Assembly: GCF_000591055.1 (NCBI RefSeq)
Contig: NC_020388.1
Coordinates: forward strand, 2,232,001-2,296,000
Reading direction: 5' to 3'
DNA: 64,000 nucleotides
Origin: Natronomonas moolapensis 8.8.11
GTDB lineage: Archaea; Halobacteriota; Halobacteria; Halobacteriales; Haloarculaceae
Of the stretch, positions 1 through 64,000 are shown one piece after another; position 1 is the first letter of the stretch, and each line of letters begins with the position of its first letter. Below the pieces are notes generated by a model. It did no database searches. It was given only the letters and a program-made list of their open reading frames with translations, and was not told the DNA's origin. The translations under genes and the position numbers were made by a program.

Positions 1-11
1 CACGGAGTAGC

Positions 12-659
12 ATGATTCCGCTCTATCACGACTTCACCGATGAGACGGTTCTCGTCTTCGGCGGCGGTCCGGTCGGTGCCCGGAAGGCCAGACGCTTCGC
101 CCGGGAGGCGAACGTCGTCGTCGTCAGTCCCGAGTTCGCGGCCGACGGCTACGGCGAGGCGGAACTCGTCCGGGCCGCCCCGGATGCCGGGACCGTTGCC
201 GGGTGGTTCGACCGGACCGACCCCGCACTCGCCGTCGCGGCGACGGACGTCGATCCGGTGAACGAGGCGGTCGAACGGGAAGCCCGCAACCGCGGAACGC
301 TCATAAACCGGGCGGATCACTCCGGCGAGCGCGGCCCGGGCGGCGTCGTCGTCCCCGCGACTGTCCGAGACGGCGGCGTCGCAGTCTCGATCTCGACCGG
401 CGGAGCCAGCCCCGCCCTCTCGAAGGAACTCCGCAAGCGGATCGAGGGCGAACTCGACGGCGCGGGCGAACTCGCGGCGATAACCGCCGACGTTCGATCG
501 GAGCTGAAAGCCCGCGGCGTCGACCCGGCCCGCCGCCGTCGTGCCGTTCGGGCCGCCGTCCAGTCGCCGAGGGTTTGGAAGGATTTAGGTACGGGTGTCT
601 CCAACGCTCGACAAACAGTTGACGCCGTCGTCGACGCGGCGTTGGGTGAGAAGTCGTGA
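12..659 (+). CDS. Precorrin-2 dehydrogenase / siroheme synthase-like protein
   Basis: Likely converts precorrin-2 to sirohydrochlorin (NAD-dependent) in the siroheme-dependent heme route of haloarchaea; cytoplasmic. The 215-residue protein starts with a Rossmann fold whose glycine loop VFGGGPVGARKARRF lies at residues 15-29, followed by a Met8/CysG-N-type central region with STGGASPALSKELR near residue 130. Length fits the single-domain archaeal form, without the methyltransferase half of CysG. The ATG at 12 is the first in frame, and the gene overlaps hemA by four bases (GTGA), so the two are probably co-translated. A TAG at 8-10 may be the stop of another gene of the same operon, cut by the window edge. 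Whether it also has ferrochelatase activity cannot be told. Confidence 0.88.
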   Translation: MIPLYHDFTDETVLVFGGGPVGARKARRFAREANVVVVSPEFAADGYGEAELVRAAPDAGTVAGWFDRTDPALAVAATDVDPVNEAVEREARNRGTLINRADHSGERGPGGVVVPATVRDGGVAVSISTGGASPALSKELRKRIEGELDGAGELAAITADVRSELKARGVDPARRRRAVRAAVQSPRVWKDLGTGVSNARQTVDAVVDAALGEKS

Positions 660-2020
660 CAACGGGATCAAAATCGGAGATCGTCGCCGGCGTCAGCGTC
701 TCATACGGCCACGCGAGCGTCGAGCAGATCGAGACCGTCGCGGCGGACTCCGGGCGGGCGGCCGTCGAATCGCTGCTCGGACAGACCGAGGTCCTCGAGG
801 CGTTCGTCCTCCAGACCTGCAACCGGGCCGAAGCGTACGTCGTCTCCGAGACCGCGGCGTCGGCCCGCGAGGCACTGTCGACGTACGTCGACGGCGTCGC
901 GCCCGAGGCCGTCCGAGAGCTCGACCACGAGGAGAGTTTCAGACACCTCATGTCGGTCGCGTGCGGCCTCGAATCGCTCGTCTTGGGCGAAGACCAGATC
1001 ATCGGCCAGCTCCGGGACGCCTACGAGGACGCCCGCGGCGCCGGCGCCATCGGGCCGACACTCGACGACGCGATCCTGAAGGCGATCCACGTCGGCGAGC
1101 GGGCCCGAAGCGAGACGGCGATCAACGAGGGCGCACTCTCGCTCGGCTCCGCCGCGGTTCGGTTCGCCGACGACGAGCACGGTCTCGGGGACGCGACCGC
1201 CCTCGTTGTCGGGGCCGGCGAGATCGCGACGCTGGCGGCGAAGGCGCTCGACGAACCCGCCAGCCGGGTCGTGATCGCAAACCGGACGCTCCCGAACGCC
1301 GAACGCCTCGCGAAGCAACTCGAGAGCGAAACCTCCGTCGTCGGCCTCGATGCGCTCTCGGTCGCCGCCGACGAATCCGACGTCGTCGTCTCCGCCACCG
1401 GAAGCCACGAGCACGTGATCGACGCCACCGACCTCGAAACCGTCGGCGAGACCTGTATCGTCGACATTGCACAGCCCCGCGACGTCGCGCCCGAGGCGGC
1501 TTCGCTCGAGGACGTCTCCGTATACGACCTCGACGCGATCGAAACGATGACCGGCGAGACCAAAGCGAAGCGCCGCGAGGCCGCCGAGGTCGTCGAGACG
1601 ATGATCGACGAGGAACTCGAACGCCTTCTGACCCAGTACAAGCGCAAACGCGCAGACCAGGTCGTCGCGGCGATGTACGAAGGGGCCGAACGGATCAAGA
1701 GCCGCGAACTCAGAACCGCCGTCTCGAAACTCGAGAGCGAGTCCGAAACGGGCGTCTCCGAAACCGAACGCGAAATCCTCGAGTCGATGGCGGACGCCCT
1801 CGTCGGACAGCTCCTCTCGGCACCGACACAAAGCATCCGCGACGCCGCCGAGAACGACGACTGGTCGACGATCAGTACCGCACTGCAGCTCTTTGGGTCC
1901 GGATTCGAACTCGGGCCGACCACTCCGCCGGCGTCCCCGCGGGGTCCCGAAACCCTTTCCGAGGAGATGCGCGAGCGAATGCCCCCACGCGTCATCGAAC
2001 AGTTGATCGAGGACGACTGA
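656..2020 (+). CDS. hemA: Glutamyl-tRNA reductase
   Basis: Reduces glutamyl-tRNA(Glu) to glutamate-1-semialdehyde with NADPH, the first committed step of tetrapyrrole synthesis. The 454-residue protein shows the catalytic-cysteine motif QTCNRAEAY (Cys55), the family signature SLVLGEDQIIGQLRDAY around residue 105, a Rossmann domain with VVGAGEIATLAAKAL near residue 185, and a C-terminal helical dimerisation region. The start is a GTG overlapping the stop of the upstream siroheme gene; the next residues TTGSKSEIVAGVSV lead directly into the conserved N-terminus, supporting this start. Pairing with precorrin-2 dehydrogenase is the usual haloarchaeal heme cluster. Confidence 0.96.
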   Translation: MTTGSKSEIVAGVSVSYGHASVEQIETVAADSGRAAVESLLGQTEVLEAFVLQTCNRAEAYVVSETAASAREALSTYVDGVAPEAVRELDHEESFRHLMSVACGLESLVLGEDQIIGQLRDAYEDARGAGAIGPTLDDAILKAIHVGERARSETAINEGALSLGSAAVRFADDEHGLGDATALVVGAGEIATLAAKALDEPASRVVIANRTLPNAERLAKQLESETSVVGLDALSVAADESDVVVSATGSHEHVIDATDLETVGETCIVDIAQPRDVAPEAASLEDVSVYDLDAIETMTGETKAKRREAAEVVETMIDEELERLLTQYKRKRADQVVAAMYEGAERIKSRELRTAVSKLESESETGVSETEREILESMADALVGQLLSAPTQSIRDAAENDDWSTISTALQLFGSGFELGPTTPPASPRGPETLSEEMRERMPPRVIEQLIEDD

Positions 2021-2186
2021 GCGCATCGCGACGCGTCGCGTCCGGTTTTGACCGACGCGTCTTTTCGAACCGGAATCGTCCGTGTCCGACGGCTTCCGTA
2101 TTTGACGGCTTCCGTGTCCGGCGTCGATGCCTCTGTCTTTCGTTCCCGCCCGGCCACGGTCGAAACAGAACGCGAAACGCCGCCCG

Positions 2187-3332
2187 CTACAGCTCGTCGA
2201 GCTTCCGAAGCAGTTGGCCCTCGTACTCCTTGTCGGCCCTGATCCCCTTCAGCTCGAGGACGTTCCGCTCGAGTTTGTCGAGTGCGACCCGGAAGGCCGT
2301 ATCGGAGCCGTACCCCTCGCCGGTGCCGGCGATCTGCCCGCGGTTCGTCCGGAGGCGAATCTGGGCGTGGATCAGCGGTGTCCCTCGAAGCCGCTCTTTG
2401 TGCTCGCTGAGCCGAACGTGGGCGTGGTGGACCTGCATGTCCTGGTACTTGTCAACGACCTCCGCGATCGCGTCCTGGATGTCCGAGCGGGAGACCGTAT
2501 CCAGGAAGTCGATGTTCGTGATCTGGACGTCCATGCTTTGTTCCTCGGTGAACGTCAGCGCACGGAGCACGTCGGTCTTCGTGAGGATGCCGGCGACCGA
2601 CGTATCGTCCCCGTCGGGCGTGACGACCAAGCCGGCGTAGCCGCTCTCGAACATCCGCTCGACGGCGGTTTTGACCGTCTCCTCGCCGGTGATCGTCTCG
2701 ACGGGGGCGTTCATCATGTCGTAGACGGGCAGATCCAACATCCGATCGGTGTCGCCGGAGCGGTCGCCCTTCTGTTGGCGCTCCATCGTCCGGACCGCGA
2801 AGTCGGCGATGTCGTGTGTCGTCACCATCCCGGCCAGCCGGCCGTTTTCGTTGACGACGGGAAGCCGGGAGATGTCGTTCTCGCGCAGGTAGTTGATCGC
2901 CTTGCCGAGGTGGTCGTCCTCCTGGAGGGTAACGACGCTGTCGGTGTATATTTGATCGACGGTGAGCACCTCGAGGTTCTCGAGGACGGCCTCGAGGATC
3001 GCGTCCTCGGTGACGATACCCCAGAGCGTCTCGCCCTCGAAGACGGGGGCGACCTTCGTGCCGCCCTCGACGAGCATCCGGGCGACGTCGCGGACGTCCT
3101 CGTCTCGGCCGATCCGCGGGACGTTGCTCCGAGCGAGGACGTTCGCCTTTGCGTCGTCCTCGATGTGCGATTGGAGCAGCTGTCGCTCCGTGATCACGCC
3201 CGCGTACTCTTCTTCGTCGGTCACAACGATCCCTTTGGGGTTCTCCCGTTCGAAGACGGACCTGACCTTCCCGAGCCGCTCGTCGCTATCCACCTGGACG
3301 AACTCATCGGTGGCGATGTCTGCGATATTCAT
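2187..3332 (-). CDS. Four-CBS-domain protein with C-terminal HPF/RaiA-like domain
   Basis: Residues 1-270 of this 381-residue protein hold four CBS repeats (roughly 1-55, 65-120, 125-190 and 205-270), modules that bind adenosine nucleotides and act as energy sensors. Residues 275-381 look like a ribosome-hibernation (HPF/RaiA) fold: a strand around VQITNIDFLD, a helix DIQDAIAEVVDKY, strands AHVRLSEH, LIHAQIRLRTN and GQIAGTGEGYG, and a final helix AFRVALDKLERNV, in the beta-alpha-beta-beta-beta-alpha order of that family. Inference: an AMP/ATP-responsive factor that binds the small ribosomal subunit. The gene is monocistronic and convergent with hemA. The CBS assignment is firm; the HPF assignment rests on pattern matching by eye. 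Confidence 0.85.
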   Translation of the reverse strand: MNIADIATDEFVQVDSDERLGKVRSVFERENPKGIVVTDEEEYAGVITERQLLQSHIEDDAKANVLARSNVPRIGRDEDVRDVARMLVEGGTKVAPVFEGETLWGIVTEDAILEAVLENLEVLTVDQIYTDSVVTLQEDDHLGKAINYLRENDISRLPVVNENGRLAGMVTTHDIADFAVRTMERQQKGDRSGDTDRMLDLPVYDMMNAPVETITGEETVKTAVERMFESGYAGLVVTPDGDDTSVAGILTKTDVLRALTFTEEQSMDVQITNIDFLDTVSRSDIQDAIAEVVDKYQDMQVHHAHVRLSEHKERLRGTPLIHAQIRLRTNRGQIAGTGEGYGSDTAFRVALDKLERNVLELKGIRADKEYEGQLLRKLDEL

Positions 3333-3507
3333 CTCTAGCCCGGAGTTTCACCGTCGCGGCTCTTGAAAGTACCTCACTGCCACGCGGCGTGCGCCGAGGT
3401 ACCGTGACACCGTCGAGCGCCGGCAGCGGGGGGAGCGGCGGGCGGGCGACAGCGCGGCCCGGCGTGTTCCGGCCGTCGTGCGATCTACCGCGCGCGTCCG
3501 GGATGGC

Positions 3508-6500
3508 CTACTCGCCCCAGTTGCGCCGCTCGGTGGGGCGCTCTCCGAGCGCCATCACGTCGAGCGGTTCCTCGCGCGTCTCGATGGCCTCCATCGTCGC
3601 GCGCGCGCTCGGCACCGTCGAGAAGTAGGTGATCCCCTCCTCGACAGCGATCTCGAGGACGTCGCGATCCCGCGAGAAGACGACGTCGACCTCGCCGTCC
3701 CGTAACGCGGCCGTGACGTCCTCGAAGTCGTCCGTCGTTTTGACGTCGAAGTGGCGTTCGGCGTGTTCTCGGACGTCGGTGATGTCCTCGTTCTTCTGGG
3801 ACATCCCCCGCAGCGTCTCGAGGTCGACGATCGCCGTCCCCTCGGTCGGGATCGCCTTGTCGGTGGCCGATTGGGCCTTCAGGTACGCCTTGCCGAACGA
3901 GCGGGCCGTCCCCATCACCTCGCCGGTCGATTTCATCTCCGGGCCGAGCCGGGGATCCGACCCCGGCAACCGATCGAACGGGAGCACGACTTCTTTCACC
4001 GAGACGTGCTCGGGGACCTGCTCGTGGGTCCGAAGTTCCTCGAGCGACTGGCCGGCCATGACCTTCGCCGCCAGCTTCGCGATCGGGACACCCGTCGCCT
4101 TCGAGACGAACGGGACGGTGCGCGACGACCGGGGGTTGGCCTCCAAGACGTACACCTCGCCGTCCCGGACCGCCAACTGGACGTTCAACAGTCCCTCCGT
4201 CTCGAGGGCGCGCGCGATCTCGAGTGTGACCTCGCGGACGCGCTCGAGGACGTCCTGCGACAGCGACCGCGGCGGGATCAGACACGCCGAGTCGCCCGAG
4301 TGGACGCCGGCCGCCTCGACGTGCTCCATGATGCCGCCGATGAGGACGTCCTCGCCGTCGGCGACCGCGTCCACGTCGAGTTCGACCGCGTCCGCGAGAA
4401 AGTCGTCGACGAGGATCGGCTTGTCCGGGGCGACCCGGACCGCCTCCTCGATGTACTCGGTGAGTTCCGCGTCGGAGTAGACGACGTCCATCGCCCGGCC
4501 GCCGAGGACGTAGGACGGTCGCACGAGGACCGGGTAGCCGATCTCGTGGGCGAGTTCGAGCGCCTCGGCCTCGCTCGTGGCCGTGCCGCCCTCCGGTTGG
4601 CTGATCCCCAACTCGTCCATGAGGACGTTGAACCGGTCGCGGTCCTCGGCGAGGTCCATCGCCTCGACGGACGTGCCGAGGATCTCACAGTCGAGCCCGC
4701 GCCGGTCGAGTTCGGCCTCCAGCGGTTCGCCGACGTTGACCGAGGTCTGGCCGCCGAACTGGACCATCACGCCGTCGGCTCCGGTCTCCTCGACGACGTC
4801 GGCGACTTCTTCGGCCGTGATCGGCTCGAAGAACAGGCCGTCAGAGGTGTCGTAGTCCGTCGAGACCGTCTCGGGGTTGTTGTTGACGACGTGGGCCTCG
4901 GTGCCGACCTCCCGGAGGGCACGGACGGCGTGGACCGCACAGTAGTCGAACTCGACGCCCTGGCCGATCCGGATGGGCCCGCCCCCGACCACGACGACGC
5001 TCTCCGTGTCGCGGTCGATCTGGACCTCGCTGTTGCCGCGCCCCGTCGGTGGCTCCCGCGCCGAGTAGTAATACGGCGTCGACGCGCGGAATTCGCCGGC
5101 GCACGTATCGACCTGTTTGTACGTCCGCCGGGAGGTCTCGGCCTCGATGTCGTCGACGGTCGCGCCCGCTCCGTCGGTCTCGACCGGGTGTCCGGTCTCG
5201 GTCCCCGGGTCGGCGCGCTCGGCCGGGATCCAGGAGGCGTGGGTGTCAGTGAACTCGTCGCCCGCCATGGCGGCGATCTCCTGGTCGGTAAAGCCCACGT
5301 CGGCGGCGGCCTGGTAGTCGCCGTTCCGCGCGGCCTCGGCGGCCTCGACGATCCGGCCGAAGCGCTCGAGGTACCACTCGTAGATCCCCGTCAGATCCTG
5401 GATCTCATCGAGGGCGTAGCCGCGGTCGAACGCCTCGAAGACCGCGTAAGGGCGATCGGGAGTGGGCCGTTCGAGGTACGCCGTTTCGAGTTCGGCGTCG
5501 CCCACCTCGGTCCACTCGACGGCTGGGTCGTACTCCGAGGACCGAAGCGCCTTCAACAGCGACTCCTCGAACGTCCGGCCGATCGACATCGCCTCGCCGG
5601 TGGATTTCATCGCCGGCCCGAGTTCGAACGCCACGTTCGAGAACTTGTCCTTCGGCCACCGGGGAACCTTCGTGACAACGTAGTCGATCGCCGGCTCGAA
5701 GGCGGCGGTGGTCTCGCCCGTAATTTCGTTGTCGATTTCGTGGAGGCGCTTGCCCAGCGCAACCTTCGCCGTGACGCGGGCGATCGGGTAGCCCGTGGCC
5801 TTCGAGGCCAACGCCGACGACCGCGAGACGCGGGGATTGACCTCGACGACGCGGTACTCCCCGGAGGGCGTGCCGTCGTCGCGCCAGGCGTGTTGGATGT
5901 TGCAGCCGCCCTCGATGCCCAGCTCGCGGATGACCTTCAGCGCCGAGTCGCGCATCTCCTGGTGGGCCTCGTCGGGGATGACCTGACTGGGCGTGACGAC
6001 GGTGGACTCGCCGGTGTGAATCCCCATCGGGTCGATGTTCTCCATGTTGCAGATGATGATACAGGAGTCGTCGGCGTCGCGCATCACCTCGTACTCCAAC
6101 TCGACCCAGCCGGCGATCGATTCAGTGATCTGGACCTCGTGGTTCCGCGAGAGCTGAAACCCTTTGCGCGCGATCTCGCGGAGTTCGTCCATGTCGTCGA
6201 CGACGCCCGAGCCGGAGCCACCGAGCGTGTAGGCGGTGCGGGCGATGACCGGCAGGCCGCCGACGGACTCGACTGCGTCCTCGAGTTCCGCCATCTCCGA
6301 GATGGTCTCGGAGCGACAGACGGGTTCGCCGATCTTCTTCATGCGCTCGCGGAAGAGGTCTCGATCCTCCGTGGCGTAGATGGTGTCCAGCGGCGTTCCC
6401 ATGATCTCGACGCCGTACTCCTCTAGGACACCCTCCTCCGCGAGTTCGGCGGTGACATTCAGGCCGGTCTGGCCCCCGAGTCCCGCGATGACGCCGTCGG

Positions 6501-6741
6501 GTTCCTCCTTGCGGACGACCTCCGCGATGGCCTCCGTGGTGATCGGCTCGACGTAGACCTTGTCGGCCATCTCGGGGTCCGTCATGATCGTCGCCGGGTT
6601 CGAGTTGACGAGGACGACACGGGCACCCTCCTCCTTCAGCGCCCGGCACGCCTGTGCGCCCGAGTAGTCGAACTCCGCCGCCTGTCCGATCTGTATCGGC
6701 CCGCTGCCGATGAGCAAAATAGTGCGGTCCTCGTCTGGCAT
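3508..6741 (-). CDS. carB: Carbamoyl-phosphate synthase large subunit
   Basis: Makes carbamoyl phosphate from bicarbonate, ammonia and two ATP for arginine and pyrimidine synthesis; ammonia comes from CarA, which is not in the window. The 1077-residue length is normal. The two homologous halves each begin with the repeated sequence GxGPIxIGQ (LIGSGPIQIGQAAEFDYSG near residue 10 and VVGGGPIRIGQGVEFDYC near residue 590) and each carries an ATP-grasp domain with EVNPRxSRSS (first half) or EANPRSSRTVPF (second half). The last ~140 residues form the MGS-like regulatory domain. An insertion rich in Asp/Glu around residues 500-560 separates the halves. ATG at 6741 follows a TATA-like CTTATTAC about 26 bases upstream, so the mRNA is probably leaderless. 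Confidence 0.97.
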   Translation of the reverse strand: MPDEDRTILLIGSGPIQIGQAAEFDYSGAQACRALKEEGARVVLVNSNPATIMTDPEMADKVYVEPITTEAIAEVVRKEEPDGVIAGLGGQTGLNVTAELAEEGVLEEYGVEIMGTPLDTIYATEDRDLFRERMKKIGEPVCRSETISEMAELEDAVESVGGLPVIARTAYTLGGSGSGVVDDMDELREIARKGFQLSRNHEVQITESIAGWVELEYEVMRDADDSCIIICNMENIDPMGIHTGESTVVTPSQVIPDEAHQEMRDSALKVIRELGIEGGCNIQHAWRDDGTPSGEYRVVEVNPRVSRSSALASKATGYPIARVTAKVALGKRLHEIDNEITGETTAAFEPAIDYVVTKVPRWPKDKFSNVAFELGPAMKSTGEAMSIGRTFEESLLKALRSSEYDPAVEWTEVGDAELETAYLERPTPDRPYAVFEAFDRGYALDEIQDLTGIYEWYLERFGRIVEAAEAARNGDYQAAADVGFTDQEIAAMAGDEFTDTHASWIPAERADPGTETGHPVETDGAGATVDDIEAETSRRTYKQVDTCAGEFRASTPYYYSAREPPTGRGNSEVQIDRDTESVVVVGGGPIRIGQGVEFDYCAVHAVRALREVGTEAHVVNNNPETVSTDYDTSDGLFFEPITAEEVADVVEETGADGVMVQFGGQTSVNVGEPLEAELDRRGLDCEILGTSVEAMDLAEDRDRFNVLMDELGISQPEGGTATSEAEALELAHEIGYPVLVRPSYVLGGRAMDVVYSDAELTEYIEEAVRVAPDKPILVDDFLADAVELDVDAVADGEDVLIGGIMEHVEAAGVHSGDSACLIPPRSLSQDVLERVREVTLEIARALETEGLLNVQLAVRDGEVYVLEANPRSSRTVPFVSKATGVPIAKLAAKVMAGQSLEELRTHEQVPEHVSVKEVVLPFDRLPGSDPRLGPEMKSTGEVMGTARSFGKAYLKAQSATDKAIPTEGTAIVDLETLRGMSQKNEDITDVREHAERHFDVKTTDDFEDVTAALRDGEVDVVFSRDRDVLEIAVEEGITYFSTVPSARATMEAIETREEPLDVMALGERPTERRNWGE

Positions 6742-6956
6742 TATCCGATCGGAGTCCGCACATCGTAATAAGCCCGGCGAAAGAGTACGGAATTCGAACT
6801 CGAATTACGAATTTCGAACCGAACGATCCGGAGACGCACTGCCCCACACGCCGACGATACTGCCCCGAGAAGGTCTCTATCCACGGTAACTGATAGCCGA
6901 ACGTATCGGCGTCGATTTTCCCATCGAGGAGCACCCGGACACCCGATTTCCCCGGC

Positions 6957-8669
6957 TCAGGCGCTACCGCTATCCGGGAGAACGACGGTGACGACGTTCC
7001 CATCGTTGTAGTCGAACCTGACCTCACCGTTCAGCGCGGTCACACACCAGTTGACAATCCACAGGCCGATTCCCCGTCCGTGCTGAAGCGGCGTTTCGTC
7101 GCCCGCGGCCAGCGAGGCGGTTTCGATCTCCGGGATCGGCGGGTTCCTGTCCCGGACCTCGAAGACCGTCCGGCCATCGTCCGCCGCCCTGACGTGGATT
7201 TCGACGGTCGGCCCCGACGTCTCCGCGTGTTCGGCCGCGTTCTCGACGAGGTTCGATAGTATCAATTCGAGGAGTTCGGGATCGGTCTGGACCCCGACGG
7301 CCGGCGGTTCGAGAGTACGCTCCAACACTGCATCCGGATACGCCGCGTGGACGTCGCCTTCGACGCTGTCGAGCAGTTCGGCGACGGGAACGCTTCGCCG
7401 CCGCTGCTCTCCCTCCTGTATCTGATCGAACGCCCGGACCTTCTCGCCGATCGAGAGCAGGCGGTCGCCGGCCTCGACGATCGCTCCGGCCTGTGCCGCC
7501 ACCCCTTCGTCGTCCACTCCGGACTCGATCGCGTCGGCGTGCCCCCGGATCACCGTCATCTCGTTGCGGAGGTTGTGCCTGAGCACCCGGTTGAGGACGG
7601 CGAGTTGCTGTTCGCGCTGTCGCTCCTCGGTGATGTCGTATAGGACGAGCGTTCCTCCGACGGGATCGTCGCGCGTATCGTCAAGCGACGTGTACGACGC
7701 CGCGAACGTCCCGCCGGCACGCCCGGGGAGTTCGAGTTCGCCCTCCGTCCGGACTGTATCGAGATCGCTACCGATGAGTTCCGCAAGCGCGATCGGGAGC
7801 GACTCGGTCGCCGACACGCCGAACAACTGGCCGGCGCGTTCGTTGAGGTTTACCACCTGTTCGTTCGGATCGACGATCAGGAGGGGATCGTTGAGGTCGT
7901 CGAGTGCGCTCCGCTCGGCGGCCCGCTGTGTCGCCGGGTTCGTTTCGAACATGTGGGTCCCGACGAACGCGTACGCGTCCAGCGCGACGTGCGGGAGTAT
8001 CAAAACCGGCGTAAGGTTCAATTGCGGGACCGGGCCGAGTTCGAACAGCCACACGAGCCCCCCGACGGACGGCGGTACCGTGCTGAGGACGACGGCCGTC
8101 GCCTCCCGTCGGTACAACGGGCCGTAGTTCAGGATCGTACCGACGAGTAACAACGTCCCGATCCCCGCGGTTCCAAGACTAAAGAGCGCGGCGAAGAGCC
8201 CCCACGGCCCGACGGCGTAGCGAACCGTCGCCGCCCCGAACGTCGGATCGAGGCGAAACCCCGTCCAGAGGAGCCCGTATCGCCCGTTCGTCGCCGCCAA
8301 CAGAAGCGTTAGCACCGGGACGGCGACCACCACACCGTACAGCGGGTTCCGGACGACCCCCGATCTACCGGTGTACTCGAGCCCGAACGCGAGAAACGGC
8401 GGCCCGATACAGCAGACGCTCACGAACGTGAACAGTTCCAGCGTCGCCCGGACGCCGGGATCGAACACCAGAAGCGACCCCCCGTAGAACCCACAGAACA
8501 GCGCGACCGCCACGAGAGAAACCATAAACCAGTTCGCGCCCGGCTTGCCCCGATGCCGGCGCAGGTACGCGGCGAGTGAAATCGACCCGAACGCGGGGAG
8601 CAACGAGCCGACCACCAACAACGACAGGAGGTCCGGCGTCGATACGGCGAGCAAATACCTACCGATCAT
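6957..8669 (-). CDS. Membrane sensor histidine kinase (7TM-PAS-HATPase)
   Basis: A signal-transducing kinase of about 570 residues. The N-terminal ~215 residues contain seven hydrophobic segments of the histidine-kinase 7TM type; a PAS domain follows (about 240-345), then the phosphoacceptor H-box RVLRHNLRNEMTVIRGHADA, an N-box with LVENAAEHAE, and the glycine-rich ATP lid GRGIGLWIVNW at the C-terminus. I chose ATG at 8669 (MIGRYLLAVSTPDLL), which leads straight into the first membrane helix; an upstream ATG at 8744 would add 25 non-hydrophobic residues. No response regulator is adjacent, as is common for haloarchaeal kinases. The stimulus is unknown. Confidence 0.88.
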   Translation of the reverse strand: MIGRYLLAVSTPDLLSLLVVGSLLPAFGSISLAAYLRRHRGKPGANWFMVSLVAVALFCGFYGGSLLVFDPGVRATLELFTFVSVCCIGPPFLAFGLEYTGRSGVVRNPLYGVVVAVPVLTLLLAATNGRYGLLWTGFRLDPTFGAATVRYAVGPWGLFAALFSLGTAGIGTLLLVGTILNYGPLYRREATAVVLSTVPPSVGGLVWLFELGPVPQLNLTPVLILPHVALDAYAFVGTHMFETNPATQRAAERSALDDLNDPLLIVDPNEQVVNLNERAGQLFGVSATESLPIALAELIGSDLDTVRTEGELELPGRAGGTFAASYTSLDDTRDDPVGGTLVLYDITEERQREQQLAVLNRVLRHNLRNEMTVIRGHADAIESGVDDEGVAAQAGAIVEAGDRLLSIGEKVRAFDQIQEGEQRRRSVPVAELLDSVEGDVHAAYPDAVLERTLEPPAVGVQTDPELLELILSNLVENAAEHAETSGPTVEIHVRAADDGRTVFEVRDRNPPIPEIETASLAAGDETPLQHGRGIGLWIVNWCVTALNGEVRFDYNDGNVVTVVLPDSGSA

Positions 8670-8891
8670 GCGGTGTGGAGGGTGTTTGAGGGGTGCGGGA
8701 GGCTGTATCGTCACCGATTCGGCGAGGTAGCGGCGGCCGCCCACCGACGGCTGTCGGCCGCCACCTGCCCCGTCGGCGCGCCGAACGGGTTCCGCCCTGG
8801 ATCGGGACTGAAACCATGTTGATCGCGTCGTTTCGCGGCGGGCAGGTTATACTTTGTCGCTCGGATCGATCCGTCGATCCCGCATCCGCCG

Positions 8892-9284
8892 TCACTCCAA
8901 CAGTTCGATCGTGTCGTCGCCGTTGGGGACCGCACAAATGAACGCGCCGGGGGCGTCGCGGTCGTTTCGGTACCAGTGGACCGTCCCGGCGGGAATGAAA
9001 AGCGAGTCGCCGGCCGCGACGGTGTGTTCCTCGTCGTCAATCCCGACGACGTACTCGCCCTCGAGGACGTACTGTTCGTGTTCGAGTTCGTTGGTGTGTT
9101 TCGGCACCGACGCCCCCGGTTCCAGCTCGAAGCGGCGGATCGCGAGGTTCGGCGCGCCGTCGTCGGGGCCGACGAGGACGCTCTTCGAGAGGCCCTCTCC
9201 GGCGTCGACGGCGCGTTGCTCGATCGACGCTGCGCGCTTGATCGTCGGCTCCGCCTGCGCTCGTTGCTCCGCTGGCTCGGACAT
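8892..9284 (-). CDS. Cupin-domain protein
   Basis: A 130-residue single-domain cupin. Motif 1 is visible as HTNELEHEQYVLEGEYVVG and motif 2 as GDSLFIPAGTVHWYRN, with the His/His/Glu/His metal ligands of the family present. It ends VPNGDDTIELLE. Small cupins of this type bind a divalent metal and may be enzymes or small-molecule-binding proteins; nothing here tells which. The ATG at 9284 gives MSEPAEQRAQAEPTIKRA, a typical acidic leader; longer in-frame extensions upstream run through the neighbouring gene and are not credible. It stands alone between the sensor kinase and the CinA-like gene. Confidence 0.85.
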   Translation of the reverse strand: MSEPAEQRAQAEPTIKRAASIEQRAVDAGEGLSKSVLVGPDDGAPNLAIRRFELEPGASVPKHTNELEHEQYVLEGEYVVGIDDEEHTVAAGDSLFIPAGTVHWYRNDRDAPGAFICAVPNGDDTIELLE

Positions 9285-9346
9285 ATCGCAAACCACGGGC
9301 CCCGGCGACTTGGAGGTGTCTCTCCCGCCGGCCCGCCACCGACCGC

Positions 9347-10060
9347 TCACCCCGAGAGGACGACCCGGTCGCGAAGCCACGCCTCGGCCGCCGCCAGCGC
9401 CTCGCCGTCGCTGTCGCTGATCTTGAGGCGGTTGTGCCCCGCCTCCCGGTCGGGGTAGCAGCCCACCCGAACCCCAAAACGCTCGCGGACCTCGTTGAGA
9501 CGCTCGATGAGACTCGCCTCCGGCTCCTCGGTGTAGAGGTACCGCGAGTCGACGTCGCCGTCGAATTCGTCCGCGACCCGCTCGAACATCCCCTTCATCT
9601 CCGAAGGGATCCCCGGCAGCACGTAGACGTTCTCGAGGACACATCCCGGCGACAACCCGACCGGATTGCGGAGCGGCCGCGACCCTGCCGGGATCGCCGC
9701 CTCCGCCGCGACGTCGACGTTCAGTTCGGGGTAGTCGTCGGCGATCGCCTCGAGGTGCCGTTCGACGTCCGCCCGGGCGAGGTCGTTCTCGACGAGTTCC
9801 CGATCGAACGCCGCCGCCACGCTGTCCATCGTCACGTCGTCTGGAGTCCCTCCGAGGCCGCCGGTTACGACGACCGCGTCGAAGCGCTCGCTGTAGCGTC
9901 GGGTCGCTTCGGCGATGACGTCCGTCTCGTCGGGCACGGTCAACACGCGCTCCGTGGTCACGCCGCGCTCGGCGAGTTCCGCGGCGAGCCACCTCGCGTT
10001 CGTGTTCGTCGTATCGCCGTCGAGGAGCTCGTCGCCGACCGTCAACAGGGTCGCGTTCAT
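9347..10060 (-). CDS. Molybdopterin-binding / CinA N-terminal domain protein
   Basis: A 237-residue MoCF-fold protein of the CinA/COG1058 type. Visible marks are the N-terminal TVGDELLDGDTTNTNARWLA, the loop VVTGGLGGTPDDVTMD near residue 65, and VLPGIPSEMKGMF near residue 150. Bacterial CinA has a second, nicotinamide-nucleotide amidase domain; this archaeal form lacks it. Family members hydrolyse ADP-ribose or bind molybdopterin, so the substrate is uncertain. It lies 22 bases upstream of the end of the HNH gene, on the same strand, and starts at an ATG followed immediately by conserved sequence. Confidence 0.88.
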   Translation of the reverse strand: MNATLLTVGDELLDGDTTNTNARWLAAELAERGVTTERVLTVPDETDVIAEATRRYSERFDAVVVTGGLGGTPDDVTMDSVAAAFDRELVENDLARADVERHLEAIADDYPELNVDVAAEAAIPAGSRPLRNPVGLSPGCVLENVYVLPGIPSEMKGMFERVADEFDGDVDSRYLYTEEPEASLIERLNEVRERFGVRVGCYPDREAGHNRLKISDSDGEALAAAEAWLRDRVVLSG

Positions 10061-10082
10061 ACCGCCGATTCGGTCGCTGCGC

Positions 10083-10898
10083 TCAAAAAGTCGCCGCCGG
10101 GGGCGTGGCCGCCCGGAGACGCGCCGGGACGACGTTTCCGAACTCGGCGCTACGGTGACACGCCGGACACAGACAGGCGAGGTTGTCGAGGTAGTGGGCG
10201 TCGAACTCGGCGGTCACGGGCGTCTCAACGAACGCCCGAACCGGCACGATGTGGTGGACGTCGGGGTTGCGACCGAGTTCCTCGGCCGTCGTCCCACAGA
10301 GGACGCACTCGCGGCCGTCGCGCTCGAGCGCGCGTCGTCTGGCCTGCCGCCAGCCCCGCCCGTAGTTCGGGTTCGAACCGCCCTTCCAGTTCGGATGCCC
10401 CTCCCCGGTGAAACGCTCCGAGAGCCACTCGTGTTGGCACTCGGCGGAGCAGAAGACGTGTTCGGAACGCAACCGACTAGGATAGCGTTCGACGGCGTGA
10501 CCGCACCGATCGCACGATACGGTTCGCTTCCCACCGCCCCACCGTGGATTTCGTTCGCCACGTATATTACGGTCGCACCGCCACGCCTCGTTTTCGACGC
10601 ACGTACTACAGTACAGCCCCTCCTTTTCCGACGGGTAGTACTGGAACTCCGTCGAACAGATCTCACACTCCGTCGTCTCTTTGCCCCCGTTCCAATTCGG
10701 GTTGTTTTCGCCCTCGAACGACTCCGAAGCGACGAGACACGCCTCCGAGCAGTACCGTTTCTCGTGCGGGGAGTGAAATTCCGTCTCGCAGTGATCACAC
10801 GTTCTGTTCGGCAACACCTCGCCGTGGACGCTGCTGTGGTGGACGGCGAGGCCCCGCCGAGTATCGAACGAATCGCCGCACGACGGACACTGATGCAT
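10083..10898 (-). CDS. Zinc-finger HNH endonuclease with NUMOD3-like motifs
   Basis: A 271-residue multi-zinc-finger nuclease. Residues 1-28 are a C2H2-type finger (CPSCGDSFDTRRGLAVHHSSVH). Several treble-clef CxxC pairs follow, separated by three copies of a GExNPxWxGG motif (GENNPNWNGG, GERNPRWGGG, GEGHPNWKGG), which resembles the NUMOD3 DNA-binding module of phage and intron homing endonucleases. The C-terminus is an HNH nuclease: CVLCG, DVHHIVPVRAF, then YLDNLACLCPACHR. ATG at 10898 begins right at the first finger. tRNA-His lies 89 bases upstream on the same strand. It may be a free-standing homing-type or defence nuclease; its target is unknown. Confidence 0.8.
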   Translation of the reverse strand: MHQCPSCGDSFDTRRGLAVHHSSVHGEVLPNRTCDHCETEFHSPHEKRYCSEACLVASESFEGENNPNWNGGKETTECEICSTEFQYYPSEKEGLYCSTCVENEAWRCDRNIRGERNPRWGGGKRTVSCDRCGHAVERYPSRLRSEHVFCSAECQHEWLSERFTGEGHPNWKGGSNPNYGRGWRQARRRALERDGRECVLCGTTAEELGRNPDVHHIVPVRAFVETPVTAEFDAHYLDNLACLCPACHRSAEFGNVVPARLRAATPPAATF

Positions 10899-10987
10899 GC
10901 TCTCGGTTCCCTGACTATCGTATGAAAATGTTCGCTGGAGCGTACGCTGGCCGTCTTCCACGTCGCGTTCGTGTAAAGAATTTGTCA

Positions 10988-11059
10988 GTCCGGGTGCGGA
11001 AATTGAATCCGCCTCACAGCCGCCACAGGGCTGTAGGATGCCACTACCCCAACCCGGAC
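10988..11059 (-). tRNA. tRNA-His (GTG)
   Basis: Read on the minus strand, GTCCGGGT at the 5' end pairs with ACCCGGAC at the 3' end, giving the G-1:C73 pair typical of tRNA-His. The D arm is GGGGTAGTGGCATCC. The anticodon stem ACAGCC/GGCTGT closes the loop CTGTGGC with anticodon GTG. The T arm GCGGA-TTCAATT-TCCGC is perfectly paired. There is no intron and no encoded CCA. A TATA box lies about 31 bases upstream. Confidence 0.95.
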
Positions 11060-11085
11060 ACGCACTAGTATGTAGTGTACTGCAA

Positions 11086-11094
11086 TTTATATAC
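11086..11094 (-). promoter_or_regulatory. TATA box for tRNA-His
   Basis: On the minus strand this reads GTATATAAA, a strong archaeal TATA element centred about 31 bases before the tRNA-His 5' end. The divergent plus-strand gene at 11199 is too far away to be its main target. Confidence 0.6.
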
Positions 11095-11198
11095 GTTTCG
11101 GATTGAAGTGTAACCGCAACGCGGGAACACACGACCCTCGATACCTTTTCGAACCCACCGTCCGTGGGTTTTTTACCCCCGACCGACTACCGGCGTTC

Positions 11199-11654
11199 GT
11201 GGCGATCACGGACAAAATCTACGTCAAAAACCACCGTCAGCTCGCCTCCCAACTCGACGCGAGCTTCCCGAAGAGCGCCTTCTCCGGTGCGACGCTCGAT
11301 ATTCTCTTCACCGGCGACGGCATCGCGAAACTCGACGAGGCCTCCCGAGACCGGGTACTGGAGTTCGCGGAGGACTTCCTCGACTGTGACTGCCAGGGCC
11401 ACCCCCACTGTGGCTGCCCCGAGCGGAAGTTCGTCTCGTATCTCCTGGAGCTTCGCGCGCAGGGGCTCGGTCCCGACGCCGTCGTCGACGTGATGGGCGA
11501 CGACTACATGTTGTACGCGTATCCGGGCGACGTGCTCTCCTTTCTCGACGACGCCGTCCGGACGCTGGAGGCGGCCGAGCGGCTCGCGGACGTCGACGGC
11601 CGCCCGGACGCCGAAGAGCGGATCGGGCGGCGGAAGCGACAGCTCTCGCGGTAG
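11199..11654 (+). CDS. Small cysteine-cluster protein resembling a DUF5814 N-terminal domain
   Basis: A 151-residue protein beginning with GTG (AITDKIYVKNHRQLASQL). It contains a cysteine cluster CDCQGHPHCGCPERKF near residue 68 that could bind zinc, and a conserved tail YMLYAYPGDVLSFLDDAVRTLEA. From memory this matches the haloarchaeal family DUF5814, seen alone or fused to helicase-like proteins; I cannot name a function. Longer upstream starts would run through the intergenic region without conserved features. It faces the tRNA-His/HNH unit and converges with the ribbon-helix-helix gene. Confidence 0.75.
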   Translation: MAITDKIYVKNHRQLASQLDASFPKSAFSGATLDILFTGDGIAKLDEASRDRVLEFAEDFLDCDCQGHPHCGCPERKFVSYLLELRAQGLGPDAVVDVMGDDYMLYAYPGDVLSFLDDAVRTLEAAERLADVDGRPDAEERIGRRKRQLSR

Positions 11655-11698
11655 CTACGACCGAAGCGGGGCGACGAACCCGTCCCCGGGAAACCGAT

Positions 11699-12124
11699 TC
11701 AGCCCAGCCGGAACGGCTCCTCCTCGCCCTCGTCGCCGTCGAGGTCCTCAAGTTGGATGACCTCGTCGGCCTCCTGTTCTTCGACCTGCTGGCTGAGTTT
11801 CGTGACGTACTGTTTGTACTCGTCGAGCTGTTCGCGGAGGTGTTCGGCCTCCAGCTCGAGGCGTTCGTGCTCGCGGACGAAGCTCTTCGGCACCTCGACC
11901 TTCGGCGGGAAGCTTTCTGAGGCGGAAGCGGTCTCGGAGGCGCTGCCGCCTTTGAGTTCGTGCTCCGGGACGACCCGGACCTGCCCGTCGTGAGCAACGA
12001 GGGTGTCCACGTAGTCGCGGAACACGGCCGACAGGGAGATGTCGCGCTCCTCGGCGATCTCCCTGAGGGTCTCGAACGCCTCCTCGTTCACCCGAAAGGA
12101 GATCGTCTTGTTCTTGTTGCCCAT
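11699..12124 (-). CDS. Ribbon-helix-helix DNA-binding protein with C-terminal coiled coil
   Basis: A 141-residue protein. Residues 1-45 (KTISFRVNEEAFETLREIAEERDISLSAVFRDYVDTLVA) have the strand-helix-helix pattern of CopG/RHH dimers that bind the major groove. A linker rich in Ser/Glu follows, then a charged coiled coil around residues 80-125 and an acidic tail. Probably a transcriptional regulator or chromosome-associated protein; no toxin partner is adjacent, so an antitoxin role is not supported. A TATA box sits about 29 bases upstream of the ATG, so the transcript is nearly leaderless. Confidence 0.82.
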   Translation of the reverse strand: MGNKNKTISFRVNEEAFETLREIAEERDISLSAVFRDYVDTLVAHDGQVRVVPEHELKGGSASETASASESFPPKVEVPKSFVREHERLELEAEHLREQLDEYKQYVTKLSQQVEEQEADEVIQLEDLDGDEGEEEPFRLG

Positions 12125-12149
12125 TATTGTCGTGATTCGTGTACCCAGA

Positions 12150-12157
12150 AGTATAAG
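12150..12157 (-). promoter_or_regulatory. TATA box for the ribbon-helix-helix gene
   Basis: On the minus strand this reads about GCTTATAC, centred ~29 bases before the ATG at 12124, the spacing expected for a leaderless haloarchaeal transcript. Confidence 0.5.
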
Positions 12158-12699
12158 CGTTCGTCAGACGCGCGTCTGTCGGCCACCGGTGGTCTGCCTG
12201 TTTGCTATTCCAGCGTCCGGGGCCTTCCTTCGGATCCACTTATAAACAGTCGCGGCTCCATCCGATCTCCCGTGTGTCTCCGGGTTTATATATCGATCGC
12301 CGCCTCACACTCCTTCGAAGCCCTCCCCCGGGCCGGCCTCTGAGGCCGCTGAGGTCCGCGTCCCACCACGACCGCACCGTCTGACACTCTCCCGTCCGAC
12401 ACCGCAACCGCGTCCGCAGACCACACGCCTCCCCAACCGACTGCGCTGCTCGGTCGTTCGCGGTGCTCACTTCCTGCGCTGCTCATCCCTCGCACGTTGG
12501 ATTCGCGCCGGCCCTCGGGGGTCGGCTCGCTTCGCTCGCCGCCCGCCTCGGGCACGGCTCCGAGCGCGCGCCATCGCACCGCGGGAGAACTTATAAATGA
12601 ACTGAAAGGGTATGCAAATCAGCGAGCGGTATACGTGATCCGACGACCCCCGTCGGGGGCAACAAAAGGCCTATGCGGGGAACCGACGACCGTTCGGAC
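12158..12699. other. Gene-free GC-rich stretch with three TATA-like boxes
   Basis: I see no convincing gene in this ~540-base stretch. TATA-like elements occur at about 12240-12247 (CTTATAAA), 12285-12293 (TTATATAT) and 12590-12597 (CTTATAAA). The middle is a GC-rich tract with short palindromes such as GGCCTCTGAGGCC. A minus-strand frame from 12579 to 12286 contains the peptide GGERSEPTPEGRRE, a string I recall as a translated artefact in many haloarchaeal genomes, suggesting a dispersed DNA or RNA repeat rather than a protein. The rightmost TATA could instead drive hisI with a long leader. Confidence 0.45.
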
Positions 12700-13062
12700 A
12701 TGAGCGTCGATCTCGCCTTCTCGGAGAACGAACTGCTGCCGGCGATCGCCCAGGACGCGTCGTCGGGCGAAGTGTTGATGTTGGCCTACGTCACCCCCGA
12801 AGCCGTCGAGCGTACCCGCGAGACCGGGGAGGCCCACTACTACTCGCGGAGCCGCGAGGAGCTCTGGCACAAAGGCGGCACCAGTGGCCACGTCCAGCGC
12901 GTCGAGGAGGTCCGCGTCGACTGCGACGGCGACGCACTCCTCTATCTCGTCGACCAGGAGGGCGGGGCCTGCCACACCGGGCACCGGAGCTGTTTCTACC
13001 GGACGATCGGCGGCGAGGTCGTCGGCGAGGAGGTCTTCGACCCCGAGGCGGTGTACGAGTGA
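12700..13062 (+). CDS. hisI: Phosphoribosyl-AMP cyclohydrolase
   Basis: Opens the adenine ring of PR-AMP in histidine biosynthesis, needing Zn and Mg. The 120-residue protein carries the family motifs [19 protein letters not shown], the metal-binding [21 protein letters not shown] and HRSCFYR. Length fits the stand-alone HisI form; there is no HisE domain. I prefer ATG at 12700 ([12 protein letters not shown]), which matches the usual haloarchaeal N-terminus; an ATG at 12673 would add nine residues. The coiled-coil gene begins three bases after its stop, so the two are probably co-transcribed. Confidence 0.95.
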
Positions 13063-13065
13063 TCG

Positions 13066-14199
13066 ATGACAGACGAGACCGACTCGACGGCCGCGGACGA
13101 CCTCGTCGCCGCCAGGGGGCGCCTCGAGGCGCTCCGATCCCGCCTCGACGCGACGGGACTGGATCGCTCGGAACTGGAGACTGTCGCCGACGCCTACCGC
13201 GGGGTCGAGACGGTCCTCGAGCGCTGGGAGGAGCGCGCCACCGACTGGGACGACTTCGAGGGGTACGTCAAATTCAGAGACGACTTAGCGGAGACCCTCG
13301 AGTCGATCCCCGACGACGTCCCCGAGCGCGAGGCGTTCCTCGAAGCCGACGAGCACGTGACGACCGGCGGCGTCTCGAAGTCCCTCCGGGCGGGCGATTT
13401 CGACGCTGCCCGCGAGGCGCTGGCCCCGGCCAGGGAGTATGCGGACCTCCGTGCGGACCTCGAGTCGGCGCTCGAGGAACGCCGCGGGGCCGAACGGCGC
13501 GCCGAGCGCCGGAGGGAGGAACTCCGCGAGCGAATCGAGACGCTCGAGGGACTCCTCGAACTCGGCGAGGCGGACCTCGACGCGCCGACGGAGCGGCTCG
13601 AGGAGCCGATACGGGCGTACGATGACACGATCGAGGACGCGTTCGGGACGTTCCGCCAGGAGGCCCCCGCGGCGGCGTTTCTCGGGTTCGTCGAACGGGC
13701 TGCCCACACTCCCTTCGTCGACTACGAGTCGCCGCCGGAGAACCTCTTGGAGTACGTCCGGACGCGAGCGGCAGGGGAGTACTCCGTCGCGGAGCTGCTC
13801 GAGTTCGCCGACTACTCGACCTCAAAGCTCTCACACTACGTCGACGACGCGGCCCTGCTGAAACGCCGGGTGGCGACGAACCGGGCGTACCTCGAGCGGC
13901 TCTCGGCGGCTCCGTTGTCGATCGGCTGGCCCCCCGAGTCGGCCGGGACGCTCCGTTTTCGGATCGAGGAGCTGCTCGGTCTCGTCGGGACGGTCGCCGA
14001 CGATTCGGCCGTCTCGACGCTTCGCGAAATCCGCGAGTTGACGCGGGCCGAAGCGTACGAACGCATTCGAGAGGCCGCCCGCGCCGACGCGGAACTGGCC
14101 GACGAGCAGCGACGGAAACTCGAACGCGGCGAACTCGAAACCGAGTGTTCGGCCGCCCGCGAGGAACTCGAACGTCTCGAGGCCCTTCTCTCGGAGTAG
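13066..14199 (+). CDS. Coiled-coil protein of unknown function downstream of hisI
   Basis: A very acidic 377-residue protein with no recognised catalytic motif. Heptad-like charged stretches occur around residues 10-50, 125-185 and 335-377 (ERRGAERRAERRREELRERIETLEGLLEL; RKLERGELETECSAAREELERLEALL). The middle, around residues 200-330, is more globular and includes FADYSTSKLSHYVDDAALLKRRV, which could be a helix-turn-helix-like segment. From memory it is a haloarchaeal family often found next to hisI. It starts three bases after hisI, so it is likely translated with it. I cannot assign a function. Confidence 0.75.
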   Translation: MTDETDSTAADDLVAARGRLEALRSRLDATGLDRSELETVADAYRGVETVLERWEERATDWDDFEGYVKFRDDLAETLESIPDDVPEREAFLEADEHVTTGGVSKSLRAGDFDAAREALAPAREYADLRADLESALEERRGAERRAERRREELRERIETLEGLLELGEADLDAPTERLEEPIRAYDDTIEDAFGTFRQEAPAAAFLGFVERAAHTPFVDYESPPENLLEYVRTRAAGEYSVAELLEFADYSTSKLSHYVDDAALLKRRVATNRAYLERLSAAPLSIGWPPESAGTLRFRIEELLGLVGTVADDSAVSTLREIRELTRAEAYERIREAARADAELADEQRRKLERGELETECSAAREELERLEALLSE

Positions 14200-14235
14200 C
14201 GAACGCGACCGGTAGGCCAGCGCGGCCGGGCAACG

Positions 14236-15603
14236 TTACGCGTCGTTCGCTATCGCCTCGTAGATCGCTTCGAGCAACGCCTCGGCACGGTCGTCCTGGC
14301 GTGCCTCGGCGTACAGCCGGACGAGCGGTTCGGTACCGCTCGGCCGGACGAGCACCCAGCCGTCGCCGTAGTCGAGCCGATAGCCGTCGATGGTCGTCAG
14401 TTCGGCGTCGGCCCACTGCGCGTACGATTCGGCCGCCGACAGCATCGCCTCGCACTCCTCGGGATCGCCGTACTCGAGGTTTCGGCGGCGGGTGACGTAC
14501 TCGCCGTAGTCGGCGGCGATCTCGCTCGCCGGCCGGTCGACGAGTAAATCGAGAACCCGCGCGGCGGTGTAGGCCCCGTCGCGGGCGATCCGGAACTCCG
14601 GGAAGAACACCCCTCCGTTGCCTTCCCCGGCGATCGGGACCGACCGCCCCGATGAACGGAGTTCGCGGATCCGTGTGATGAGGTGCGTGCTCCCGATAGG
14701 CGTCAACGCCACCTCCGCCCCGGCTGTCTCGACCACGTCGACGAGCCGTTGGGAGACGTTGACCGCGGAGACGAAGGCGTCACCCGCGTCGAGTTCCGCG
14801 GCCGCGAGCGCGGCGAAAGAGGCTTCGCCGTCGACGTGGCGTCCCTCCTCGTCGACGAAGATGGCGCGGTCGGCGTCGCCGTCGTGGGCGATCCCGACGT
14901 CGGCGTCGCTCGCGCGGACGAGGCGCCGCAGATCCGAGAGGTTCGCGGCGAGTGGCTCCGGGTCCCGCCCGGGGAAGTGACCGTCCGGTTGTGCGTTGAC
15001 GGTCACGACCCGACAGCCCAACTCCCGAAAGAACCCGGGGCTGGTGAGACAGCCGGCGCCGTGGCCGGGGTCCAACGCGACCGTGAGGTCGGCGCCGGCG
15101 ATCCGATCGCGTCGGCCCTCGGCTTCGAGGGTGTCTAACAGCTCCCGAACGTACGCGTCGTCGGCGTCCGTGACCGACCGGCTTCGGCCGACAGACGCGT
15201 ACCCGACACCCCCTTCGTCTCCCTCGGAGAGCCGGTCTTCGATCCGTTCGAGCGTCGGCTTCGGGAACTCGACGCCGTCGTCCCCGATCAGTTTCACGCC
15301 GTTGTACGCCGGCGGGTTGTGACTCGCCGTGATCATCACAGCGGGTACACCGTGGCGGTCGGCGTACGCTTGTACGCCCGGCGTGGGGAGAACGCCGAGT
15401 CGGTCGACGTCGGCTCCGATGGACGCGAGCGTTCCGGCGGCAACGTCGGCGAGCATCCGTCCGGTCGTCCGCGTGTCGCGAGCGAGCGCGACTGTCTCGG
15501 CGCCCAGTGTCTCACCGGCCGCCGAGGCAATACGGCCGACGAACGCCGGCGTCAGCCCGTCTCCGACGACGCCACGAACGCCGCTCGATCCGAATACGTC
15601 CAT
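14236..15603 (-). CDS. Phosphoglucosamine/phosphomannomutase family protein
   Basis: A 455-residue alpha-D-phosphohexomutase. The phosphoserine loop is ITASHNPPAYNG (Ser near residue 95), the metal loop HDGDADRAIFVDE (near 230) replaces the usual DGDGDR with DGDADR, the sugar loop is GEGNGGVFFPEF (near 315), and the phosphate loop RPSGTEPLVRLYAEA is near the C-terminus. All four domains of the family are present. It interconverts hexose-1- and -6-phosphates, most likely glucosamine or mannose, for surface glycans. ATG at 15603 (MDVFGSSGVRGVV) matches the family N-terminus; the in-frame extension to 15741 is not needed. Confidence 0.9.
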   Translation of the reverse strand: MDVFGSSGVRGVVGDGLTPAFVGRIASAAGETLGAETVALARDTRTTGRMLADVAAGTLASIGADVDRLGVLPTPGVQAYADRHGVPAVMITASHNPPAYNGVKLIGDDGVEFPKPTLERIEDRLSEGDEGGVGYASVGRSRSVTDADDAYVRELLDTLEAEGRRDRIAGADLTVALDPGHGAGCLTSPGFFRELGCRVVTVNAQPDGHFPGRDPEPLAANLSDLRRLVRASDADVGIAHDGDADRAIFVDEEGRHVDGEASFAALAAAELDAGDAFVSAVNVSQRLVDVVETAGAEVALTPIGSTHLITRIRELRSSGRSVPIAGEGNGGVFFPEFRIARDGAYTAARVLDLLVDRPASEIAADYGEYVTRRRNLEYGDPEECEAMLSAAESYAQWADAELTTIDGYRLDYGDGWVLVRPSGTEPLVRLYAEARQDDRAEALLEAIYEAIANDA

Positions 15604-15699
15604 ACCTGTTTCGTCCGACGGGGACGATAAAATGGGTTCCGGCGGACGGTAGCCTCGTCCGGAAACGGGGGCTGGGGAGCCCCCGAGCGAGACGGCAGA

Positions 15700-16038
15700 A
15701 TGGAGAGCTATCGCGTCAACGGGCACGTCAACCGAGGACACCTGGACACTTTAGATTACACGCCACAGCATATATCGGACGCTAGCACAACGTTCGATCC
15801 CCCGGCTTCGATCGGGTACGACCGGTTCGATGCCGCTGCGAACGCCGACGGCCTCGAGGTTCGTGTCGTCACCGACGAGTTGCCGTACGCGGTCGTGCTG
15901 TTCGACGAGGCGGGGATCGGGCTGTTCGGGTACGAGGGGGGCATCCTTGTCGGGGCTATCTTCAGCGACGATCCGGACGTGATGTCGTGGGGCGAGTGCG
16001 TGTTCAGGCGGACGCTTTGGCGCTCGGAGAAAATATAA
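15700..16038 (+). pseudogene. C-terminal fragment of a FilR1/DUF1724-type transcriptional regulator
   Basis: An open frame of 112 residues. The last ~80 residues, LEVRVVTDELPYAVVLFDEAGIGLFGYEG to the end, resemble the C-terminal ligand-binding half of the TrmB-like FilR1 (DUF1724) regulators of haloarchaea, including the DELPYAVVLFDE strand-turn and a SDDPDVMSWGECVFRR helix near the terminus. The ~180-residue N-terminal part with the DNA-binding helix-turn-helix is absent, and the first ~30 residues look unrelated. I read it as the remnant of a truncated gene. It may also serve as the promoter-bearing upstream region of the next gene (AAATATAAAC at 16031-16040). Confidence 0.5.
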
Positions 16039-16070
16039 ACGCTTTCGACGGCGAAGCGACAACAGTGCGC

Positions 16071-16847
16071 ATGAGCGACGACGACATCACTCTCACAGAA
16101 AAGCGCGTCTACGCCGGCGGTGGCGGCGTGACGACCGCCGCAGTCGCCTCCGATGTCGGCCTGGCGCGGGTGTCCATCTCCGACGACATCGTCGGCGAGT
16201 TCTCGCTCGAGCGTCGCGGGCAGACGACCGCTGTCGCGGCCGTCGACGGGCGGTTTGCGGTCGGTACGCCCCGAGACGTCCTCGTCGGCACCGACGGCGA
16301 CCTCGAAGCGACCGGATTCGGGGACGCTGTGGCGCTCGGCGGCCGGGATGGCCTCGTCGCGAGCGACGGCGAGCGGATCGCCCGCTACGATGGGAGCTGG
16401 CGGACGCTCTCGGAGCTCGACGCCGTCCGGTCGATCGACGGCGGTATGGTGGCGGCGGGGTCCGGCGTCCACCGCCTGGACGGGACCCACGTGGGCCTCG
16501 ATGAGGTCCTCGACGTGTCGGCGGCCGGGACGCCGTTGGCGGCCACCGACGACGGACTGTACTACCTCGCGAACGGCTGGATGCGTGCTCTCGAGGGATC
16601 GTTTCGGGTCGTCGCGAGCGACGGCGAACGTGCCCACGCGGCGACCGAGGACACCCTCTATGAGCGGAACGAGGACGGGACCTGGACTCCGGTCGATCTG
16701 CCTGTCACCGGAGCCGTCGTCGATGTCGCCTACGACGGGGGAGTCTACGCCGTGACTGCCGACGGGACCTGTCTCGCCAACGTCGGGGACGGCTGGCGGC
16801 ACCGCTCGATCGGGTTGACTGGCGTCGTCGGGCTCGCTCTCTTATAA
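16071..16847 (+). CDS. Beta-propeller-like haloarchaeal protein (HVO_0234 type)
   Basis: A 258-residue protein made of repeating short beta-strand units (for example VYAGGGGVTTAAVA, RFAVGTPRDVLVGTDGD, HAATEDTLYERNEDGTW, GVYAVTADGTCLANVGDGW), a pattern typical of a small propeller. From memory it matches a conserved haloarchaeal family exemplified by HVO_0234; the role is unknown. There is no signal peptide, so it is cytoplasmic. ATG at 16071 follows AAATATAAAC by about 35 bases. The stop overlaps another TATA-like CTTATAAAC at 16841. Confidence 0.75.
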   Translation: MSDDDITLTEKRVYAGGGGVTTAAVASDVGLARVSISDDIVGEFSLERRGQTTAVAAVDGRFAVGTPRDVLVGTDGDLEATGFGDAVALGGRDGLVASDGERIARYDGSWRTLSELDAVRSIDGGMVAAGSGVHRLDGTHVGLDEVLDVSAAGTPLAATDDGLYYLANGWMRALEGSFRVVASDGERAHAATEDTLYERNEDGTWTPVDLPVTGAVVDVAYDGGVYAVTADGTCLANVGDGWRHRSIGLTGVVGLALL

Positions 16848-16912
16848 ACGTTGTATCAGCGGACGTGATCGAAACGGCGCGCGGAACGCACGGAGTATCC
16901 GGGGTCGGGTCG

Positions 16913-16975
16913 GCTGCACCGATTCGAACCAGGCCGTCAGCCCGTTCTGGACACGACCAGTTTCACCACGCTCTC
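16913..16975 (-). other. Degenerate tRNA-like sequence
   Basis: On the minus strand a D-arm-like GTGGTGAAACTGGTC is followed by GGGCTGACGGCCTGG and the T-loop consensus GTTCGAATC. The T-stem does not pair (CCTGG against CGGTG), the acceptor ends do not match, and the anticodon stem is poor. The 3' half resembles the intact tRNA-Gln at 45074. It looks like a decayed or partially duplicated tRNA gene rather than a working one. Confidence 0.4.
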
Positions 16976-16980
16976 GGAAG

Positions 16981-16989
16981 CTTATATAT
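16981..16989 (+). promoter_or_regulatory. TATA box for dinB
   Basis: CTTATATAT is centred 26 bases before the dinB ATG at 17011, the standard spacing for a leaderless haloarchaeal mRNA. Confidence 0.65.
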
Positions 16990-17010
16990 CCGGGGACCGG
17001 AACACTGTCT

Positions 17011-18213
17011 ATGAGCCGGCTTCCGGGAGTCGAGTCGCCGGAGCAGGTGGTCTGTCACGTCGACGTCGACTGCTTCTATGCGGCCTGTGAACGGCTCCGA
17101 GAGCCCGTGCTCGAGGGGGAACCGGTCGTCGTCGGTATGGGCTACGAACCCGGAGAAACACACGGTGCCGTCGCTACGGCCAGCTACGAGGCCCGCGAGC
17201 ACGGCGTCGAATCAGCAATGGCGATCTCGGAGGCACTCGAACGGCTGTCGCGGCGTGAAGCCGACGACCCCGCCGATCCCTCCGGCTTCTACCGGCCCGT
17301 CGACATGGCGTTTTACGAGGCCGTCAGCGGGGACGTTCGGGCGGTCCTGTCGACGGCGGCCGAGACCGTCCGAAACGTCTCGATCGACGAGGCGTACCTC
17401 GATCTCGGCAATGTCGAGTGGGCGGCGGCGCGATCGTTTGGCCGCTCGCTAAAACGCGAGATCGAAGCCGACGCGGGCGTCGTCGCTTCCGTCGGGATCG
17501 CCCCCGATATGACGACCGCCAAACTCGCCTCCGACGCTGAAAAACCCGACGGGCTGGTCGTCGTCGATCCGGATTCGGTGCGCTCGTTTCTCGGACCGAT
17601 CCCTGTCGAGGAACTCCACGGTGTCGGTCCGGTCACCGCCTCGGAACTGCGATCGATGGGCTTCGAGACCGCAGGCGATATCGCCTCGGGGCCGGAGTCG
17701 GTCTTCGTCGACGCGTTCGGCGAACGGGGTCGAGACCTCTACGCACAGGCCCGCGGCGAAGACGACCGGGTGGTCGAACCGAAGGGCGACCCGAAGAGCC
17801 TTTCGAGCGAATCGGCGTTCACCGACGCGACCGAGGCGCCGGAGCGAAAGAAGGCGAAGGTCCGCGACCTCGCCTCGGAGGTCACAACCCGAGCCAGCGG
17901 AAAGAACGCCCTCTATCGGACGATCGGAATCAAGGTCGTCACGCCGCCGTTCGACGTGAACACCCGATCGTGTTCGCTTTCGGGGCCGGTCGACGACCCG
18001 GAGCTGGTCGAGCGAACAGCCCTCGAGTTGCTCTCGGAGTTCGCGGACGAGCCGGTGCGGAAACTCGGCGTCCGGCTGTCGAATCTCTCCTTCGACGACC
18101 GAGAACAGGCGACGATATCGGAGTGGGACAGCCACGATGACGGGGGCGATTCGGGACTCGACCGTCGGCGAGGAGTCGAAGGCGGGCAAGTCACACTCTC
18201 TCGGTTCGAGTGA
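17011..18213 (+). CDS. dinB: Y-family DNA polymerase IV
   Basis: A translesion polymerase of 400 residues. The catalytic palm shows HVDVDCFYAACER (first metal Asp pair) and NVSIDEAYLDLG (S-I-D-E motif with the catalytic Asp/Glu), with the steric-gate Phe/Tyr region after DCF. A thumb helix-hairpin-helix (ELHGVGPVTASELRSMGFETAGDIA) and a little-finger domain follow. The last ~35 residues are Asp/Gly-rich and end in QVTLSRFE, which resembles a PCNA-interacting tail (QxxLxxF). The gene has its own TATA box and probably makes a leaderless mRNA. A 91-residue gene follows 42 bases downstream. Confidence 0.95.
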   Translation: MSRLPGVESPEQVVCHVDVDCFYAACERLREPVLEGEPVVVGMGYEPGETHGAVATASYEAREHGVESAMAISEALERLSRREADDPADPSGFYRPVDMAFYEAVSGDVRAVLSTAAETVRNVSIDEAYLDLGNVEWAAARSFGRSLKREIEADAGVVASVGIAPDMTTAKLASDAEKPDGLVVVDPDSVRSFLGPIPVEELHGVGPVTASELRSMGFETAGDIASGPESVFVDAFGERGRDLYAQARGEDDRVVEPKGDPKSLSSESAFTDATEAPERKKAKVRDLASEVTTRASGKNALYRTIGIKVVTPPFDVNTRSCSLSGPVDDPELVERTALELLSEFADEPVRKLGVRLSNLSFDDREQATISEWDSHDDGGDSGLDRRRGVEGGQVTLSRFE

Positions 18214-18255
18214 CCCGGCGGACAGCCTTTTGAGGGCATGGGACGGAGCCGTGGT

Positions 18256-18531
18256 ATGAACCACCTCGCAACGGTCGAAGAGGGGCGGTGGCGTCTCTCG
18301 AAGCACGCACACGTCGTCGTCCACGAAACCGACGACGGGAACGAACTCCTCACCGTCTACGACTGCGGTGCAGCACAGAAACCACCGTCGGCACAGCTGA
18401 TCGGCAACCTCGTCCGCGTCGACGCGACACACGACATCGTCCGCCAGCCGACGGGATACATCGCGAAGTTACGCGAGCACTCGGTCCTCGAGCGTCAGGA
18501 CGAGGACCACTGGGTCGTCCGGAGCCGATAG
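18256..18531 (+). CDS. Conserved-looking small protein of unknown function
   Basis: A 91-residue acidic-to-neutral protein (MNHLATVEEGRWRLSKHAHVV to the end WVVRSR) that I do not recognise. Predicted strands dominate the first half, and it has no membrane segment or cysteine motif. ATG at 18256 is preferred over the in-frame 18238 start because a TTTTGAGGG-like promoter sequence lies about 26 bases upstream of it. It lies 42 bases after dinB on the same strand and could be co-transcribed, but no functional link is evident. Confidence 0.6.
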   Translation: MNHLATVEEGRWRLSKHAHVVVHETDDGNELLTVYDCGAAQKPPSAQLIGNLVRVDATHDIVRQPTGYIAKLREHSVLERQDEDHWVVRSR

Positions 18532-18720
18532 CGAGCAGGCGGGACAGTTCGTCGTTCCAGCGTCGGTGCCCCGCGCGACGGCCTCGACCGATCGCCGGTG
18601 CCGCTCAGATCACACGGTCGGTGCTTCCGTTATCGATCATAAACCTTCGTTCGACGGGGGCGTCGAACGGTCGCATCCGGTCGGGGAAGCAGACGTCGAA
18701 CGGTGGCATCCAGGAGAGAC

Positions 18721-18778
18721 GATCTCGGCACCGGCGCTGCACGGTGCCGTCTGGCGATCTCGGCACCGGCGCTGCACG
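18721..18778 (+). repeat. 35-bp-period direct repeat (two copies of a 23-mer)
   Basis: GATCTCGGCACCGGCGCTGC-ACG occurs at 18721-18743 and exactly again at 18756-18778. Just upstream, CGTCGAACGG followed by a GCATCC motif also recurs with a similar offset (18661 and 18695). The array lies in the leader region of the HerA-like gene. Confidence 0.85.
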
Positions 18779-18827
18779 ACACCCGTCTGACGGAGAACTA
18801 TACGCTCGGCGCGTCTGGATTCCGACG

Positions 18828-20903
18828 ATGGGCGAGGAAACGATCACCGTCGGCGAGACGCGGGGTAGGGAGACAGGTGGGAGCGACGTCGAGTTGCCGA
18901 TCGTCGATCTGTTGACCGGGCGCGGGTTCGTGACCGGGAAATCCGGGTCAGGGAAGTCGAATTCCGCGAGCGTCGTCGCCGAGAAACTCCTCGACCGCGG
19001 CTACAGCCTGCTCGCGGTCGACATCGACGGGGAGTACTACGGCCTCAAAGAGGAGTACGAGATCCTCCACGTCGGCGGCGACGAGGAGTGTGACTTACAG
19101 GTCGACGAGGAACACGCCGAAAAGATCGCCGAACTCGCCCTCGAAGGGAGCGTTCCGATCATCCTCGACGTCTCCAGCTTCTTGGACGAATCGAAGGCCC
19201 GCGACCTCCTGATGGAGACGACGAAGCATCTCTTCGCGAAGGGAAAAAAATGCAAGCAGCCGTTCTTGATGCTTGTCGAGGAGATACACGAGTACATCCC
19301 CGAGGGCGGCGGCATCGACGAGTGCGGTCGGATGTTGATAAAGATCTCAAAACGGGGCCGCAAACACGGCCTCGGGATCGTCGGTATCAGCCAACGGCCC
19401 GCCGACGTCAAGAAGGACTTCATCACCCAGTGCGATTGGCTCGTCTGGCACCGCCTGACGTGGAACAACGACACGAAGGTCGTCAGCCGGATCCTCGGGA
19501 GCGAGTACGCCGACGAGATAGAGGACATGGCCGACGGCGAGGGATTCCTGATGACCGACTGGAACGAGCCGATCCGACGCGTCCAGTTCGAGCGCAAGCA
19601 GACCTTCGATGCCGGGGCGACTCCGGGGCTTGACGACTTCGAGCGTCCGGAGCTGAAAAGCGTTAGCGGCGACCTCGTCGACGAGCTCCAGGAGATCACC
19701 GACGAGCGCGAGCGCCGGGAAAACCGGGTGAACGAACTCGAGCGCGAACTCCAACAGCGCGAGGAGCGCATCCACGATCTAGAGCGCCAACTCGCAGAGG
19801 CGCGCGATTTGAAACGGATGGCCGATCGGTTCTCGCGAGCGATGATGGAGCAGGTAACCGGTCGCCCGCTGTCGGCCGCACCGGGCCGACAGAGCGAACT
19901 CGAGGAGGCCCTCGACGGACCGATACGCCGCGACCCGGAACTGGAGGCCGAACTGGAGGCGGTTCGAAACGGCGAACGGGAGCCGATGTCGCCGCCGGTC
20001 CCCGACGCTGATGCCGAACGGGACGGAGACGGCCCCGGGACCCACGAGGAGGGCGAAGACGGGACGGACACAGCTGAGGGGACGGACGAGGCGGACAGAA
20101 CGGACGAACCGGTCGACGCGGGCGATACGGGGAACGATGGCGCGGAAGCGATCTGGACGGCGACCGATACGGACGATGCGGACGCGTCGACCGATACGGA
20201 CGGTACAGACGCGTCGACCGACACGGACCTGGGCCGCGAGGACGGGGCGAACGCAGATGCGACCGCAACCGACAGCGAAGGCCGAGACGGACCGTTCGAC
20301 AGCGGGGTTCGGAACGGGAACGGAGCCGGGAACACGGCGCAGGACGCCCCCGTCGATTCGAGCACGGACACTGTGGCGGCCCCCGGTGGCTCCGGCGGGA
20401 GTGTGAGCGATCGCTTAGACGAGAACCGAAGAGAGTCCGACGGCGAGGCGGACCCGGACGTAGACCCGAGTTCTGGAGACTCCCTCGCCGATCGGCTCCG
20501 GGCGGAGATCGACGCTCTCGACGACGTTACCGCCGGAATGTTGCGGCAGTACCGTCAGGATGGCCCGATCGAGCCGGACGACGCCCACGCGGCGGCGGGC
20601 GGATCGGGGGATCGGAGGCCGGCCTACGCGGCGAACCGACGGCTCAGACAGCGCGGCCTGATCGCTCACGTCGGCTGTGGGCAGTACGACTACGCACTCG
20701 CGGAGCTCGTCCGAGCGGAGCTGTCCGACCCGGTTTGCCCCGAAGCGACGCCGAGCGACGGGGCGGTCGCCGACGTCGTCGAGGCGGTCGAAGCGGGGGA
20801 CCCGAGGGTCGGAGGCTCCGTCCCGGAGAACACGCAGGGAAGCGGCCACGAGGGGGGCGGCGAATCCGAACGCACGGCGGATCGATCCCGCGTTCGTCGG
20901 TGA
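18828..20903 (+). CDS. HerA-like ATPase with acidic linker and C-terminal winged helix
   Basis: A 691-residue protein. Residues ~25-280 form a HerA/FtsK-superfamily ATPase: Walker A TGKSGSGKSNSASVVAEKL (near 37), Walker B LMLVEEIHEYIPEGGG (near 145), and a sensor region GLGIVGISQRPADVKKDF. A coiled coil follows (about 285-345, ERERRENRVNELERELQQRE), then ~180 residues of low-complexity Asp/Glu/Thr sequence, and finally a compact domain (about 560-640, DDVTAGMLRQYRQDG to RRLRQRGLIAHVGCGQY) that looks like a winged helix. HerA partners NurA in DNA end resection, but nurA is not adjacent; this is the stand-alone haloarchaeal DUF87 form. Start chosen at ATG 18828 because upstream frame is repetitive. 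Confidence 0.85.
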   Translation: MGEETITVGETRGRETGGSDVELPIVDLLTGRGFVTGKSGSGKSNSASVVAEKLLDRGYSLLAVDIDGEYYGLKEEYEILHVGGDEECDLQVDEEHAEKIAELALEGSVPIILDVSSFLDESKARDLLMETTKHLFAKGKKCKQPFLMLVEEIHEYIPEGGGIDECGRMLIKISKRGRKHGLGIVGISQRPADVKKDFITQCDWLVWHRLTWNNDTKVVSRILGSEYADEIEDMADGEGFLMTDWNEPIRRVQFERKQTFDAGATPGLDDFERPELKSVSGDLVDELQEITDERERRENRVNELERELQQREERIHDLERQLAEARDLKRMADRFSRAMMEQVTGRPLSAAPGRQSELEEALDGPIRRDPELEAELEAVRNGEREPMSPPVPDADAERDGDGPGTHEEGEDGTDTAEGTDEADRTDEPVDAGDTGNDGAEAIWTATDTDDADASTDTDGTDASTDTDLGREDGANADATATDSEGRDGPFDSGVRNGNGAGNTAQDAPVDSSTDTVAAPGGSGGSVSDRLDENRRESDGEADPDVDPSSGDSLADRLRAEIDALDDVTAGMLRQYRQDGPIEPDDAHAAAGGSGDRRPAYAANRRLRQRGLIAHVGCGQYDYALAELVRAELSDPVCPEATPSDGAVADVVEAVEAGDPRVGGSVPENTQGSGHEGGGESERTADRSRVRR

Positions 20904-20920
20904 TCGATTCTGCCGGATCG

Positions 20921-21556
20921 CTACGCGATCGGATCGACCAGTGATTCGAGCGCAGTACGAGGGTCGTCGGCTTTGGCGACGCCGGACGCGAGGAGAACGC
21001 CCTCCGCGCCGAGATCAGACGCGGCGACGAGGTCCTCCCCGGTCGAGATGCCCGCCCCACAGAGGACGGGCGTCCCGGAGGCCGCGTCGACGGAGTCGGT
21101 GACGATGTCCGGATCGGCCTTCGAGACGGGTGTCCCGGTCCCGATCAGTTCGGGCGGTTCGACGGCGACGGAGTCCGGATCGAGGCGGGAAGCGGCGGCG
21201 ATCTGTTTGGGGTTGTTGGCACAGACGATCGTCTCGAGCCCGGCCCGCTCGGCCGCCCGCAAGCTCCCGTCGATATCCGCCAACCGGAGGCGGTGCTCGG
21301 AGTGGTTGAGAAGTGTGCCCTCGGCCCCCGCCCGCGAGGCGGCCTCGGCGAGCGTCGATCCGGTGTGGGAGCCATGCTCGATCGACGAAACGTGTTGGGC
21401 CCACGTCTCCACGCCAGTTTCGGCGACGGCAGCGAGATCGGCCGCCTGCGGCGCGACCGCGATCCGGACGCCGGTGTTCGCTGCGACCTCGGCCGCGATC
21501 GAGGCAATGTCGATCGGATCACAGGGATACGCTTTCAGATTGATCAACACGAACAT
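20921..21556 (-). CDS. tpiA: Triosephosphate isomerase
   Basis: Interconverts dihydroxyacetone phosphate and glyceraldehyde-3-phosphate. The 211-residue length is the short archaeal form (bacterial enzymes are ~250). Active-site features are [10 protein letters not shown] (Asn/Lys), [15 protein letters not shown] (electrophilic His), [11 protein letters not shown] (catalytic Glu followed by the flexible phosphate loop) and [11 protein letters not shown] for phosphate binding. I start at ATG 21556 ([10 protein letters not shown]); the in-frame 21580 start adds eight residues before the first strand. It converges with the HerA-like gene, 17 bases apart. Confidence 0.95.
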
Positions 21557-21619
21557 ATCACGATCAGCGTCGGCCAGCAAAAAATAGCTACCTATCGGTG
21601 GATCCGCGGCGTCGAGACG

Positions 21620-21901
21620 CTATCGGGCCGCGCGTTCGCCCCTGGCCACGCCGTCGGCGATCAACTTGTACCCCGCGCCGAACCCTCCGGCCAGGACCGT
21701 CAACAGCCCGAAGAGCGCAGCGACGACACCGGCGACCAGGAGGTCCCACTCCGGCGCTCGGCCGAACCCGGTGTCCAGGCCCGTTCCGATCAGCCACGCG
21801 CCTGCGCCGAGCGCCGCCTGTCCGGCGAGGATAACCACGAGGTAGTACGCCATCATTCGGTACCCGTACGCGATCCCTTCGACCGCCGAGACTCGTGTCA
21901 C
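21620..21901 (-). CDS. Small membrane protein of unknown function
   Basis: A 93-residue protein starting at GTG 21901 (TRVSAVEGIAYGYRMM). Two long hydrophobic helices are clear, MMAYYLVVILAGQAALGAGAW and LLVAGVVAALFGLLTVLAG, separated by a short polar loop, so it is an integral membrane protein. The GTG is 25 bases from a good TATA box, which supports a leaderless start here. It resembles short haloarchaeal membrane proteins that I cannot name. It is divergent from the PQQ-repeat lipoprotein gene and converges with nothing, ending 64 bases from tpiA. Confidence 0.72.
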   Translation of the reverse strand: MTRVSAVEGIAYGYRMMAYYLVVILAGQAALGAGAWLIGTGLDTGFGRAPEWDLLVAGVVAALFGLLTVLAGGFGAGYKLIADGVARGERAAR

Positions 21902-21920
21902 AGGGGGTCTGCCGCGCCAC

Positions 21921-21930
21921 GATATAAATA
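21921..21930 (-). promoter_or_regulatory. TATA box for the small membrane protein
   Basis: GATATAAATA on the plus strand (TATTTATATC on the minus strand), centred about 25 bases before the GTG at 21901. It lies in the divergent region shared with the PQQ-repeat lipoprotein gene. Confidence 0.6.
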
Positions 21931-21997
21931 CGCCCGGGACGGCGGCTTCGCGCGTCCGTTCCGTGTGGTTCTTGTCCGAAACGTCCGAGACGCAGGT

Positions 21998-23182
21998 ATG
22001 GACCGAGTGCCGGGCCGCGGGCTGTGCCGACGGGCCGTCATCGCCGCGGCTGGCGTCGCCCTCGCGGGCTGTGTCGACGGTGATAGCGGTGACGAACCGG
22101 AGCCGACGCCGATCCCGGACGCCGAGCGCGAGTCCTTCGACAGCGGGTGGCCGACCTTCGGCAGGGACGCAGCCAACACCGGCTACGCGCCCGGTATTTC
22201 GGGGCCGTACACCGAGATCGGCGAGCGCTGGCGCTTCGAAACGGACGGCTCGATCGCCGCGAGCCCCGCCGTCGCCGGCGACACGCTTTATATTGGCAGC
22301 ACCGACGGCTCGGTGTACGCGCTCGATCCGTACGTCGGCGCCGAGATCTGGTCGTTCGAAACCGACGGCCCTGTGACGACGACACCCGCAGTCGCCGACG
22401 GAACCGTCTATGTAGGCTCGGGCGACGAGCGGCTGTACGCGATCGACGGGGCCGACGGGACGGAGACGTGGCGCTTCGACGTCGGGGATCGAGTCGGTTC
22501 GAGCCCGACGGTCACCGAGGAGGCCGTCTACGTCGGCGGCGTCAACAGCGCCGTGTTCGCCGTGGATCGCGACTCCGGCGAGCGGCGCTGGCGGTTCGGG
22601 ACCGGCGCGTCGGTGCTCAGCACGCCGGCAGTCGTCGACGGGACGGTCTACGTCGGTTCGGGCGACCTGAACGTCTACGCGCTCGAAGCGGTGTCGGGCG
22701 AGGAGCGGTGGCGGTTCGGCACTCGCGGCATCGTCAGCGCGGGACCGGCGGTCGTCGACGGGACGGTGTACGTTGGATCGAGAGATAGCGACCTCTACGC
22801 CCTCGACGCCGAAGGCGGTGAACAGAGATGGCAGTTCGATGTCAACGGACAGATCCAGGGCAGCCCCGCCATCGCCGGGGGGACGGCGTTCGTCGGGTCG
22901 AGCGACGGCTTCCTCTATGCGGTCGGGACCGACGGCGGCGACCCGAACGGCCGGTGGCGGTTCCGAACCGGGGATTCGGTCGTCGCCAGTCCGGCGGCGA
23001 CCCGCGATCACGCCTTCGCCGCCTCGACGAGCGGGAACGTGTTCTGCATCCTGCCGGGGGACGGCGGGACCGTCTGGCGGTTCGAGGCCGACACCGGCGT
23101 CCAGGAGGGGCCGGCAGTCACCGACGAGTGGCTCTACTTCGGGGACGTGGACGGAACCGTCTACGCGATCGGCTCCGGGTGA
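21998..23182 (+). CDS. Secreted PQQ-repeat beta-propeller lipoprotein
   Basis: A 394-residue exported protein. The N-terminus has a twin-arginine-like start (CRRAVIAAAGVALAGC) ending in a lipobox, so it is probably a Tat-exported lipoprotein anchored to the outer face of the membrane. The rest is a series of PQQ-type repeats with the recurring pattern xxVYVGSxDxxLYALDxxxGxxxWRF (for example GTVYVGSGDERLYAIDGADG; GTVYVGSRDSDLYALDAEGG), about eight blades. No catalytic dehydrogenase residues are evident, so it is likely a protein-binding scaffold rather than an alcohol dehydrogenase. Confidence 0.88.
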   Translation: MDRVPGRGLCRRAVIAAAGVALAGCVDGDSGDEPEPTPIPDAERESFDSGWPTFGRDAANTGYAPGISGPYTEIGERWRFETDGSIAASPAVAGDTLYIGSTDGSVYALDPYVGAEIWSFETDGPVTTTPAVADGTVYVGSGDERLYAIDGADGTETWRFDVGDRVGSSPTVTEEAVYVGGVNSAVFAVDRDSGERRWRFGTGASVLSTPAVVDGTVYVGSGDLNVYALEAVSGEERWRFGTRGIVSAGPAVVDGTVYVGSRDSDLYALDAEGGEQRWQFDVNGQIQGSPAIAGGTAFVGSSDGFLYAVGTDGGDPNGRWRFRTGDSVVASPAATRDHAFAASTSGNVFCILPGDGGTVWRFEADTGVQEGPAVTDEWLYFGDVDGTVYAIGSG

Positions 23183-23231
23183 ACGCTGCACGCCGCTTCG
23201 CCGTCCCGCCTCGTGCTGCGTCGCCGCCCGC

Positions 23232-25598
23232 TCAGACCAGCGACCGTCTGGAGTTCGTGACGACGATGAGGCTGCTCACGCCCATCAACACCGCCGCGAT
23301 CAGGGGATTGATCAACCCCGCAACGGCGAGCGGGATCGCGACGAGGTTGTAGCCGACAGCCCACAGGAGGTTCTCGCGGATCCGGCGTCGGACGCGGTCG
23401 GCGATCTCGAAGAAGGCCGGGACGGTCGAGAGGTCGTCGTCCGTGACCACGGCGTCGGCGGCGTCGATCGTCAACTCGGTTCCGTGAGACATCGCGATCC
23501 CGAGGTCGGCGCCCGCGAGCGCCGCGGCGTCGTTGGTGCCGTCGCCGACCATCGTCACCGCGCCGTCGGCCCGGAGCCGCCGGATCAACTCGCGTTTGGC
23601 CTCGGGGCGGACTTCCGCGAACACCTCGTCGACGCCGGGGTGGGTCTCGAAGCGCCGGGCCGCGCGCTCGTCGTCACCGGTGATCACGACCACGTCGGTC
23701 CCGTCGTCGAAGGCGCCGATCGCCTCCTGCCAGCCCGGCCGGGTGGTATCCCGGAGCACGACGACGCCGGCCGCGTCTCCGTCCCAGCCGACGAGCGTGG
23801 GATGGGCGCCGTCGGCCCGGGCCGAGTCGACGGCGTCAGCGAGGTCGTCGGGAACCCTCCAGCCCGCCCGCGCGAAGGCGTCGGGGTGGCCGACCATCGT
23901 CTCGTCGCCGTCGACCGTCGCCGCGACGCTCCGGGGGTTCCGTTCGAACCCCGAGACCTCGGCGGTCGGCTCGGGGGCGGCCTCGAGTATCGCGCCGCCG
24001 ATCGGGTGGTTCGAGCGCCCCTCGACGGCCGCGGCGCGTCCGAGGATCGCCTCCCGGTCCGCGCCGACGACGTCGACGACGGACATCTCGCCCGTCGTCA
24101 GCGTCCCGGTCTTGTCGAAGGCGACGGTGTCGGTGTCTGTGACCCGCTCGAAGACCGAGCCGTCGAAGACGAGCAGCCCCGATTCGGAGGCCGCATTCGA
24201 CCCGGCGGCGAGCGCCAGCGGCGTCGCGATGCCCAGCGAACACGGACAGGAGACGACGAGCACCGACACGCCGATCAGGACGGCCTCGCCCGGGGGGCGA
24301 CCGAGCCAGAGCCACCCCAGCGTCGTCGCGACGGCGACCGTCACGACGACCGGGACGAACACGAGCGCGAATCGGTTGGCGACCCGCTGGACGCCCGAAT
24401 CGGTGCTCTGGACCGACCACAGAAGCTCCATCAGCCGATCGACCGTGCTGGTGCGCTCGTCGCCGACCGCGACGACGAGGGCGTTGTCGGTGACGATCGA
24501 CCCCCCGATGACCCCGGCTCCGGGGGACTTCGCCACCGGGATCGACTCGCCAGTCACGACCGATTCGTCGACCGCCGCAGTGCCGTCTACGACCTCGCCG
24601 TCGACGGGGACGCGCTCGCCCGGCCGCACCAACACGCGCTCGCCGGGGGCGATCGACTCGATCGGGGCTCGCTCCGTCGACCCGTCATCGCGGAGCCGCC
24701 GGGCGTGGGTCACCCGCGATTCGGCCAGTTCGGAGTAGTACCCGAGCGCGCGCTCCTTGAACCGCGATTCGACGTGGTCGCCGACGGTCACGACCGCCAG
24801 GATCATCACCGCGACGTCGAAGTAGACCGTCCGGCCCTCCAAGAGGAACAGCGACGCCGCCGAGTACAGATACGCCGCGCCGACGGCGAGGGCGATCAAC
24901 ACGTCCATGTTCGGCTGGCCGACCTTCAGGCTCACGTAGGCCCCCCGGAAGAAGGGGTAGCCGACGCCGGCGACGATAATCGAACTCCAGACGAACAGCG
25001 GGACGAACACCATGAAATAGAGGTTCGACCCGTAGAGGAAATCCCGGGGGTAGATCCCGACGTAGGTCGGGTAGACGAAGAGAAAGTACGGCGCCATCAC
25101 GGGCATCATCACGATCACGGCGATGGCGGCGCGGTACTCTCCCAGCGAGAGCCGATCCAGAAAGCCCTCCGGCTCCGCGCCCGGTTCGGAGGCGTAGTAG
25201 CCGAACCGACTCAACGCCTCCGGGAGCGCCTCGCGGTCGCAGGTCTCGGGGTCGTAGCTCACCCGCGCCATGTCGGTCGAGTAGCTCGCCTCCGCGCCGT
25301 AGACGCCCTCGATGTCGGTCGCCGCGGACTCGATGAACAGCTCACACGTCGAGCAGTGCAGGCCGTCGATCGAGAGGTAGGCGGTCTCGCTGTCGACGTC
25401 GTCGGGGATCGCCTCGCCTCCGCCCCCCGGCGCGTCGGTCTCCTCCCGGAGCGCCTCGGCGTCGACCTCCTCGGGGTCGACGTCGCCGAGGGTCCGATAC
25501 ACCTCCAGACAGCCCCGACAGCAGAACTCGCCGTCGACGTCGGGGTCGGTGACCGGCTCCGACGGCGTCGACAGATCGCACAGCGTACACGAACCCAT
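23232..25598 (-). CDS. Copper-type P1B ATPase (CopA/FixI-like)
   Basis: A heavy-metal pump of 788 residues. The N-terminus has a cysteine cluster CTLCDLSTP / FCCRGCLEVYRTLGD like the metal-binding domain of FixI/CcoI-type ATPases, then an HMA domain with GLHCSTCELFIES (near residue 75). The membrane metal site is VSCPCSLGIATPLALA (CPC), the phosphorylation loop is [11 protein letters not shown], the P1B-specific HP is NHPIGGAI, and GDGTNDAAALAGADLG is the hinge. Eight membrane helices are expected. CPC with this N-terminus suggests Cu(I), perhaps for cytochrome oxidase assembly or efflux. It converges with the PQQ-repeat gene. Confidence 0.92.
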   Translation of the reverse strand: MGSCTLCDLSTPSEPVTDPDVDGEFCCRGCLEVYRTLGDVDPEEVDAEALREETDAPGGGGEAIPDDVDSETAYLSIDGLHCSTCELFIESAATDIEGVYGAEASYSTDMARVSYDPETCDREALPEALSRFGYYASEPGAEPEGFLDRLSLGEYRAAIAVIVMMPVMAPYFLFVYPTYVGIYPRDFLYGSNLYFMVFVPLFVWSSIIVAGVGYPFFRGAYVSLKVGQPNMDVLIALAVGAAYLYSAASLFLLEGRTVYFDVAVMILAVVTVGDHVESRFKERALGYYSELAESRVTHARRLRDDGSTERAPIESIAPGERVLVRPGERVPVDGEVVDGTAAVDESVVTGESIPVAKSPGAGVIGGSIVTDNALVVAVGDERTSTVDRLMELLWSVQSTDSGVQRVANRFALVFVPVVVTVAVATTLGWLWLGRPPGEAVLIGVSVLVVSCPCSLGIATPLALAAGSNAASESGLLVFDGSVFERVTDTDTVAFDKTGTLTTGEMSVVDVVGADREAILGRAAAVEGRSNHPIGGAILEAAPEPTAEVSGFERNPRSVAATVDGDETMVGHPDAFARAGWRVPDDLADAVDSARADGAHPTLVGWDGDAAGVVVLRDTTRPGWQEAIGAFDDGTDVVVITGDDERAARRFETHPGVDEVFAEVRPEAKRELIRRLRADGAVTMVGDGTNDAAALAGADLGIAMSHGTELTIDAADAVVTDDDLSTVPAFFEIADRVRRRIRENLLWAVGYNLVAIPLAVAGLINPLIAAVLMGVSSLIVVTNSRRSLV

Positions 25599-25817
25599 CG
25601 GTGGGGATTGGGGCTCAGAGAGTAATTCGGTTTGGGTTTCGGGGTGATGCGGGTTTGAACAGCGTATATAAATGCGGGTGATAGTATGTGGTGATTAATG
25701 AGGTCACCCTGTTGCAGGACGCGATGTCAATCATAACTATTGATTCTTGATTCGGGCACAAAAAATAACAGACTAGAATGAGCTTAGGGTACTTGTTTCC
25801 GTGTAAGTATATACCTA

Positions 25818-26342
25818 TCAGCTACCGTCGTCGAATGTTTCGGGCAGTGTGAACGTGCCGATTATATCTTGTTGATCGCCATTTATGAATATAATGTTAA
25901 CACTTGACCCGCCATCGTTACTGCTACCAGATGTATATTCCCCGAGATCAATTCGAATCACTTCCCCTGCATTGAGCGTATCGTCACTGGACCCGAGTGC
26001 CCCAGAGACACTATCTGTAAGACTTCCGCTAGGATTTATGAAACCACCATCACTTCCCTTATCTCCCACATCCTCGCCACCGACCCGGATTTCAATGTCA
26101 TTAGCGTTGATGTTGTCTCCACCACGGTGCGTGATGGTGAGTGCGTCACCACCCGCATCGTCGTCTGGGCCAACATCAAAATTAAACGATGCCTGTGGTG
26201 CGGATTCTACACTATCACCAAGCCCGAGTACGAATGTTCCAATCACGGCTGCCAAAATAACTGTTATGGCAACCATCAGAATAACACCAATAACGGGCGA
26301 AACAGCTCGTTTTTGTGTTGGTTCTTTGAGTATTTCTTTCAT
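25818..26342 (-). CDS. Type IV pilin (haloarchaeal PilA-like)
   Basis: A 174-residue pilin precursor. [19 protein letters not shown] is the positively charged leader with the PibD/PilD-like cleavage context before the hydrophobic H-domain [18 protein letters not shown]. The remainder is a secreted, Asp/Gly/Ser-rich beta domain. The first ~45 residues after the leader are almost identical to the neighbouring pilin at 26392, but the rest is different. The gene and its flanks are visibly more AT-rich than the surroundings (many TTA, ATA and AAT triplets). It probably contributes to adhesion pili. Confidence 0.88.
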
Positions 26343-26391
26343 TTTTGTGTTACAGTTTAGTAACGGTGTTTGTCAGTATGATTTATTTTAT

Positions 26392-26844
26392 TTAAGAGCT
26401 AACATCTGCATCAGATGGTATCTCGTAGCTACCTATGATGTTCTCTGAGCCATCAGATACGTACACAATGTCTACTGTTGATCCAGATTCATCAGCAACA
26501 CTAACGAACCCGTTGTCGCCTGCACGGAACTCACCGGTGATTTCGCTACTACCACTTGCCGAATCATCTAGGGTCGTATCAGTCCCCCCGACACGGAATT
26601 CGAGATCACTAAGATCGATAGTGTCACCACCTCGATGAGTGACCTCGACCACATTATTATCTTCATCGAGATCAAAATCAAACGACGCCTGCGGTGCGGA
26701 CTCGACGCTATCACCGAGCCCCAACACGAACGTTCCGATCACGGCCGCCAGAATAACCGTAATTGCGACCATCAGAATCACACCGATAACAGGCGATACG
26801 GCCCGGTCGTCGTCCGGAGTGTCGAATAAGCTTTGTAGTGTCAT
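26392..26844 (-). CDS. Type IV pilin (haloarchaeal PilA-like), paralogue
   Basis: A 150-residue pilin starting [22 protein letters not shown] at ATG 26844. The H-domain and the following [19 protein letters not shown] match the adjacent pilin nearly residue for residue, while the globular part ([21 protein letters not shown]) shares only the THRGGD motif. A longer in-frame start at 27033 would put ~60 non-leader residues in front of the cleavage site and is rejected. It lies 49 bases upstream of the first pilin on the same strand, so the pair is likely one operon. Confidence 0.88.
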
Positions 26845-27118
26845 GGTTTCGTGAACAGCCGGTATAAGGGACGTCCCGTCGGGGCCGCTGAAGTCGCGGT
26901 ACGAATGGTCCGTAGTAGCGGGCCGCTGGGTTCGCCCGTTCGCCTTGGCTGTCGTATGATGTAGTTCGCGGGCAGCACTTAAAACCTGTTCGACATACAC
27001 AGCTTCCGAATCCCGGCGAGGTGATCCCGGCATCGTGATCGTTTGGCGGGGGACGGACCCGAATCGGGCGTGAAGTAGGGTGCTGTGCGTCGCGTTTTTG
27101 TCGAACGAAGTGGAATAG

Positions 27119-27298
27119 TGGGGACGGAGGGATTTGAACCCCCGATCTACTGATATCTCCGGTGTGCGCCTCGGAACTCCAGAGGGTCGTCAACGCGGCG
27201 CGATGATCAGTCGCCCGCTCGGTATATCAGTCTGGAGTCTCGTCACCGGGCGCGTGGCCTCTGGAGTCAGCCGCCATGCCTGGCTTGGCCACGTCCCC
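27119..27298 (-). tRNA. tRNA-Trp (CCA) with ~106-nt intron
   Basis: Minus-strand acceptor GGGGACG pairs with CGTCCCC plus A73; the anticodon CCA is at 27262-27264, and the T arm GGGGG-TTCAAAT-CCC is intact. The anticodon stem GCTGA pairs with TCAGT only after removing an intron at about 27155-27260, just 3' of the anticodon, the position known for haloarchaeal tRNA-Trp. Such introns are cut at a bulge-helix-bulge and act as a box C/D RNA. In this copy the guide CCTCTGGAGTT before a CCGA D-like box pairs with the anticodon loop so that the fifth base from the box faces C34. Confidence 0.95.
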
Positions 27299-27378
27299 TC
27301 GCCGATTCGTACCGCCGGTTCGGGTAAATGGGTTTCGATTCGCGGTACCGCTATACGGTCGGCGGCCGAAACAGGTGT

Positions 27379-27717
27379 ATGAACGAGTCGGTCACGCTCA
27401 CCGTCCGCGAGGACGGCGCGGAGACGACCATCGAGGCCGAGCGAGGAGCGATCCTCCGGGACGTTCTCCGCTCGCACGGCGTCGCGGTGTACGGGTCGGT
27501 CTCGCGGGTGGCCAACTGCGGCGGCCGGGGACTGTGCGGCACCTGTGGCGTCCGGGTCGAGGGCGCCGAGGGCGGGTCGATCCCGGCGGCGGGGCTCCAC
27601 GACGCGGCGGCCAAGCGGTGGGGGTACCCCCGGCTGTCGTGTCGGATTCGGGTCACCGAGCCGATGACCGTCGAAGTGATCGAGAAGGTCGTCTGGGGGC
27701 AACTCCGACCGGAGTGA
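27379..27717 (+). CDS. 2Fe-2S ferredoxin
   Basis: A 112-residue plant-type ferredoxin. The cluster ligands are in the loop ANCGGRGLCGTCGVRVEG (C-x5-C-x2-C) and the fourth cysteine in YPRLSCRIRV near residue 90. It is close in size to adrenodoxin/plant-type domains and lacks the acidic N-terminal insertion of the main halophilic ferredoxin, so it is a minor electron carrier whose partner is unknown. ATG at 27379 begins MNESVTLTV. A TATA-like CTATACGG lies 25-30 bases upstream. It is divergent from tRNA-Trp. Confidence 0.88.
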   Translation: MNESVTLTVREDGAETTIEAERGAILRDVLRSHGVAVYGSVSRVANCGGRGLCGTCGVRVEGAEGGSIPAAGLHDAAAKRWGYPRLSCRIRVTEPMTVEVIEKVVWGQLRPE

Positions 27718-27818
27718 CGGGGCCTCTCGGCGACCGCACCGAACCGAGGTGCGGAGCCGGGCCGCGACGCCCCGAGATGTCGGAAGATATATGAAAATTA
27801 CCCCCGAACTTACCGGAT

Positions 27819-28208
27819 ATGTACACGATTGTTGCGGGGATCGACACCGACAAAGAGCGCGCGGTAGCCCAAGCGGAGACGATCGCGGACATGCCGATGG
27901 ACACCGACGAGGTCGAAGCAGTGCTCACGCACAGCTTCGAGGAGAACCGCTCCGGCGCTTCGGTGGCGCAGGTGTCCTCAGTCCAGCGCGCCCGCGACAT
28001 ACTGGAGGAGGCCGGCATCGACGTCGTTCTCGAGGAAGCTGGTAGCGACGACCCCGCCGCGACCGTTCTGACGTTCGCCGAGGAGTACGACGCCGACCTG
28101 GTGGCCGTGGCCGGGCGGAAACGCTCACCGACGAAGAAGGTCGTCTTCGGCAGCGTCAGCCAGGAGATCATCCTCAACACCCATCGCCCGGTCTTGGTCT
28201 GCGAGTAA
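27819..28208 (+). CDS. Universal stress protein (UspA) family
   Basis: A 129-residue single UspA domain: strand-turn MYTIVAGIDTDKERA at the start, a long helix, then ADLVAVAGRKRSPTKKVVFGSVSQEIILNTHRPVLVCE, where the GSVSQEI region is the usual nucleotide loop end. The canonical G-x2-G-x9-G ATP loop is modified (AGRKRSPTKKVVFGS), so ATP binding is uncertain. ATG at 27819 lies about 30 bases after a GATATATGA TATA box. No partner gene is adjacent. Confidence 0.88.
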   Translation: MYTIVAGIDTDKERAVAQAETIADMPMDTDEVEAVLTHSFEENRSGASVAQVSSVQRARDILEEAGIDVVLEEAGSDDPAATVLTFAEEYDADLVAVAGRKRSPTKKVVFGSVSQEIILNTHRPVLVCE

Positions 28209-28301
28209 ACCCCTCGGAACGTGGCGGCGCTTGCTCGTCCCGTCGCTCACGCGTTCTCCGAACCGTAGAGCGCTCCAAGCGAGCACACGCCGGCACCGGA
28301 G

Positions 28302-28526
28302 TCACCGATCCGTCTCGCTCCACCCGCAGTCCTGGCACTTATATCCCGTAACGAACTCCGTGACGCTCGGCATATAGCCCACGGAGAGCACGCTGCCGCC
28401 ACACTCGGGGCATTCGCGGTCGGCGTCTTCGATCGCCTCGGCGTCCATGACGCCCTCTCCTTCGATGAGCTCGGCGAGTTTTCCAGGCGTTACCATTCGT
28501 CCTTCGACGACGCGGTTGTCGGCCAT
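28302..28526 (-). CDS. Small zinc-ribbon protein (DUF5795-like)
   Basis: A 74-residue protein with two CxxC pairs, ECPECGGS and YKCQDCGWSETD, forming a zinc ribbon at the C-terminal half after a short helical N-terminus (VTPGKLAELIEGEGVMDAEAIED). From memory it matches the haloarchaeal family DUF5795. ATG at 28526 (MADNRVVEGRMVTP) matches that family's start. It is the last gene of a minus-strand row with the membrane protein upstream, 116 bases away. No function is known to me. Confidence 0.78.
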   Translation of the reverse strand: MADNRVVEGRMVTPGKLAELIEGEGVMDAEAIEDADRECPECGGSVLSVGYMPSVTEFVTGYKCQDCGWSETDR

Positions 28527-28642
28527 ACGACGACAACGGACGCCGACGCTCGTAAGCCTGATCGTTCCGGTCACCGGGTTCCCCGACGCCGCCCCTGCCA
28601 GAGTCGCGTCCGGGTCCGGCGAGAGCGCCCGACGAGAGCCAC

Positions 28643-29560
28643 TCAGAGCCACGGCGCCCGGTCGCCGTCCGGGACGCCGGGGGAGCCGTCCTCGTCGACG
28701 TCCCCCTCGACCGCGGGTGCCGGTTCGTCGTCGTCGCCGTCGGCACCGGGACCTGCATCGGGATCCGCACCGGGACCGCCGTCGGTCGCAGCCGGGACGG
28801 ACCCGGCGTCGTCGGCGTCGATCGCACCCTCGGGGTTGAACGCCAACAGGCCCGTCAGCGCGAGGACGATGAGCGCGAGCGGTTCCTCGCCCGTGATCGG
28901 ACCGATCCGGAGGATAGACAACGGGAGCACGCCCAACGCGACGGCGCTTCCGAAGCGGAACCGGTCGATGTCGACGTTGCCGCGCAGCCACGGGCCGAAC
29001 AGCGCGACAGCGAGCGCGAAGCCGACGCCGATCGCGGCCGCGCCGGTCCCGTAGACGACGAACATCGGCTCGGAGACGAACTGGAGTTCGAACCCGTTCG
29101 GTCGGAAACTGGCGACGAGTCCCAGCGCGATCACGACGCCGGGGCCCGGGAGATACTCCCCCACGGTTGCGCTGGCGGTTCGGGCCGCAACGGCGAGGAT
29201 AACGAGGGCGGCGAAGCGCTCGAAGACTTCCATCGCCAGCATCGACTCGATGGTCGGCGCGATGGCGGCTTGGACGGCGGCGAGCGGAATGACGAGCGCG
29301 CCGACCGCCAGGATGTTCCGGACGCGCTCGCGTCTCTTGCCCTCCATCTCCGCGAGGACGACGGCGAGCGTCGCGCTCCCGCCGAAGATGAGCAGGCCGA
29401 CCTCGACCATGCCGAGGATCGACGAGACCGCCCCCGCGAGGACGAGCGCCGCAAAGATGCCATCTAAAAGCGGCAACGCCATGACGGTCGCGAGCAGCCG
29501 GGTTCCTTCGCCGACGCGTCGCTCGATGCGCAACGCGACCGGATGTCTGGAGGTACTCAT
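28643..29560 (-). CDS. Multi-pass membrane protein (DUF5794-like)
   Basis: A 305-residue integral membrane protein with about seven hydrophobic segments between residues 25 and 235 (for example LPLLDGIFAALVLAGAVSSILG, FERFAALVILAVAARTAS, LALIVLALTGLLAF). The last ~65 residues are a disordered tail of Asp, Gly and Pro predicted to be cytoplasmic or external. From memory the family is haloarchaeal DUF5794. Its ATG follows the stop of the small upstream frame by three bases, consistent with an operon. I see no transport signature. Confidence 0.78.
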   Translation of the reverse strand: MSTSRHPVALRIERRVGEGTRLLATVMALPLLDGIFAALVLAGAVSSILGMVEVGLLIFGGSATLAVVLAEMEGKRRERVRNILAVGALVIPLAAVQAAIAPTIESMLAMEVFERFAALVILAVAARTASATVGEYLPGPGVVIALGLVASFRPNGFELQFVSEPMFVVYGTGAAAIGVGFALAVALFGPWLRGNVDIDRFRFGSAVALGVLPLSILRIGPITGEEPLALIVLALTGLLAFNPEGAIDADDAGSVPAATDGGPGADPDAGPGADGDDDEPAPAVEGDVDEDGSPGVPDGDRAPWL

Positions 29561-29563
29561 CCG

Positions 29564-29797
29564 TCAGGCGGGACGTCCCTCACCGTAGGATCGGCGGTAA
29601 CGATGGCGATACCCTCCCGGACGGTCGGACCCGGATCCGGATCCGAACGTCGTACGGAACCGCGGCGACGGGTCGGCCCCGAACCGTTTGAGGGTATTCT
29701 CCGCGTTGGTGGTCCGCATCGCGGTCGTAAATGTAGCGCTGATGCCGAGGGCGTACTCGCCGGCGGTGCGCTGTGCGATGGGACTTGCGGAGTCCAT
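29564..29797 (-). CDS. Possible small basic protein, unrecognised
   Basis: A 77-residue frame (MDSASPIAQRTAGEYALG to the end EGRPA). In favour: a TATA box (ATTTATAAAACA on the minus strand) is centred ~22 bases before its ATG, and its stop lies three bases before the start of the membrane-protein gene. Against: the C-terminal half is rich in Arg and Gly (RHRYRRSY), unlike the acidic proteins around it, and I recognise no family. It could be a real leader gene of the operon or just part of a 5' untranslated region. Confidence 0.4.
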   Translation of the reverse strand: MDSASPIAQRTAGEYALGISATFTTAMRTTNAENTLKRFGADPSPRFRTTFGSGSGSDRPGGYRHRYRRSYGEGRPA

Positions 29798-30118
29798 AGA
29801 TGACGTTAGTTTCCTATGTTTTATAAATGTTGTGTGGGTCGCCGCCGCACACGAGCGACGAACGGCAACCCGTCGTCCCGCCAGTTCGACGGACGTATCT
29901 GGAATATATCAAAACAGGGACGAACGTCCATTCGTGGCGTGCAACCGCCAGATCCGTTCACTCGACTGGCAACTCCGTTCACTCGACGCGCTCACACTGA
30001 AGCGGCCTGGGGGTCTCGCGAGCGACGTTTCAGCGTACGCCCCTTCGCGGCCGTGTTCTCCACCACGGTGGGCTCGCGCTCTCGCAACGCTTTTGAATGG
30101 GGGATTCCGACCGTTTAT
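29798..30118. other. Intergenic region upstream of guaB
   Basis: This ~320-base region separates divergent transcripts. It contains the TATA box of the minus-strand row (29812-29822) and a tandem pair of TCCGTTCACTCGAC (about 29956 and 29977). A TTATATGG immediately abuts the guaB ATG, but the functional guaB promoter is probably the weaker CTTTTGAA about 27 bases upstream. I see no gene. Confidence 0.5.
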
Positions 30119-31597
30119 ATGGCGAGCGACGAACCCTTCTCAGAGAAGCTCCGCGTCCCCGAGGCGCTGACGTTCGACGACGTACTGCTCCGTCCCAAGG
30201 AGAGCCGCGTCGAACCGGACGACGCCGACATGGCGACCCGCGTTTCGACGAACGTCTCGGTGAATCTTCCCGTTGTCTCGGCGGCGATGGACACCGTCAC
30301 CGAGGCCGAGTTGGCGATCGAGATGGCTCGCCAGGGCGGTCTCGGCGTCCTCCACCGCAATATGTCTGTCGAGGAGACCGCCGAACACGTCGAGCAGATC
30401 AAACGCGCCGACGAACTCATCATCCGCGATGTCGTCACCGCCGACCCCGATCAGACCGTCCGCGAGGTCGACGCGATGATGGAGCGAGAGGGCGTCTCGG
30501 GCGCACCCGTCGTGGACGACGACGGCGTCGTGTTGGGGATCATCTCCGGGACCGACATCCGCCCGTACCTGGAGGTCGGCGAGTACGACGCGGTTCGCGA
30601 GGCCATGACCGACGAGGTCGTCACGACCGGCGAGGACGTGACGCCGCGGGAGGCCTTGGAGTTGATGTACGAGCACAAAATCGAGCGCGTGCCGATCGTC
30701 GACGGGGACGATCGCCTGACCGGTCTCATCACGATGGCGGGGGTGCTCGCCCGGCGCGAACACGACAACGCGGCCCGCGACGACGACGGGGCGTTGGTCG
30801 CCGGCGTCGCGGTCGGCCCCTTCGAGACGGACCGGGCCAGGGCGGCCGACGACGCCGGCGCCGACGTCGTGTTCATCGACTGCGCGCACGCACACAACCT
30901 CGACGTCATCGACTCCGCCCGCGAGATCGAAGCCGAAGTTGAGGCCGACGTCGTCGTCGGCAACGTCGGGACGCGAGAGGCCGCCGAGGCGATCGTCGGC
31001 TTCGCCGACGGGATCAAGGTCGGCATCGGCCCGGGGTCGATCTGCACCACGCGGGTCGTCTCCGGATCGGGAATGCCACAGATCACCGCCGTCGCGGAGG
31101 TCGCGGACGTCGCATCGGGACACGACGTCCCCGTCATCGCCGATGGTGGCATCCGATACTCCGGGGACGCTATCAAGGCCATCGCCGCGGGTGCCGACGC
31201 CGTCATGCTCGGGTCGTATTTCGCTGGCACCGACGAGGCCCCCGGTCGCGTCATCACGATGAACGGCAAACGCTACAAGCAGTATCGCGGGATGGGATCG
31301 GTCGGCGCGATGAACGACGGCGGTGGCGACCGCTACCTCAAGGACGAACCCGAGGACGAGGAGTTCGTCCCCGAGGGCGTCGAGGCCGCAAAACCGTACA
31401 AGGGGCCGCTGTCCTCGGAGCTGTATCAGCTCGTCGGCGGGATGCAGTCCGGCATGGGCTACGTCGGCGCGGAAACCATCCCGGAGTTCAAGCAGCGAAG
31501 CGAGTTCGTTCGCGTCTCCTCGGCCGGCCAGACCGAGAGCCACGCTCACGACGTCGTGATCACTGACGAGGCGCCGAACTACAGCCCCGAAAGCTGA
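30119..31597 (+). CDS. guaB: IMP dehydrogenase
   Basis: Oxidises IMP to XMP with NAD, the first step to GMP. The 492-residue enzyme has the TIM-barrel start [15 protein letters not shown], a tandem CBS pair inserted at about residues 100-215 ([35 protein letters not shown]), the catalytic-cysteine loop [11 protein letters not shown] and the flap region [15 protein letters not shown]. Standard length. ATG at 30119 begins [19 protein letters not shown], matching haloarchaeal enzymes; the long in-frame extension upstream is not coding. A tiny membrane-protein gene follows 87 bases downstream. Confidence 0.97.
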
Positions 31598-31684
31598 GCT
31601 CCGACCGGGGCGGAGGACGGTGACGACCGTCGCCCTCGCCCGCCGACCTCGGATCTTATAAACGCCGGTGTTCTATGATAGGCT

Positions 31685-31849
31685 ATGTTCGGCGTCGCCG
31701 CCCAGTTCGGTGCGGCTTTCGAGTGGCTGTTCGGGACCTTCGGTCCGTTCTTGATCCCGGCGACGCTCTTCGTCCTCGGTGCCGTGGGATATTTATTCCT
31801 CTACGTCGTCGAGCGAACCCGGCGTGACGATTGGTCCGGCGAGACGTAG
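31685..31849 (+). CDS. Tiny single-pass membrane protein
   Basis: A 54-residue frame (MFGVAAQFGAAFEWLFG to SGET) with one long hydrophobic span, FLIPATLFVLGAVGYLFLYVV, followed by the positively charged ERTRRDDW, which suggests an N-out, C-in membrane protein. A TATA-like CTTATAAAC is centred about 28 bases before the ATG, giving a leaderless transcript. The amino-acid pattern is coherent, with no Arg-rich noise as in false frames of this GC-rich DNA. I do not recognise the family. Confidence 0.65.
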   Translation: MFGVAAQFGAAFEWLFGTFGPFLIPATLFVLGAVGYLFLYVVERTRRDDWSGET

Positions 31850-31925
31850 CGGACTAGAGGCGATGGCGGCCGCACGCCGAGAATCGGGGAATCACCTATA
31901 TTCCATCCCTCCGAGACGACGGTGT

Positions 31926-32498
31926 ATGAACGACGACGCGATGGGCCGGTTTCCGGTCCCCGACCGGGAGTCGTTGCCGGCCGACGTCCGCGAACGGATC
32001 GACGAGGAGACCGACCGCGCCGGCTTCACACCGAACGTCTTCTCGGCGCTCGCTTATAAGCCGAGTCACTTCCGGGCCTTTTTTGCCTACCACGACGCGC
32101 TGACCGAGGACACGCCCCTAGAGCGCGAGGAGATCGAGATGCTCATCGTTACCGTCTCCGGCATCAACGACTGTCTGTACTGCGTCGTCGCCCACGGGGC
32201 CTTGCTTCGGATCTTCGCCGACGCCCCCGAACTCGCCGATCAACTGTCGACGAACCACCGGGCGGCGGACCTCTCGGAACCCCACCGCGAGATGTTGGAC
32301 TTCGCCGAAAAGCTCACCGAGTCCCCGAGCAAGATCGACCGATCGGACTTCGATGGACTCCGCGAGGCGGGGTTCTCGACCGAGGCGATCTGGGACATCG
32401 CCAGCGTCGTGGCGTTTTTCAACCTCTCGAACCGGATGGCCGTGTTCGCCGATATGCGCCCTAACGACGCATTTTATACGATGGGGCGGGGTGACTAA
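31926..32498 (+). CDS. AhpD-like / carboxymuconolactone decarboxylase family protein
   Basis: A 190-residue all-helical alkylhydroperoxidase-type protein. The redox motif is DCLYCVVAHGALLR, the CxxC-x3-H of AhpD-like peroxidases, near residue 80; the C-terminus NLSNRMAVFADMRPND matches the peroxidase-related subfamily. It probably reduces peroxides or other electrophiles with a thiol partner, which would fit with the katG gene 1.2 kb away, although the two are not in one operon. ATG at 31926 gives MNDDAMGRFPVPDRESLP. Confidence 0.88.
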   Translation: MNDDAMGRFPVPDRESLPADVRERIDEETDRAGFTPNVFSALAYKPSHFRAFFAYHDALTEDTPLEREEIEMLIVTVSGINDCLYCVVAHGALLRIFADAPELADQLSTNHRAADLSEPHREMLDFAEKLTESPSKIDRSDFDGLREAGFSTEAIWDIASVVAFFNLSNRMAVFADMRPNDAFYTMGRGD

Positions 32499-32656
32499 CG
32501 ACGGCGGCCAGCGACGGCGGCCAGCGACGGCGACTAGTGGCGGACGGTAGTAGCGAGACGACCATCCGGTCGTTCGGGGGCGACTACTGTGGTCTCCTAG
32601 ATCCTCTATACCGCTCCTAGAAGCGTTTACCCGTGGGTCGGTCGTGCCGTCGCGTG

Positions 32657-33283
32657 ATGACAGATCCCCGATCGACGGCCGCGACATCCCGTCCTGAGTC
32701 GAGAGATCGATCCGGATCGTCCGACCGCCTCGGTCCGGACGAACATCCTGTCTGTGCTGATCCGACGACGCCCCTCGAAGTGACGTATTACGTCCGCGAC
32801 GACGTGAGCGCGCCGAGCAGGCGCCAGATCGAGTCGGTCGAGCGCCGCCTCGACGCCCTCGCCCGGACGCGGTTGGTGGCCGAAATACACACCGAGCGGT
32901 GGCCGCCACGCCGACACGCGATCGGTTCGGAGGCCGACGTCGTGACGTGCAGCGCGCTCGTCGATCGCCTCGAGCGGTGGGCCGACGAGGTCGGCTGCTC
33001 ACTCCAGCCAGCGATCCGTCGGCGGGCGTCCGAATCGCTCCTCGAGGACGAACCCTCCGACGCCGGCGTCTGCGTTCCGGTGATGCTGTTGACCTTCGAG
33101 CGTGCGGGCTCCGAGTCGTCGGGACTTGCGGGCGTCGTCCCCTACACTGTCCCCAGCGAGGCCGGCGGTACGACGACCTACACCGTCACAGACTGGCTCA
33201 CAGCGGCCGAACGCACTGTCGGCACGGACGCCGAGGTGTCGCGGGATCGGGCGCGGATATCGGCTCTCCAGCGGCGAACGTAA
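32657..33283 (+). CDS. Haloarchaeal protein of unknown function, DUF7511/HTH-type resemblance
   Basis: A 208-residue protein. After a ~38-residue Ser/Asp-rich disordered start comes a conserved-looking core: EVTYYVRDDVSAPSRRQIESVERRLDAL, ERWPPRRHAI, a helix ALVDRLERWADEVG, and VPVMLLTFERAG with LAGVVPYTV. From memory this resembles a small haloarchaeal family annotated as 'HTH domain-containing', but I see no clear helix-turn-helix here. It is followed within 75 bases by the first repeat element. Function unknown. Confidence 0.65.
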   Translation: MTDPRSTAATSRPESRDRSGSSDRLGPDEHPVCADPTTPLEVTYYVRDDVSAPSRRQIESVERRLDALARTRLVAEIHTERWPPRRHAIGSEADVVTCSALVDRLERWADEVGCSLQPAIRRRASESLLEDEPSDAGVCVPVMLLTFERAGSESSGLAGVVPYTVPSEAGGTTTYTVTDWLTAAERTVGTDAEVSRDRARISALQRRT

Positions 33284-33356
33284 TTCCACGCCCGACACCG
33301 ACCCCCCACATCACGCGGAGCCGCCGGTGGTCGACCCCGGCGACGCGGATTTGTTA

Positions 33357-33692
33357 TTATAGAGATACAAGGAGAATACCGGTGGCTTTAGCCACCAGAT
33401 GAATCCGACAAAAGTTTATGTATAGACACAGTACGTATAATTGTGCGTGGGGAACTGGCAGTTGACTCGGTGTTTGCCACGGTTTCTAACCGGAATCAAA
33501 AAGTAAGCCGACCACGCCGACAGTCGTAAAACAATCAGCTATCTCGAAGCCCTTCAGCGGGTACGAGTAACGGCTTCGTGGCAGAGCCACTGGCTGACTG
33601 TCCAGCAAACCTGAGACTCCCAACGTTCAGGATTGACCTGCCCGGTCAACACCGGGTGGGAGGCCCGCGACTTTAGGCGCGGGAGGATGTCA
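33357..33692 (+). mobile_element. Transposase-less IS1341/TnpB-derived element, copy 1 (336 bp)
   Basis: This element is about 87% identical by eye to the one at 51487-51821. The left end TTATAGAGATACAAGGAGAA is followed by the hairpin GGTGG-CTTTAG-CCACC. The right end holds two consecutive hairpins, CCCGG-TCAACA-CCGGG and CCCGCG-ACTTTAGG-CGCGGG, then AGGATGTCA, an end I associate with haloarchaeal IS1341-type TnpB elements and their sense-overlapping/omega RNA. No transposase frame is present. The right edge abuts the katG stop codon. It is best read as a MITE or an RNA-encoding remnant. Confidence 0.7.
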
Positions 33693-36002
<2,310 letters not shown>

Positions 36003-36035
36003 TTAGGGCAGTACCGACCCCCCACACGAATCAGT

Positions 36036-36063
36036 CACGAATAATTGTTCGACATTATTCGTG
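36036..36063. promoter_or_regulatory. Perfect 10-bp inverted repeat upstream of katG
   Basis: CACGAATAAT, an 8-base spacer TGTTCGAC, then ATTATTCGTG. It lies ~190 bases upstream of katG and ~150 bases downstream of thrB, both on the minus strand. It could be an operator or a hairpin ending the thrB transcript, but no U-rich run follows on the minus strand, so termination by the usual archaeal signal is less likely. Confidence 0.5.
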
Positions 36064-36128
36064 TGTGACAGATTCACCCGCAACGAGGACGGGAACGAAG
36101 CGATCCACTGCCGTACGGCGTCAAACTC

Positions 36129-36212
36129 ACATCTACGCCGTCCACATCTACGCCATCCACATCTACGCCATCCACATCTACGCCATCCACATCTACGCCA
36201 TCCACATCTACA
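36129..36212 (+). repeat. 15-bp tandem repeat, about 5.6 units
   Basis: Five full units of ACATCTACGCC(G/A)TCC followed by a partial unit. The first unit has G where the next four have A. There are no spacers, so it is not a CRISPR. It ends four bases before the stop codon of thrB and lies in its 3' untranslated region. Confidence 0.95.
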
Positions 36213-36215
36213 CCC

Positions 36216-37094
36216 CTACTCGAAGACCTCAGCACCGCGTCCGATCCTCGTCTGGTACGCGCGGGCGTCGACGCCGGCGTCCTCGAAGGCGTCGAGCATC
36301 GTTCCAGCGATCGTCTGCCGGTCCCGCTCGTGGCAGGCGGCGATCACCGCCGGACCGGCCCCGGATATCGTCACACCCGTCGCGCCGGCGTCGAATGCAG
36401 CCGATCTGACCGCCTCGTACCCGGCTATCAGTTCGGCCCGGGCAGGGGTGACGATCGAGTCGTCCATCCCCCGGCCGACGAGGCCGGGATCGTCTCGCGC
36501 CATCCCGACCGCGAGCGTCGCCGCGTTGCCGACGACCTCGACGACGTCTTCCATATGCGCCCCGTCCGGAACAACGCCTCTCGCGTCACGCGTCGAGACG
36601 ACGACCTCGGGCAGGCAGGTGACGAGCGGGATCGACGCATCGACTGCGGTGACCCCGTCGCTGCGAGCGATCGTGAACCCGCCCATGATCGAGGGGGCGA
36701 CGTTGTCGGCGTGGGCCGCCCCCGAGACGACCGCCTCCCCTTCGGCGGCGATCGGGACGAGCGCCTCCCTGGAGAGCCCCCGATCGTACAGCTCGTTCAG
36801 CCCCACCGCGGCGGCCGCGGCCGACGCCGCCGAGGAACCGAGCCCCGAGGCCGGCCTGACGCCCTTGTCGATCTCGATGTGGGCCGGGGCCTCGAGCGCC
36901 TCGGCGACCGCGCCGACGGTGTTCTTTTCGGGGTCCTCCGGGATGTACTGGCTCCCGACGCCGGTCACGTCGATCGTGGTGCGGTCGGCCTTCTCGACGC
37001 GGACGATGTCCGCCGGCCGCCCCAGCGCCGCACCGAAGACGTCGAAGCCACTCCCCAGGTTTGCGCTCGTCGCGGGGGCCCGCACCGTTACCAT
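36216..37094 (-). CDS. thrB: Homoserine kinase
   Basis: Phosphorylates homoserine for threonine synthesis. The 292-residue GHMP-family kinase shows the N-terminal substrate loop VRAPATSANLGSGFDVFG, the ATP loop RPASGLGSSAASAAAAAVG near residue 90, and the C-terminal motif GVTISGAGPAVIAAC near residue 250. Length is normal. ATG at 37094 begins MVTVRAPATSANLG exactly at the family start. Its 3' end runs into a 15-bp minisatellite. It is upstream of katG in orientation but separated by 370 bases. Confidence 0.95.
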   Translation of the reverse strand: MVTVRAPATSANLGSGFDVFGAALGRPADIVRVEKADRTTIDVTGVGSQYIPEDPEKNTVGAVAEALEAPAHIEIDKGVRPASGLGSSAASAAAAAVGLNELYDRGLSREALVPIAAEGEAVVSGAAHADNVAPSIMGGFTIARSDGVTAVDASIPLVTCLPEVVVSTRDARGVVPDGAHMEDVVEVVGNAATLAVGMARDDPGLVGRGMDDSIVTPARAELIAGYEAVRSAAFDAGATGVTISGAGPAVIAACHERDRQTIAGTMLDAFEDAGVDARAYQTRIGRGAEVFE

Positions 37095-37141
37095 ACCCCC
37101 CGTTTCCGTCGCCCCGGAATAAAACCCGACCTTTCGGGCCG

Positions 37142-38011
37142 TTACAAAAAGCTCTCGATGTGGTCCGCGACCTCGTCGGGCGTGTCCCCGACCGGAACGC
37201 CAGCGTCGTTCAGGGCGTCGATCTTCGATTCGGCGGTGCCGGTGCCGGACCCCGAGACGATCGCGCCCGCGTGGCCCATCCGCTTGCCCGGCGGGGCGGT
37301 TCGGCCGGCGATGAAGGCGGCAACGGGGGTGTCCATGTGCTCGCCGATGAACGCCGCGGCCTCTTCCTCGTCCTCGCCGCCGATCTCGCCGCACATCGCG
37401 ACGGCCTCGGTGTCGGGGTCGTTCTCGAACAGCTCGAGGGCGTCGACGAAGTCCGTCCCGATGATGGGGTCGCCGCCGATGCCGACCGCCGAGGTCTGGC
37501 CGATCCCGCGCTGGGTGAGGTTGTCCACGACCTGGTAGGTGAGCGTCCCCGATCGGGAGACCAATCCGACGTTGCCCTCGGCGAAGATGTTGCCCGGCAG
37601 GATGCCGAGTTTCGCCTCGCCGGGGGTGATGAGCCCGGGGCAGTTCGGCCCGATCAGGTGCGTGTCAGTTTCGGCCAGCTTCCGGTAGACCTTCGCCATG
37701 TCCTGTTGGGGGACGCCCTCGGTGATGGCGACGACGAGGTCGACCGGCGAGTCCAGCGCCTCGAACAGCGCGTCGGCGGCGAACGCGGGCGGGACGAAGA
37801 CCACCGCGGCGTTGGCGTCCTCCTCGCGGGCGGCCCCGTGGACGGTGTCGTAGACGGGGACCCCGTCAACCTCCTGGCCGCCGCGTCCGGGCACCGCGCC
37901 CGCGACGACGTTCGTCCCGTATTCGATCATCTGGCCGGTGTGGAACTTCCCCTCGCCGCCGGTGATCCCCTGTACCACGACGCGCGTGTCGTTGTCGACT
38001 AGAATGCTCAT
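37142..38011 (-). CDS. sucD: Succinyl-CoA ligase (ADP-forming) alpha subunit
   Basis: Substrate-level phosphorylation step of the TCA cycle, with SucC. The 289-residue protein has a CoA-binding Rossmann start ([30 protein letters not shown]), the CoA loop [19 protein letters not shown] and the active-site His loop in [16 protein letters not shown], where the phosphohistidine forms. Its ATG overlaps the stop of sucC by four bases (ATGA), indicating coupled translation. It is cytoplasmic as an alpha2beta2 or alpha-beta complex. Confidence 0.97.
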
Positions 38012-39156
38012 TGTGCTTCCTCCTCGTCGGCGTATTCGACCGCACGCTGGACGGCGTCCTCCAGCGTCGCCTCGACCGTTACGAGGTCGGTGTTCAGGAT
38101 CTCCATGCCCTCTTCCGCGTTGGTCCCGGCGAGTCTGACGACGACCTTCTTCGGGATCTCGTCGAACCCTTCGAGGGCCTCGTTGATTCCCTTGGCGACC
38201 TCGTCGCCGCGGGTGATGCCGCCGAAGATATTGAACACCACCGAATCGACGTTCTCGTCGGAGAACACCATATCGAGGGCGTTCGTCACGCGCTCGGCCT
38301 TCGCGCCGCCGCCGATGTCGAGGAAGTTGGCGGGCGAGCCGCCGTAGTAGTCGACCAGATCCAGCGTCGTCATGACGAGGCCGGCGCCGTTGCCGATGAT
38401 CCCCGTGTTGCCCGACAGCCGGACGTAGTCGAAGCCGTACTCGTTGGCCTTGGCTTCGAGTTCGTCGCCCGCGGCCTCCTCTTCCATCTCGGCGAGGTCG
38501 GGGTGGCGAAACAGCGCGTCCTCGTCGATGTTCATGACCGCGTCGGCGGCGACGACCTCGTCGTCGGCCGTGACCATGAGAGGGTTGACCTCGATCTCGG
38601 TGGCGTCTTTGTCCTCCCAGAGTTCGTACAGTTGAGTGAGAACCGAGGCGACGTCAGTGGCGACCGCGCGGTCGACGCCGGCCTCGAAGGCGGCCTTGCG
38701 GGCCTGATACGGATGCATCCCGAACGCCGGGTCGACGTGTTCGCGCACGATGGCGTCGGGCTCCTCGGCTGCGACCTCCTCGATGTCGACGCCGCCGCGG
38801 GTCGAGACCATCGCCACGGGCTTGCCCTCGGTTCGGTCCATCGTCACGCCGACGTAGAGTTCGTTCGTGAAGTCGACGGCCGCCTCGACGAGCACGCGGT
38901 CGACGTGCAGCCCCTTGAGGTCCATCCCGAGGATCTCGGCGGCGGCCTCGCGGGCCGACTCGGCGTCGTCGACGAGTTCGATGCCGCCGGCCTTGCCGCG
39001 GCCACCGACCTGTACTTGCGCTTTGATTGCGACCGGGTAGCCGATCCCCTCGGCTGCCTCGACCGCGTCGTCGACGGTCGAGGCGAGCGTCGAGTCCGGG
39101 ACGGGGATCCCGGCGTCGGCGAAGACACCCTTCGCTTGGTATTCGTGAAGTTTCAT
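38008..39156 (-). CDS. sucC: Succinyl-CoA ligase (ADP-forming) beta subunit
   Basis: Partner of SucD, of 382 residues. An ATP-grasp fold begins [20 protein letters not shown]; the ATP-binding segment [17 protein letters not shown] is near residue 45; [20 protein letters not shown] and [21 protein letters not shown] are metal and nucleotide sites; the C-terminal half has the flavodoxin-like domain [21 protein letters not shown]. First gene of the sucCD operon. It is divergent from pccB with ~140 bases between, which holds an AT-rich CGATTTTTTAATT stretch on the pccB side. Confidence 0.97.
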
Positions 39157-39296
39157 CGCTGGTTCGGCCGAACCGTCGAGGGACGCGGAGTTAGTAGTAC
39201 CGAAACGAACCCGCGCGCGAACTGTGGCGATTCGGCTCCGTTCGGATAGCGGAACGATTTTTTAATTGCTGGTCGTTTCCCGACCAAGACCGACCC

Positions 39297-40847
39297 ATGA
39301 CTATGGACGAAAGCATCGACGAGGTACGCGAGAAAAAGCGCGACGCCGAGCGCGGCGGCGGCGAGGACCGCATCGAGAAACAACACGAGAAGGGCAAACT
39401 GACCGCCCGCGAGCGCGTCGAGTACTTCCTCGACGACGGCACCTTCGAGGAGTTCGACCAGCTGAAGACGCACCGCTGTACCAACTTCGATATGGACGAC
39501 GACCAGCCCTACGGCGACGGCGTCGTCACCGGCTACGGCGAGGTCGACGGCCGGACCGTCTTCGTGTTCGCACACGACTTCACCGTCTTCGGCGGCTCGC
39601 TGGGGGAGGCCTTCGCCGAGAAAGTCTGTAAGGTGATGGACCGAGCCATCGAAACCGGCGCGCCCATCATCGGGCTGAACGACTCCGCCGGCGCGCGCAT
39701 TCAAGAGGGGATCGACTCGCTGGCCGGCTACGCCGACATCTTCCATCGGAATCAAAAGGCCTCGGGGGTCGTCCCGCAGATCTCGGCAATCATGGGGCCC
39801 TGCGCCGGCGGCGCGGTGTACTCACCTGCGATTACCGACTTCATTTATATGGTCCAGGACACGAGTCACATGTTCATCACCGGTCCAGACGTCATCGAGA
39901 CGGTGACCGGCGAGGAGGTCGGCTTCGAGGAGCTCGGCGGCGCTTCGACCCACACCGGCGAGTCCGGCGTCGCACACTTCTCGGCGGCCGACGAGAAGGA
40001 CGCCCTCGACGACATCCGGTATCTGCTCTCGTATCTCCCCTCGAACAACGTTGAAGACCCGCCCCGGGTCGAACCGTGGGACGACCCCGAGCGCCGCGAC
40101 GAGGAACTCGAAGAGATCGTCCCGGACCAGCCGCGAAAGCCCTACGACATCGTCGACGTGATCGATCGGATCGTCGACGAGGGCTCCTTTCTCGAGGTCG
40201 CCGAGTCCTACGCGCGAAACCTCGTCACCGGGTTCGGCCGCCTCGACGGCCGTTCGGTCGGCGTCGTCGCGAACCAGCCCCGCGTCAACGCCGGCACCCT
40301 CGACATCGACGCCTCGCTGAAAGGCGGCCGCTTCGTCCGTTTCTGTGACGCGTTCAATATCCCGATCGTCACGTTCGTCGACGTCCCGGGGTTCATGCCC
40401 GGCACCGATCAAGAGCACAACGGGATCATCAAACACGGCGCAAAGCTGCTGTACGCGTTCAGCGAGGCGACGGTCCCGCTTTTGACCGTGATCACCCGGA
40501 AGGCCTACGGGGGCGCCTACGACGTGATGGCGTCGAAGCACCTCGAGGCCGACGTCAACTACGCGTGGCCGACCGCCGAGATCGCCGTCATGGGTCCGAA
40601 GGGCGCTGTCAACGTGTTGTACCGCGACGAGTTGGCCGACGCCGACGACGTGGAGGCCCGCCGCGAGCAGCTCATCGACGAGTACCGCGACACCTTCGCG
40701 AACCCCTTTAGTGCCGCCGAGCGCGGCTTCATCGACGACGTGCTCGAACCCACCGAGACGCGGCCGCGGTTGATCCACGACCTCGAGATGCTCGAGTCCA
40801 AGCGCAAGGACCACCCCGACAAGAAACACGGGAACATCCCGCTTTGA
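39297..40847 (+). CDS. pccB: Acyl-CoA (propionyl/acetyl) carboxylase carboxyltransferase subunit
   Basis: Transfers CO2 from carboxybiotin to propionyl- or acetyl-CoA. The 516-residue crotonase-fold subunit shows two oxyanion-hole Gly-Gly regions, [21 protein letters not shown] (near 165) and [29 protein letters not shown] (near 365), and [19 protein letters not shown]. Standard length. It heads the row pccB-pccX-pccA, the haloarchaeal carboxylase used in propionyl-CoA assimilation and possibly for PHBV precursors. In-frame ATGs at 39297 and 39303 are both possible. Confidence 0.95.
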
Positions 40848-40849
40848 CG

Positions 40850-41101
40850 ATGGCGACCGACATGGACATCCGGATCCCCGACGACGCCGACGCGTCGGAG
40901 GCCGCGGCGATCACGGCGGTCCTCCGAACGCTCGCCGCGGAGGCGAAAGCGCAGGCGTCGGCCGGGGGATCGGCCGACCCCTCGCGTGACCCCTGGGAGT
41001 TCACGGGACGGGTCGAGGGGCTCCAGAGCCGCCGTGTCCGCGCGCCATCCGGCGCGCCGACCGACGACTGGAGCGCCGCCGGGCGGACGGACCGCTTTTG
41101 A
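40850..41101 (+). CDS. Small third subunit of haloarchaeal acyl-CoA carboxylase (PccX-like)
   Basis: An 83-residue acidic protein ([22 protein letters not shown] to GRTDRF). From established work on haloarchaeal propionyl-CoA carboxylase, a small PccX protein is required for the complex, and this gene has the right place (two bases after pccB) and a matching ending [14 protein letters not shown]. It may act in assembling or activating the carboxylase. The start is ATG 40850; a TTG six bases upstream overlaps the pccB stop. Confidence 0.82.
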
Positions 41102-41232
41102 GTTCGGGGGACAGCTCCGGGCGCGGCCCGCGGACTGTGGACCGTCAGCGGCGGCGCGCGCCCCGTCTCGGAGCGCCAATCCACTGCGGACCGACAGAAT
41201 AACGTACTCACCGCGAAACCGATCGAACAATT

Positions 41233-43077
41233 ATGTTCGAGAAAGTACTCGTCGCAAACCGCGGGGAGATCGCGGTACGCGTGATGCGTGCCTGCGAGGA
41301 CCTCGGGATCGACACCGTTGCGGTGTACAGCGAGGCCGACAAACACGGCGGGCACGTCCGTTACGCCGACGAGGCGTACAACGTCGGGCCGGCGCGCGCG
41401 GCCGACTCGTATCTCGACCACGACGCGGTCATCGACGCCGCTCGGAAGGCCGACGCGGACGCGATCCACCCTGGGTACGGCTTCCTCGCGGAGAACGCGA
41501 CCTTCGCCGCCGCCGTCGAGGCGACCGAGGGCGTCACCTGGGTCGGCCCCTCCGCCGAGTCGATGGAGCAGGCCGGCGAGAAGACAAAAGCCAGAACGAC
41601 CATGGAGGCCGCGGACGTCCCGATCGTCCCCGGAACGACCGACCCCGTCACGGACGTCTCGGAGGTCGAGGAGTTCGGCGAGGAGTACGGCTATCCGATC
41701 GCGATCAAGGCCGAGGGTGGCGGCGGCGGCCGCGGTATGAAGATCGTTCACAGTCCCGATGAGGCGGCCGACCAACTCGACGCCGCAAAGCGGGAGGGCG
41801 AGGCGTACTTCGACAACGACTCGGTGTACCTCGAGCGCTACCTCGAGAACCCCCGACACATCGAGGTGCAGATTCTCGCCGACGAGCACGGCAACGTCCG
41901 TCACCTCGGCGAGCGGGACTGCTCGCTGCAGCGCCGCCACCAGAAAGTCATCGAGGAGGGCCCCTCGCCCGCCCTCTCGGAGGAACTCCGCGAGGAGATC
42001 GGCAACGCCGCCCGCCGCGGCGCGGACGCGGCCGACTACTACAACGCCGGCACCTTCGAGTTCCTCGTCGAGGAGGAACAACGCGACGACGGCGAGTTGC
42101 TCGGCCCCGACGCGAACTTCTACTTCCTCGAGGTCAACACCCGTATCCAGGTCGAACACTGCGTCACCGAGGAGCTGACGGGCGTCGACATCGTCAAGTG
42201 GCAGCTCCGGGTCGCCGCCGGCGAGGAGATCGACTTCGCACAGGAGGACGTCGAACTCGACGGCCACGCCATCGAGTTCCGGATCAACGCCGAGAACGCC
42301 GCCGACGATTTCGCCCCCGCAACGGGCGGCGAACTCGGAACGTACGACCCCCCGGGCGGGATCGGCGTCCGCGTCGACGACGCACTCAGGCAGGGCGACG
42401 ACCTCGTCACCGACTACGACTCGATGGTAGCGAAACTCATCGTCCACGCCGGCGACCGCGAGGAGTGTTTCGCCCGCTCGGAGCGCGCGCTCTCGGAGTA
42501 CGACATCGAGGGCATCCCGACGATCATCCCGTTCCACCGGCTGATGCTCACCGACGACGCCTTCGGCGCAGGAACCCACACCACGAAGTACCTCGACGAA
42601 CACCTCGACCCCGAGCGCGTCGAGGCGGCCCAAGAGCGGTGGGGCGCCGACGCCGAATCCGGGGCCGACGACGGCGGCGAGACCGTCGAGCGGGAGTTCA
42701 CCGTCGAGGTCAACGGTAAGCGTTTCGAGGTCAACTTGGAGGAAAGTGGCGAGTTCGCCGCGCTCGCGGGCGGGTCGGGCGGCGGCGCGGCCGCCGGGAC
42801 GGCGGAGCGACCCTCCCGCGGCCGCGGGAGCGACGACGACGGCGGGGCCGACATCGACGTCGACGGCGCGGTCGTCGAAGCGGAGATGCAGGGGACGATC
42901 CTCTCGGTCGACGTCGAGGTGGGCGACTCGGTCGCCGCGGGCGACGTGCTCTGCGTGCTCGAGGCGATGAAAATGGAAAACGACGTGATCGCCGAGACCG
43001 GCGGCACCGTCGCGGAGATCGCGGTAGACGAGGGCGACTCTGTCGATCAGGGCGACCCGCTCGTCGCCCTGGAGTAG
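41233..43077 (+). CDS. pccA: Acyl-CoA carboxylase biotin carboxylase/carrier subunit
   Basis: A 614-residue fusion. Residues ~1-450 are biotin carboxylase ([20 protein letters not shown] at the start, the ATP-grasp loop [12 protein letters not shown] near 160, and [16 protein letters not shown]-like active site near 300). After a Gly/Ala-rich linker, residues ~535-614 are a biotin carrier domain with the biotinylation site [12 protein letters not shown]. It pairs with PccB and PccX. It starts at ATG 41233, 131 bases after pccX, so it may have its own promoter. The first related repeat element of this region lies 43 bases downstream. Confidence 0.95.
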
Positions 43078-43120
43078 GGCGGGTCGCGCCCGTCTCCAGG
43101 TGAACCACACCGCACGACCA

Positions 43121-43435
43121 TTTAGAGTGGTTCGAGGAGAAAGCCGACGGCGTTAGTCGTGGGATGAATCGGACAGTTAGCGAAGCGTGCATTCATTTGG
43201 CGTTCACTATAGTAACCATCGCAAGTGATTACACATCGATCGCACTGCCATCGTGCGATCGAGTGTGCAGTGTCTTCCGATCGCTACTATAGTTGTGGTA
43301 TCGAGTCCGAGGTACGGATACGCACCCTACACGGGGGATATGAAGCCCGCTATCTCGATCGGGGACCGTACCGGTACGGCCCACATCCCTGCCGCCTCAG
43401 ACGAGTGAGGAACCGCCGGCCGTGGGAAGATGTCA
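43121..43435 (+). mobile_element. Transposase-less IS1341-type element, divergent third copy (~315 bp)
   Basis: The left end TTTAGAGTGGTTCGAGGAGA and the following CCGACGGCGTTAGTCG palindrome with GGGATGAATCGGACA parallel the ends of the 336-bp copies (ATGAATCCGACA). The right end is GCCGTGGGAAGATGTCA. The middle is unrelated to the other copies and includes an 88-bp palindrome (43206-43293). No transposase frame. The precise right end is uncertain because a CGGGGC-TTG-GCCCCG hairpin just beyond (43458-43472) could belong to it. Confidence 0.55.
43206..43293. repeat. 88-bp imperfect palindrome inside the third element
   Basis: ACTATAGTA at 43206 is mirrored by TACTATAGT ending at 43293. The core CGATCGCAC-TGCCAT-CGTGCGATCG forms a perfect 9-10 bp stem, with weaker pairing between. 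As RNA or single-stranded DNA it would fold into one long hairpin. Confidence 0.8.
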
Positions 43436-43457
43436 GAGGCGCTCAAGGCGAATACCA

Positions 43458-43472
43458 CGGGGCTTGGCCCCG
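43458..43472 (-). terminator. Short GC hairpin downstream of purO
   Basis: CGGGGC-TTG-GCCCCG lies eight bases beyond the stop of purO on the minus strand. It may stop purO transcription or belong to the end of the neighbouring element. No U-run follows. Confidence 0.35.
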
Positions 43473-43479
43473 AGGCGAT

Positions 43480-44061
43480 TCACTGTTTGCCGTTGTGGTG
43501 TCCGGTCGAAAACCCCTCGCCGTCGGCCGCGACCGCGGCCGCACAGACCGGGTGTTCGAACTCGCGCCCGTAAAGTTCCGCCGCCATCGCCGACGGATCG
43601 GTTGCCTCAAGCACGTCCGGTTCGGGGGCGTCTTTTTCGTAGGTCGCAACGAGTGTCGGTTCCCCGACCGACTCGACGAGGAGGGCGTCCCGGCGGACGA
43701 TGCCGACGTAGCTCTCCTCGCCGACGACGCCGGCGATCCGCGGCGTGTCGTAGTCGTCCTTCTCGTAGTCGAGCGCGAGCAACGATTCCGCCAGCGCGTC
43801 CCGCGGCGGGTAGCCCGATTCGAGTTTCTCGGTGATCGGGTCGACCTGCGTCCCGTTGCCGACGACGGCGTGGGTGTCACCCGCCGTCGTCCGCAGGCAG
43901 TTGTACGAAATGTAGGGGTTGTCCGTCTCCGGGGCTGCCGTCGTAGGGGCCACGGTGAGCGTCCCGTCGCGGTCGATGACACGGCGGTTCGGGAACGACC
44001 GCGAGGAGACCCGGTAGGCGGCTCGATCCGGCGCGACGACGATGAACCGTCCGACGTACAT
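43480..44061 (-). CDS. purO: Archaeal IMP cyclohydrolase
   Basis: Closes FAICAR to IMP, the last step of purine synthesis, using the archaeal PurO enzyme, which is unrelated in sequence to bacterial PurH. The 193-residue protein starts [28 protein letters not shown] and contains [31 protein letters not shown], both strongly conserved in PurO. Length is normal. It ends in SKQ-like [11 protein letters not shown]. The gene stands alone, with the repeat element downstream and the HNH gene divergent, 110 bases away. Confidence 0.93.
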
Positions 44062-44171
44062 ACCGGACCCTTTCCGGGAGCCGATATGTCGGTGTCGGTT
44101 CGCGGCCAGCACGGACCGTGTCTCCTCTCCCCCGCCCGACGTTTTTATACCGAGACGATCGATCCGCGGGT

Positions 44172-45047
44172 ATGCCGACGACGGAGTCCGACTGCCTCGA
44201 CGCGCTCCGGAGGGCGGCCGAGCGGCTCGGGGAGTCGCCCACGAAAGCCCAATACGAGGCGTTAGACGTCCGTCCCTCGTCGACGACGATTCGGCGGGTC
44301 GTCGGCGGGTGGAACGAGGCGAAGGAGCGCGCCGGCTTGGGAACCTATTCACAGGACGACGGGGGTGGAACGGAAATCCGTCCCAAGCCCGATTCCGTCA
44401 CCATTCCCGACGGCGAGGACTGGGAGGACCTCACCCCCCAACAGCGGTGGTATTACAAAAACCGCGGGCACCGGATCGAGACCAAGGAACGCCGACGGCG
44501 GGAACTCAGGGCGTGGTTCACCCAGTTGAAACGCGATCGCTTCGCCTGTAAGCGGTGTGGTGAGGACCGCCCCGCCGCGCTCGACTTTCACCACCCCGAT
44601 TCGAAGGATATCGGAGTCTCACAGATGGTCAATCACGGGTACTCGAAACGGCGCATACGCGAAGAAGTCGATCGCTGTGTCGTCCTCTGTGCGAACTGCC
44701 ATCGAACGGAACACCGCGAAGCCTCGCCCTCAGAGACCCACGGGGAGCAAAGGCGACAAAGGACTCAGGGCCCGGAAACACTCGCCCCCGACATCCGCGA
44801 GAGACGCCGAAGCTGGGTAGTGCGGTACAAACGCGAGAGCGACGGCTGTGCGCGCTGTGACGTCTCCGATCCCATCTGTCTCGATTTCCACCACCCGGCA
44901 GCGAAGACGGCGGGAGTCTCGAGGATGCTCTCACAGCGGTATCCGCTCGAGGCGATACGCCGTGAGGTCGACGACTGCGTGTTGCTTTGTGCGAACTGTC
45001 ACCGTGCCGAACACCACGGCTCGGGGACCGAAACCGATAGCGTTTAG
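44172..45047 (+). CDS. Protein with duplicated HNH-like zinc domain and N-terminal DNA-binding repeat
   Basis: A 291-residue protein. Residues 1-65 ([52 protein letters not shown]) match the homing-endonuclease-associated repeat, a DNA-binding helical unit. Then come two similar zinc domains: [27 protein letters not shown]...[13 protein letters not shown] (about 118-185) and [27 protein letters not shown]...[13 protein letters not shown] (about 218-282). Each has CxxC, DFHH and CxxCH, like an HNH nuclease core. It ends 26 bases before tRNA-Gln on the same strand. ATG 44172 gives [10 protein letters not shown]. Confidence 0.8.
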
Positions 45048-45073
45048 TTTCGCACTCGCCTCCGACTTAGTAC

Positions 45074-45146
45074 AGTCCATTGGGGTAGTGGCCAATCCTG
45101 TCAGCTTCTGGGGCTGACGACCCTGGTTCGAATCCAGGATGGACTA
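45074..45146 (+). tRNA. tRNA-Gln (CTG)
   Basis: Acceptor AGTCCAT pairs with ATGGACT followed by A73. The D arm is GGGGTAGTGGCCAATCC, the anticodon arm TCAGC-TTCTGGG-GCTGA gives anticodon CTG, and the T arm CCTGG-TTCGAAT-CCAGG is perfectly paired. There is no intron and no encoded CCA. Confidence 0.96.
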
Positions 45147-45288
45147 TTCTTCGACGAGTCGGCTCTTCGACACCTATCCCAACGATCGTCACCACCGGAC
45201 ACGCCTCGGTTCGTCCCTCGAATCGGCGTGGCTGTCGAGTCTCGAGAGCGGCCGACGGCGAAACAAATGAGCCGCCCCTCGTCCCGTC

Positions 45289-45675
45289 CTACTCGGTCGG
45301 GTGGAAGACGACGAGGCGCTCGTCGTTCGTCTCCGAGCGGTCGACGCCCAACTCGACTTCCTGGCCGATCTCGACGTCCTCGGCGTCGACGTCGCGCATC
45401 TGACCGGTGACCTTCACCGGGCCGAACTCGGCGACGGCGACCACGAACGGTGCGTCGTCGGCGAACCCGGGCGAGGCGACGTGGGTCTGGGTGTGGGTGA
45501 CGACCTCGCCGGTCTCGGGAAGCGGCTGTTCGGTCAGTTCGCGGCTGCCGGTCGCGGGGTCGATCCGTCGCGGCGGCAGGGAGCCGTCGCCCGCCGGTCC
45601 CTCGAGGTAGTAGGCCTCGCCCTCCTCGACGGCGTCGAGGAAGTCGTCGAAGCCCTCGTTGCGCGCGTCGCTCAT
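45289..45675 (-). CDS. DUF35 OB-fold / Zn-ribbon acyl-CoA-associated protein
   Basis: A 128-residue protein of the archaeal DUF35 type, which accompanies thiolase-like enzymes and forms part of the acyl-transfer complex. The OB-fold core is GEVVTHTQTHVASPGFADDAPFVVAVAEF-like, with KVTGQMRDVDAEDVEIGQEVELG at the end. The zinc-binding cysteines of the usual N-terminal ribbon are not obvious in LPPRRIDPATGSRELTEQPLP, so this copy seems to lack the ribbon. Its ATG overlaps the thiolase stop by four bases, so it is translationally coupled. Confidence 0.82.
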   Translation of the reverse strand: MSDARNEGFDDFLDAVEEGEAYYLEGPAGDGSLPPRRIDPATGSRELTEQPLPETGEVVTHTQTHVASPGFADDAPFVVAVAEFGPVKVTGQMRDVDAEDVEIGQEVELGVDRSETNDERLVVFHPTE

Positions 45676-46838
45676 TCGACCACCTCCAGGACGTGGACGG
45701 CACAACTCGCGACCGTCCCACCCGCATTGTGAGTCAGCCCGACCGTCGCGTCCGAGACGGCGTCGCTGTTGACGTGGTCGCCGCGGAGCAGTTTCGTCAT
45801 CTCGGAGATCTGCGCGCCGCCGGTCGCGCCGACGGGGTGGCCCTTCGCCTTCAGGCCGCCCGAGAGGTTCACGGGCAACGCCCCGTCGATCGTCGTCTCG
45901 CCCTCCCTGGCGGCCGTGATCGCCTCGCCGGGTTCATAAAAGCCGAGCGACTCGAGCGCAAGCACCTCGGCGATGGTGAAGCAGTCGTGGACCTCGGCGA
46001 CGTCGACGTCCTCGGGGGTGATGCCCGCGTCCTCGTAGGCCGCTTCGCCGGCTTCGACAGCAGCTGGGGTCTCGGGGATCGAGACCCGATCCTGGAGTGC
46101 GAGACCGTCGCTGGCCTGTCCGGTGCCCGTGATCGCCACGTCGGTATCGAGACCGTGCTCCTCGGCGAACGCCTCGCTGACCAACAGCGCGGCGCTTGCC
46201 CCGTCGCTCATCGGCGAGCAGTCGTAGAGGCCGAACGGCGAACTCACCGTCGGCGCCTCGAGGACGTCGTCGACGTCGATCGCCATCTGGAACTGCGCCA
46301 GATCGTTCTCGAGGGCGTTTTGATGATTCTTGACGGCGACGTGTGCGAGGTCTTCCCGCGTGCCGCCGAACTCGTCGAAGTAGCTGTTGGCCATCAACGA
46401 GTACGCGCCCGGGAACGTCACACCGGCTTTGACTTCCCAGAGGGCGTCCGCGGCGGCCGACAGCGCCTCGGTGCCTTCGGCCGTGGAGATGTTTTTCATC
46501 CGCTCGGAACCGCCGACGAGCACCACGTCGGCGCCGCCGCGGATCCGGTTGACGCCGTGTCGGACGGCGACCCCACTGGAGGCGCAGGCGCTATCGATCC
46601 GCGTCGACGGCGCCGAAACGCCGACGACGTCGGCCATCAGCGGTCCCTGGTGGCCCTGGACTTCGGCGAACTCGCCCATGAAGTTGCCGTAGAACAACTC
46701 CTCGACGGCGTCGGGGTCGATACCGGCGTCGTCGAACGCTTCGCCGGCAGCCTGGGCGAACATATCGCGGGCGGTTCGCTCCGGCGACGCACCGAAGGCG
46801 GTCATCCCGACGCCGGCGATGTGAACGTCGCTCACCAT
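45672..46838 (-). CDS. Thiolase-family protein (acetyl-CoA acetyltransferase type)
   Basis: A 388-residue thiolase fold. DSACASSGVAVRHGVNRI (catalytic-type Cys near residue 85), HDCFTIAEVLALESLG and the C-terminal SGGLKAKGHPVGATGGAQI with the His of the second active site are visible. The final Cys normally following GLTHNAGGTVASCAVHVLE is present. Archaeal thiolases of this type work with a DUF35 partner in acetoacetyl-CoA formation for isoprenoids. Order SDR-thiolase-DUF35, with overlaps of seven and four bases, indicates one operon; PHB-like or fatty-acid-like substrates are possible. Confidence 0.88.
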   Translation of the reverse strand: MVSDVHIAGVGMTAFGASPERTARDMFAQAAGEAFDDAGIDPDAVEELFYGNFMGEFAEVQGHQGPLMADVVGVSAPSTRIDSACASSGVAVRHGVNRIRGGADVVLVGGSERMKNISTAEGTEALSAAADALWEVKAGVTFPGAYSLMANSYFDEFGGTREDLAHVAVKNHQNALENDLAQFQMAIDVDDVLEAPTVSSPFGLYDCSPMSDGASAALLVSEAFAEEHGLDTDVAITGTGQASDGLALQDRVSIPETPAAVEAGEAAYEDAGITPEDVDVAEVHDCFTIAEVLALESLGFYEPGEAITAAREGETTIDGALPVNLSGGLKAKGHPVGATGGAQISEMTKLLRGDHVNSDAVSDATVGLTHNAGGTVASCAVHVLEVVE

Positions 46839-47575
46839 TCCATCCCCCCGTTGACGCCGAGGACCTGTCCGGTCATGTAGCTCGAGTCCTCGCTGGCGAG
46901 AAAGCTGACGATCCCCGCGACGTCGTCGACCTGTGCGAACCGATCGAGCGGGATCCGCTTGAGGATGTTCTCCTGGACCCGCTCGGGCACGTCGGCGAGC
47001 ATGTCAGTCTCGACGAAGCCGGGGGCGACGCAGTTAGCCGTCGAACCCTCCGACGCGATCTCCAGGGCGATCGTCCGGGTGAACCCGAACAGTCCCGACT
47101 TCGTCGTCGCGTAGTTCGCCTGCCCGTAGTTGCCCTGCTGACCCACCACGCTCGAAATGTTGATCAACCGCCCCTCCTCGGCCTCGCGGATGTCGTCGAA
47201 ACAGACCTTCGTGCAGTTGAACACGCCGCCCAGGTTGACGTCCACGACGCGGTCCCAGTCCTCCCGCGTCATGTCCTCAAACTTCGTGTCGACGGTGATG
47301 CCCGCGTTGTTGACCAACACGTCGATCCCGCCGTATTCCTCGGTGACGGCGTCGTACATCGCCTCGACCTCGTCGAGGTCGGAGACGTCAGCCTGAGCGA
47401 GCACCGCCTCGCCGGGGCCCTCGTTGATTTCCTCTTTGACTTCGTGGGCCTCGGCCTCGGAGGAGCGGTAGTTGACGATCACGTCCGCGCCCTGTTCGCC
47501 CAACTCCGTTGCGATCCCGCGTCCGATACCCCTCGATGCGCCCGTCACTAAACAGGTCCTGTCTTCGACCGACAT
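46832..47575 (-). CDS. Short-chain dehydrogenase (acetoacetyl-CoA/3-oxoacyl reductase type)
   Basis: A 247-residue [19 protein letters not shown] is the NADP loop, VLVNNAGIT and the catalytic Ser, Tyr and Lys in [23 protein letters not shown] are present, and [12 protein letters not shown] follows. High similarity to PhaB/FabG-type reductases. Since haloarchaea lack a bacterial FAS, a role as acetoacetyl-CoA reductase with the adjoining thiolase is plausible. ATG at 47575 ([14 protein letters not shown]) is close to the conserved start; the gene is first of the operon, with a TTTATTAT box about 30 bases upstream. Confidence 0.9.
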
Positions 47576-47681
47576 GTGTATTCCATACATGGGTTTAGGA
47601 TCATTCATAATAAATCCAACCGCGGACCGCCGGCCGGCGCGCCGATCCGAACCGACGGTTCTCCCTGCGTTACCATCTGAA

Positions 47682-47703
47682 ACCATTTTGTTCCACAAAT
47701 GGT
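47682..47703. promoter_or_regulatory. Inverted repeat between the SDR operon and the Zn/Cd ATPase
   Basis: ACCATTTTG-TTCCA-CAAATGGT, a near-perfect palindrome ~100 bases from the SDR start and ~120 bases from the ATPase start. It is a candidate operator for a dimeric regulator of either divergent gene. Confidence 0.4.
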
Positions 47704-47822
47704 ATCCATCACGGTTCCGTGCCGTGTCGGGTCGCCGCTGCCGCCGTCCCCCCTCTCGCAGCGCCCGCTGGTTGCTCCACACCAACGAAGACGGTATGCG
47801 CGGTGACCGCTTAGCCTCGGCT

Positions 47823-50090
47823 ATGAGCACGGAACGCCTCGAACTGTCGGTGCCCGACATGGACTGTTCGTCCTGTGCGGGGAAAGTCGACGCCGCCCTG
47901 GCTGACGCCGAGGGGGTCCACGGGGTCGAGACGCGGCCGACGGCCGGCGTCGCGGTCGTCGAGTTCGACCCCGGGGCGATCGACGCGGACGGGATCGTCG
48001 GCCGCGTCGAGGCCGCGGGCTACGGCGTGGCCGGGACCGACGGGATGGCCTCCGGGGCGGCCGTCTGGACTAGCCGTCGGGCCTACGCCACCTACGCCGG
48101 CGCGGTCGCGATGCTCGCCGGATTCGTCGTCCTCTGGGGCCCCGTGGCCGACCCGGCCCTCTTCGATATCGGCCGGGAGACGGCCCGCAGCGACGTCCTG
48201 TTCGTCCTCGGGGCCGCCGTCGCCGGCGGCCCGGTCGCCCGCGCGGGGCTCCGGTCGGCGCGCCTCCGGGAGCTCGACATCGATCTCCTGATGGGGACGG
48301 CGATCCTCTCGGCGATGGCCGTCGGTTACTACGTCGAGGCGGCGACACTCGCGGTGCTTTTCAGCCTCGCGGAGCTGCTCGAAGCACACGCGATGGATCG
48401 GACCCGCGAGTCGATCCGGGAACTGCTCGCGCTCTCGCCCGACACGGCGACGGTCAAACGGGATGGCGAGGAGACGTCGGTTCCCGCCGCGAGCGTCCGA
48501 ACGGGCGAGGTCGTCGTCGTCCGCCCGGGCGAGCGGATCCCCGTCGACGGCGATGTCCTCGAGGGCGAATCAGCGGTCGACGAGTCCCCGATCACCGGCG
48601 AGTCGGTCCCCGTCGACAAGAGCGTCGGCGACGAAGTGTACGCCGGCAGCGTCGCCGAGGGTGGTTACATCGAGATCGAGGCGACCGCCGCGGGCGACGA
48701 GACGACACTGTCTCGGGTGGTCGACCTCGTCGAGAGCGCCGAGTCCAGGCGGACAGACGCCGAACGACTGGTCGATCGCTTTGCGGGCTATTACACCCCG
48801 GTCGTCGTCGCCGGCGCGGTGGGGACCGTTTTGATCCCACCGTTGTTCTTCGGCGGCGCGTGGGGCACGTGGTTCGTCCGGGGGCTGACGCTGCTCGTCG
48901 TCGCCTGCCCCTGTGCGTTCGTCATCTCGACGCCGGTCACGGTCGTCTCGGGGCTGACGAGCGCGGCCCGCAACGGCGTCCTGATAAAGGGTGGCGACCA
49001 CCTCGAGCGGATGGGCGAGGTCGACACCGTCGCCTTCGACAAGACGGGGACGCTGACGACCGGCGACCTCGCCGTGACCGACGTGGTGCCGGCGGCCGGC
49101 CACGACGCGGCCGACGTCCTCGCGACCGCCGCCGGCGTCGAGCGCCACAGCGAGCACCCCATAGGGGCTGCCATCGTCGAACGCGCCCGCGAGGCCGGCG
49201 TCGACCGCCCCGAGGCCAGCGACTTCGAGAGCCTCACCGGACGGGGGGTCCGTGCCGACCTCGGCGGGACGCGCTACGTCGGCAAGCCCGAGTTGTTCGC
49301 CGAGTTGGGCCACGACCTCGGGCACACGCACCTGCGGACCGACGGCGGGGCGGCCGCGGCCGAAGCCGACGGGGCGGCCGTCGGCGACCCGGCCTGCGAG
49401 CGCCCCGGTTGCGTCGATCTCCGGGCCGGCACCATCGCCGGGTTGCAGTCCGACGGCAAGACGGCCGTCCTCGTCGGCACCGAGACCGAACTGTACGGCG
49501 TCGTCGCCGTCGCCGACACCGTCCGTCCCGAGGCACGGGCGGTCGTCGCCGCGCTCGCCGACGCCGGCGTCCAGACGGTGATGCTCACCGGCGACAACGA
49601 GCGGACCGCCCGGGCCGTCGGCGACGCCGTCGGGATCGGGACGGTCCACGCGGACCTCCTGCCCGAGGCGAAACTCGACGCGATCGAGGGGCTCATCGAG
49701 GACGGCACCGTCGCGATGGTCGGCGACGGTATCAACGACGCCCCCGCGTTGGCCCGCGCCGACGTCGGGGTCGCGATGGGTGCCGCCGGCACCGACGCGG
49801 CGCTGGAGACGGCCGACATCGCGCTCATGGCCGACGACCTGGGTGGCGTCCCCTACAGCCTCCGGTTGGCCCGCGGTGCCAACGACATCATCAAACAGAA
49901 CATCGGCGCGAGCCTCGCCGTGAAGGCGATTCTCGCCGTCGGCGCGCCGCTGGGCTACGTCTCGGTCATCGTCGCCGTCCTCGTCGGCGACATGGGGATG
50001 AGCCTCGGCGTGACGTCGAACGCGTTCCGCCTCGGCCGGGTCGATCCCGCGGAGTACGGCCTCGAGGGAGACGAAGCGCGGATCGACTGA
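47823..50090 (+). CDS. Zn/Cd-type heavy-metal P1B ATPase
   Basis: A 755-residue metal exporter. An N-terminal HMA domain has [12 protein letters not shown] (CxxC). The membrane site is [16 protein letters not shown] (CPC followed by F-V-I-S, the P1B-2 type), and the last helices have [14 protein letters not shown] with [18 protein letters not shown], i.e. the Lys and Asp-x-Gly that favour Zn2+/Cd2+/Pb2+. [27 protein letters not shown] and [17 protein letters not shown] complete the ATPase core. An unusual Ala/Asp-rich, Cys/His-containing loop interrupts the nucleotide domain at 49303-49425. ATG 47823 ([15 protein letters not shown]) precedes the HMA. Confidence 0.9.
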
Positions 50091-50118
50091 GCCGTACCGC
50101 CCGCCTTCGCCCTCCAGT

Positions 50119-51300
50119 TCACCTCGAGCGCACGCCCTGGCGCCCGCTGATTGCGGAGGGGTCGAGTACGTACCACTCGAAGGAGATGTCGGACAGCGGG
50201 CGGTTGAACACGTCGACCGACGCGAGGCTCCCGTGTTTGAAATTCTCGAAGACGTCCCGGCGCTCGACGTCCGCCTCCGACAGCTCCGAGAGGGTCCCGT
50301 CGACGACGACGCTTCGCCACCGGTCCGGCCCCTCGTATCGGGACACGACGAGCGAGACGGGCGTCGGTCCGTCCAGTCGAGCCGCCTTCTGGCTCCCCTC
50401 GAACTCGGAGATGTGGACGTACACCGCCCGCTCGTCCGGGTCGTATCCGTAGGACATCGGGATCGCGTAGGGCGACTCGCCACCGAACGCCAACACCCCG
50501 TGTCCCTCTGCTGTCAGAAACGACGCGATTTCGTCGTCGTCCATCGTGACGGGGATGACGTCGTCCGCGTCCTCGTCGGCTTCTTTGATATCGTCGGGTT
50601 CTTCGGCGCCGAACGAATCGCCCCCGGGCTCCGTCTCCGATGACGCGTCCTCTGCGTCCGACGGCTCTCCCGCCGCCTCCGTCCCGTCTCGCTTCGGTTC
50701 GGTCTCTCGGGACGCCCCATCGGCTTCGAAGACACGATCGAAGAGCGACGAGAACATCCGCAGTGTCCGGTCGTCCGTCGCGTCCGGCCGCAGGTGCATA
50801 TGCACGTCGGCCCCGGCGCCCTGAAGCGTCGCCAACACGGTATTCAAAAACCGATACAAAAGCTCCGTGTCGTGGTACGGCAACAGCGACTCGACGTCCC
50901 GGAGGCAGATCCTGACCGACCCCTCCGCTTGTTCCCACTTTTCCAGTATCCGCGAGAACGCGATCGAGATCCCCGTCAGGTCCTGTGGGCTCACCCGAAA
51001 CCCATACAGCGGCGTCTCCTCGCCAACCCGCGTAGCTGTCGACTCGTCGTCGTCCTGCGGCGTCGTGATGATCACGGCCGCCTCCGAGGGGTCGTCGATG
51101 TGTTCGAGGCGGGCGTTCAGTTCGTCGCTGACCGACTCGAACGACTGGGAGGCGACCAACTGGACGACCCGGTACTCGCCCACATCGCCCCCGTCGAAGA
51201 CGTCGGTGCAGAACGCCCTTGCTGGGTCGAGTGACCCCGATTCGAGATACAGCGTCGGCCCGGCGGCACGCTCCATCGGCGCGTCGCTCTGTGTGTCCAT
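50119..51300 (-). CDS. DUF7504 (RecA-like) domain fused to a pyridoxamine-oxidase-type flavin domain
   Basis: A 393-residue two-domain protein. Residues ~15-190 match the haloarchaeal DUF7504 pattern (AVIITTPQDDDES, RVSPQDLTGISIAFSRIL, VRICLRDVESLLPYHDTELLYRFLNTVLATLQGAGADVHMHL), thought to be a degenerate RecA/KaiC-like signalling module. A highly acidic linker (about 195-255) leads to residues ~255-365, a PNPOx-like split barrel (VTMDDDEIASFLTAEGHGVLAFGGESPYAIPMSYGYD ... VSLVVSRYEGPDRWRSVVVDGTL), usually binding FMN, F420 or heme. I know these domains separately, not in this fusion. ATG 51300. Confidence 0.78.
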   Translation of the reverse strand: MDTQSDAPMERAAGPTLYLESGSLDPARAFCTDVFDGGDVGEYRVVQLVASQSFESVSDELNARLEHIDDPSEAAVIITTPQDDDESTATRVGEETPLYGFRVSPQDLTGISIAFSRILEKWEQAEGSVRICLRDVESLLPYHDTELLYRFLNTVLATLQGAGADVHMHLRPDATDDRTLRMFSSLFDRVFEADGASRETEPKRDGTEAAGEPSDAEDASSETEPGGDSFGAEEPDDIKEADEDADDVIPVTMDDDEIASFLTAEGHGVLAFGGESPYAIPMSYGYDPDERAVYVHISEFEGSQKAARLDGPTPVSLVVSRYEGPDRWRSVVVDGTLSELSEADVERRDVFENFKHGSLASVDVFNRPLSDISFEWYVLDPSAISGRQGVRSR

Positions 51301-51424
51301 ACCGACGGTGGGACACCCGACCGTGATATCTCTTGTCGTGGCCCCTCCGAGAGGTCTGCTCGTGTCCGGCGCCTGGTTCGAAACCGAGGCTGCGGATACC
51401 GCTCGGCAGTGCCCGTCGGATCGA

Positions 51425-51480
51425 GGCTGTCGAGTCGGAGGCTGTCGAGTCGGAGGCTGTCGAGTCGGAGGCTGTCGAAT
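51425..51480 (+). repeat. 15-bp tandem repeat, about 3.7 units
   Basis: Units of GGCTGTCGAGTCGGA at 51425, 51440, 51455 and a partial unit at 51470. It lies immediately left of the second 336-bp element and within the upstream region of the DUF7504 fusion gene. There are no spacers. Confidence 0.95.
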
Positions 51481-51486
51481 CAGTAT

Positions 51487-51821
51487 TTATAGAGATTCGA
51501 GGAGAATACTGGTGGGTTTAGCCACCAGATGAATCCGACAATTTACGTTACAAACCATCGTGCCGTACGCCGTGCGTGGAGAACTGGCGGTTGACTCGGT
51601 GGTCGCCACGGTTCATAGCCGGAAACAAACAGTAAGCCGACCACGCCGACAGTCATTAAACAATCAGGTAACTCGAAGCCCTTTCCGGGGTACGAGTAAC
51701 GGCTTCGTGGCAAAGCCACTGGCTGACTGTCCAGCAAACCGTAGACTCCCAACCGTCAGGATTGACCTGCCCGGCCAACACCGGGTGGGAGGCTCGCGCC
51801 TTTACCCGCGGGAGGATGTCA
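51487..51821 (+). mobile_element. Transposase-less IS1341/TnpB-derived element, copy 2 (335 bp)
   Basis: Same orientation and layout as the element at 33357. The left end TTATAGAGATTCGAGGAGAA is followed by the hairpin GTGG-GTTTAG-CCAC, and the middle includes GTAAGCCGACCACGCCGACA. The right-end hairpins are CCCGG-CCAACA-CCGGG and CTCGCG-CCTTTACC-CGCGGG, then AGGATGTCA. Compared with copy 1, the second pair of the last stem changes from C-G to T-G, keeping the RNA fold. There is no transposase frame. It sits between a 15-bp minisatellite and the surface-protein operon. Confidence 0.7.
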
Positions 51822-51919
51822 CACCGAAGCGGACGATCGGCATAGACCGGAACCGGACGAATTTCAAAAGTATATACTAGTAGTAGATATTATAAGTACT
51901 CGGTCGGAACGAATCGTCG

Positions 51920-54700
51920 ATGACGCGGGGCACCCGAACGATACGAACCGTCGTTTTCGTCGCACTGATCGCTTCCTTCGTGCTACTCGCCGCCGCTGCT
52001 GCGCCGTCCGTAGCCGCAGAAACCGGGACCGATCCCGCAGCGTATGAGTACGACGGGGCCGACCTCCTGATCGATGGTCCGGTGACCCGTTCCGGCGGGA
52101 CGGTGACGCTCACTCTCGACGACACCGCCGCCGAAACCGATGCGGTCCGGTTCGAACTCGGGGCCGACCACGCCGACTTCGAAATCGCCGCCGTCACCGA
52201 CGAGACGACGGCCGACGTCGGGATCGCTCTCGAGAAGACCGACGACGCGGTCACGGTCACGCTCACCGACCTGAGCGGCGCGTCGGGCGCGACGACCGAG
52301 ATCGATGTCGGCGTCGACCTCACTGCCACGGCCTCCGTCGCCGGCCGTGCCCACGAGTACGACTCGACCCCCGTCGCGACCGTCACGACTGACGAGACCG
52401 GAAGCGGCCTGGTCGGCGCACCCGCCGTCCACGCGACGGTCGATCCGAGTGCGGAGATCGGATTTGATGCGGATGTTTTAAATAAGGATATTTCCAATGG
52501 ATATGTTCCAGTATGGAGTCATAGCCGATTTATAATCGAGTTCTCTGAAAAACCAGTCACCGCTGAAACCGGAGATAATATAAACCTTTCTGTGAATCCA
52601 GATGTGATTCAACCTGGCGATGAAGATGGCATTGGTGTCTACGATGTATGGGAAGGCGCAACACTAGATCAGAATATATCCAAGCTTGAAGTCTCCACAT
52701 CCAGCGGTTCAAACGTATTAAACGGGCATAACGATCAAATCACGATCACAATTCATACTGTTGATGATGAACCGAAAATTATCTCAGATGAGGCTATTGC
52801 GGTGTGGGTTCAGTTAGGAATAGAGACGGAGCCCATGATACAGGCTGCCGACCGGTATCGCAACACGGATTTGTTCACCGTCGACGTCGAGGGAGAGGGC
52901 AACGCCGAACTGACAGACAACAACGATGTTCGCACGGAGACGCCCGTCGTTCTCGACATCTACCCTGGCGAGCCGAACGACGAGGGGTTCGACCTCGGGG
53001 TCGAGTCGGGGGCGGAGTTCGGCATCGGCGAGGGGCGGTCGCTGCCGATCGATGGCCTGGAGGACCGACACGGCAACACAATCCCGAATGCGACCTTCGA
53101 GTTCGTGATCGAGGGACCCGAGAGCCGGCACGTCCGGGAGGGGGTCCGCACGTCGACGGACGGGACGGCGGGGATCAGGCTGGACGGCAGCGGGGTGCTC
53201 GGCGTCCCGCTCGGGGCGTTCGACCTCTCGGCGACAGTCACGGACGTGCCGGGTCCGGCGACTCCGACGGAGACCACCGAGGCGGATCGCACCGAGTCCG
53301 TCTCGGGACTCGCGATGTACCCCGACAACGTCTCGGTCGCGACGACGACGGCCTACAGCGACTTCGACGCCGACGGCGGCGCGACCATCGAGGTAGCGGT
53401 CGATCTGGGTGTCCCCGACGACGTCATCGGGCGGGTCGACGTCGAACTCCGGCGCGAGTCCGGCGACGGTGCCCTCACGTTCGCCCCCGGCACCGGGTCA
53501 CCGACGCCGACCGACCCCTGGGAGACGACGGGTTACGACGGCGACGGCCGCCTCGGGCGGGCGAACGCCTGGGTGATAGAGCGCGACCTCACGGCGGCGG
53601 ACTTCGACGACGGCGTCCGGCGGTACGTCCTCGACGCCGACAGCGCGGCCCGCTACGACGTCGCGGCGGCCGTGATGCCCCACAAGTCGGTGCTCGACCC
53701 CGACCCCTCGAAGGTCGAAACGTCGCTGGCTACCGATCCGGGTGGGGCGAACCGCGACACCACGCCGATTGTCGCGACGGGACCGATCGCCCACGTCTCG
53801 GACGTCTCGATCCGGGGCGACCGCGAGTTCGTGGGGACCGACACGGAGGAAGGCGGGGCGGTCGAGATCGATCTCGGGGGGTTCGAGGACGCCGGCGGTC
53901 GCACCGTCACGAACACCGACGAGGCGGTCGAGGTCGCCTTCGGCGGTGCCGGTGGCGGGACCGTCACCCCGGCGTCAGCCGAGGGATCGGCCGCCACCAG
54001 GGTCGATCCGACGGCGATCGACTCCGGGACCGCCGATGTCGGCGGGGAGGCGACCGTCGAACTCGGAGTCGCCGGAGGGACACAACGCGTCCCCTCCGGC
54101 GTCACGCTAGTCCACCGGGCGATCCAGCGCCCCGACGGCGCGTGGCGAGCCGGATCGCTCTCCCAGCCGGCGTCCGTGTACGTCGACGCCGACGGTCGGC
54201 GCGACGTCGTCCAGTGGAACCCAGAGACCGGAACTTACGAGGGGTTCGTGGCCGACGGGACCGGGGACGCCATCGACGCCGACCGAATCGACCACGAGGA
54301 CCTCCACCGTGGTTTCTACGCCTACGCCGACGGGGGCGGCCTCCGCATCGGCTTCGAGTACGTTACGACCGCCGACGGGTCGATCGGAACCGAGAGCGTC
54401 GAACTCGGCCCCGGTTGGCACCTCGCGAGCTCCAACTACGACGTCTCCTCGCACCCCTCGCGGGGGCTGGCCGCGGACGCGAACTGGGTCGACGGGTTCG
54501 ACCGCGGCGGCTTCACCGTCTGGAGCGACGACCGAACCGAACGACTCCACGACGGTACCGACGGCATCGACGTCGACGGAAGGTCGGAACCGATCGATCA
54601 CGACGAGGCTTATTGGATCGAAGTCGACGACAGCGGCTCGACGCCGGTCAGACGCGTCGTCTCGCCGACGTTCTCCGAGAGCGACGGGGGCGACGAATGA
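51920..54700 (+). CDS. Large secreted surface protein of unknown family
   Basis: A 926-residue exported protein. The signal peptide is VVFVALIASFVLLAAAAAPSVAA (cleavage near residue 34). The rest is Asp/Thr/Gly-rich beta-sandwich-like repeats with no recognised catalytic motif; NxT/S glycosylation sequons occur (INLSVN, DNVSVA). There is no C-terminal membrane anchor or PGF motif; it ends SESDGGDE and its stop overlaps the ATG of the next gene (ATGA), so the two are coupled. Bases ~52465-52840 (residues ~183-307) are sharply AT-rich compared with both sides, pointing to a replaced internal segment. Confidence 0.75.
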   Translation: MTRGTRTIRTVVFVALIASFVLLAAAAAPSVAAETGTDPAAYEYDGADLLIDGPVTRSGGTVTLTLDDTAAETDAVRFELGADHADFEIAAVTDETTADVGIALEKTDDAVTVTLTDLSGASGATTEIDVGVDLTATASVAGRAHEYDSTPVATVTTDETGSGLVGAPAVHATVDPSAEIGFDADVLNKDISNGYVPVWSHSRFIIEFSEKPVTAETGDNINLSVNPDVIQPGDEDGIGVYDVWEGATLDQNISKLEVSTSSGSNVLNGHNDQITITIHTVDDEPKIISDEAIAVWVQLGIETEPMIQAADRYRNTDLFTVDVEGEGNAELTDNNDVRTETPVVLDIYPGEPNDEGFDLGVESGAEFGIGEGRSLPIDGLEDRHGNTIPNATFEFVIEGPESRHVREGVRTSTDGTAGIRLDGSGVLGVPLGAFDLSATVTDVPGPATPTETTEADRTESVSGLAMYPDNVSVATTTAYSDFDADGGATIEVAVDLGVPDDVIGRVDVELRRESGDGALTFAPGTGSPTPTDPWETTGYDGDGRLGRANAWVIERDLTAADFDDGVRRYVLDADSAARYDVAAAVMPHKSVLDPDPSKVETSLATDPGGANRDTTPIVATGPIAHVSDVSIRGDREFVGTDTEEGGAVEIDLGGFEDAGGRTVTNTDEAVEVAFGGAGGGTVTPASAEGSAATRVDPTAIDSGTADVGGEATVELGVAGGTQRVPSGVTLVHRAIQRPDGAWRAGSLSQPASVYVDADGRRDVVQWNPETGTYEGFVADGTGDAIDADRIDHEDLHRGFYAYADGGGLRIGFEYVTTADGSIGTESVELGPGWHLASSNYDVSSHPSRGLAADANWVDGFDRGGFTVWSDDRTERLHDGTDGIDVDGRSEPIDHDEAYWIEVDDSGSTPVRRVVSPTFSESDGGDE

Positions 54701-56187
54701 GCTCCGGGGGCGGAGCCACGTTCGGGAAGCGGATCCGAGACGCTGGGCGCGGACGGGTCGGTCGTCCCCGGGCGACTGTGGTCGCGGTCGCGTTGCTCTC
54801 CGTCTCCGTAGCTCTCTGCGGCGCGCTCGTCGGACCCGTGGCCGCCGCCGACGCACCGGACGCCCCGGCCTCGTTTTACGGGACGGCGACGGACGAGACG
54901 GGCGATCCGATCCCCTCGGGGGAGACGGTCGTCGCCGTCGTCGACGGCGAGGTTCGGGACTCGATCGTCGTGGATCCGGACGGCGAGTACGGAGGGTCCG
55001 GGACCTTCGAGGGGAAGCTTCGGGTCGACAGCGGGACCGGCGACGAAGTGACGTTCCGACTCGGCGACGCCGGAGGACCGGTCGGCGGATCGGCCGAGCT
55101 GGACCCCGGCGTCTTCGAGGTACCGCTGACGTTTCAGGAGGGATCGGCGGAAGCCGGTTCCGGCTCGGACGGGGGCGATTCGGGCTCTGCCACGACGGAT
55201 TCGGAGTCGACCTCCGGCGGGTCAGGCGGATCGAGTACGTCCGATTCGACGGGCAGTTCTGACGGATCGAGCGATACCTCGGACGGGGCCACCGAGGACT
55301 CGGACGGCGCCAACGATGGGGGAAACAGCGGTGGCGGAGGGGGCGGCGGCAGTAGCGGTGGTGGTGGCAGTAGCGGTGGCGGAGGGGGCGGCGGCAGTAG
55401 CGGTGGTGGTGGCAGTAGCGGTGGCGGAGGCGGCGGCAGTAGCGGTGGTGGAGGGGGCGGTAGTGGTGGTGGCGGAAGCGCCAGTGGCGTCGACAACAGC
55501 CGCGATGGCAGCGCCGCGGCGGGCGACGGTTCCGCCGGCGCTGTCGACCCGATCGCCGAGGAGAGCCGCATCGCGGAGGACGCATATCCGGACGCCCCGG
55601 GAACGACCGTCGTCTTCGACGGGACTGCCGTCCGTGAGATCGTCTTTGACGGTGACGTGGACGGGCGCGTCTCGATCCGGGAGTTCGGCAACGTTACCGG
55701 TGACCTCCCGCCGCTTCCGGGGGACCTCTACGTCGTTTCGGCGTCGGTCATCGTCGTCCCCGCTGACGCTCGTGACACCCCAGCCGTCGTCCGTGCGGTC
55801 GTCGACCCTGACCGGCTGCGATCGAACCGCGTTCCCCCCGACGAGCTCTCGGTGTATCGGTTTCCAACAGGTGGCGACGAGTGGGAAACGCTGCCCACGG
55901 ACGCGTTCGCCGTCGATAGCGGTCTGCTCGTCGAGGCAGAGACACCGGGGTTCTCGCAGTTCGTCGTCGCCGGTCCAGTGAGACCCGATCTGTTCGGCTC
56001 CGGGTCCACACCGGGACCGACGCCCGGTTCGACCGAAGCGACGGACGGCGATGGCCTGTCGCGGTGGCTCTCCGGCTCCTACGTCCTCGAACGGGTCGGC
56101 ATCGGGCGGCCGACAGCGGCGCTTCTCGCCCTGCTGGCCGTCGTCGCCGTCGTCGGGTGGGTCGTTGTCCCACGCCGGCGGCGGTGA
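54697..56187 (+). CDS. PGF-pre-PGF-domain surface protein with Gly/Ser linker and C-terminal anchor
   Basis: A 496-residue exported protein. A long N-region (RRATVVAVALLSVSVALCGALVGPVAAA) ends near residue 51. Residues ~55-145 form a carboxypeptidase-regulatory-like beta domain (ASFYGTATDETGDPIPSGETVVAVVDGEV). Then come ~115 residues of low complexity, including many (G)nSS units, and then a domain (about 305-430, TTVVFDGTAVREIVFDG to GFSQFVVAG) of the archaeal PGF-pre-PGF type. A single C-terminal helix (AALLALLAVVAVVGWVVV) and RRRR anchor it. It is translated with the upstream surface protein, probably as a cell-envelope pair. Confidence 0.8.
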   Translation: MSSGGGATFGKRIRDAGRGRVGRPRATVVAVALLSVSVALCGALVGPVAAADAPDAPASFYGTATDETGDPIPSGETVVAVVDGEVRDSIVVDPDGEYGGSGTFEGKLRVDSGTGDEVTFRLGDAGGPVGGSAELDPGVFEVPLTFQEGSAEAGSGSDGGDSGSATTDSESTSGGSGGSSTSDSTGSSDGSSDTSDGATEDSDGANDGGNSGGGGGGGSSGGGGSSGGGGGGGSSGGGGSSGGGGGGSSGGGGGGSGGGGSASGVDNSRDGSAAAGDGSAGAVDPIAEESRIAEDAYPDAPGTTVVFDGTAVREIVFDGDVDGRVSIREFGNVTGDLPPLPGDLYVVSASVIVVPADARDTPAVVRAVVDPDRLRSNRVPPDELSVYRFPTGGDEWETLPTDAFAVDSGLLVEAETPGFSQFVVAGPVRPDLFGSGSTPGPTPGSTEATDGDGLSRWLSGSYVLERVGIGRPTAALLALLAVVAVVGWVVVPRRRR

Positions 56188-56221
56188 CCCACGCTGGGTA
56201 CGACCCCGACGACGGGTAACC

Positions 56222-56229
56222 GTTTTATT
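56222..56229 (+). promoter_or_regulatory. TATA-like box for rnhB
   Basis: GTTTTATT is centred 26 bases before the rnhB ATG at 56251, consistent with a leaderless transcript. Confidence 0.5.
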
Positions 56230-56250
56230 CTTCGTGTCGGTATCTAGTCC

Positions 56251-56883
56251 ATGCAGTTCGGCGTCGACGAGGCTGGAAAAGGCCCCGTGCTGGGCTCGAT
56301 GTTCGCGGCGGCGGTTCGGGCTCCTAGGGACGCGTTACCAGACGGTATCGACGACTCGAAGCGGCTCTCGGCATCCCGTCGTGAGGCGCTCGCTAACCGG
56401 CTTCGAGGGGACGACCGCGTCGGTATCGGACTCGCGGAGATCACACCGGAGCGTATCGATGCGGGCAATATGAACACCCTCACGGTAGCGGCGCACGTCG
56501 AGGCGGCCGACGCCGTCGTGGAGGCCGGTGATGCGGGACTCTGTGACGCCGGCGACGTCGACGCCGGACGGTTCGCCGCGCGCGTCGAGGACGGCCTCGG
56601 CGCCGACGCGACGATCGACGCCGCCCACGGCGCGGACGCGTCGGACTCCCTCGTCGGGGCCGCAAGCGTCCTTGCCAAGAGTGCCCGAGAGCGACACGTC
56701 GCCTCGCTCGCCGACCGCTTCGGTGAAGTCGGCAGCGGCTACCCCAGCGATCCCACGACCCGATCGTTTCTCCGCCGGTACGTCGAGGAACACGGGGCGT
56801 TCCCGCCGCCGACCCGGCGCTCGTGGTCGACGTGCGAGACGATCCGGGCGGCGACGGAACAGTCCGGTCTCGGGGACTTCTAG
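56251..56883 (+). CDS. rnhB: Ribonuclease HII
   Basis: Removes RNA from RNA-DNA hybrids. The 210-residue enzyme begins MQFGVDEAGKGPVLGSMFAA, with the Asp-Glu of the active site, continues with DDSKRLSASRREAL, and has the remaining metal-binding acidic residues in IDAAHGADASDSLVGAASVLAKSARERHV. Length is normal for archaeal RNase HII. It starts at ATG 56251, directly at the first conserved residues, with a promoter of its own. Confidence 0.96.
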   Translation: MQFGVDEAGKGPVLGSMFAAAVRAPRDALPDGIDDSKRLSASRREALANRLRGDDRVGIGLAEITPERIDAGNMNTLTVAAHVEAADAVVEAGDAGLCDAGDVDAGRFAARVEDGLGADATIDAAHGADASDSLVGAASVLAKSARERHVASLADRFGEVGSGYPSDPTTRSFLRRYVEEHGAFPPPTRRSWSTCETIRAATEQSGLGDF

Positions 56884-56925
56884 CGGGGACGACACCCCTA
56901 TTACGCTCCGGTCGAGAGAAACGGC

Positions 56926-58272
56926 ATGGACGCGTTCGAGGCGTCGGCGAACGTCCCCCGCGGGGACTTCGAGTTCGACTGTCGGCCCGAAACCGAACAG
57001 TCGTTCGAGAACGCCCTCGAGAAGGCCCGATCGGGGGCGCGACTCGACGTCGACGACGCGATCGAGTTGTTGACGACGGGGACGGACGCCGCCGGAATCG
57101 ATCCTCGCCGGAAGGATCGAGTCCTTGAGGCCGCCGACAGGCGTCGGGCGGAGGTCATCGGCGAGGAGGTTACCTTCGTCGCCAACCTCAATAACAACGT
57201 CACGACCGCCTGCGACGTGGGTTGTCTGTTCTGTAATTTCAAGGACGCTGCGGCGCGCTTCGAGGCCGACCACGACGGCGACACCGACGGGTTCACCAAG
57301 ACGCCAGCGGAGTCGCGGACGATCGTCGAGGACGCCCTCGATCGGGGTATCTACGAGGTGTGTTCGGTCTCGGGGCTGCACCCGGCGCTCGCGCTCGACG
57401 ACGAGCACCACGAGATACTCGCCGGGCGCGACGGCGAGCACAGCTACAAGCCGCCAGCAGTCTACGACACCGATCCCGGGACGTACGTCGACCAGATCGA
57501 GGCGATGAACGTCGACGGCGTCCACGTCCACTCGACGACACCGGAGGAGGCGTATCACGCCCGCCGGGGGACCGACTGGAGCTACGAGGACGTGTTCGGA
57601 CGGCTCCGGGCAGCCGGCCTCGATTCGGTGCCCGGCACCGCTGCCGAGATCCTCGTCGACGAGGTCAGGGAAGTGATCTGTCCCGGCAAGATCGACACAG
57701 AAGAGTGGGTCGAGGCGATGACCGCCGCCGCTTCGGTCGGCCTCGACACCACGGCGACGATCATGTACGGCCACGTCGAGAACGAGGCCCACCGGGCGCG
57801 TCACCTCGATCGGATCCGCGACCTCCAGGACCGAACCGGCGCGATCACCGAGTTCGTTCCGCTCTCGTTTGTCCACCACGAGACGCCACTACACGAGCGG
57901 GGGTTAGTCGAAGCGGGCGCGACGGCCCACGAGGACGAGTTGATGATCGCCGTCTCGCGGCTGTATCTCGACAACGTCGAGCATATCCAGTCGTCGTGGG
58001 TGAAGTACGGCGACGCTCAGGGGCTGAAGATGCTCACCTGCGGCGCGGACGACTTCATGGGGACGATCCTCTCCGAGGAGATCACAAAACGGGCCGGCGG
58101 CGACTACGGCGAGTTCCGATCGGTTCGGGAGTACGCCGACATGATCGCCTCGATCGGCCGGATACCAGTCGAGCGCTCGACCGACTACGAGAAGCGTCGG
58201 CGGATCGACCCCGACGCGGGGACGCTCGGGCCGACCCTCGGGCCGCGGGCGGACGGCACGCCGCTTTTATAA
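56926..58272 (+). CDS. cofH: FO synthase subunit 2 (5-amino-6-ribityl transferase)
   Basis: A radical-SAM enzyme that joins a tyrosine-derived group to the ribityl pyrimidine, giving the FO chromophore of coenzyme F420. The 448-residue protein has the SAM cluster TACDVGCLFCNF (Cx3Cx2C), GDYGEFRSVREYADMIASIGRIPVERSTDY at the end, and SVSGLHPAL and TATIMYGHVENEAHRARHLDRIRDLQ internally, as in CofH rather than CofG. cofG is not in the window. It starts 43 bases after rnhB; a CCTATTAC box is about 28 bases upstream of its ATG. Confidence 0.93.
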   Translation: MDAFEASANVPRGDFEFDCRPETEQSFENALEKARSGARLDVDDAIELLTTGTDAAGIDPRRKDRVLEAADRRRAEVIGEEVTFVANLNNNVTTACDVGCLFCNFKDAAARFEADHDGDTDGFTKTPAESRTIVEDALDRGIYEVCSVSGLHPALALDDEHHEILAGRDGEHSYKPPAVYDTDPGTYVDQIEAMNVDGVHVHSTTPEEAYHARRGTDWSYEDVFGRLRAAGLDSVPGTAAEILVDEVREVICPGKIDTEEWVEAMTAAASVGLDTTATIMYGHVENEAHRARHLDRIRDLQDRTGAITEFVPLSFVHHETPLHERGLVEAGATAHEDELMIAVSRLYLDNVEHIQSSWVKYGDAQGLKMLTCGADDFMGTILSEEITKRAGGDYGEFRSVREYADMIASIGRIPVERSTDYEKRRRIDPDAGTLGPTLGPRADGTPLL

Positions 58273-58428
58273 CTCGGCCCGCGACCGGACGAACGCCTGC
58301 GGTGTGAGACGGTCGCACGCTTGAGGCGGGCGACGAGCGGAAGATCCGTATATAAACCATCGCCGGCAGGATTTATAAACCGACGGCCGACACGGGGCGG
58401 TGGCCGATTCCATACCCCCTGTTCCACG

Positions 58429-59931
58429 TCACGCCTTCTGACGGACGGTGCCGCCGCCGAGGCCCTCCCACTCGATCCGGTAGCCGAGCCGCGAGAGGAC
58501 CGCCCCCGTCGCCTCGATCCCGTACCCGTCGAGGACACTCTCGACGGCGTCGAGGGTCATCCCGGCCTCGACGTCGTCCGCCACCGCCTCGAGGACCCCG
58601 GGCCGCACCAGCGTTCGCCCCACGCGCTCGTGTCCGGGGAACGAGGCGTCCTCGATCGCGCGTTCGGGAACGCCGTGGGCCTCGGCGAGCGCGCCGATCG
58701 TCGTCACGTCGGCCGCCGGGGTCAGCGAGTCGGGCAGCGACGCGGCGCTCTCGGCCCGGAGATCGGCCTCGTAAGGCCGGAGGGCGTCGCGGACGTCGGC
58801 GAGGCGGACGGTCCCCGAGTAGGAGATCGCTCGCTGGCCCGTCGCCTCGATCGCCTCGCCGACGCCGAGTGACTCGTCGTAGGCGACGAGGAAGGCGACG
58901 TCCTCCAGGTCGGCGAACCGCGAGAGCTTCTTTTCGACGTACTCCGGCGTCCAAAACCCCATAATCTCGAAGAAGACCCGGAAGCCGCCGTAGCGCCACT
59001 CGAAGGCGAAATCCGGGATGACGACGTGCTCGCCCGACGCCAGCGGCTCGGGCTCGCGCAGGAGCCGCCAGTCGAGGTCCAGCGCGTCGAAGCGGGCGTA
59101 GAAGTCCGACTCGACGCCGCTGTCGAAGGTCGGCTCGGCGACGGGGTCGGTGTCGGGGGGTCGGAGATCCGTCCCGTCGAGTTCGAGGGAGCGTTCGGTC
59201 CCGCGGTCGTCGATCGTCGCCTTCAGATCCCACTCGGCGGCCTTCGTCACCGTCCGCAAGAGCCGCGCAAAGCGCGTCCCGTAGCGCCGCGAGCGCGTGA
59301 ACAGCGCGTCCGGCCCGGTGACGATCACGACTCGGCCCGAATCGGTCCGTCGGATCTCGTACAACAGCCGGAGCCGCTTGAGCGCCGAGACGAGCGCCTT
59401 CGGATCCGAGGTCCGGATCCGAACCGCCGTGGCGTCGAACAGCGCCGTCTGAGCGAGCGAGAGGTCGTACTGCTCGCACAGCGAGCCGGGGCCGTAATCG
59501 GTTTCGACCGCCGCGAGGACCGCCTCGACGTCGCGGTCGGCGAACAGCGACGCCTCGACCGAGTCTGGGGTCGCGCCCGTCCGCTCGGCGGCCGCCGCGA
59601 GCGCGGCCTCGCGCTCGGCCTCGCTCACCACGCCGACCGACTCGGCGGCCTCGAAGGCGGCCGTCCGCGCCCGGCGCGGGTCGAGTGGCGAACGGACCTC
59701 GAAGGTCGCTTCTCGCTCCAGCAGCTTCGCGAACCCACGGACGAGTTTGAAGTCGTCGGCCGCTCGCTCGAGTTCCGCGAGCGCCGAATCGAGGTCGCGG
59801 CGTCGCTCGCCGACGTGGCCCTGATACACGCCGAGGACCCGCGCCGCGAGGGCCTCGTCCGCCGGGGCGGTGAATCGCGGCCGGTAGCCGCCGCCGGCCC
59901 GCGAGACGCGGAGCAGGTCCTTCGTGAGCAT
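58429..59931 (-). CDS. Bax1-like nuclease (DUF790)
   Basis: A 500-residue protein matching the archaeal DUF790/Bax1 family: MLTKDLLRVSRAGGGYRPRF at the start, VLGVYQGHVGERRRDLDSALAELE, and a nuclease-type core VIPDFAFEWRYGGFRVFFEIMGFWTPEYVEKKLSRF with Asp, Glu and Lys arranged as in the PD-D/E-x-K superfamily, near residue 300. In other archaea Bax1 works with the XPB helicase in DNA opening and cutting; no XPB gene is visible nearby. The last ~110 residues include small helical segments that may bind DNA. ATG at 59931. Confidence 0.87.
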   Translation of the reverse strand: MLTKDLLRVSRAGGGYRPRFTAPADEALAARVLGVYQGHVGERRRDLDSALAELERAADDFKLVRGFAKLLEREATFEVRSPLDPRRARTAAFEAAESVGVVSEAEREAALAAAAERTGATPDSVEASLFADRDVEAVLAAVETDYGPGSLCEQYDLSLAQTALFDATAVRIRTSDPKALVSALKRLRLLYEIRRTDSGRVVIVTGPDALFTRSRRYGTRFARLLRTVTKAAEWDLKATIDDRGTERSLELDGTDLRPPDTDPVAEPTFDSGVESDFYARFDALDLDWRLLREPEPLASGEHVVIPDFAFEWRYGGFRVFFEIMGFWTPEYVEKKLSRFADLEDVAFLVAYDESLGVGEAIEATGQRAISYSGTVRLADVRDALRPYEADLRAESAASLPDSLTPAADVTTIGALAEAHGVPERAIEDASFPGHERVGRTLVRPGVLEAVADDVEAGMTLDAVESVLDGYGIEATGAVLSRLGYRIEWEGLGGGTVRQKA

Positions 59932-60027
59932 ACCGGTGGTGGGGGTGGGGTGGACAAAAACGCCCCGGAGCGGGACGAGACTGTCTGTTCGACGATTTAT
60001 AAACGTACCCGGTCGGAGGAAGCGGCC

Positions 60028-60843
60028 TCACTCCGCCCCCTCGGCTTCGGGCGCGTCCGCGGGGTCGACGGTCTCCCCCGTCTCGGGGTAGACGCCGACC
60101 TGCTCGCAGACGTCCGCCATCGGGCAGGCGTCGGGATCCTCCAGACACGCCGGCGTTCGGGCCGTGCAGTACTCCCGGCCGAACTGGATCATCGCGGTGT
60201 GGCCGAAGCCGCACTTCTCTTCGGGGACGGCGGTTTCGAGGGCGTCCCGGACGGCCTCGTGATCGGCGTCGGCGGGCGCGATCCCCAACCGCCGGGCGAT
60301 GCGGTGGACGTGCGTGTCGACGGGAAAGACGCCGCCGCGCCCCCCGGCGAACAGCAGGACGCAGTCGGCGGTCTTCGGCCCGACGCCGTTCATCTCGAGG
60401 AGGGTTTCTCTGACCTCTGAGGGCGGCTCCTCCCTGACGAAGCGATCGAAGCCCGCCGTGTCGCCGTACTCCGCCAGAACCCGTTCGGCGATGTCGATGA
60501 TGCGCTTCGATTTCTGGTTGTATAGCCCCGCCGAGGAGATAGTCTCGGCCAACTCGGGGCGGGCGGCGTCGGCCAGATTCGCAGCGAGATCCCCGCCGCC
60601 GTAGCGCTCCATCAACGCGTCGTGGGCCGGTTGGCTCGCCACGTCGGTGGTGTTCTGGCTGAGGATCGTCCGGACGAGACACACGAAGCCGTCGCGGCCG
60701 CCGTAGCGCTTCTGCCAGTACATCCCGCCGAGTCGGTCGACGACGGCCTCGGCGCGGGTCCCCGAACGCGCGGGATCGAAGTCGGCCTCGACGCTGCCCC
60801 CGGAATCGCCGCCGGAGATGTTCTCGACCGGTTCGTCGTCCAT
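60028..60843 (-). CDS. nth: Endonuclease III (DNA glycosylase/AP lyase)
   Basis: Removes oxidised pyrimidines. The 271-residue protein shows the helix-hairpin-helix with catalytic Lys (EMNGVGPKTADCVLLFAGG), the catalytic Asp (FPVDTHVHRIARRLG), and a 4Fe-4S loop at the end (CTARTPACLEDPDACPMADVC, spacing C-x6-C-x6-C-x5-C, wider than the bacterial C-x6-C-x2-C-x5-C). The N-terminal ~40 residues are acidic and not conserved. I start at ATG 60843; an in-frame ATG at 60933 would add 30 residues and cannot be excluded. The end is rich in Asp/Glu. Confidence 0.93.
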   Translation of the reverse strand: MDDEPVENISGGDSGGSVEADFDPARSGTRAEAVVDRLGGMYWQKRYGGRDGFVCLVRTILSQNTTDVASQPAHDALMERYGGGDLAANLADAARPELAETISSAGLYNQKSKRIIDIAERVLAEYGDTAGFDRFVREEPPSEVRETLLEMNGVGPKTADCVLLFAGGRGGVFPVDTHVHRIARRLGIAPADADHEAVRDALETAVPEEKCGFGHTAMIQFGREYCTARTPACLEDPDACPMADVCEQVGVYPETGETVDPADAPEAEGAE

Positions 60844-61040
60844 GCGCGAGCCTTCGGCCGCCGGCGTGAAAACGCTGCGTTCGGCGGCGATATCCGTCCG
60901 GGGTCGCGACGCGTTGTGAGCCGTTCCGCTCATACTGATGGACGAACTCACATGACACCGACCCACGAGTGATCCGCCGGTCGCGCCGTCGAACGGCGTG
61001 CGCTTCGTGCGTCGTGTGTCCGTTCGTTTGGCCGTCAGTA

Positions 61041-61457
61041 TCAGGTGTCGACCGCGAGGACGCACTCGAGGTCCTCGCCCGCCGCGAGGGCCGATACGAT
61101 CTCTCGGTCGACGTCGGCCGCGGCGGTGTCGGCCCCGACCATCACCGTCCGGTCGTCGACGTAGTCGCTGGTCCGGACGACCATGCTCCGATCGCTTTCG
61201 AACGTCAACGCAGGGTGGCCCGTTCCCTCGACAGCCTGTTCGTGGTCGCCGACGCGCAGCGTCGCGGTGATCGCCGCGTCCGTGGATCGGCAGGCCTCGA
61301 CGAACGCCGCGTCGAACTCCGAGGGGACCGCGGTCGCCTCGACTGCGAGGATGCAGTCCCCGGCGGGCGTCAGCCAGTCGTCGCTGGTCAACTCGAGGGT
61401 GCTCGCGTGCTCGGCGGTGACGTGTTCGTGTCCGCGTGCCCGGACGCGCTGTTTCAT
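61041..61457 (-). CDS. DUF371 family protein
   Basis: A 138-residue protein starting MKQRVRARGHEHVTAEHASTLEL at ATG 61457. The core GDCILAVEATAVPSEFDAAFVEACRS, LTFESDRSMVVRTSDYVDDRTVMVGADTAAADVDREIV matches archaeal DUF371, a compact alpha/beta family widespread in archaea. No function is established. A TATA box is exactly 26 bases upstream of the ATG, so the transcript is leaderless, and a second identical TATA lies 34 bases further upstream. It converges with nothing and lies ~200 bases from nth on the same strand. Confidence 0.85.
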   Translation of the reverse strand: MKQRVRARGHEHVTAEHASTLELTSDDWLTPAGDCILAVEATAVPSEFDAAFVEACRSTDAAITATLRVGDHEQAVEGTGHPALTFESDRSMVVRTSDYVDDRTVMVGADTAAADVDREIVSALAAGEDLECVLAVDT

Positions 61458-61478
61458 AGGGGCCGTATCGCCCGCCGA

Positions 61479-61521
61479 TTTATATACTCGTCCACTCCAC
61501 ACCGTCCGTCGGTTTATATAC
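61479..61521 (-). promoter_or_regulatory. Twin TATA boxes upstream of DUF371
   Basis: TTTATATAC on the plus strand occurs at 61479-61487 and again at 61513-61521 (GTATATAAA on the minus strand). The nearer one is centred 26 bases before ATG 61457. The spacing of 34 bases is about three DNA turns. The rest of the 310-base region 61458-61767 has no gene that I can see, apart from an AT-rich AAATTTAAATATAG at 61600. Confidence 0.6.
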
Positions 61522-61767
61522 CTGTCCGATAGGCGTGTGAACGCCTCCCGTGGCGGTTGACGAGCCGTGATAGCTGATTCCATGGTATCGGGCCTCCACA
61601 AAATTTAAATATAGATACGGTATATGATTATCCACCAGAACGCATCCGGCGTTCGGCAGCATCGTCAGCCGACCAGAATGACAGGGAACCTTCCTTACAC
61701 GGCGACCGATAGTTCAGCAGCGGTTGCTGTCCGCGGCCGGGGCGGTAATGGAGTAACGTGATCAACC

Positions 61768-62658
61768 ATGGCAGAGTCAATTAGCGAATCCGACAACGTA
61801 GAACTGACAGACGACGACCTCGAAAACAAATCCAAAGGCCAGCTCATCAAGAAGGCCGGGCAACTCCGCGACCGGCGCAACGAGCTGAACCAGATGGCCT
61901 CCGACCGGGCCTCAAAACGCGACGAGTTCAACGCCAAGACGCGCGAGAAGGTCGATGAAGCTCAAGAACACCGCGAGAAGCGCGACGAGCTCAACGAGCA
62001 AGTCCAAGAGCACAAAGAGAGCCGAAACGAGCTCAACGCGAAGGCCAACGAGCTGTTCGACGAGGTCGACGAGCTCAAGGACGACCTCGAGTTGAACGAG
62101 GGCAAAAGCGTCGACAAGCTCAAAGAGGAAATCGAGGATCTGGAGTTCAAACAACAGACGGAGGTCCTCTCCAGCGAGGACGAGCGCGAACTGATCGAGA
62201 AGATCGAAGAGAAACGCGAGAAGCTCTCCGACCGCAAGGAGAAACTCGACCAGGGCGGCGACTTGGAGGAGATCAAAGCCGAGGCCCAGGAAGTCCGCGC
62301 CGAGGCTTCCAAACACCACCAGAAAGTGACCGAGCTGGCCGACAAGGCCCAAGAGCACCACAACAAGATGATAGAGGCCTATCGGGAGGCCGACGACATC
62401 CGCGACGAGGCCGACGAGTGGCACGACAAGTTCGTCGAGGCTCAAGAGGCCGCCGACCGCCACCACGAGGACTTCGTCCGCGTCCAGAAACGGCTCCGGG
62501 AACTCGACAAGGAAGAAGAAGCCGAGCGCGAGGACGCACGCTCCGAGAAGCGCGAGGCCGCAAAGGAAGAGGCCGAGGAGATCTACCAGAAATTCAAGGA
62601 AGGCGAGACCCTCGACACCGAGGACCTGATGAAGCTGCAGAAAGCCGGCAAGCTGTAG
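61768..62658 (+). CDS. Coiled-coil protein of the archaeal COG1340 type
   Basis: A 296-residue, almost wholly helical protein. From residue 20 to 270 it is a charged coiled coil with the characteristic repeated motif RDELN/RNELN (RRNELNQMASDRAS, KRDELNEQVQEHK, SRNELNAKANELF) and long KEE/EKR stretches. From memory this matches the COG1340/DUF7121 family conserved across archaea; the function is not established, though a link to large cytoplasmic complexes has been proposed. ATG 61768 gives MAESISESDNVEL; the C-terminus ends DLMKLQKAGKL. Confidence 0.85.
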   Translation: MAESISESDNVELTDDDLENKSKGQLIKKAGQLRDRRNELNQMASDRASKRDEFNAKTREKVDEAQEHREKRDELNEQVQEHKESRNELNAKANELFDEVDELKDDLELNEGKSVDKLKEEIEDLEFKQQTEVLSSEDERELIEKIEEKREKLSDRKEKLDQGGDLEEIKAEAQEVRAEASKHHQKVTELADKAQEHHNKMIEAYREADDIRDEADEWHDKFVEAQEAADRHHEDFVRVQKRLRELDKEEEAEREDARSEKREAAKEEAEEIYQKFKEGETLDTEDLMKLQKAGKL

Positions 62659-62761
62659 CCGACGTACCGACCCAAGCCCGACAGCCGAGACGGATCGATT
62701 TTTGCGTTCCTGACAGCGAAAACGCGAAGTTCATACCGGCGGGGCTGCAAACACGGCGTAG

Positions 62762-63610
62762 ATGCGCGTCGAGACGCTGGGCGACGGGGAACCGGAGGTG
62801 GCTATCGTCGGCGGTATTCACGGCGACGAGCCCTGCGGCCCGGCCGCCCTCGAAGCCCTTTTGTCCGCCGATCTCGACGTGGAGCGTCCGGTAAAGCTCA
62901 TCCTCGCGAACGAGCGCGCGCTCTCTCGCGGCGTCAGGTACGTCGACGAGGATCTGAACCGCGCGTTCCCGGGCGATCCCGACGCCGACACGCACGAGGG
63001 GCGGCTGGCTCACGAGTTGCTCGCCGAGATCCGTGGCTGTGAGATTCTCTCGTTACACTCGACGCAGTCGTACGCCGCCCCCTTCGCGCTCGTCTCCGAA
63101 CTCGACGGCTACGCCCGGTCGATCTGTCCGTACCTCTCCGTCGAGGCGGTCGTCGAGACGGCCGGATACAGCGGCGGTCGGCTCATCGCCTACCCGGACG
63201 TGATCGAACTCGAGTGTGGGCTTCAACGGTCGGCCGCGGCCGCACGGAACGCCGAACGGCTCTCCAGGGAGTTCCTGGTCGCCGTCGGGGCGCTCTCCGG
63301 GGCGATCGATCCCCCCAGACACCACCCACTTTCTGTCTTCCGGCTCGAAAAACAGATCCCGAAGCCGTCGGCAGACGAGTACGAGGTTCTCGTCGACAAC
63401 TTCGAGCGAGTCGCCGAGGGCGAGGCGTTCGCCGAGGCCGACGGCGAGACGCTCCACTCGGAGGCTCCTTTTTATCCGGTGTTGCTGTCGGCGTACGGCT
63501 ATCGGAACGTCTTCGGCTACGTCGGGTCGCTCGTGGGACGGCTCGACGGCGAGTCCACCGTGACCCCGACGGGCGAGGAGTCGGCGCGGGCCGAGAGCGG
63601 CCCCCGCTGA
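62762..63610 (+). CDS. Succinylglutamate desuccinylase / aspartoacylase family hydrolase
   Basis: A 282-residue zinc carboxypeptidase-fold hydrolase. The metal-binding motif is GGIHGDEPCGPAAL (H-x2-E), the arginine-containing DEDLNRAFPG is near residue 60, and the third metal His is in EILSLHSTQS near residue 100. The final glutamate seems to lie in VIELECGLQ. The substrate is unknown; family members cleave N-acyl amino acids. It follows the coiled-coil gene by about 100 bases. ATG 62762 starts exactly at MRVETLGDGEPEVAIVGG. Confidence 0.87.
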   Translation: MRVETLGDGEPEVAIVGGIHGDEPCGPAALEALLSADLDVERPVKLILANERALSRGVRYVDEDLNRAFPGDPDADTHEGRLAHELLAEIRGCEILSLHSTQSYAAPFALVSELDGYARSICPYLSVEAVVETAGYSGGRLIAYPDVIELECGLQRSAAAARNAERLSREFLVAVGALSGAIDPPRHHPLSVFRLEKQIPKPSADEYEVLVDNFERVAEGEAFAEADGETLHSEAPFYPVLLSAYGYRNVFGYVGSLVGRLDGESTVTPTGEESARAESGPR

Positions 63611-63625
63611 GGACGGGCGCTCGGG

Positions 63626-64000
63626 TCAGTCGGCGTCCGGCGCGAACTCGACGAGCGTCAGGTCCCGATCCAGCATACAGTGTTCGTGCGGTGGGTCGCC
63701 GACGACCTCCGCGATCCGGTGTTCGTCGTCGAACTCCGCCCCGGCCGGCTCGCAGAACTCGTGGCTCGGGCACTCGGTGTAGGGACACGGCCCTTCCAAG
63801 GTTACTTTGCTCCCGGCGTACGCGGCGTTCGAGGAGACGTTCGCGAGCACGGGCGCCGGTTCGACCTCGACGGCGGTCACGCCCGATGCGTGAACGGCGC
63901 ACTCGAGCGTCCCGGAGTCGCGGATTCCAGTCACCCGGTACCGGCGGCCCTCGGTCAGGTTCAGACACTGCCCCCGGTAGGGACAGCCCGCACACGCCTC
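63626..64000 (-). CDS. UPF0179 family protein (5' end outside the window)
   Basis: A partial gene; the N-terminus lies beyond base 64000. The 124 or so residues seen, from EACAGCPYRGQCLNLTEGRRYRV, then VHASGVTAVEVEPAPVLANVSSNAAYAGSKVTLEGPCPYTECPSHEFCEP, to RDLTLVEFAPDAD, match the archaeal UPF0179 family. Six cysteines in the spacing CxxC-x5-C and CPYTECPSHEFC suggest two metal-binding or Fe-S sites. Function is not known. It converges with the hydrolase gene, 15 bases apart. Confidence 0.87.
   Translation of the reverse strand, partial: EACAGCPYRGQCLNLTEGRRYRVTGIRDSGTLECAVHASGVTAVEVEPAPVLANVSSNAAYAGSKVTLEGPCPYTECPSHEFCEPAGAEFDDEHRIAEVVGDPPHEHCMLDRDLTLVEFAPDAD

Follow-up and report, generated by a model that had tools for sequence, protein, structure and literature searches.

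A transposase-free IS200/IS605-type element of Natronomonas moolapensis as a candidate stand-alone guide-RNA gene

Described relatives of the element

The closest described relatives of the element analysed here are the PATEs (palindrome-associated transposable elements) of Haloquadratum. In the parts of the published account on which we draw (PMC3119063), these are transposase-free, occur in many copies, have IS605-like near-terminal palindromes and, like IS200/IS605 elements, retain on the left a short target that is not duplicated. The same parts define PATEs as mobile DNA and describe neither a covarying internal RNA nor a 5′ domain. In the Halorubrum virus-host system of HRTV-DL1 the 3′ part of a PATE is strongly transcribed and has been proposed to be a non-coding RNA (PMC10544981); PATEs and PATE RNA expression are both prior knowledge. 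The HRTV-DL1 PATE (L233, OP630574, about 600-1095) resembles our element in its IS605-like right end with TCAC. As a candidate member of the same family it was rejected: our covariance model of the 5′ RNA domain (R1, below) finds nothing in it and the Rfam model sot0042 is unmatched.

A second relative is sot, the omega-RNA of haloarchaeal IS1341-type tnpB genes (Rfam RF02656, sot0042), which shares with the present RNA the core hairpins, the terminal right-end hairpin and a 3′ terminus at the border of the element. However, sot RNAs overlap tnpB, whereas our element has no tnpB and its core is preceded by a 5′ domain with a separate putative promoter. Stand-alone omega-RNAs of IscB, trans-encoded at loci away from the nuclease gene, were reportedly found by Altae-Tran in 2021; they serve another nuclease family, and here the RNA gene itself would be the mobile element. 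The family reported here and its covarying 5′ domain appear to be undescribed in the open-access literature searched.

We consider it fairly probable that the element, a non-autonomous PATE of the IS200/IS605 type, carries a stand-alone omega-RNA gene as its cargo, with a host TnpB acting in trans and the flanking DNA supplying the guide. Since the element has no protein gene and contains a folded RNA resembling a TnpB guide RNA, its TnpB is probably borrowed from elsewhere in the cell.

Copies, borders and insertion sites

The window, by which we mean the whole analysed stretch of 64,000 nucleotides, contains two copies of the element; all features given below are on its plus strand unless stated otherwise. 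Both copies had been noted in a preliminary description, and both are real: a search of the complete genome (one contig, 2.91 Mb) returned 20 full-length copies, these two among them. Sequence identity among the 20 ends precisely at the element borders. Set against unrelated flanks, the left border is TTAT followed directly by AGAGAT (20/20), and the right border is GGATGTCAC, also in 20/20 copies and one base past the end first assigned. The boundaries therefore needed revision at both ends, because TTAT (33357..33360 in copy 1, 51487..51490 in copy 2) is the usual retained IS605-type target and lies outside the element. The element proper is 33361..33693 for copy 1 (333 bp) and 51491..51822 for copy 2 (332 bp). 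The TTAT, which may also serve as the TAM, is found in 6/6 of the tnpB elements of type T1 described below, and the right-end cleavage site TCAC (33690..33693 in copy 1) recurs in 54/55 of the homologue right ends found.

The element is a PATE, that is, a member of the known class of transposase-free IS200/IS605 relatives. At 332-333 bp it is too short for a transposase and its ends are related to those of IS605-type elements. The left-end hairpin (33381..33396; stem GGTGGC-GCCACC, loop TTTA) and both right-end hairpins, as first described, are present in the sequence. The near-terminal palindromes at 33381-33396 and 33664-33683 accompany ends, AGAGAT and GTCAC, that are not inverted repeats. 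The short left target is kept (TTAT, 20/20) and target duplication is absent, as can be seen at copy L007. This copy lies inside a tandem repeat, whose free unit TTTATATAC is an unoccupied paralogous site reading TTTAT/ATAC without interruption and without duplication of the target. Among the homologues are five Haloquadratum loci (L138, L171, L182, L183 and L186).

The 20 copies fall into subfamily A, with 11 copies that are 97-100% identical to the copy at 33357, and subfamily B, with nine copies, including the one at 51487, that are 85-87% identical to subfamily A; no two of the 20 are identical. At genome positions 1214174-1216258, a distance of about 1.4 kb separates two copies of subfamily A that point the same way. 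Directly left of copy 2, at 51430-51482, there is a tandem repeat of about 15 bp (GGAGGCTGTCGAGTC, about four units).

The insertion point of copy 1 coincides exactly with the stop codon of an ORF of 765 aa on the minus strand, whose frame is undisturbed; judged by length and context, the ORF looks like a candidate catalase-peroxidase gene, katG. The last base of the element and the following TA (33693-33695) form the ORF stop TAG, where the empty site would give TAA. At least nine of the 20 insertion sites are TATA-like when the empty site is joined (TTTAT/ATAC and the like), so promoters may be frequent targets of insertion. For one insertion site an empty counterpart was sought in 19 genomes of the same genus, and none was found. 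The predicted guides, which are the right flanks, have no second exact match in the genome for any of the 20 copies; this fits occupied sites and is also expected by chance.

The RNA within the element and its covariation

The RNA inside the element is about 250 nt long and consists of a 5′ domain, an omega core and a 3′ domain. In copy 1 the 5′ domain (33443..33517) is closed by the arms of stem P1 (33445-33450 and 33512-33517), with the conserved AACTGGCAGTTGACTCGGTGTTTGCC inside. It is followed by the omega core (33519..33602), in which P3 encloses P4 (33544-33552/33559-33567) and P5 (33572-33575/33585-33588). The 3′ domain (33617..33683) contains P6 (CTCCC/GGGAG) and the terminal right-end hairpin P7 (33664-33683). 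The corresponding RNA of copy 2, again comprising 5′ domain, omega core and 3′ domain, occupies 51572..51822 and is matched by R1 at 88 bits. A putative TATA box, TTTATGTA, at 33415..33422 precedes the predicted 5′ end of the RNA by about 25 nt, and 24 homologues of variant I show a TATA-like AT peak (0.69 versus about 0.45) some 25-30 nt ahead of the predicted start.

In an Rfam search of the window, sot0042 was the sole significant match. It covers 33537-33683 over the full length of the model (29.5 bits, E=9e-6), which bears out the omega-RNA-like right end proposed in the preliminary description. The RNA extends further than was then supposed, by the structured 5′ domain and the putative promoter. 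The match is stronger in a homologue whose element likewise has no tnpB (49.4 bits, E=8e-12), and the T1 tnpB loci of the same genome reach 65-66 bits. The gathering score of sot0042 is 88 bits, which the element at 29.5 and also the T1 tnpB loci at 65-66 fail to attain, and the family is further defined by overlap with the 3′ part of a tnpB gene, which the element does not have; on both grounds we do not assign the element RNA to sot0042. It shares with omega-RNAs a constant scaffold that ends at the right border and is followed in the 20 copies by 20 different flanks, and by analogy it would act like one of them. In copy 1 the predicted guide is 33694..33713, where, by analogy with TnpB omega-RNAs, the flank would form the 3′ terminus of the RNA and would be antisense to the last part of the minus-strand ORF; in copy 2 it would be 51823..51842.

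The absence of a protein, already noted for these copies, is supported: no conserved frame was seen, and homologues differ by insertions and deletions whose lengths are not divisible by three. The possibility of a coding function was rejected on the same grounds, subfamilies A and B themselves differing in length by one base (333 versus 332 bp).

An alignment of 50 diverged homologues supports P1 in the 5′ domain, P4-P6 in the omega core and 3′ domain, and P7 as the right-end hairpin. Against shuffle and slide controls, which remove the effect of sequence relatedness only in part, pairing in P4-P7 is kept in 90.7% of cells (75.8% in shuffles), with 166 double-change cells (63.7 shuffled) and a covariation score of 0.386 (0.133 in shuffles) that is far above any slid version. 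P1 was tested on a curated alignment, because there are two sequence variants and MAFFT does not bring their 3′ strands of P1 into register; it pairs in 92.5% of cells versus 57.6% in 300 block shuffles (maximum 69.6%). Its 98 double-change cells include the replacement of a full strand pair, GCGUGG:CCACGC giving way to GUCCGAA:UUCGGAC. An alignment-light swap test points in the same direction for P1 and P3. Since P7 is also needed as the DNA hairpin of transposition, the argument for an RNA is carried by P1, P4 and P5. Conservation at the RNA level had initially been proposed from a single stem pair, C-G versus U.G. That difference is real, but it concerns one pair in one B copy, and the covariation among the 50 homologues, which includes stems far from the transposition ends, supports the proposal far more strongly.

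The divergence between subfamilies A and B is uneven: identity is 86-91% in the RNA parts and 94% in the left end, but 33% in the spacer that separates the left end from the start of the RNA. Together with the AT peak, this is what one would expect if an RNA gene were transcribed from a promoter spacer under loose constraint. The uneven divergence also bears on the view that we are dealing with an ordinary PATE, in which the terminal hairpins alone matter for single-strand DNA transposition and the interior has no RNA role. PATEs are indeed common in haloarchaea and, in the parts of the source used here, are often internal-deletion derivatives of IS605 elements (PMC3119063), and both ends of our element match IS605 elements in its own genome. 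Nevertheless, P1, P4 and P5 covary well inside the element, the core is conserved despite several swapped left-end types, and it does not share the free divergence of the spacer; we thus regard this view as very unlikely.

The 5′ domain matches no known family in Rfam, and R1 found nothing convincing in the tnpB elements tested, those of the same genome included. As this is also the most conserved part of the RNA, the molecule might instead be a functional structured RNA with a partner other than TnpB; the omega core would then be a leftover, and the 5′ domain would bind some other protein, such as TnpA or an RNA-binding protein of the host. Covariation across the 50 sequences has kept P4 and P5 of that core, which is unlike a leftover, and we judge this alternative unlikely.

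Distribution and the candidate TnpB partner

With R1 the 5′ domain was found at 26 places in the N. moolapensis genome and in 55/392 genomes of the class. A DNA search detected the core or part of it in 29/146 genomes, often with different left ends, and a conserved-stretch pattern matched at least 80 DNA stretches, all haloarchaeal among the matches listed. Haloarchaeal plasmids are among the carriers of the RNA. The pattern had no match (0) in viral contigs, and no true match to the RNA was seen in phages. A TnpB-like match occurs anywhere in the retrieved DNA at 12/103 RNA loci, and within 200 bp at 1/103, there on the opposite strand.

The presence of the 5′ domain, in diverged form, in 55/392 haloarchaeal genomes indicates that the RNA unit is old and maintained. 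This argues against a recently degraded tnpB element that kept its 3′ omega-RNA segment by accident, as does the 5′ domain being in none of the tnpB-bearing elements examined. Even though the omega region and the 3′ end of tnpB overlap in TnpB elements, and PATEs with internal deletions are on record (PMC7290912 and, in the parts used here, PMC3119063), we find such an origin extremely unlikely. Our tentative extension of the favoured reading, possible although not probable, is a haloarchaea-wide mobile family made of RNA only: self-promoted guide-RNA genes with a private 5′ domain that would take over host TnpBs and, at each insertion, reprogram them with a new guide. Such a family would parasitise TnpB systems as an RNA and would not itself be a TnpB system.

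Several IS605-type elements of the genome were compared. T1 elements (six copies, TTAT at the left and TCAA at the right) carry only tnpB, of 446 aa; L088/L089 are also tnpB only and end in TCAC; L054/L055 and L090/L091 have both tnpA and tnpB and end in TCAA and TCAC, respectively. The first 55 bp of our element, which include the left-end hairpin, are 87% identical to T1, and its last 38 bp are 92% identical to L054. None of the tnpA elements compared in this genome combines the TTAT target with a TCAC end. Sharing its left end, target and RNA type with the element, T1 is the best candidate for a partner in trans, although the TCAC of the element and the TCAA of T1 make the match of ends and partner imperfect. 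T1-like TnpB occurs in 45/55 of the RNA-bearing genomes and in 213/337 of the others (Fisher p=0.009), a weak test, given the general abundance of T1-like TnpB and possible confounding by IS load.

In the RuvC-II motif of T1 TnpB (L048-L053) a Gly replaces the usual Glu (INIGKL; INIGKLAGVRED), as in nearly all of the relatives compared (L236-L253). The active site is possibly rearranged or altered, and without this Glu the protein might bind without standard cleavage. The altered site would also suit a decoy or sponge, an RNA whose omega core binds host TnpB without productively guiding cleavage and so shields the element copies or the host; 20 copies per cell carry the core, and the additional 5′ domain could block function. 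Yet the same 54/55 right ends preserve the right-end hairpin, TCAC and an immediate transition into the flank, as a guide RNA would need, even if transposition would also keep them, and we hold a decoy to be unlikely.

Under the stand-alone guide-RNA reading that we prefer, transcription would start at about 33443 from the element's own putative TATA box and run through the 5′ domain, the omega core and the right-end hairpin into the flank, of which the next 16-20 nt or so would be the guide. A host TnpB, most plausibly T1, would bind the omega core in trans and then recognise TTAT, as TAM, together with the guide, which is to say the element's own empty donor site. Recognition of the empty site would help the element to persist once TnpA has excised it, and each new insertion would create a new guide. 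If this is correct, a TnpB guide RNA can have a mobile gene of its own, apart from that of the nuclease, and many RNA loci can share a single TnpB. PATEs, so far listed as transposase-free mobile repeats, would become candidate RNA genes, and a defined RNA family of about 250 nt with a new 5′ domain would be gained. Such an arrangement would also bear on the origin of the trans-encoded guides of CRISPR type V from TnpB.

Rfam HgcC, a GC-rich archaeal RNA, was rejected as an identity for the RNA in the window, where its match is weak (E 0.2). Weak but repeated HgcC matches, stronger than this one, occur on other IS605-type right ends, at L088 2706-2826, L089 1637-1758, L055 2853-3016 and L054 730-809, and HgcC may be related to TnpB omega-RNA.
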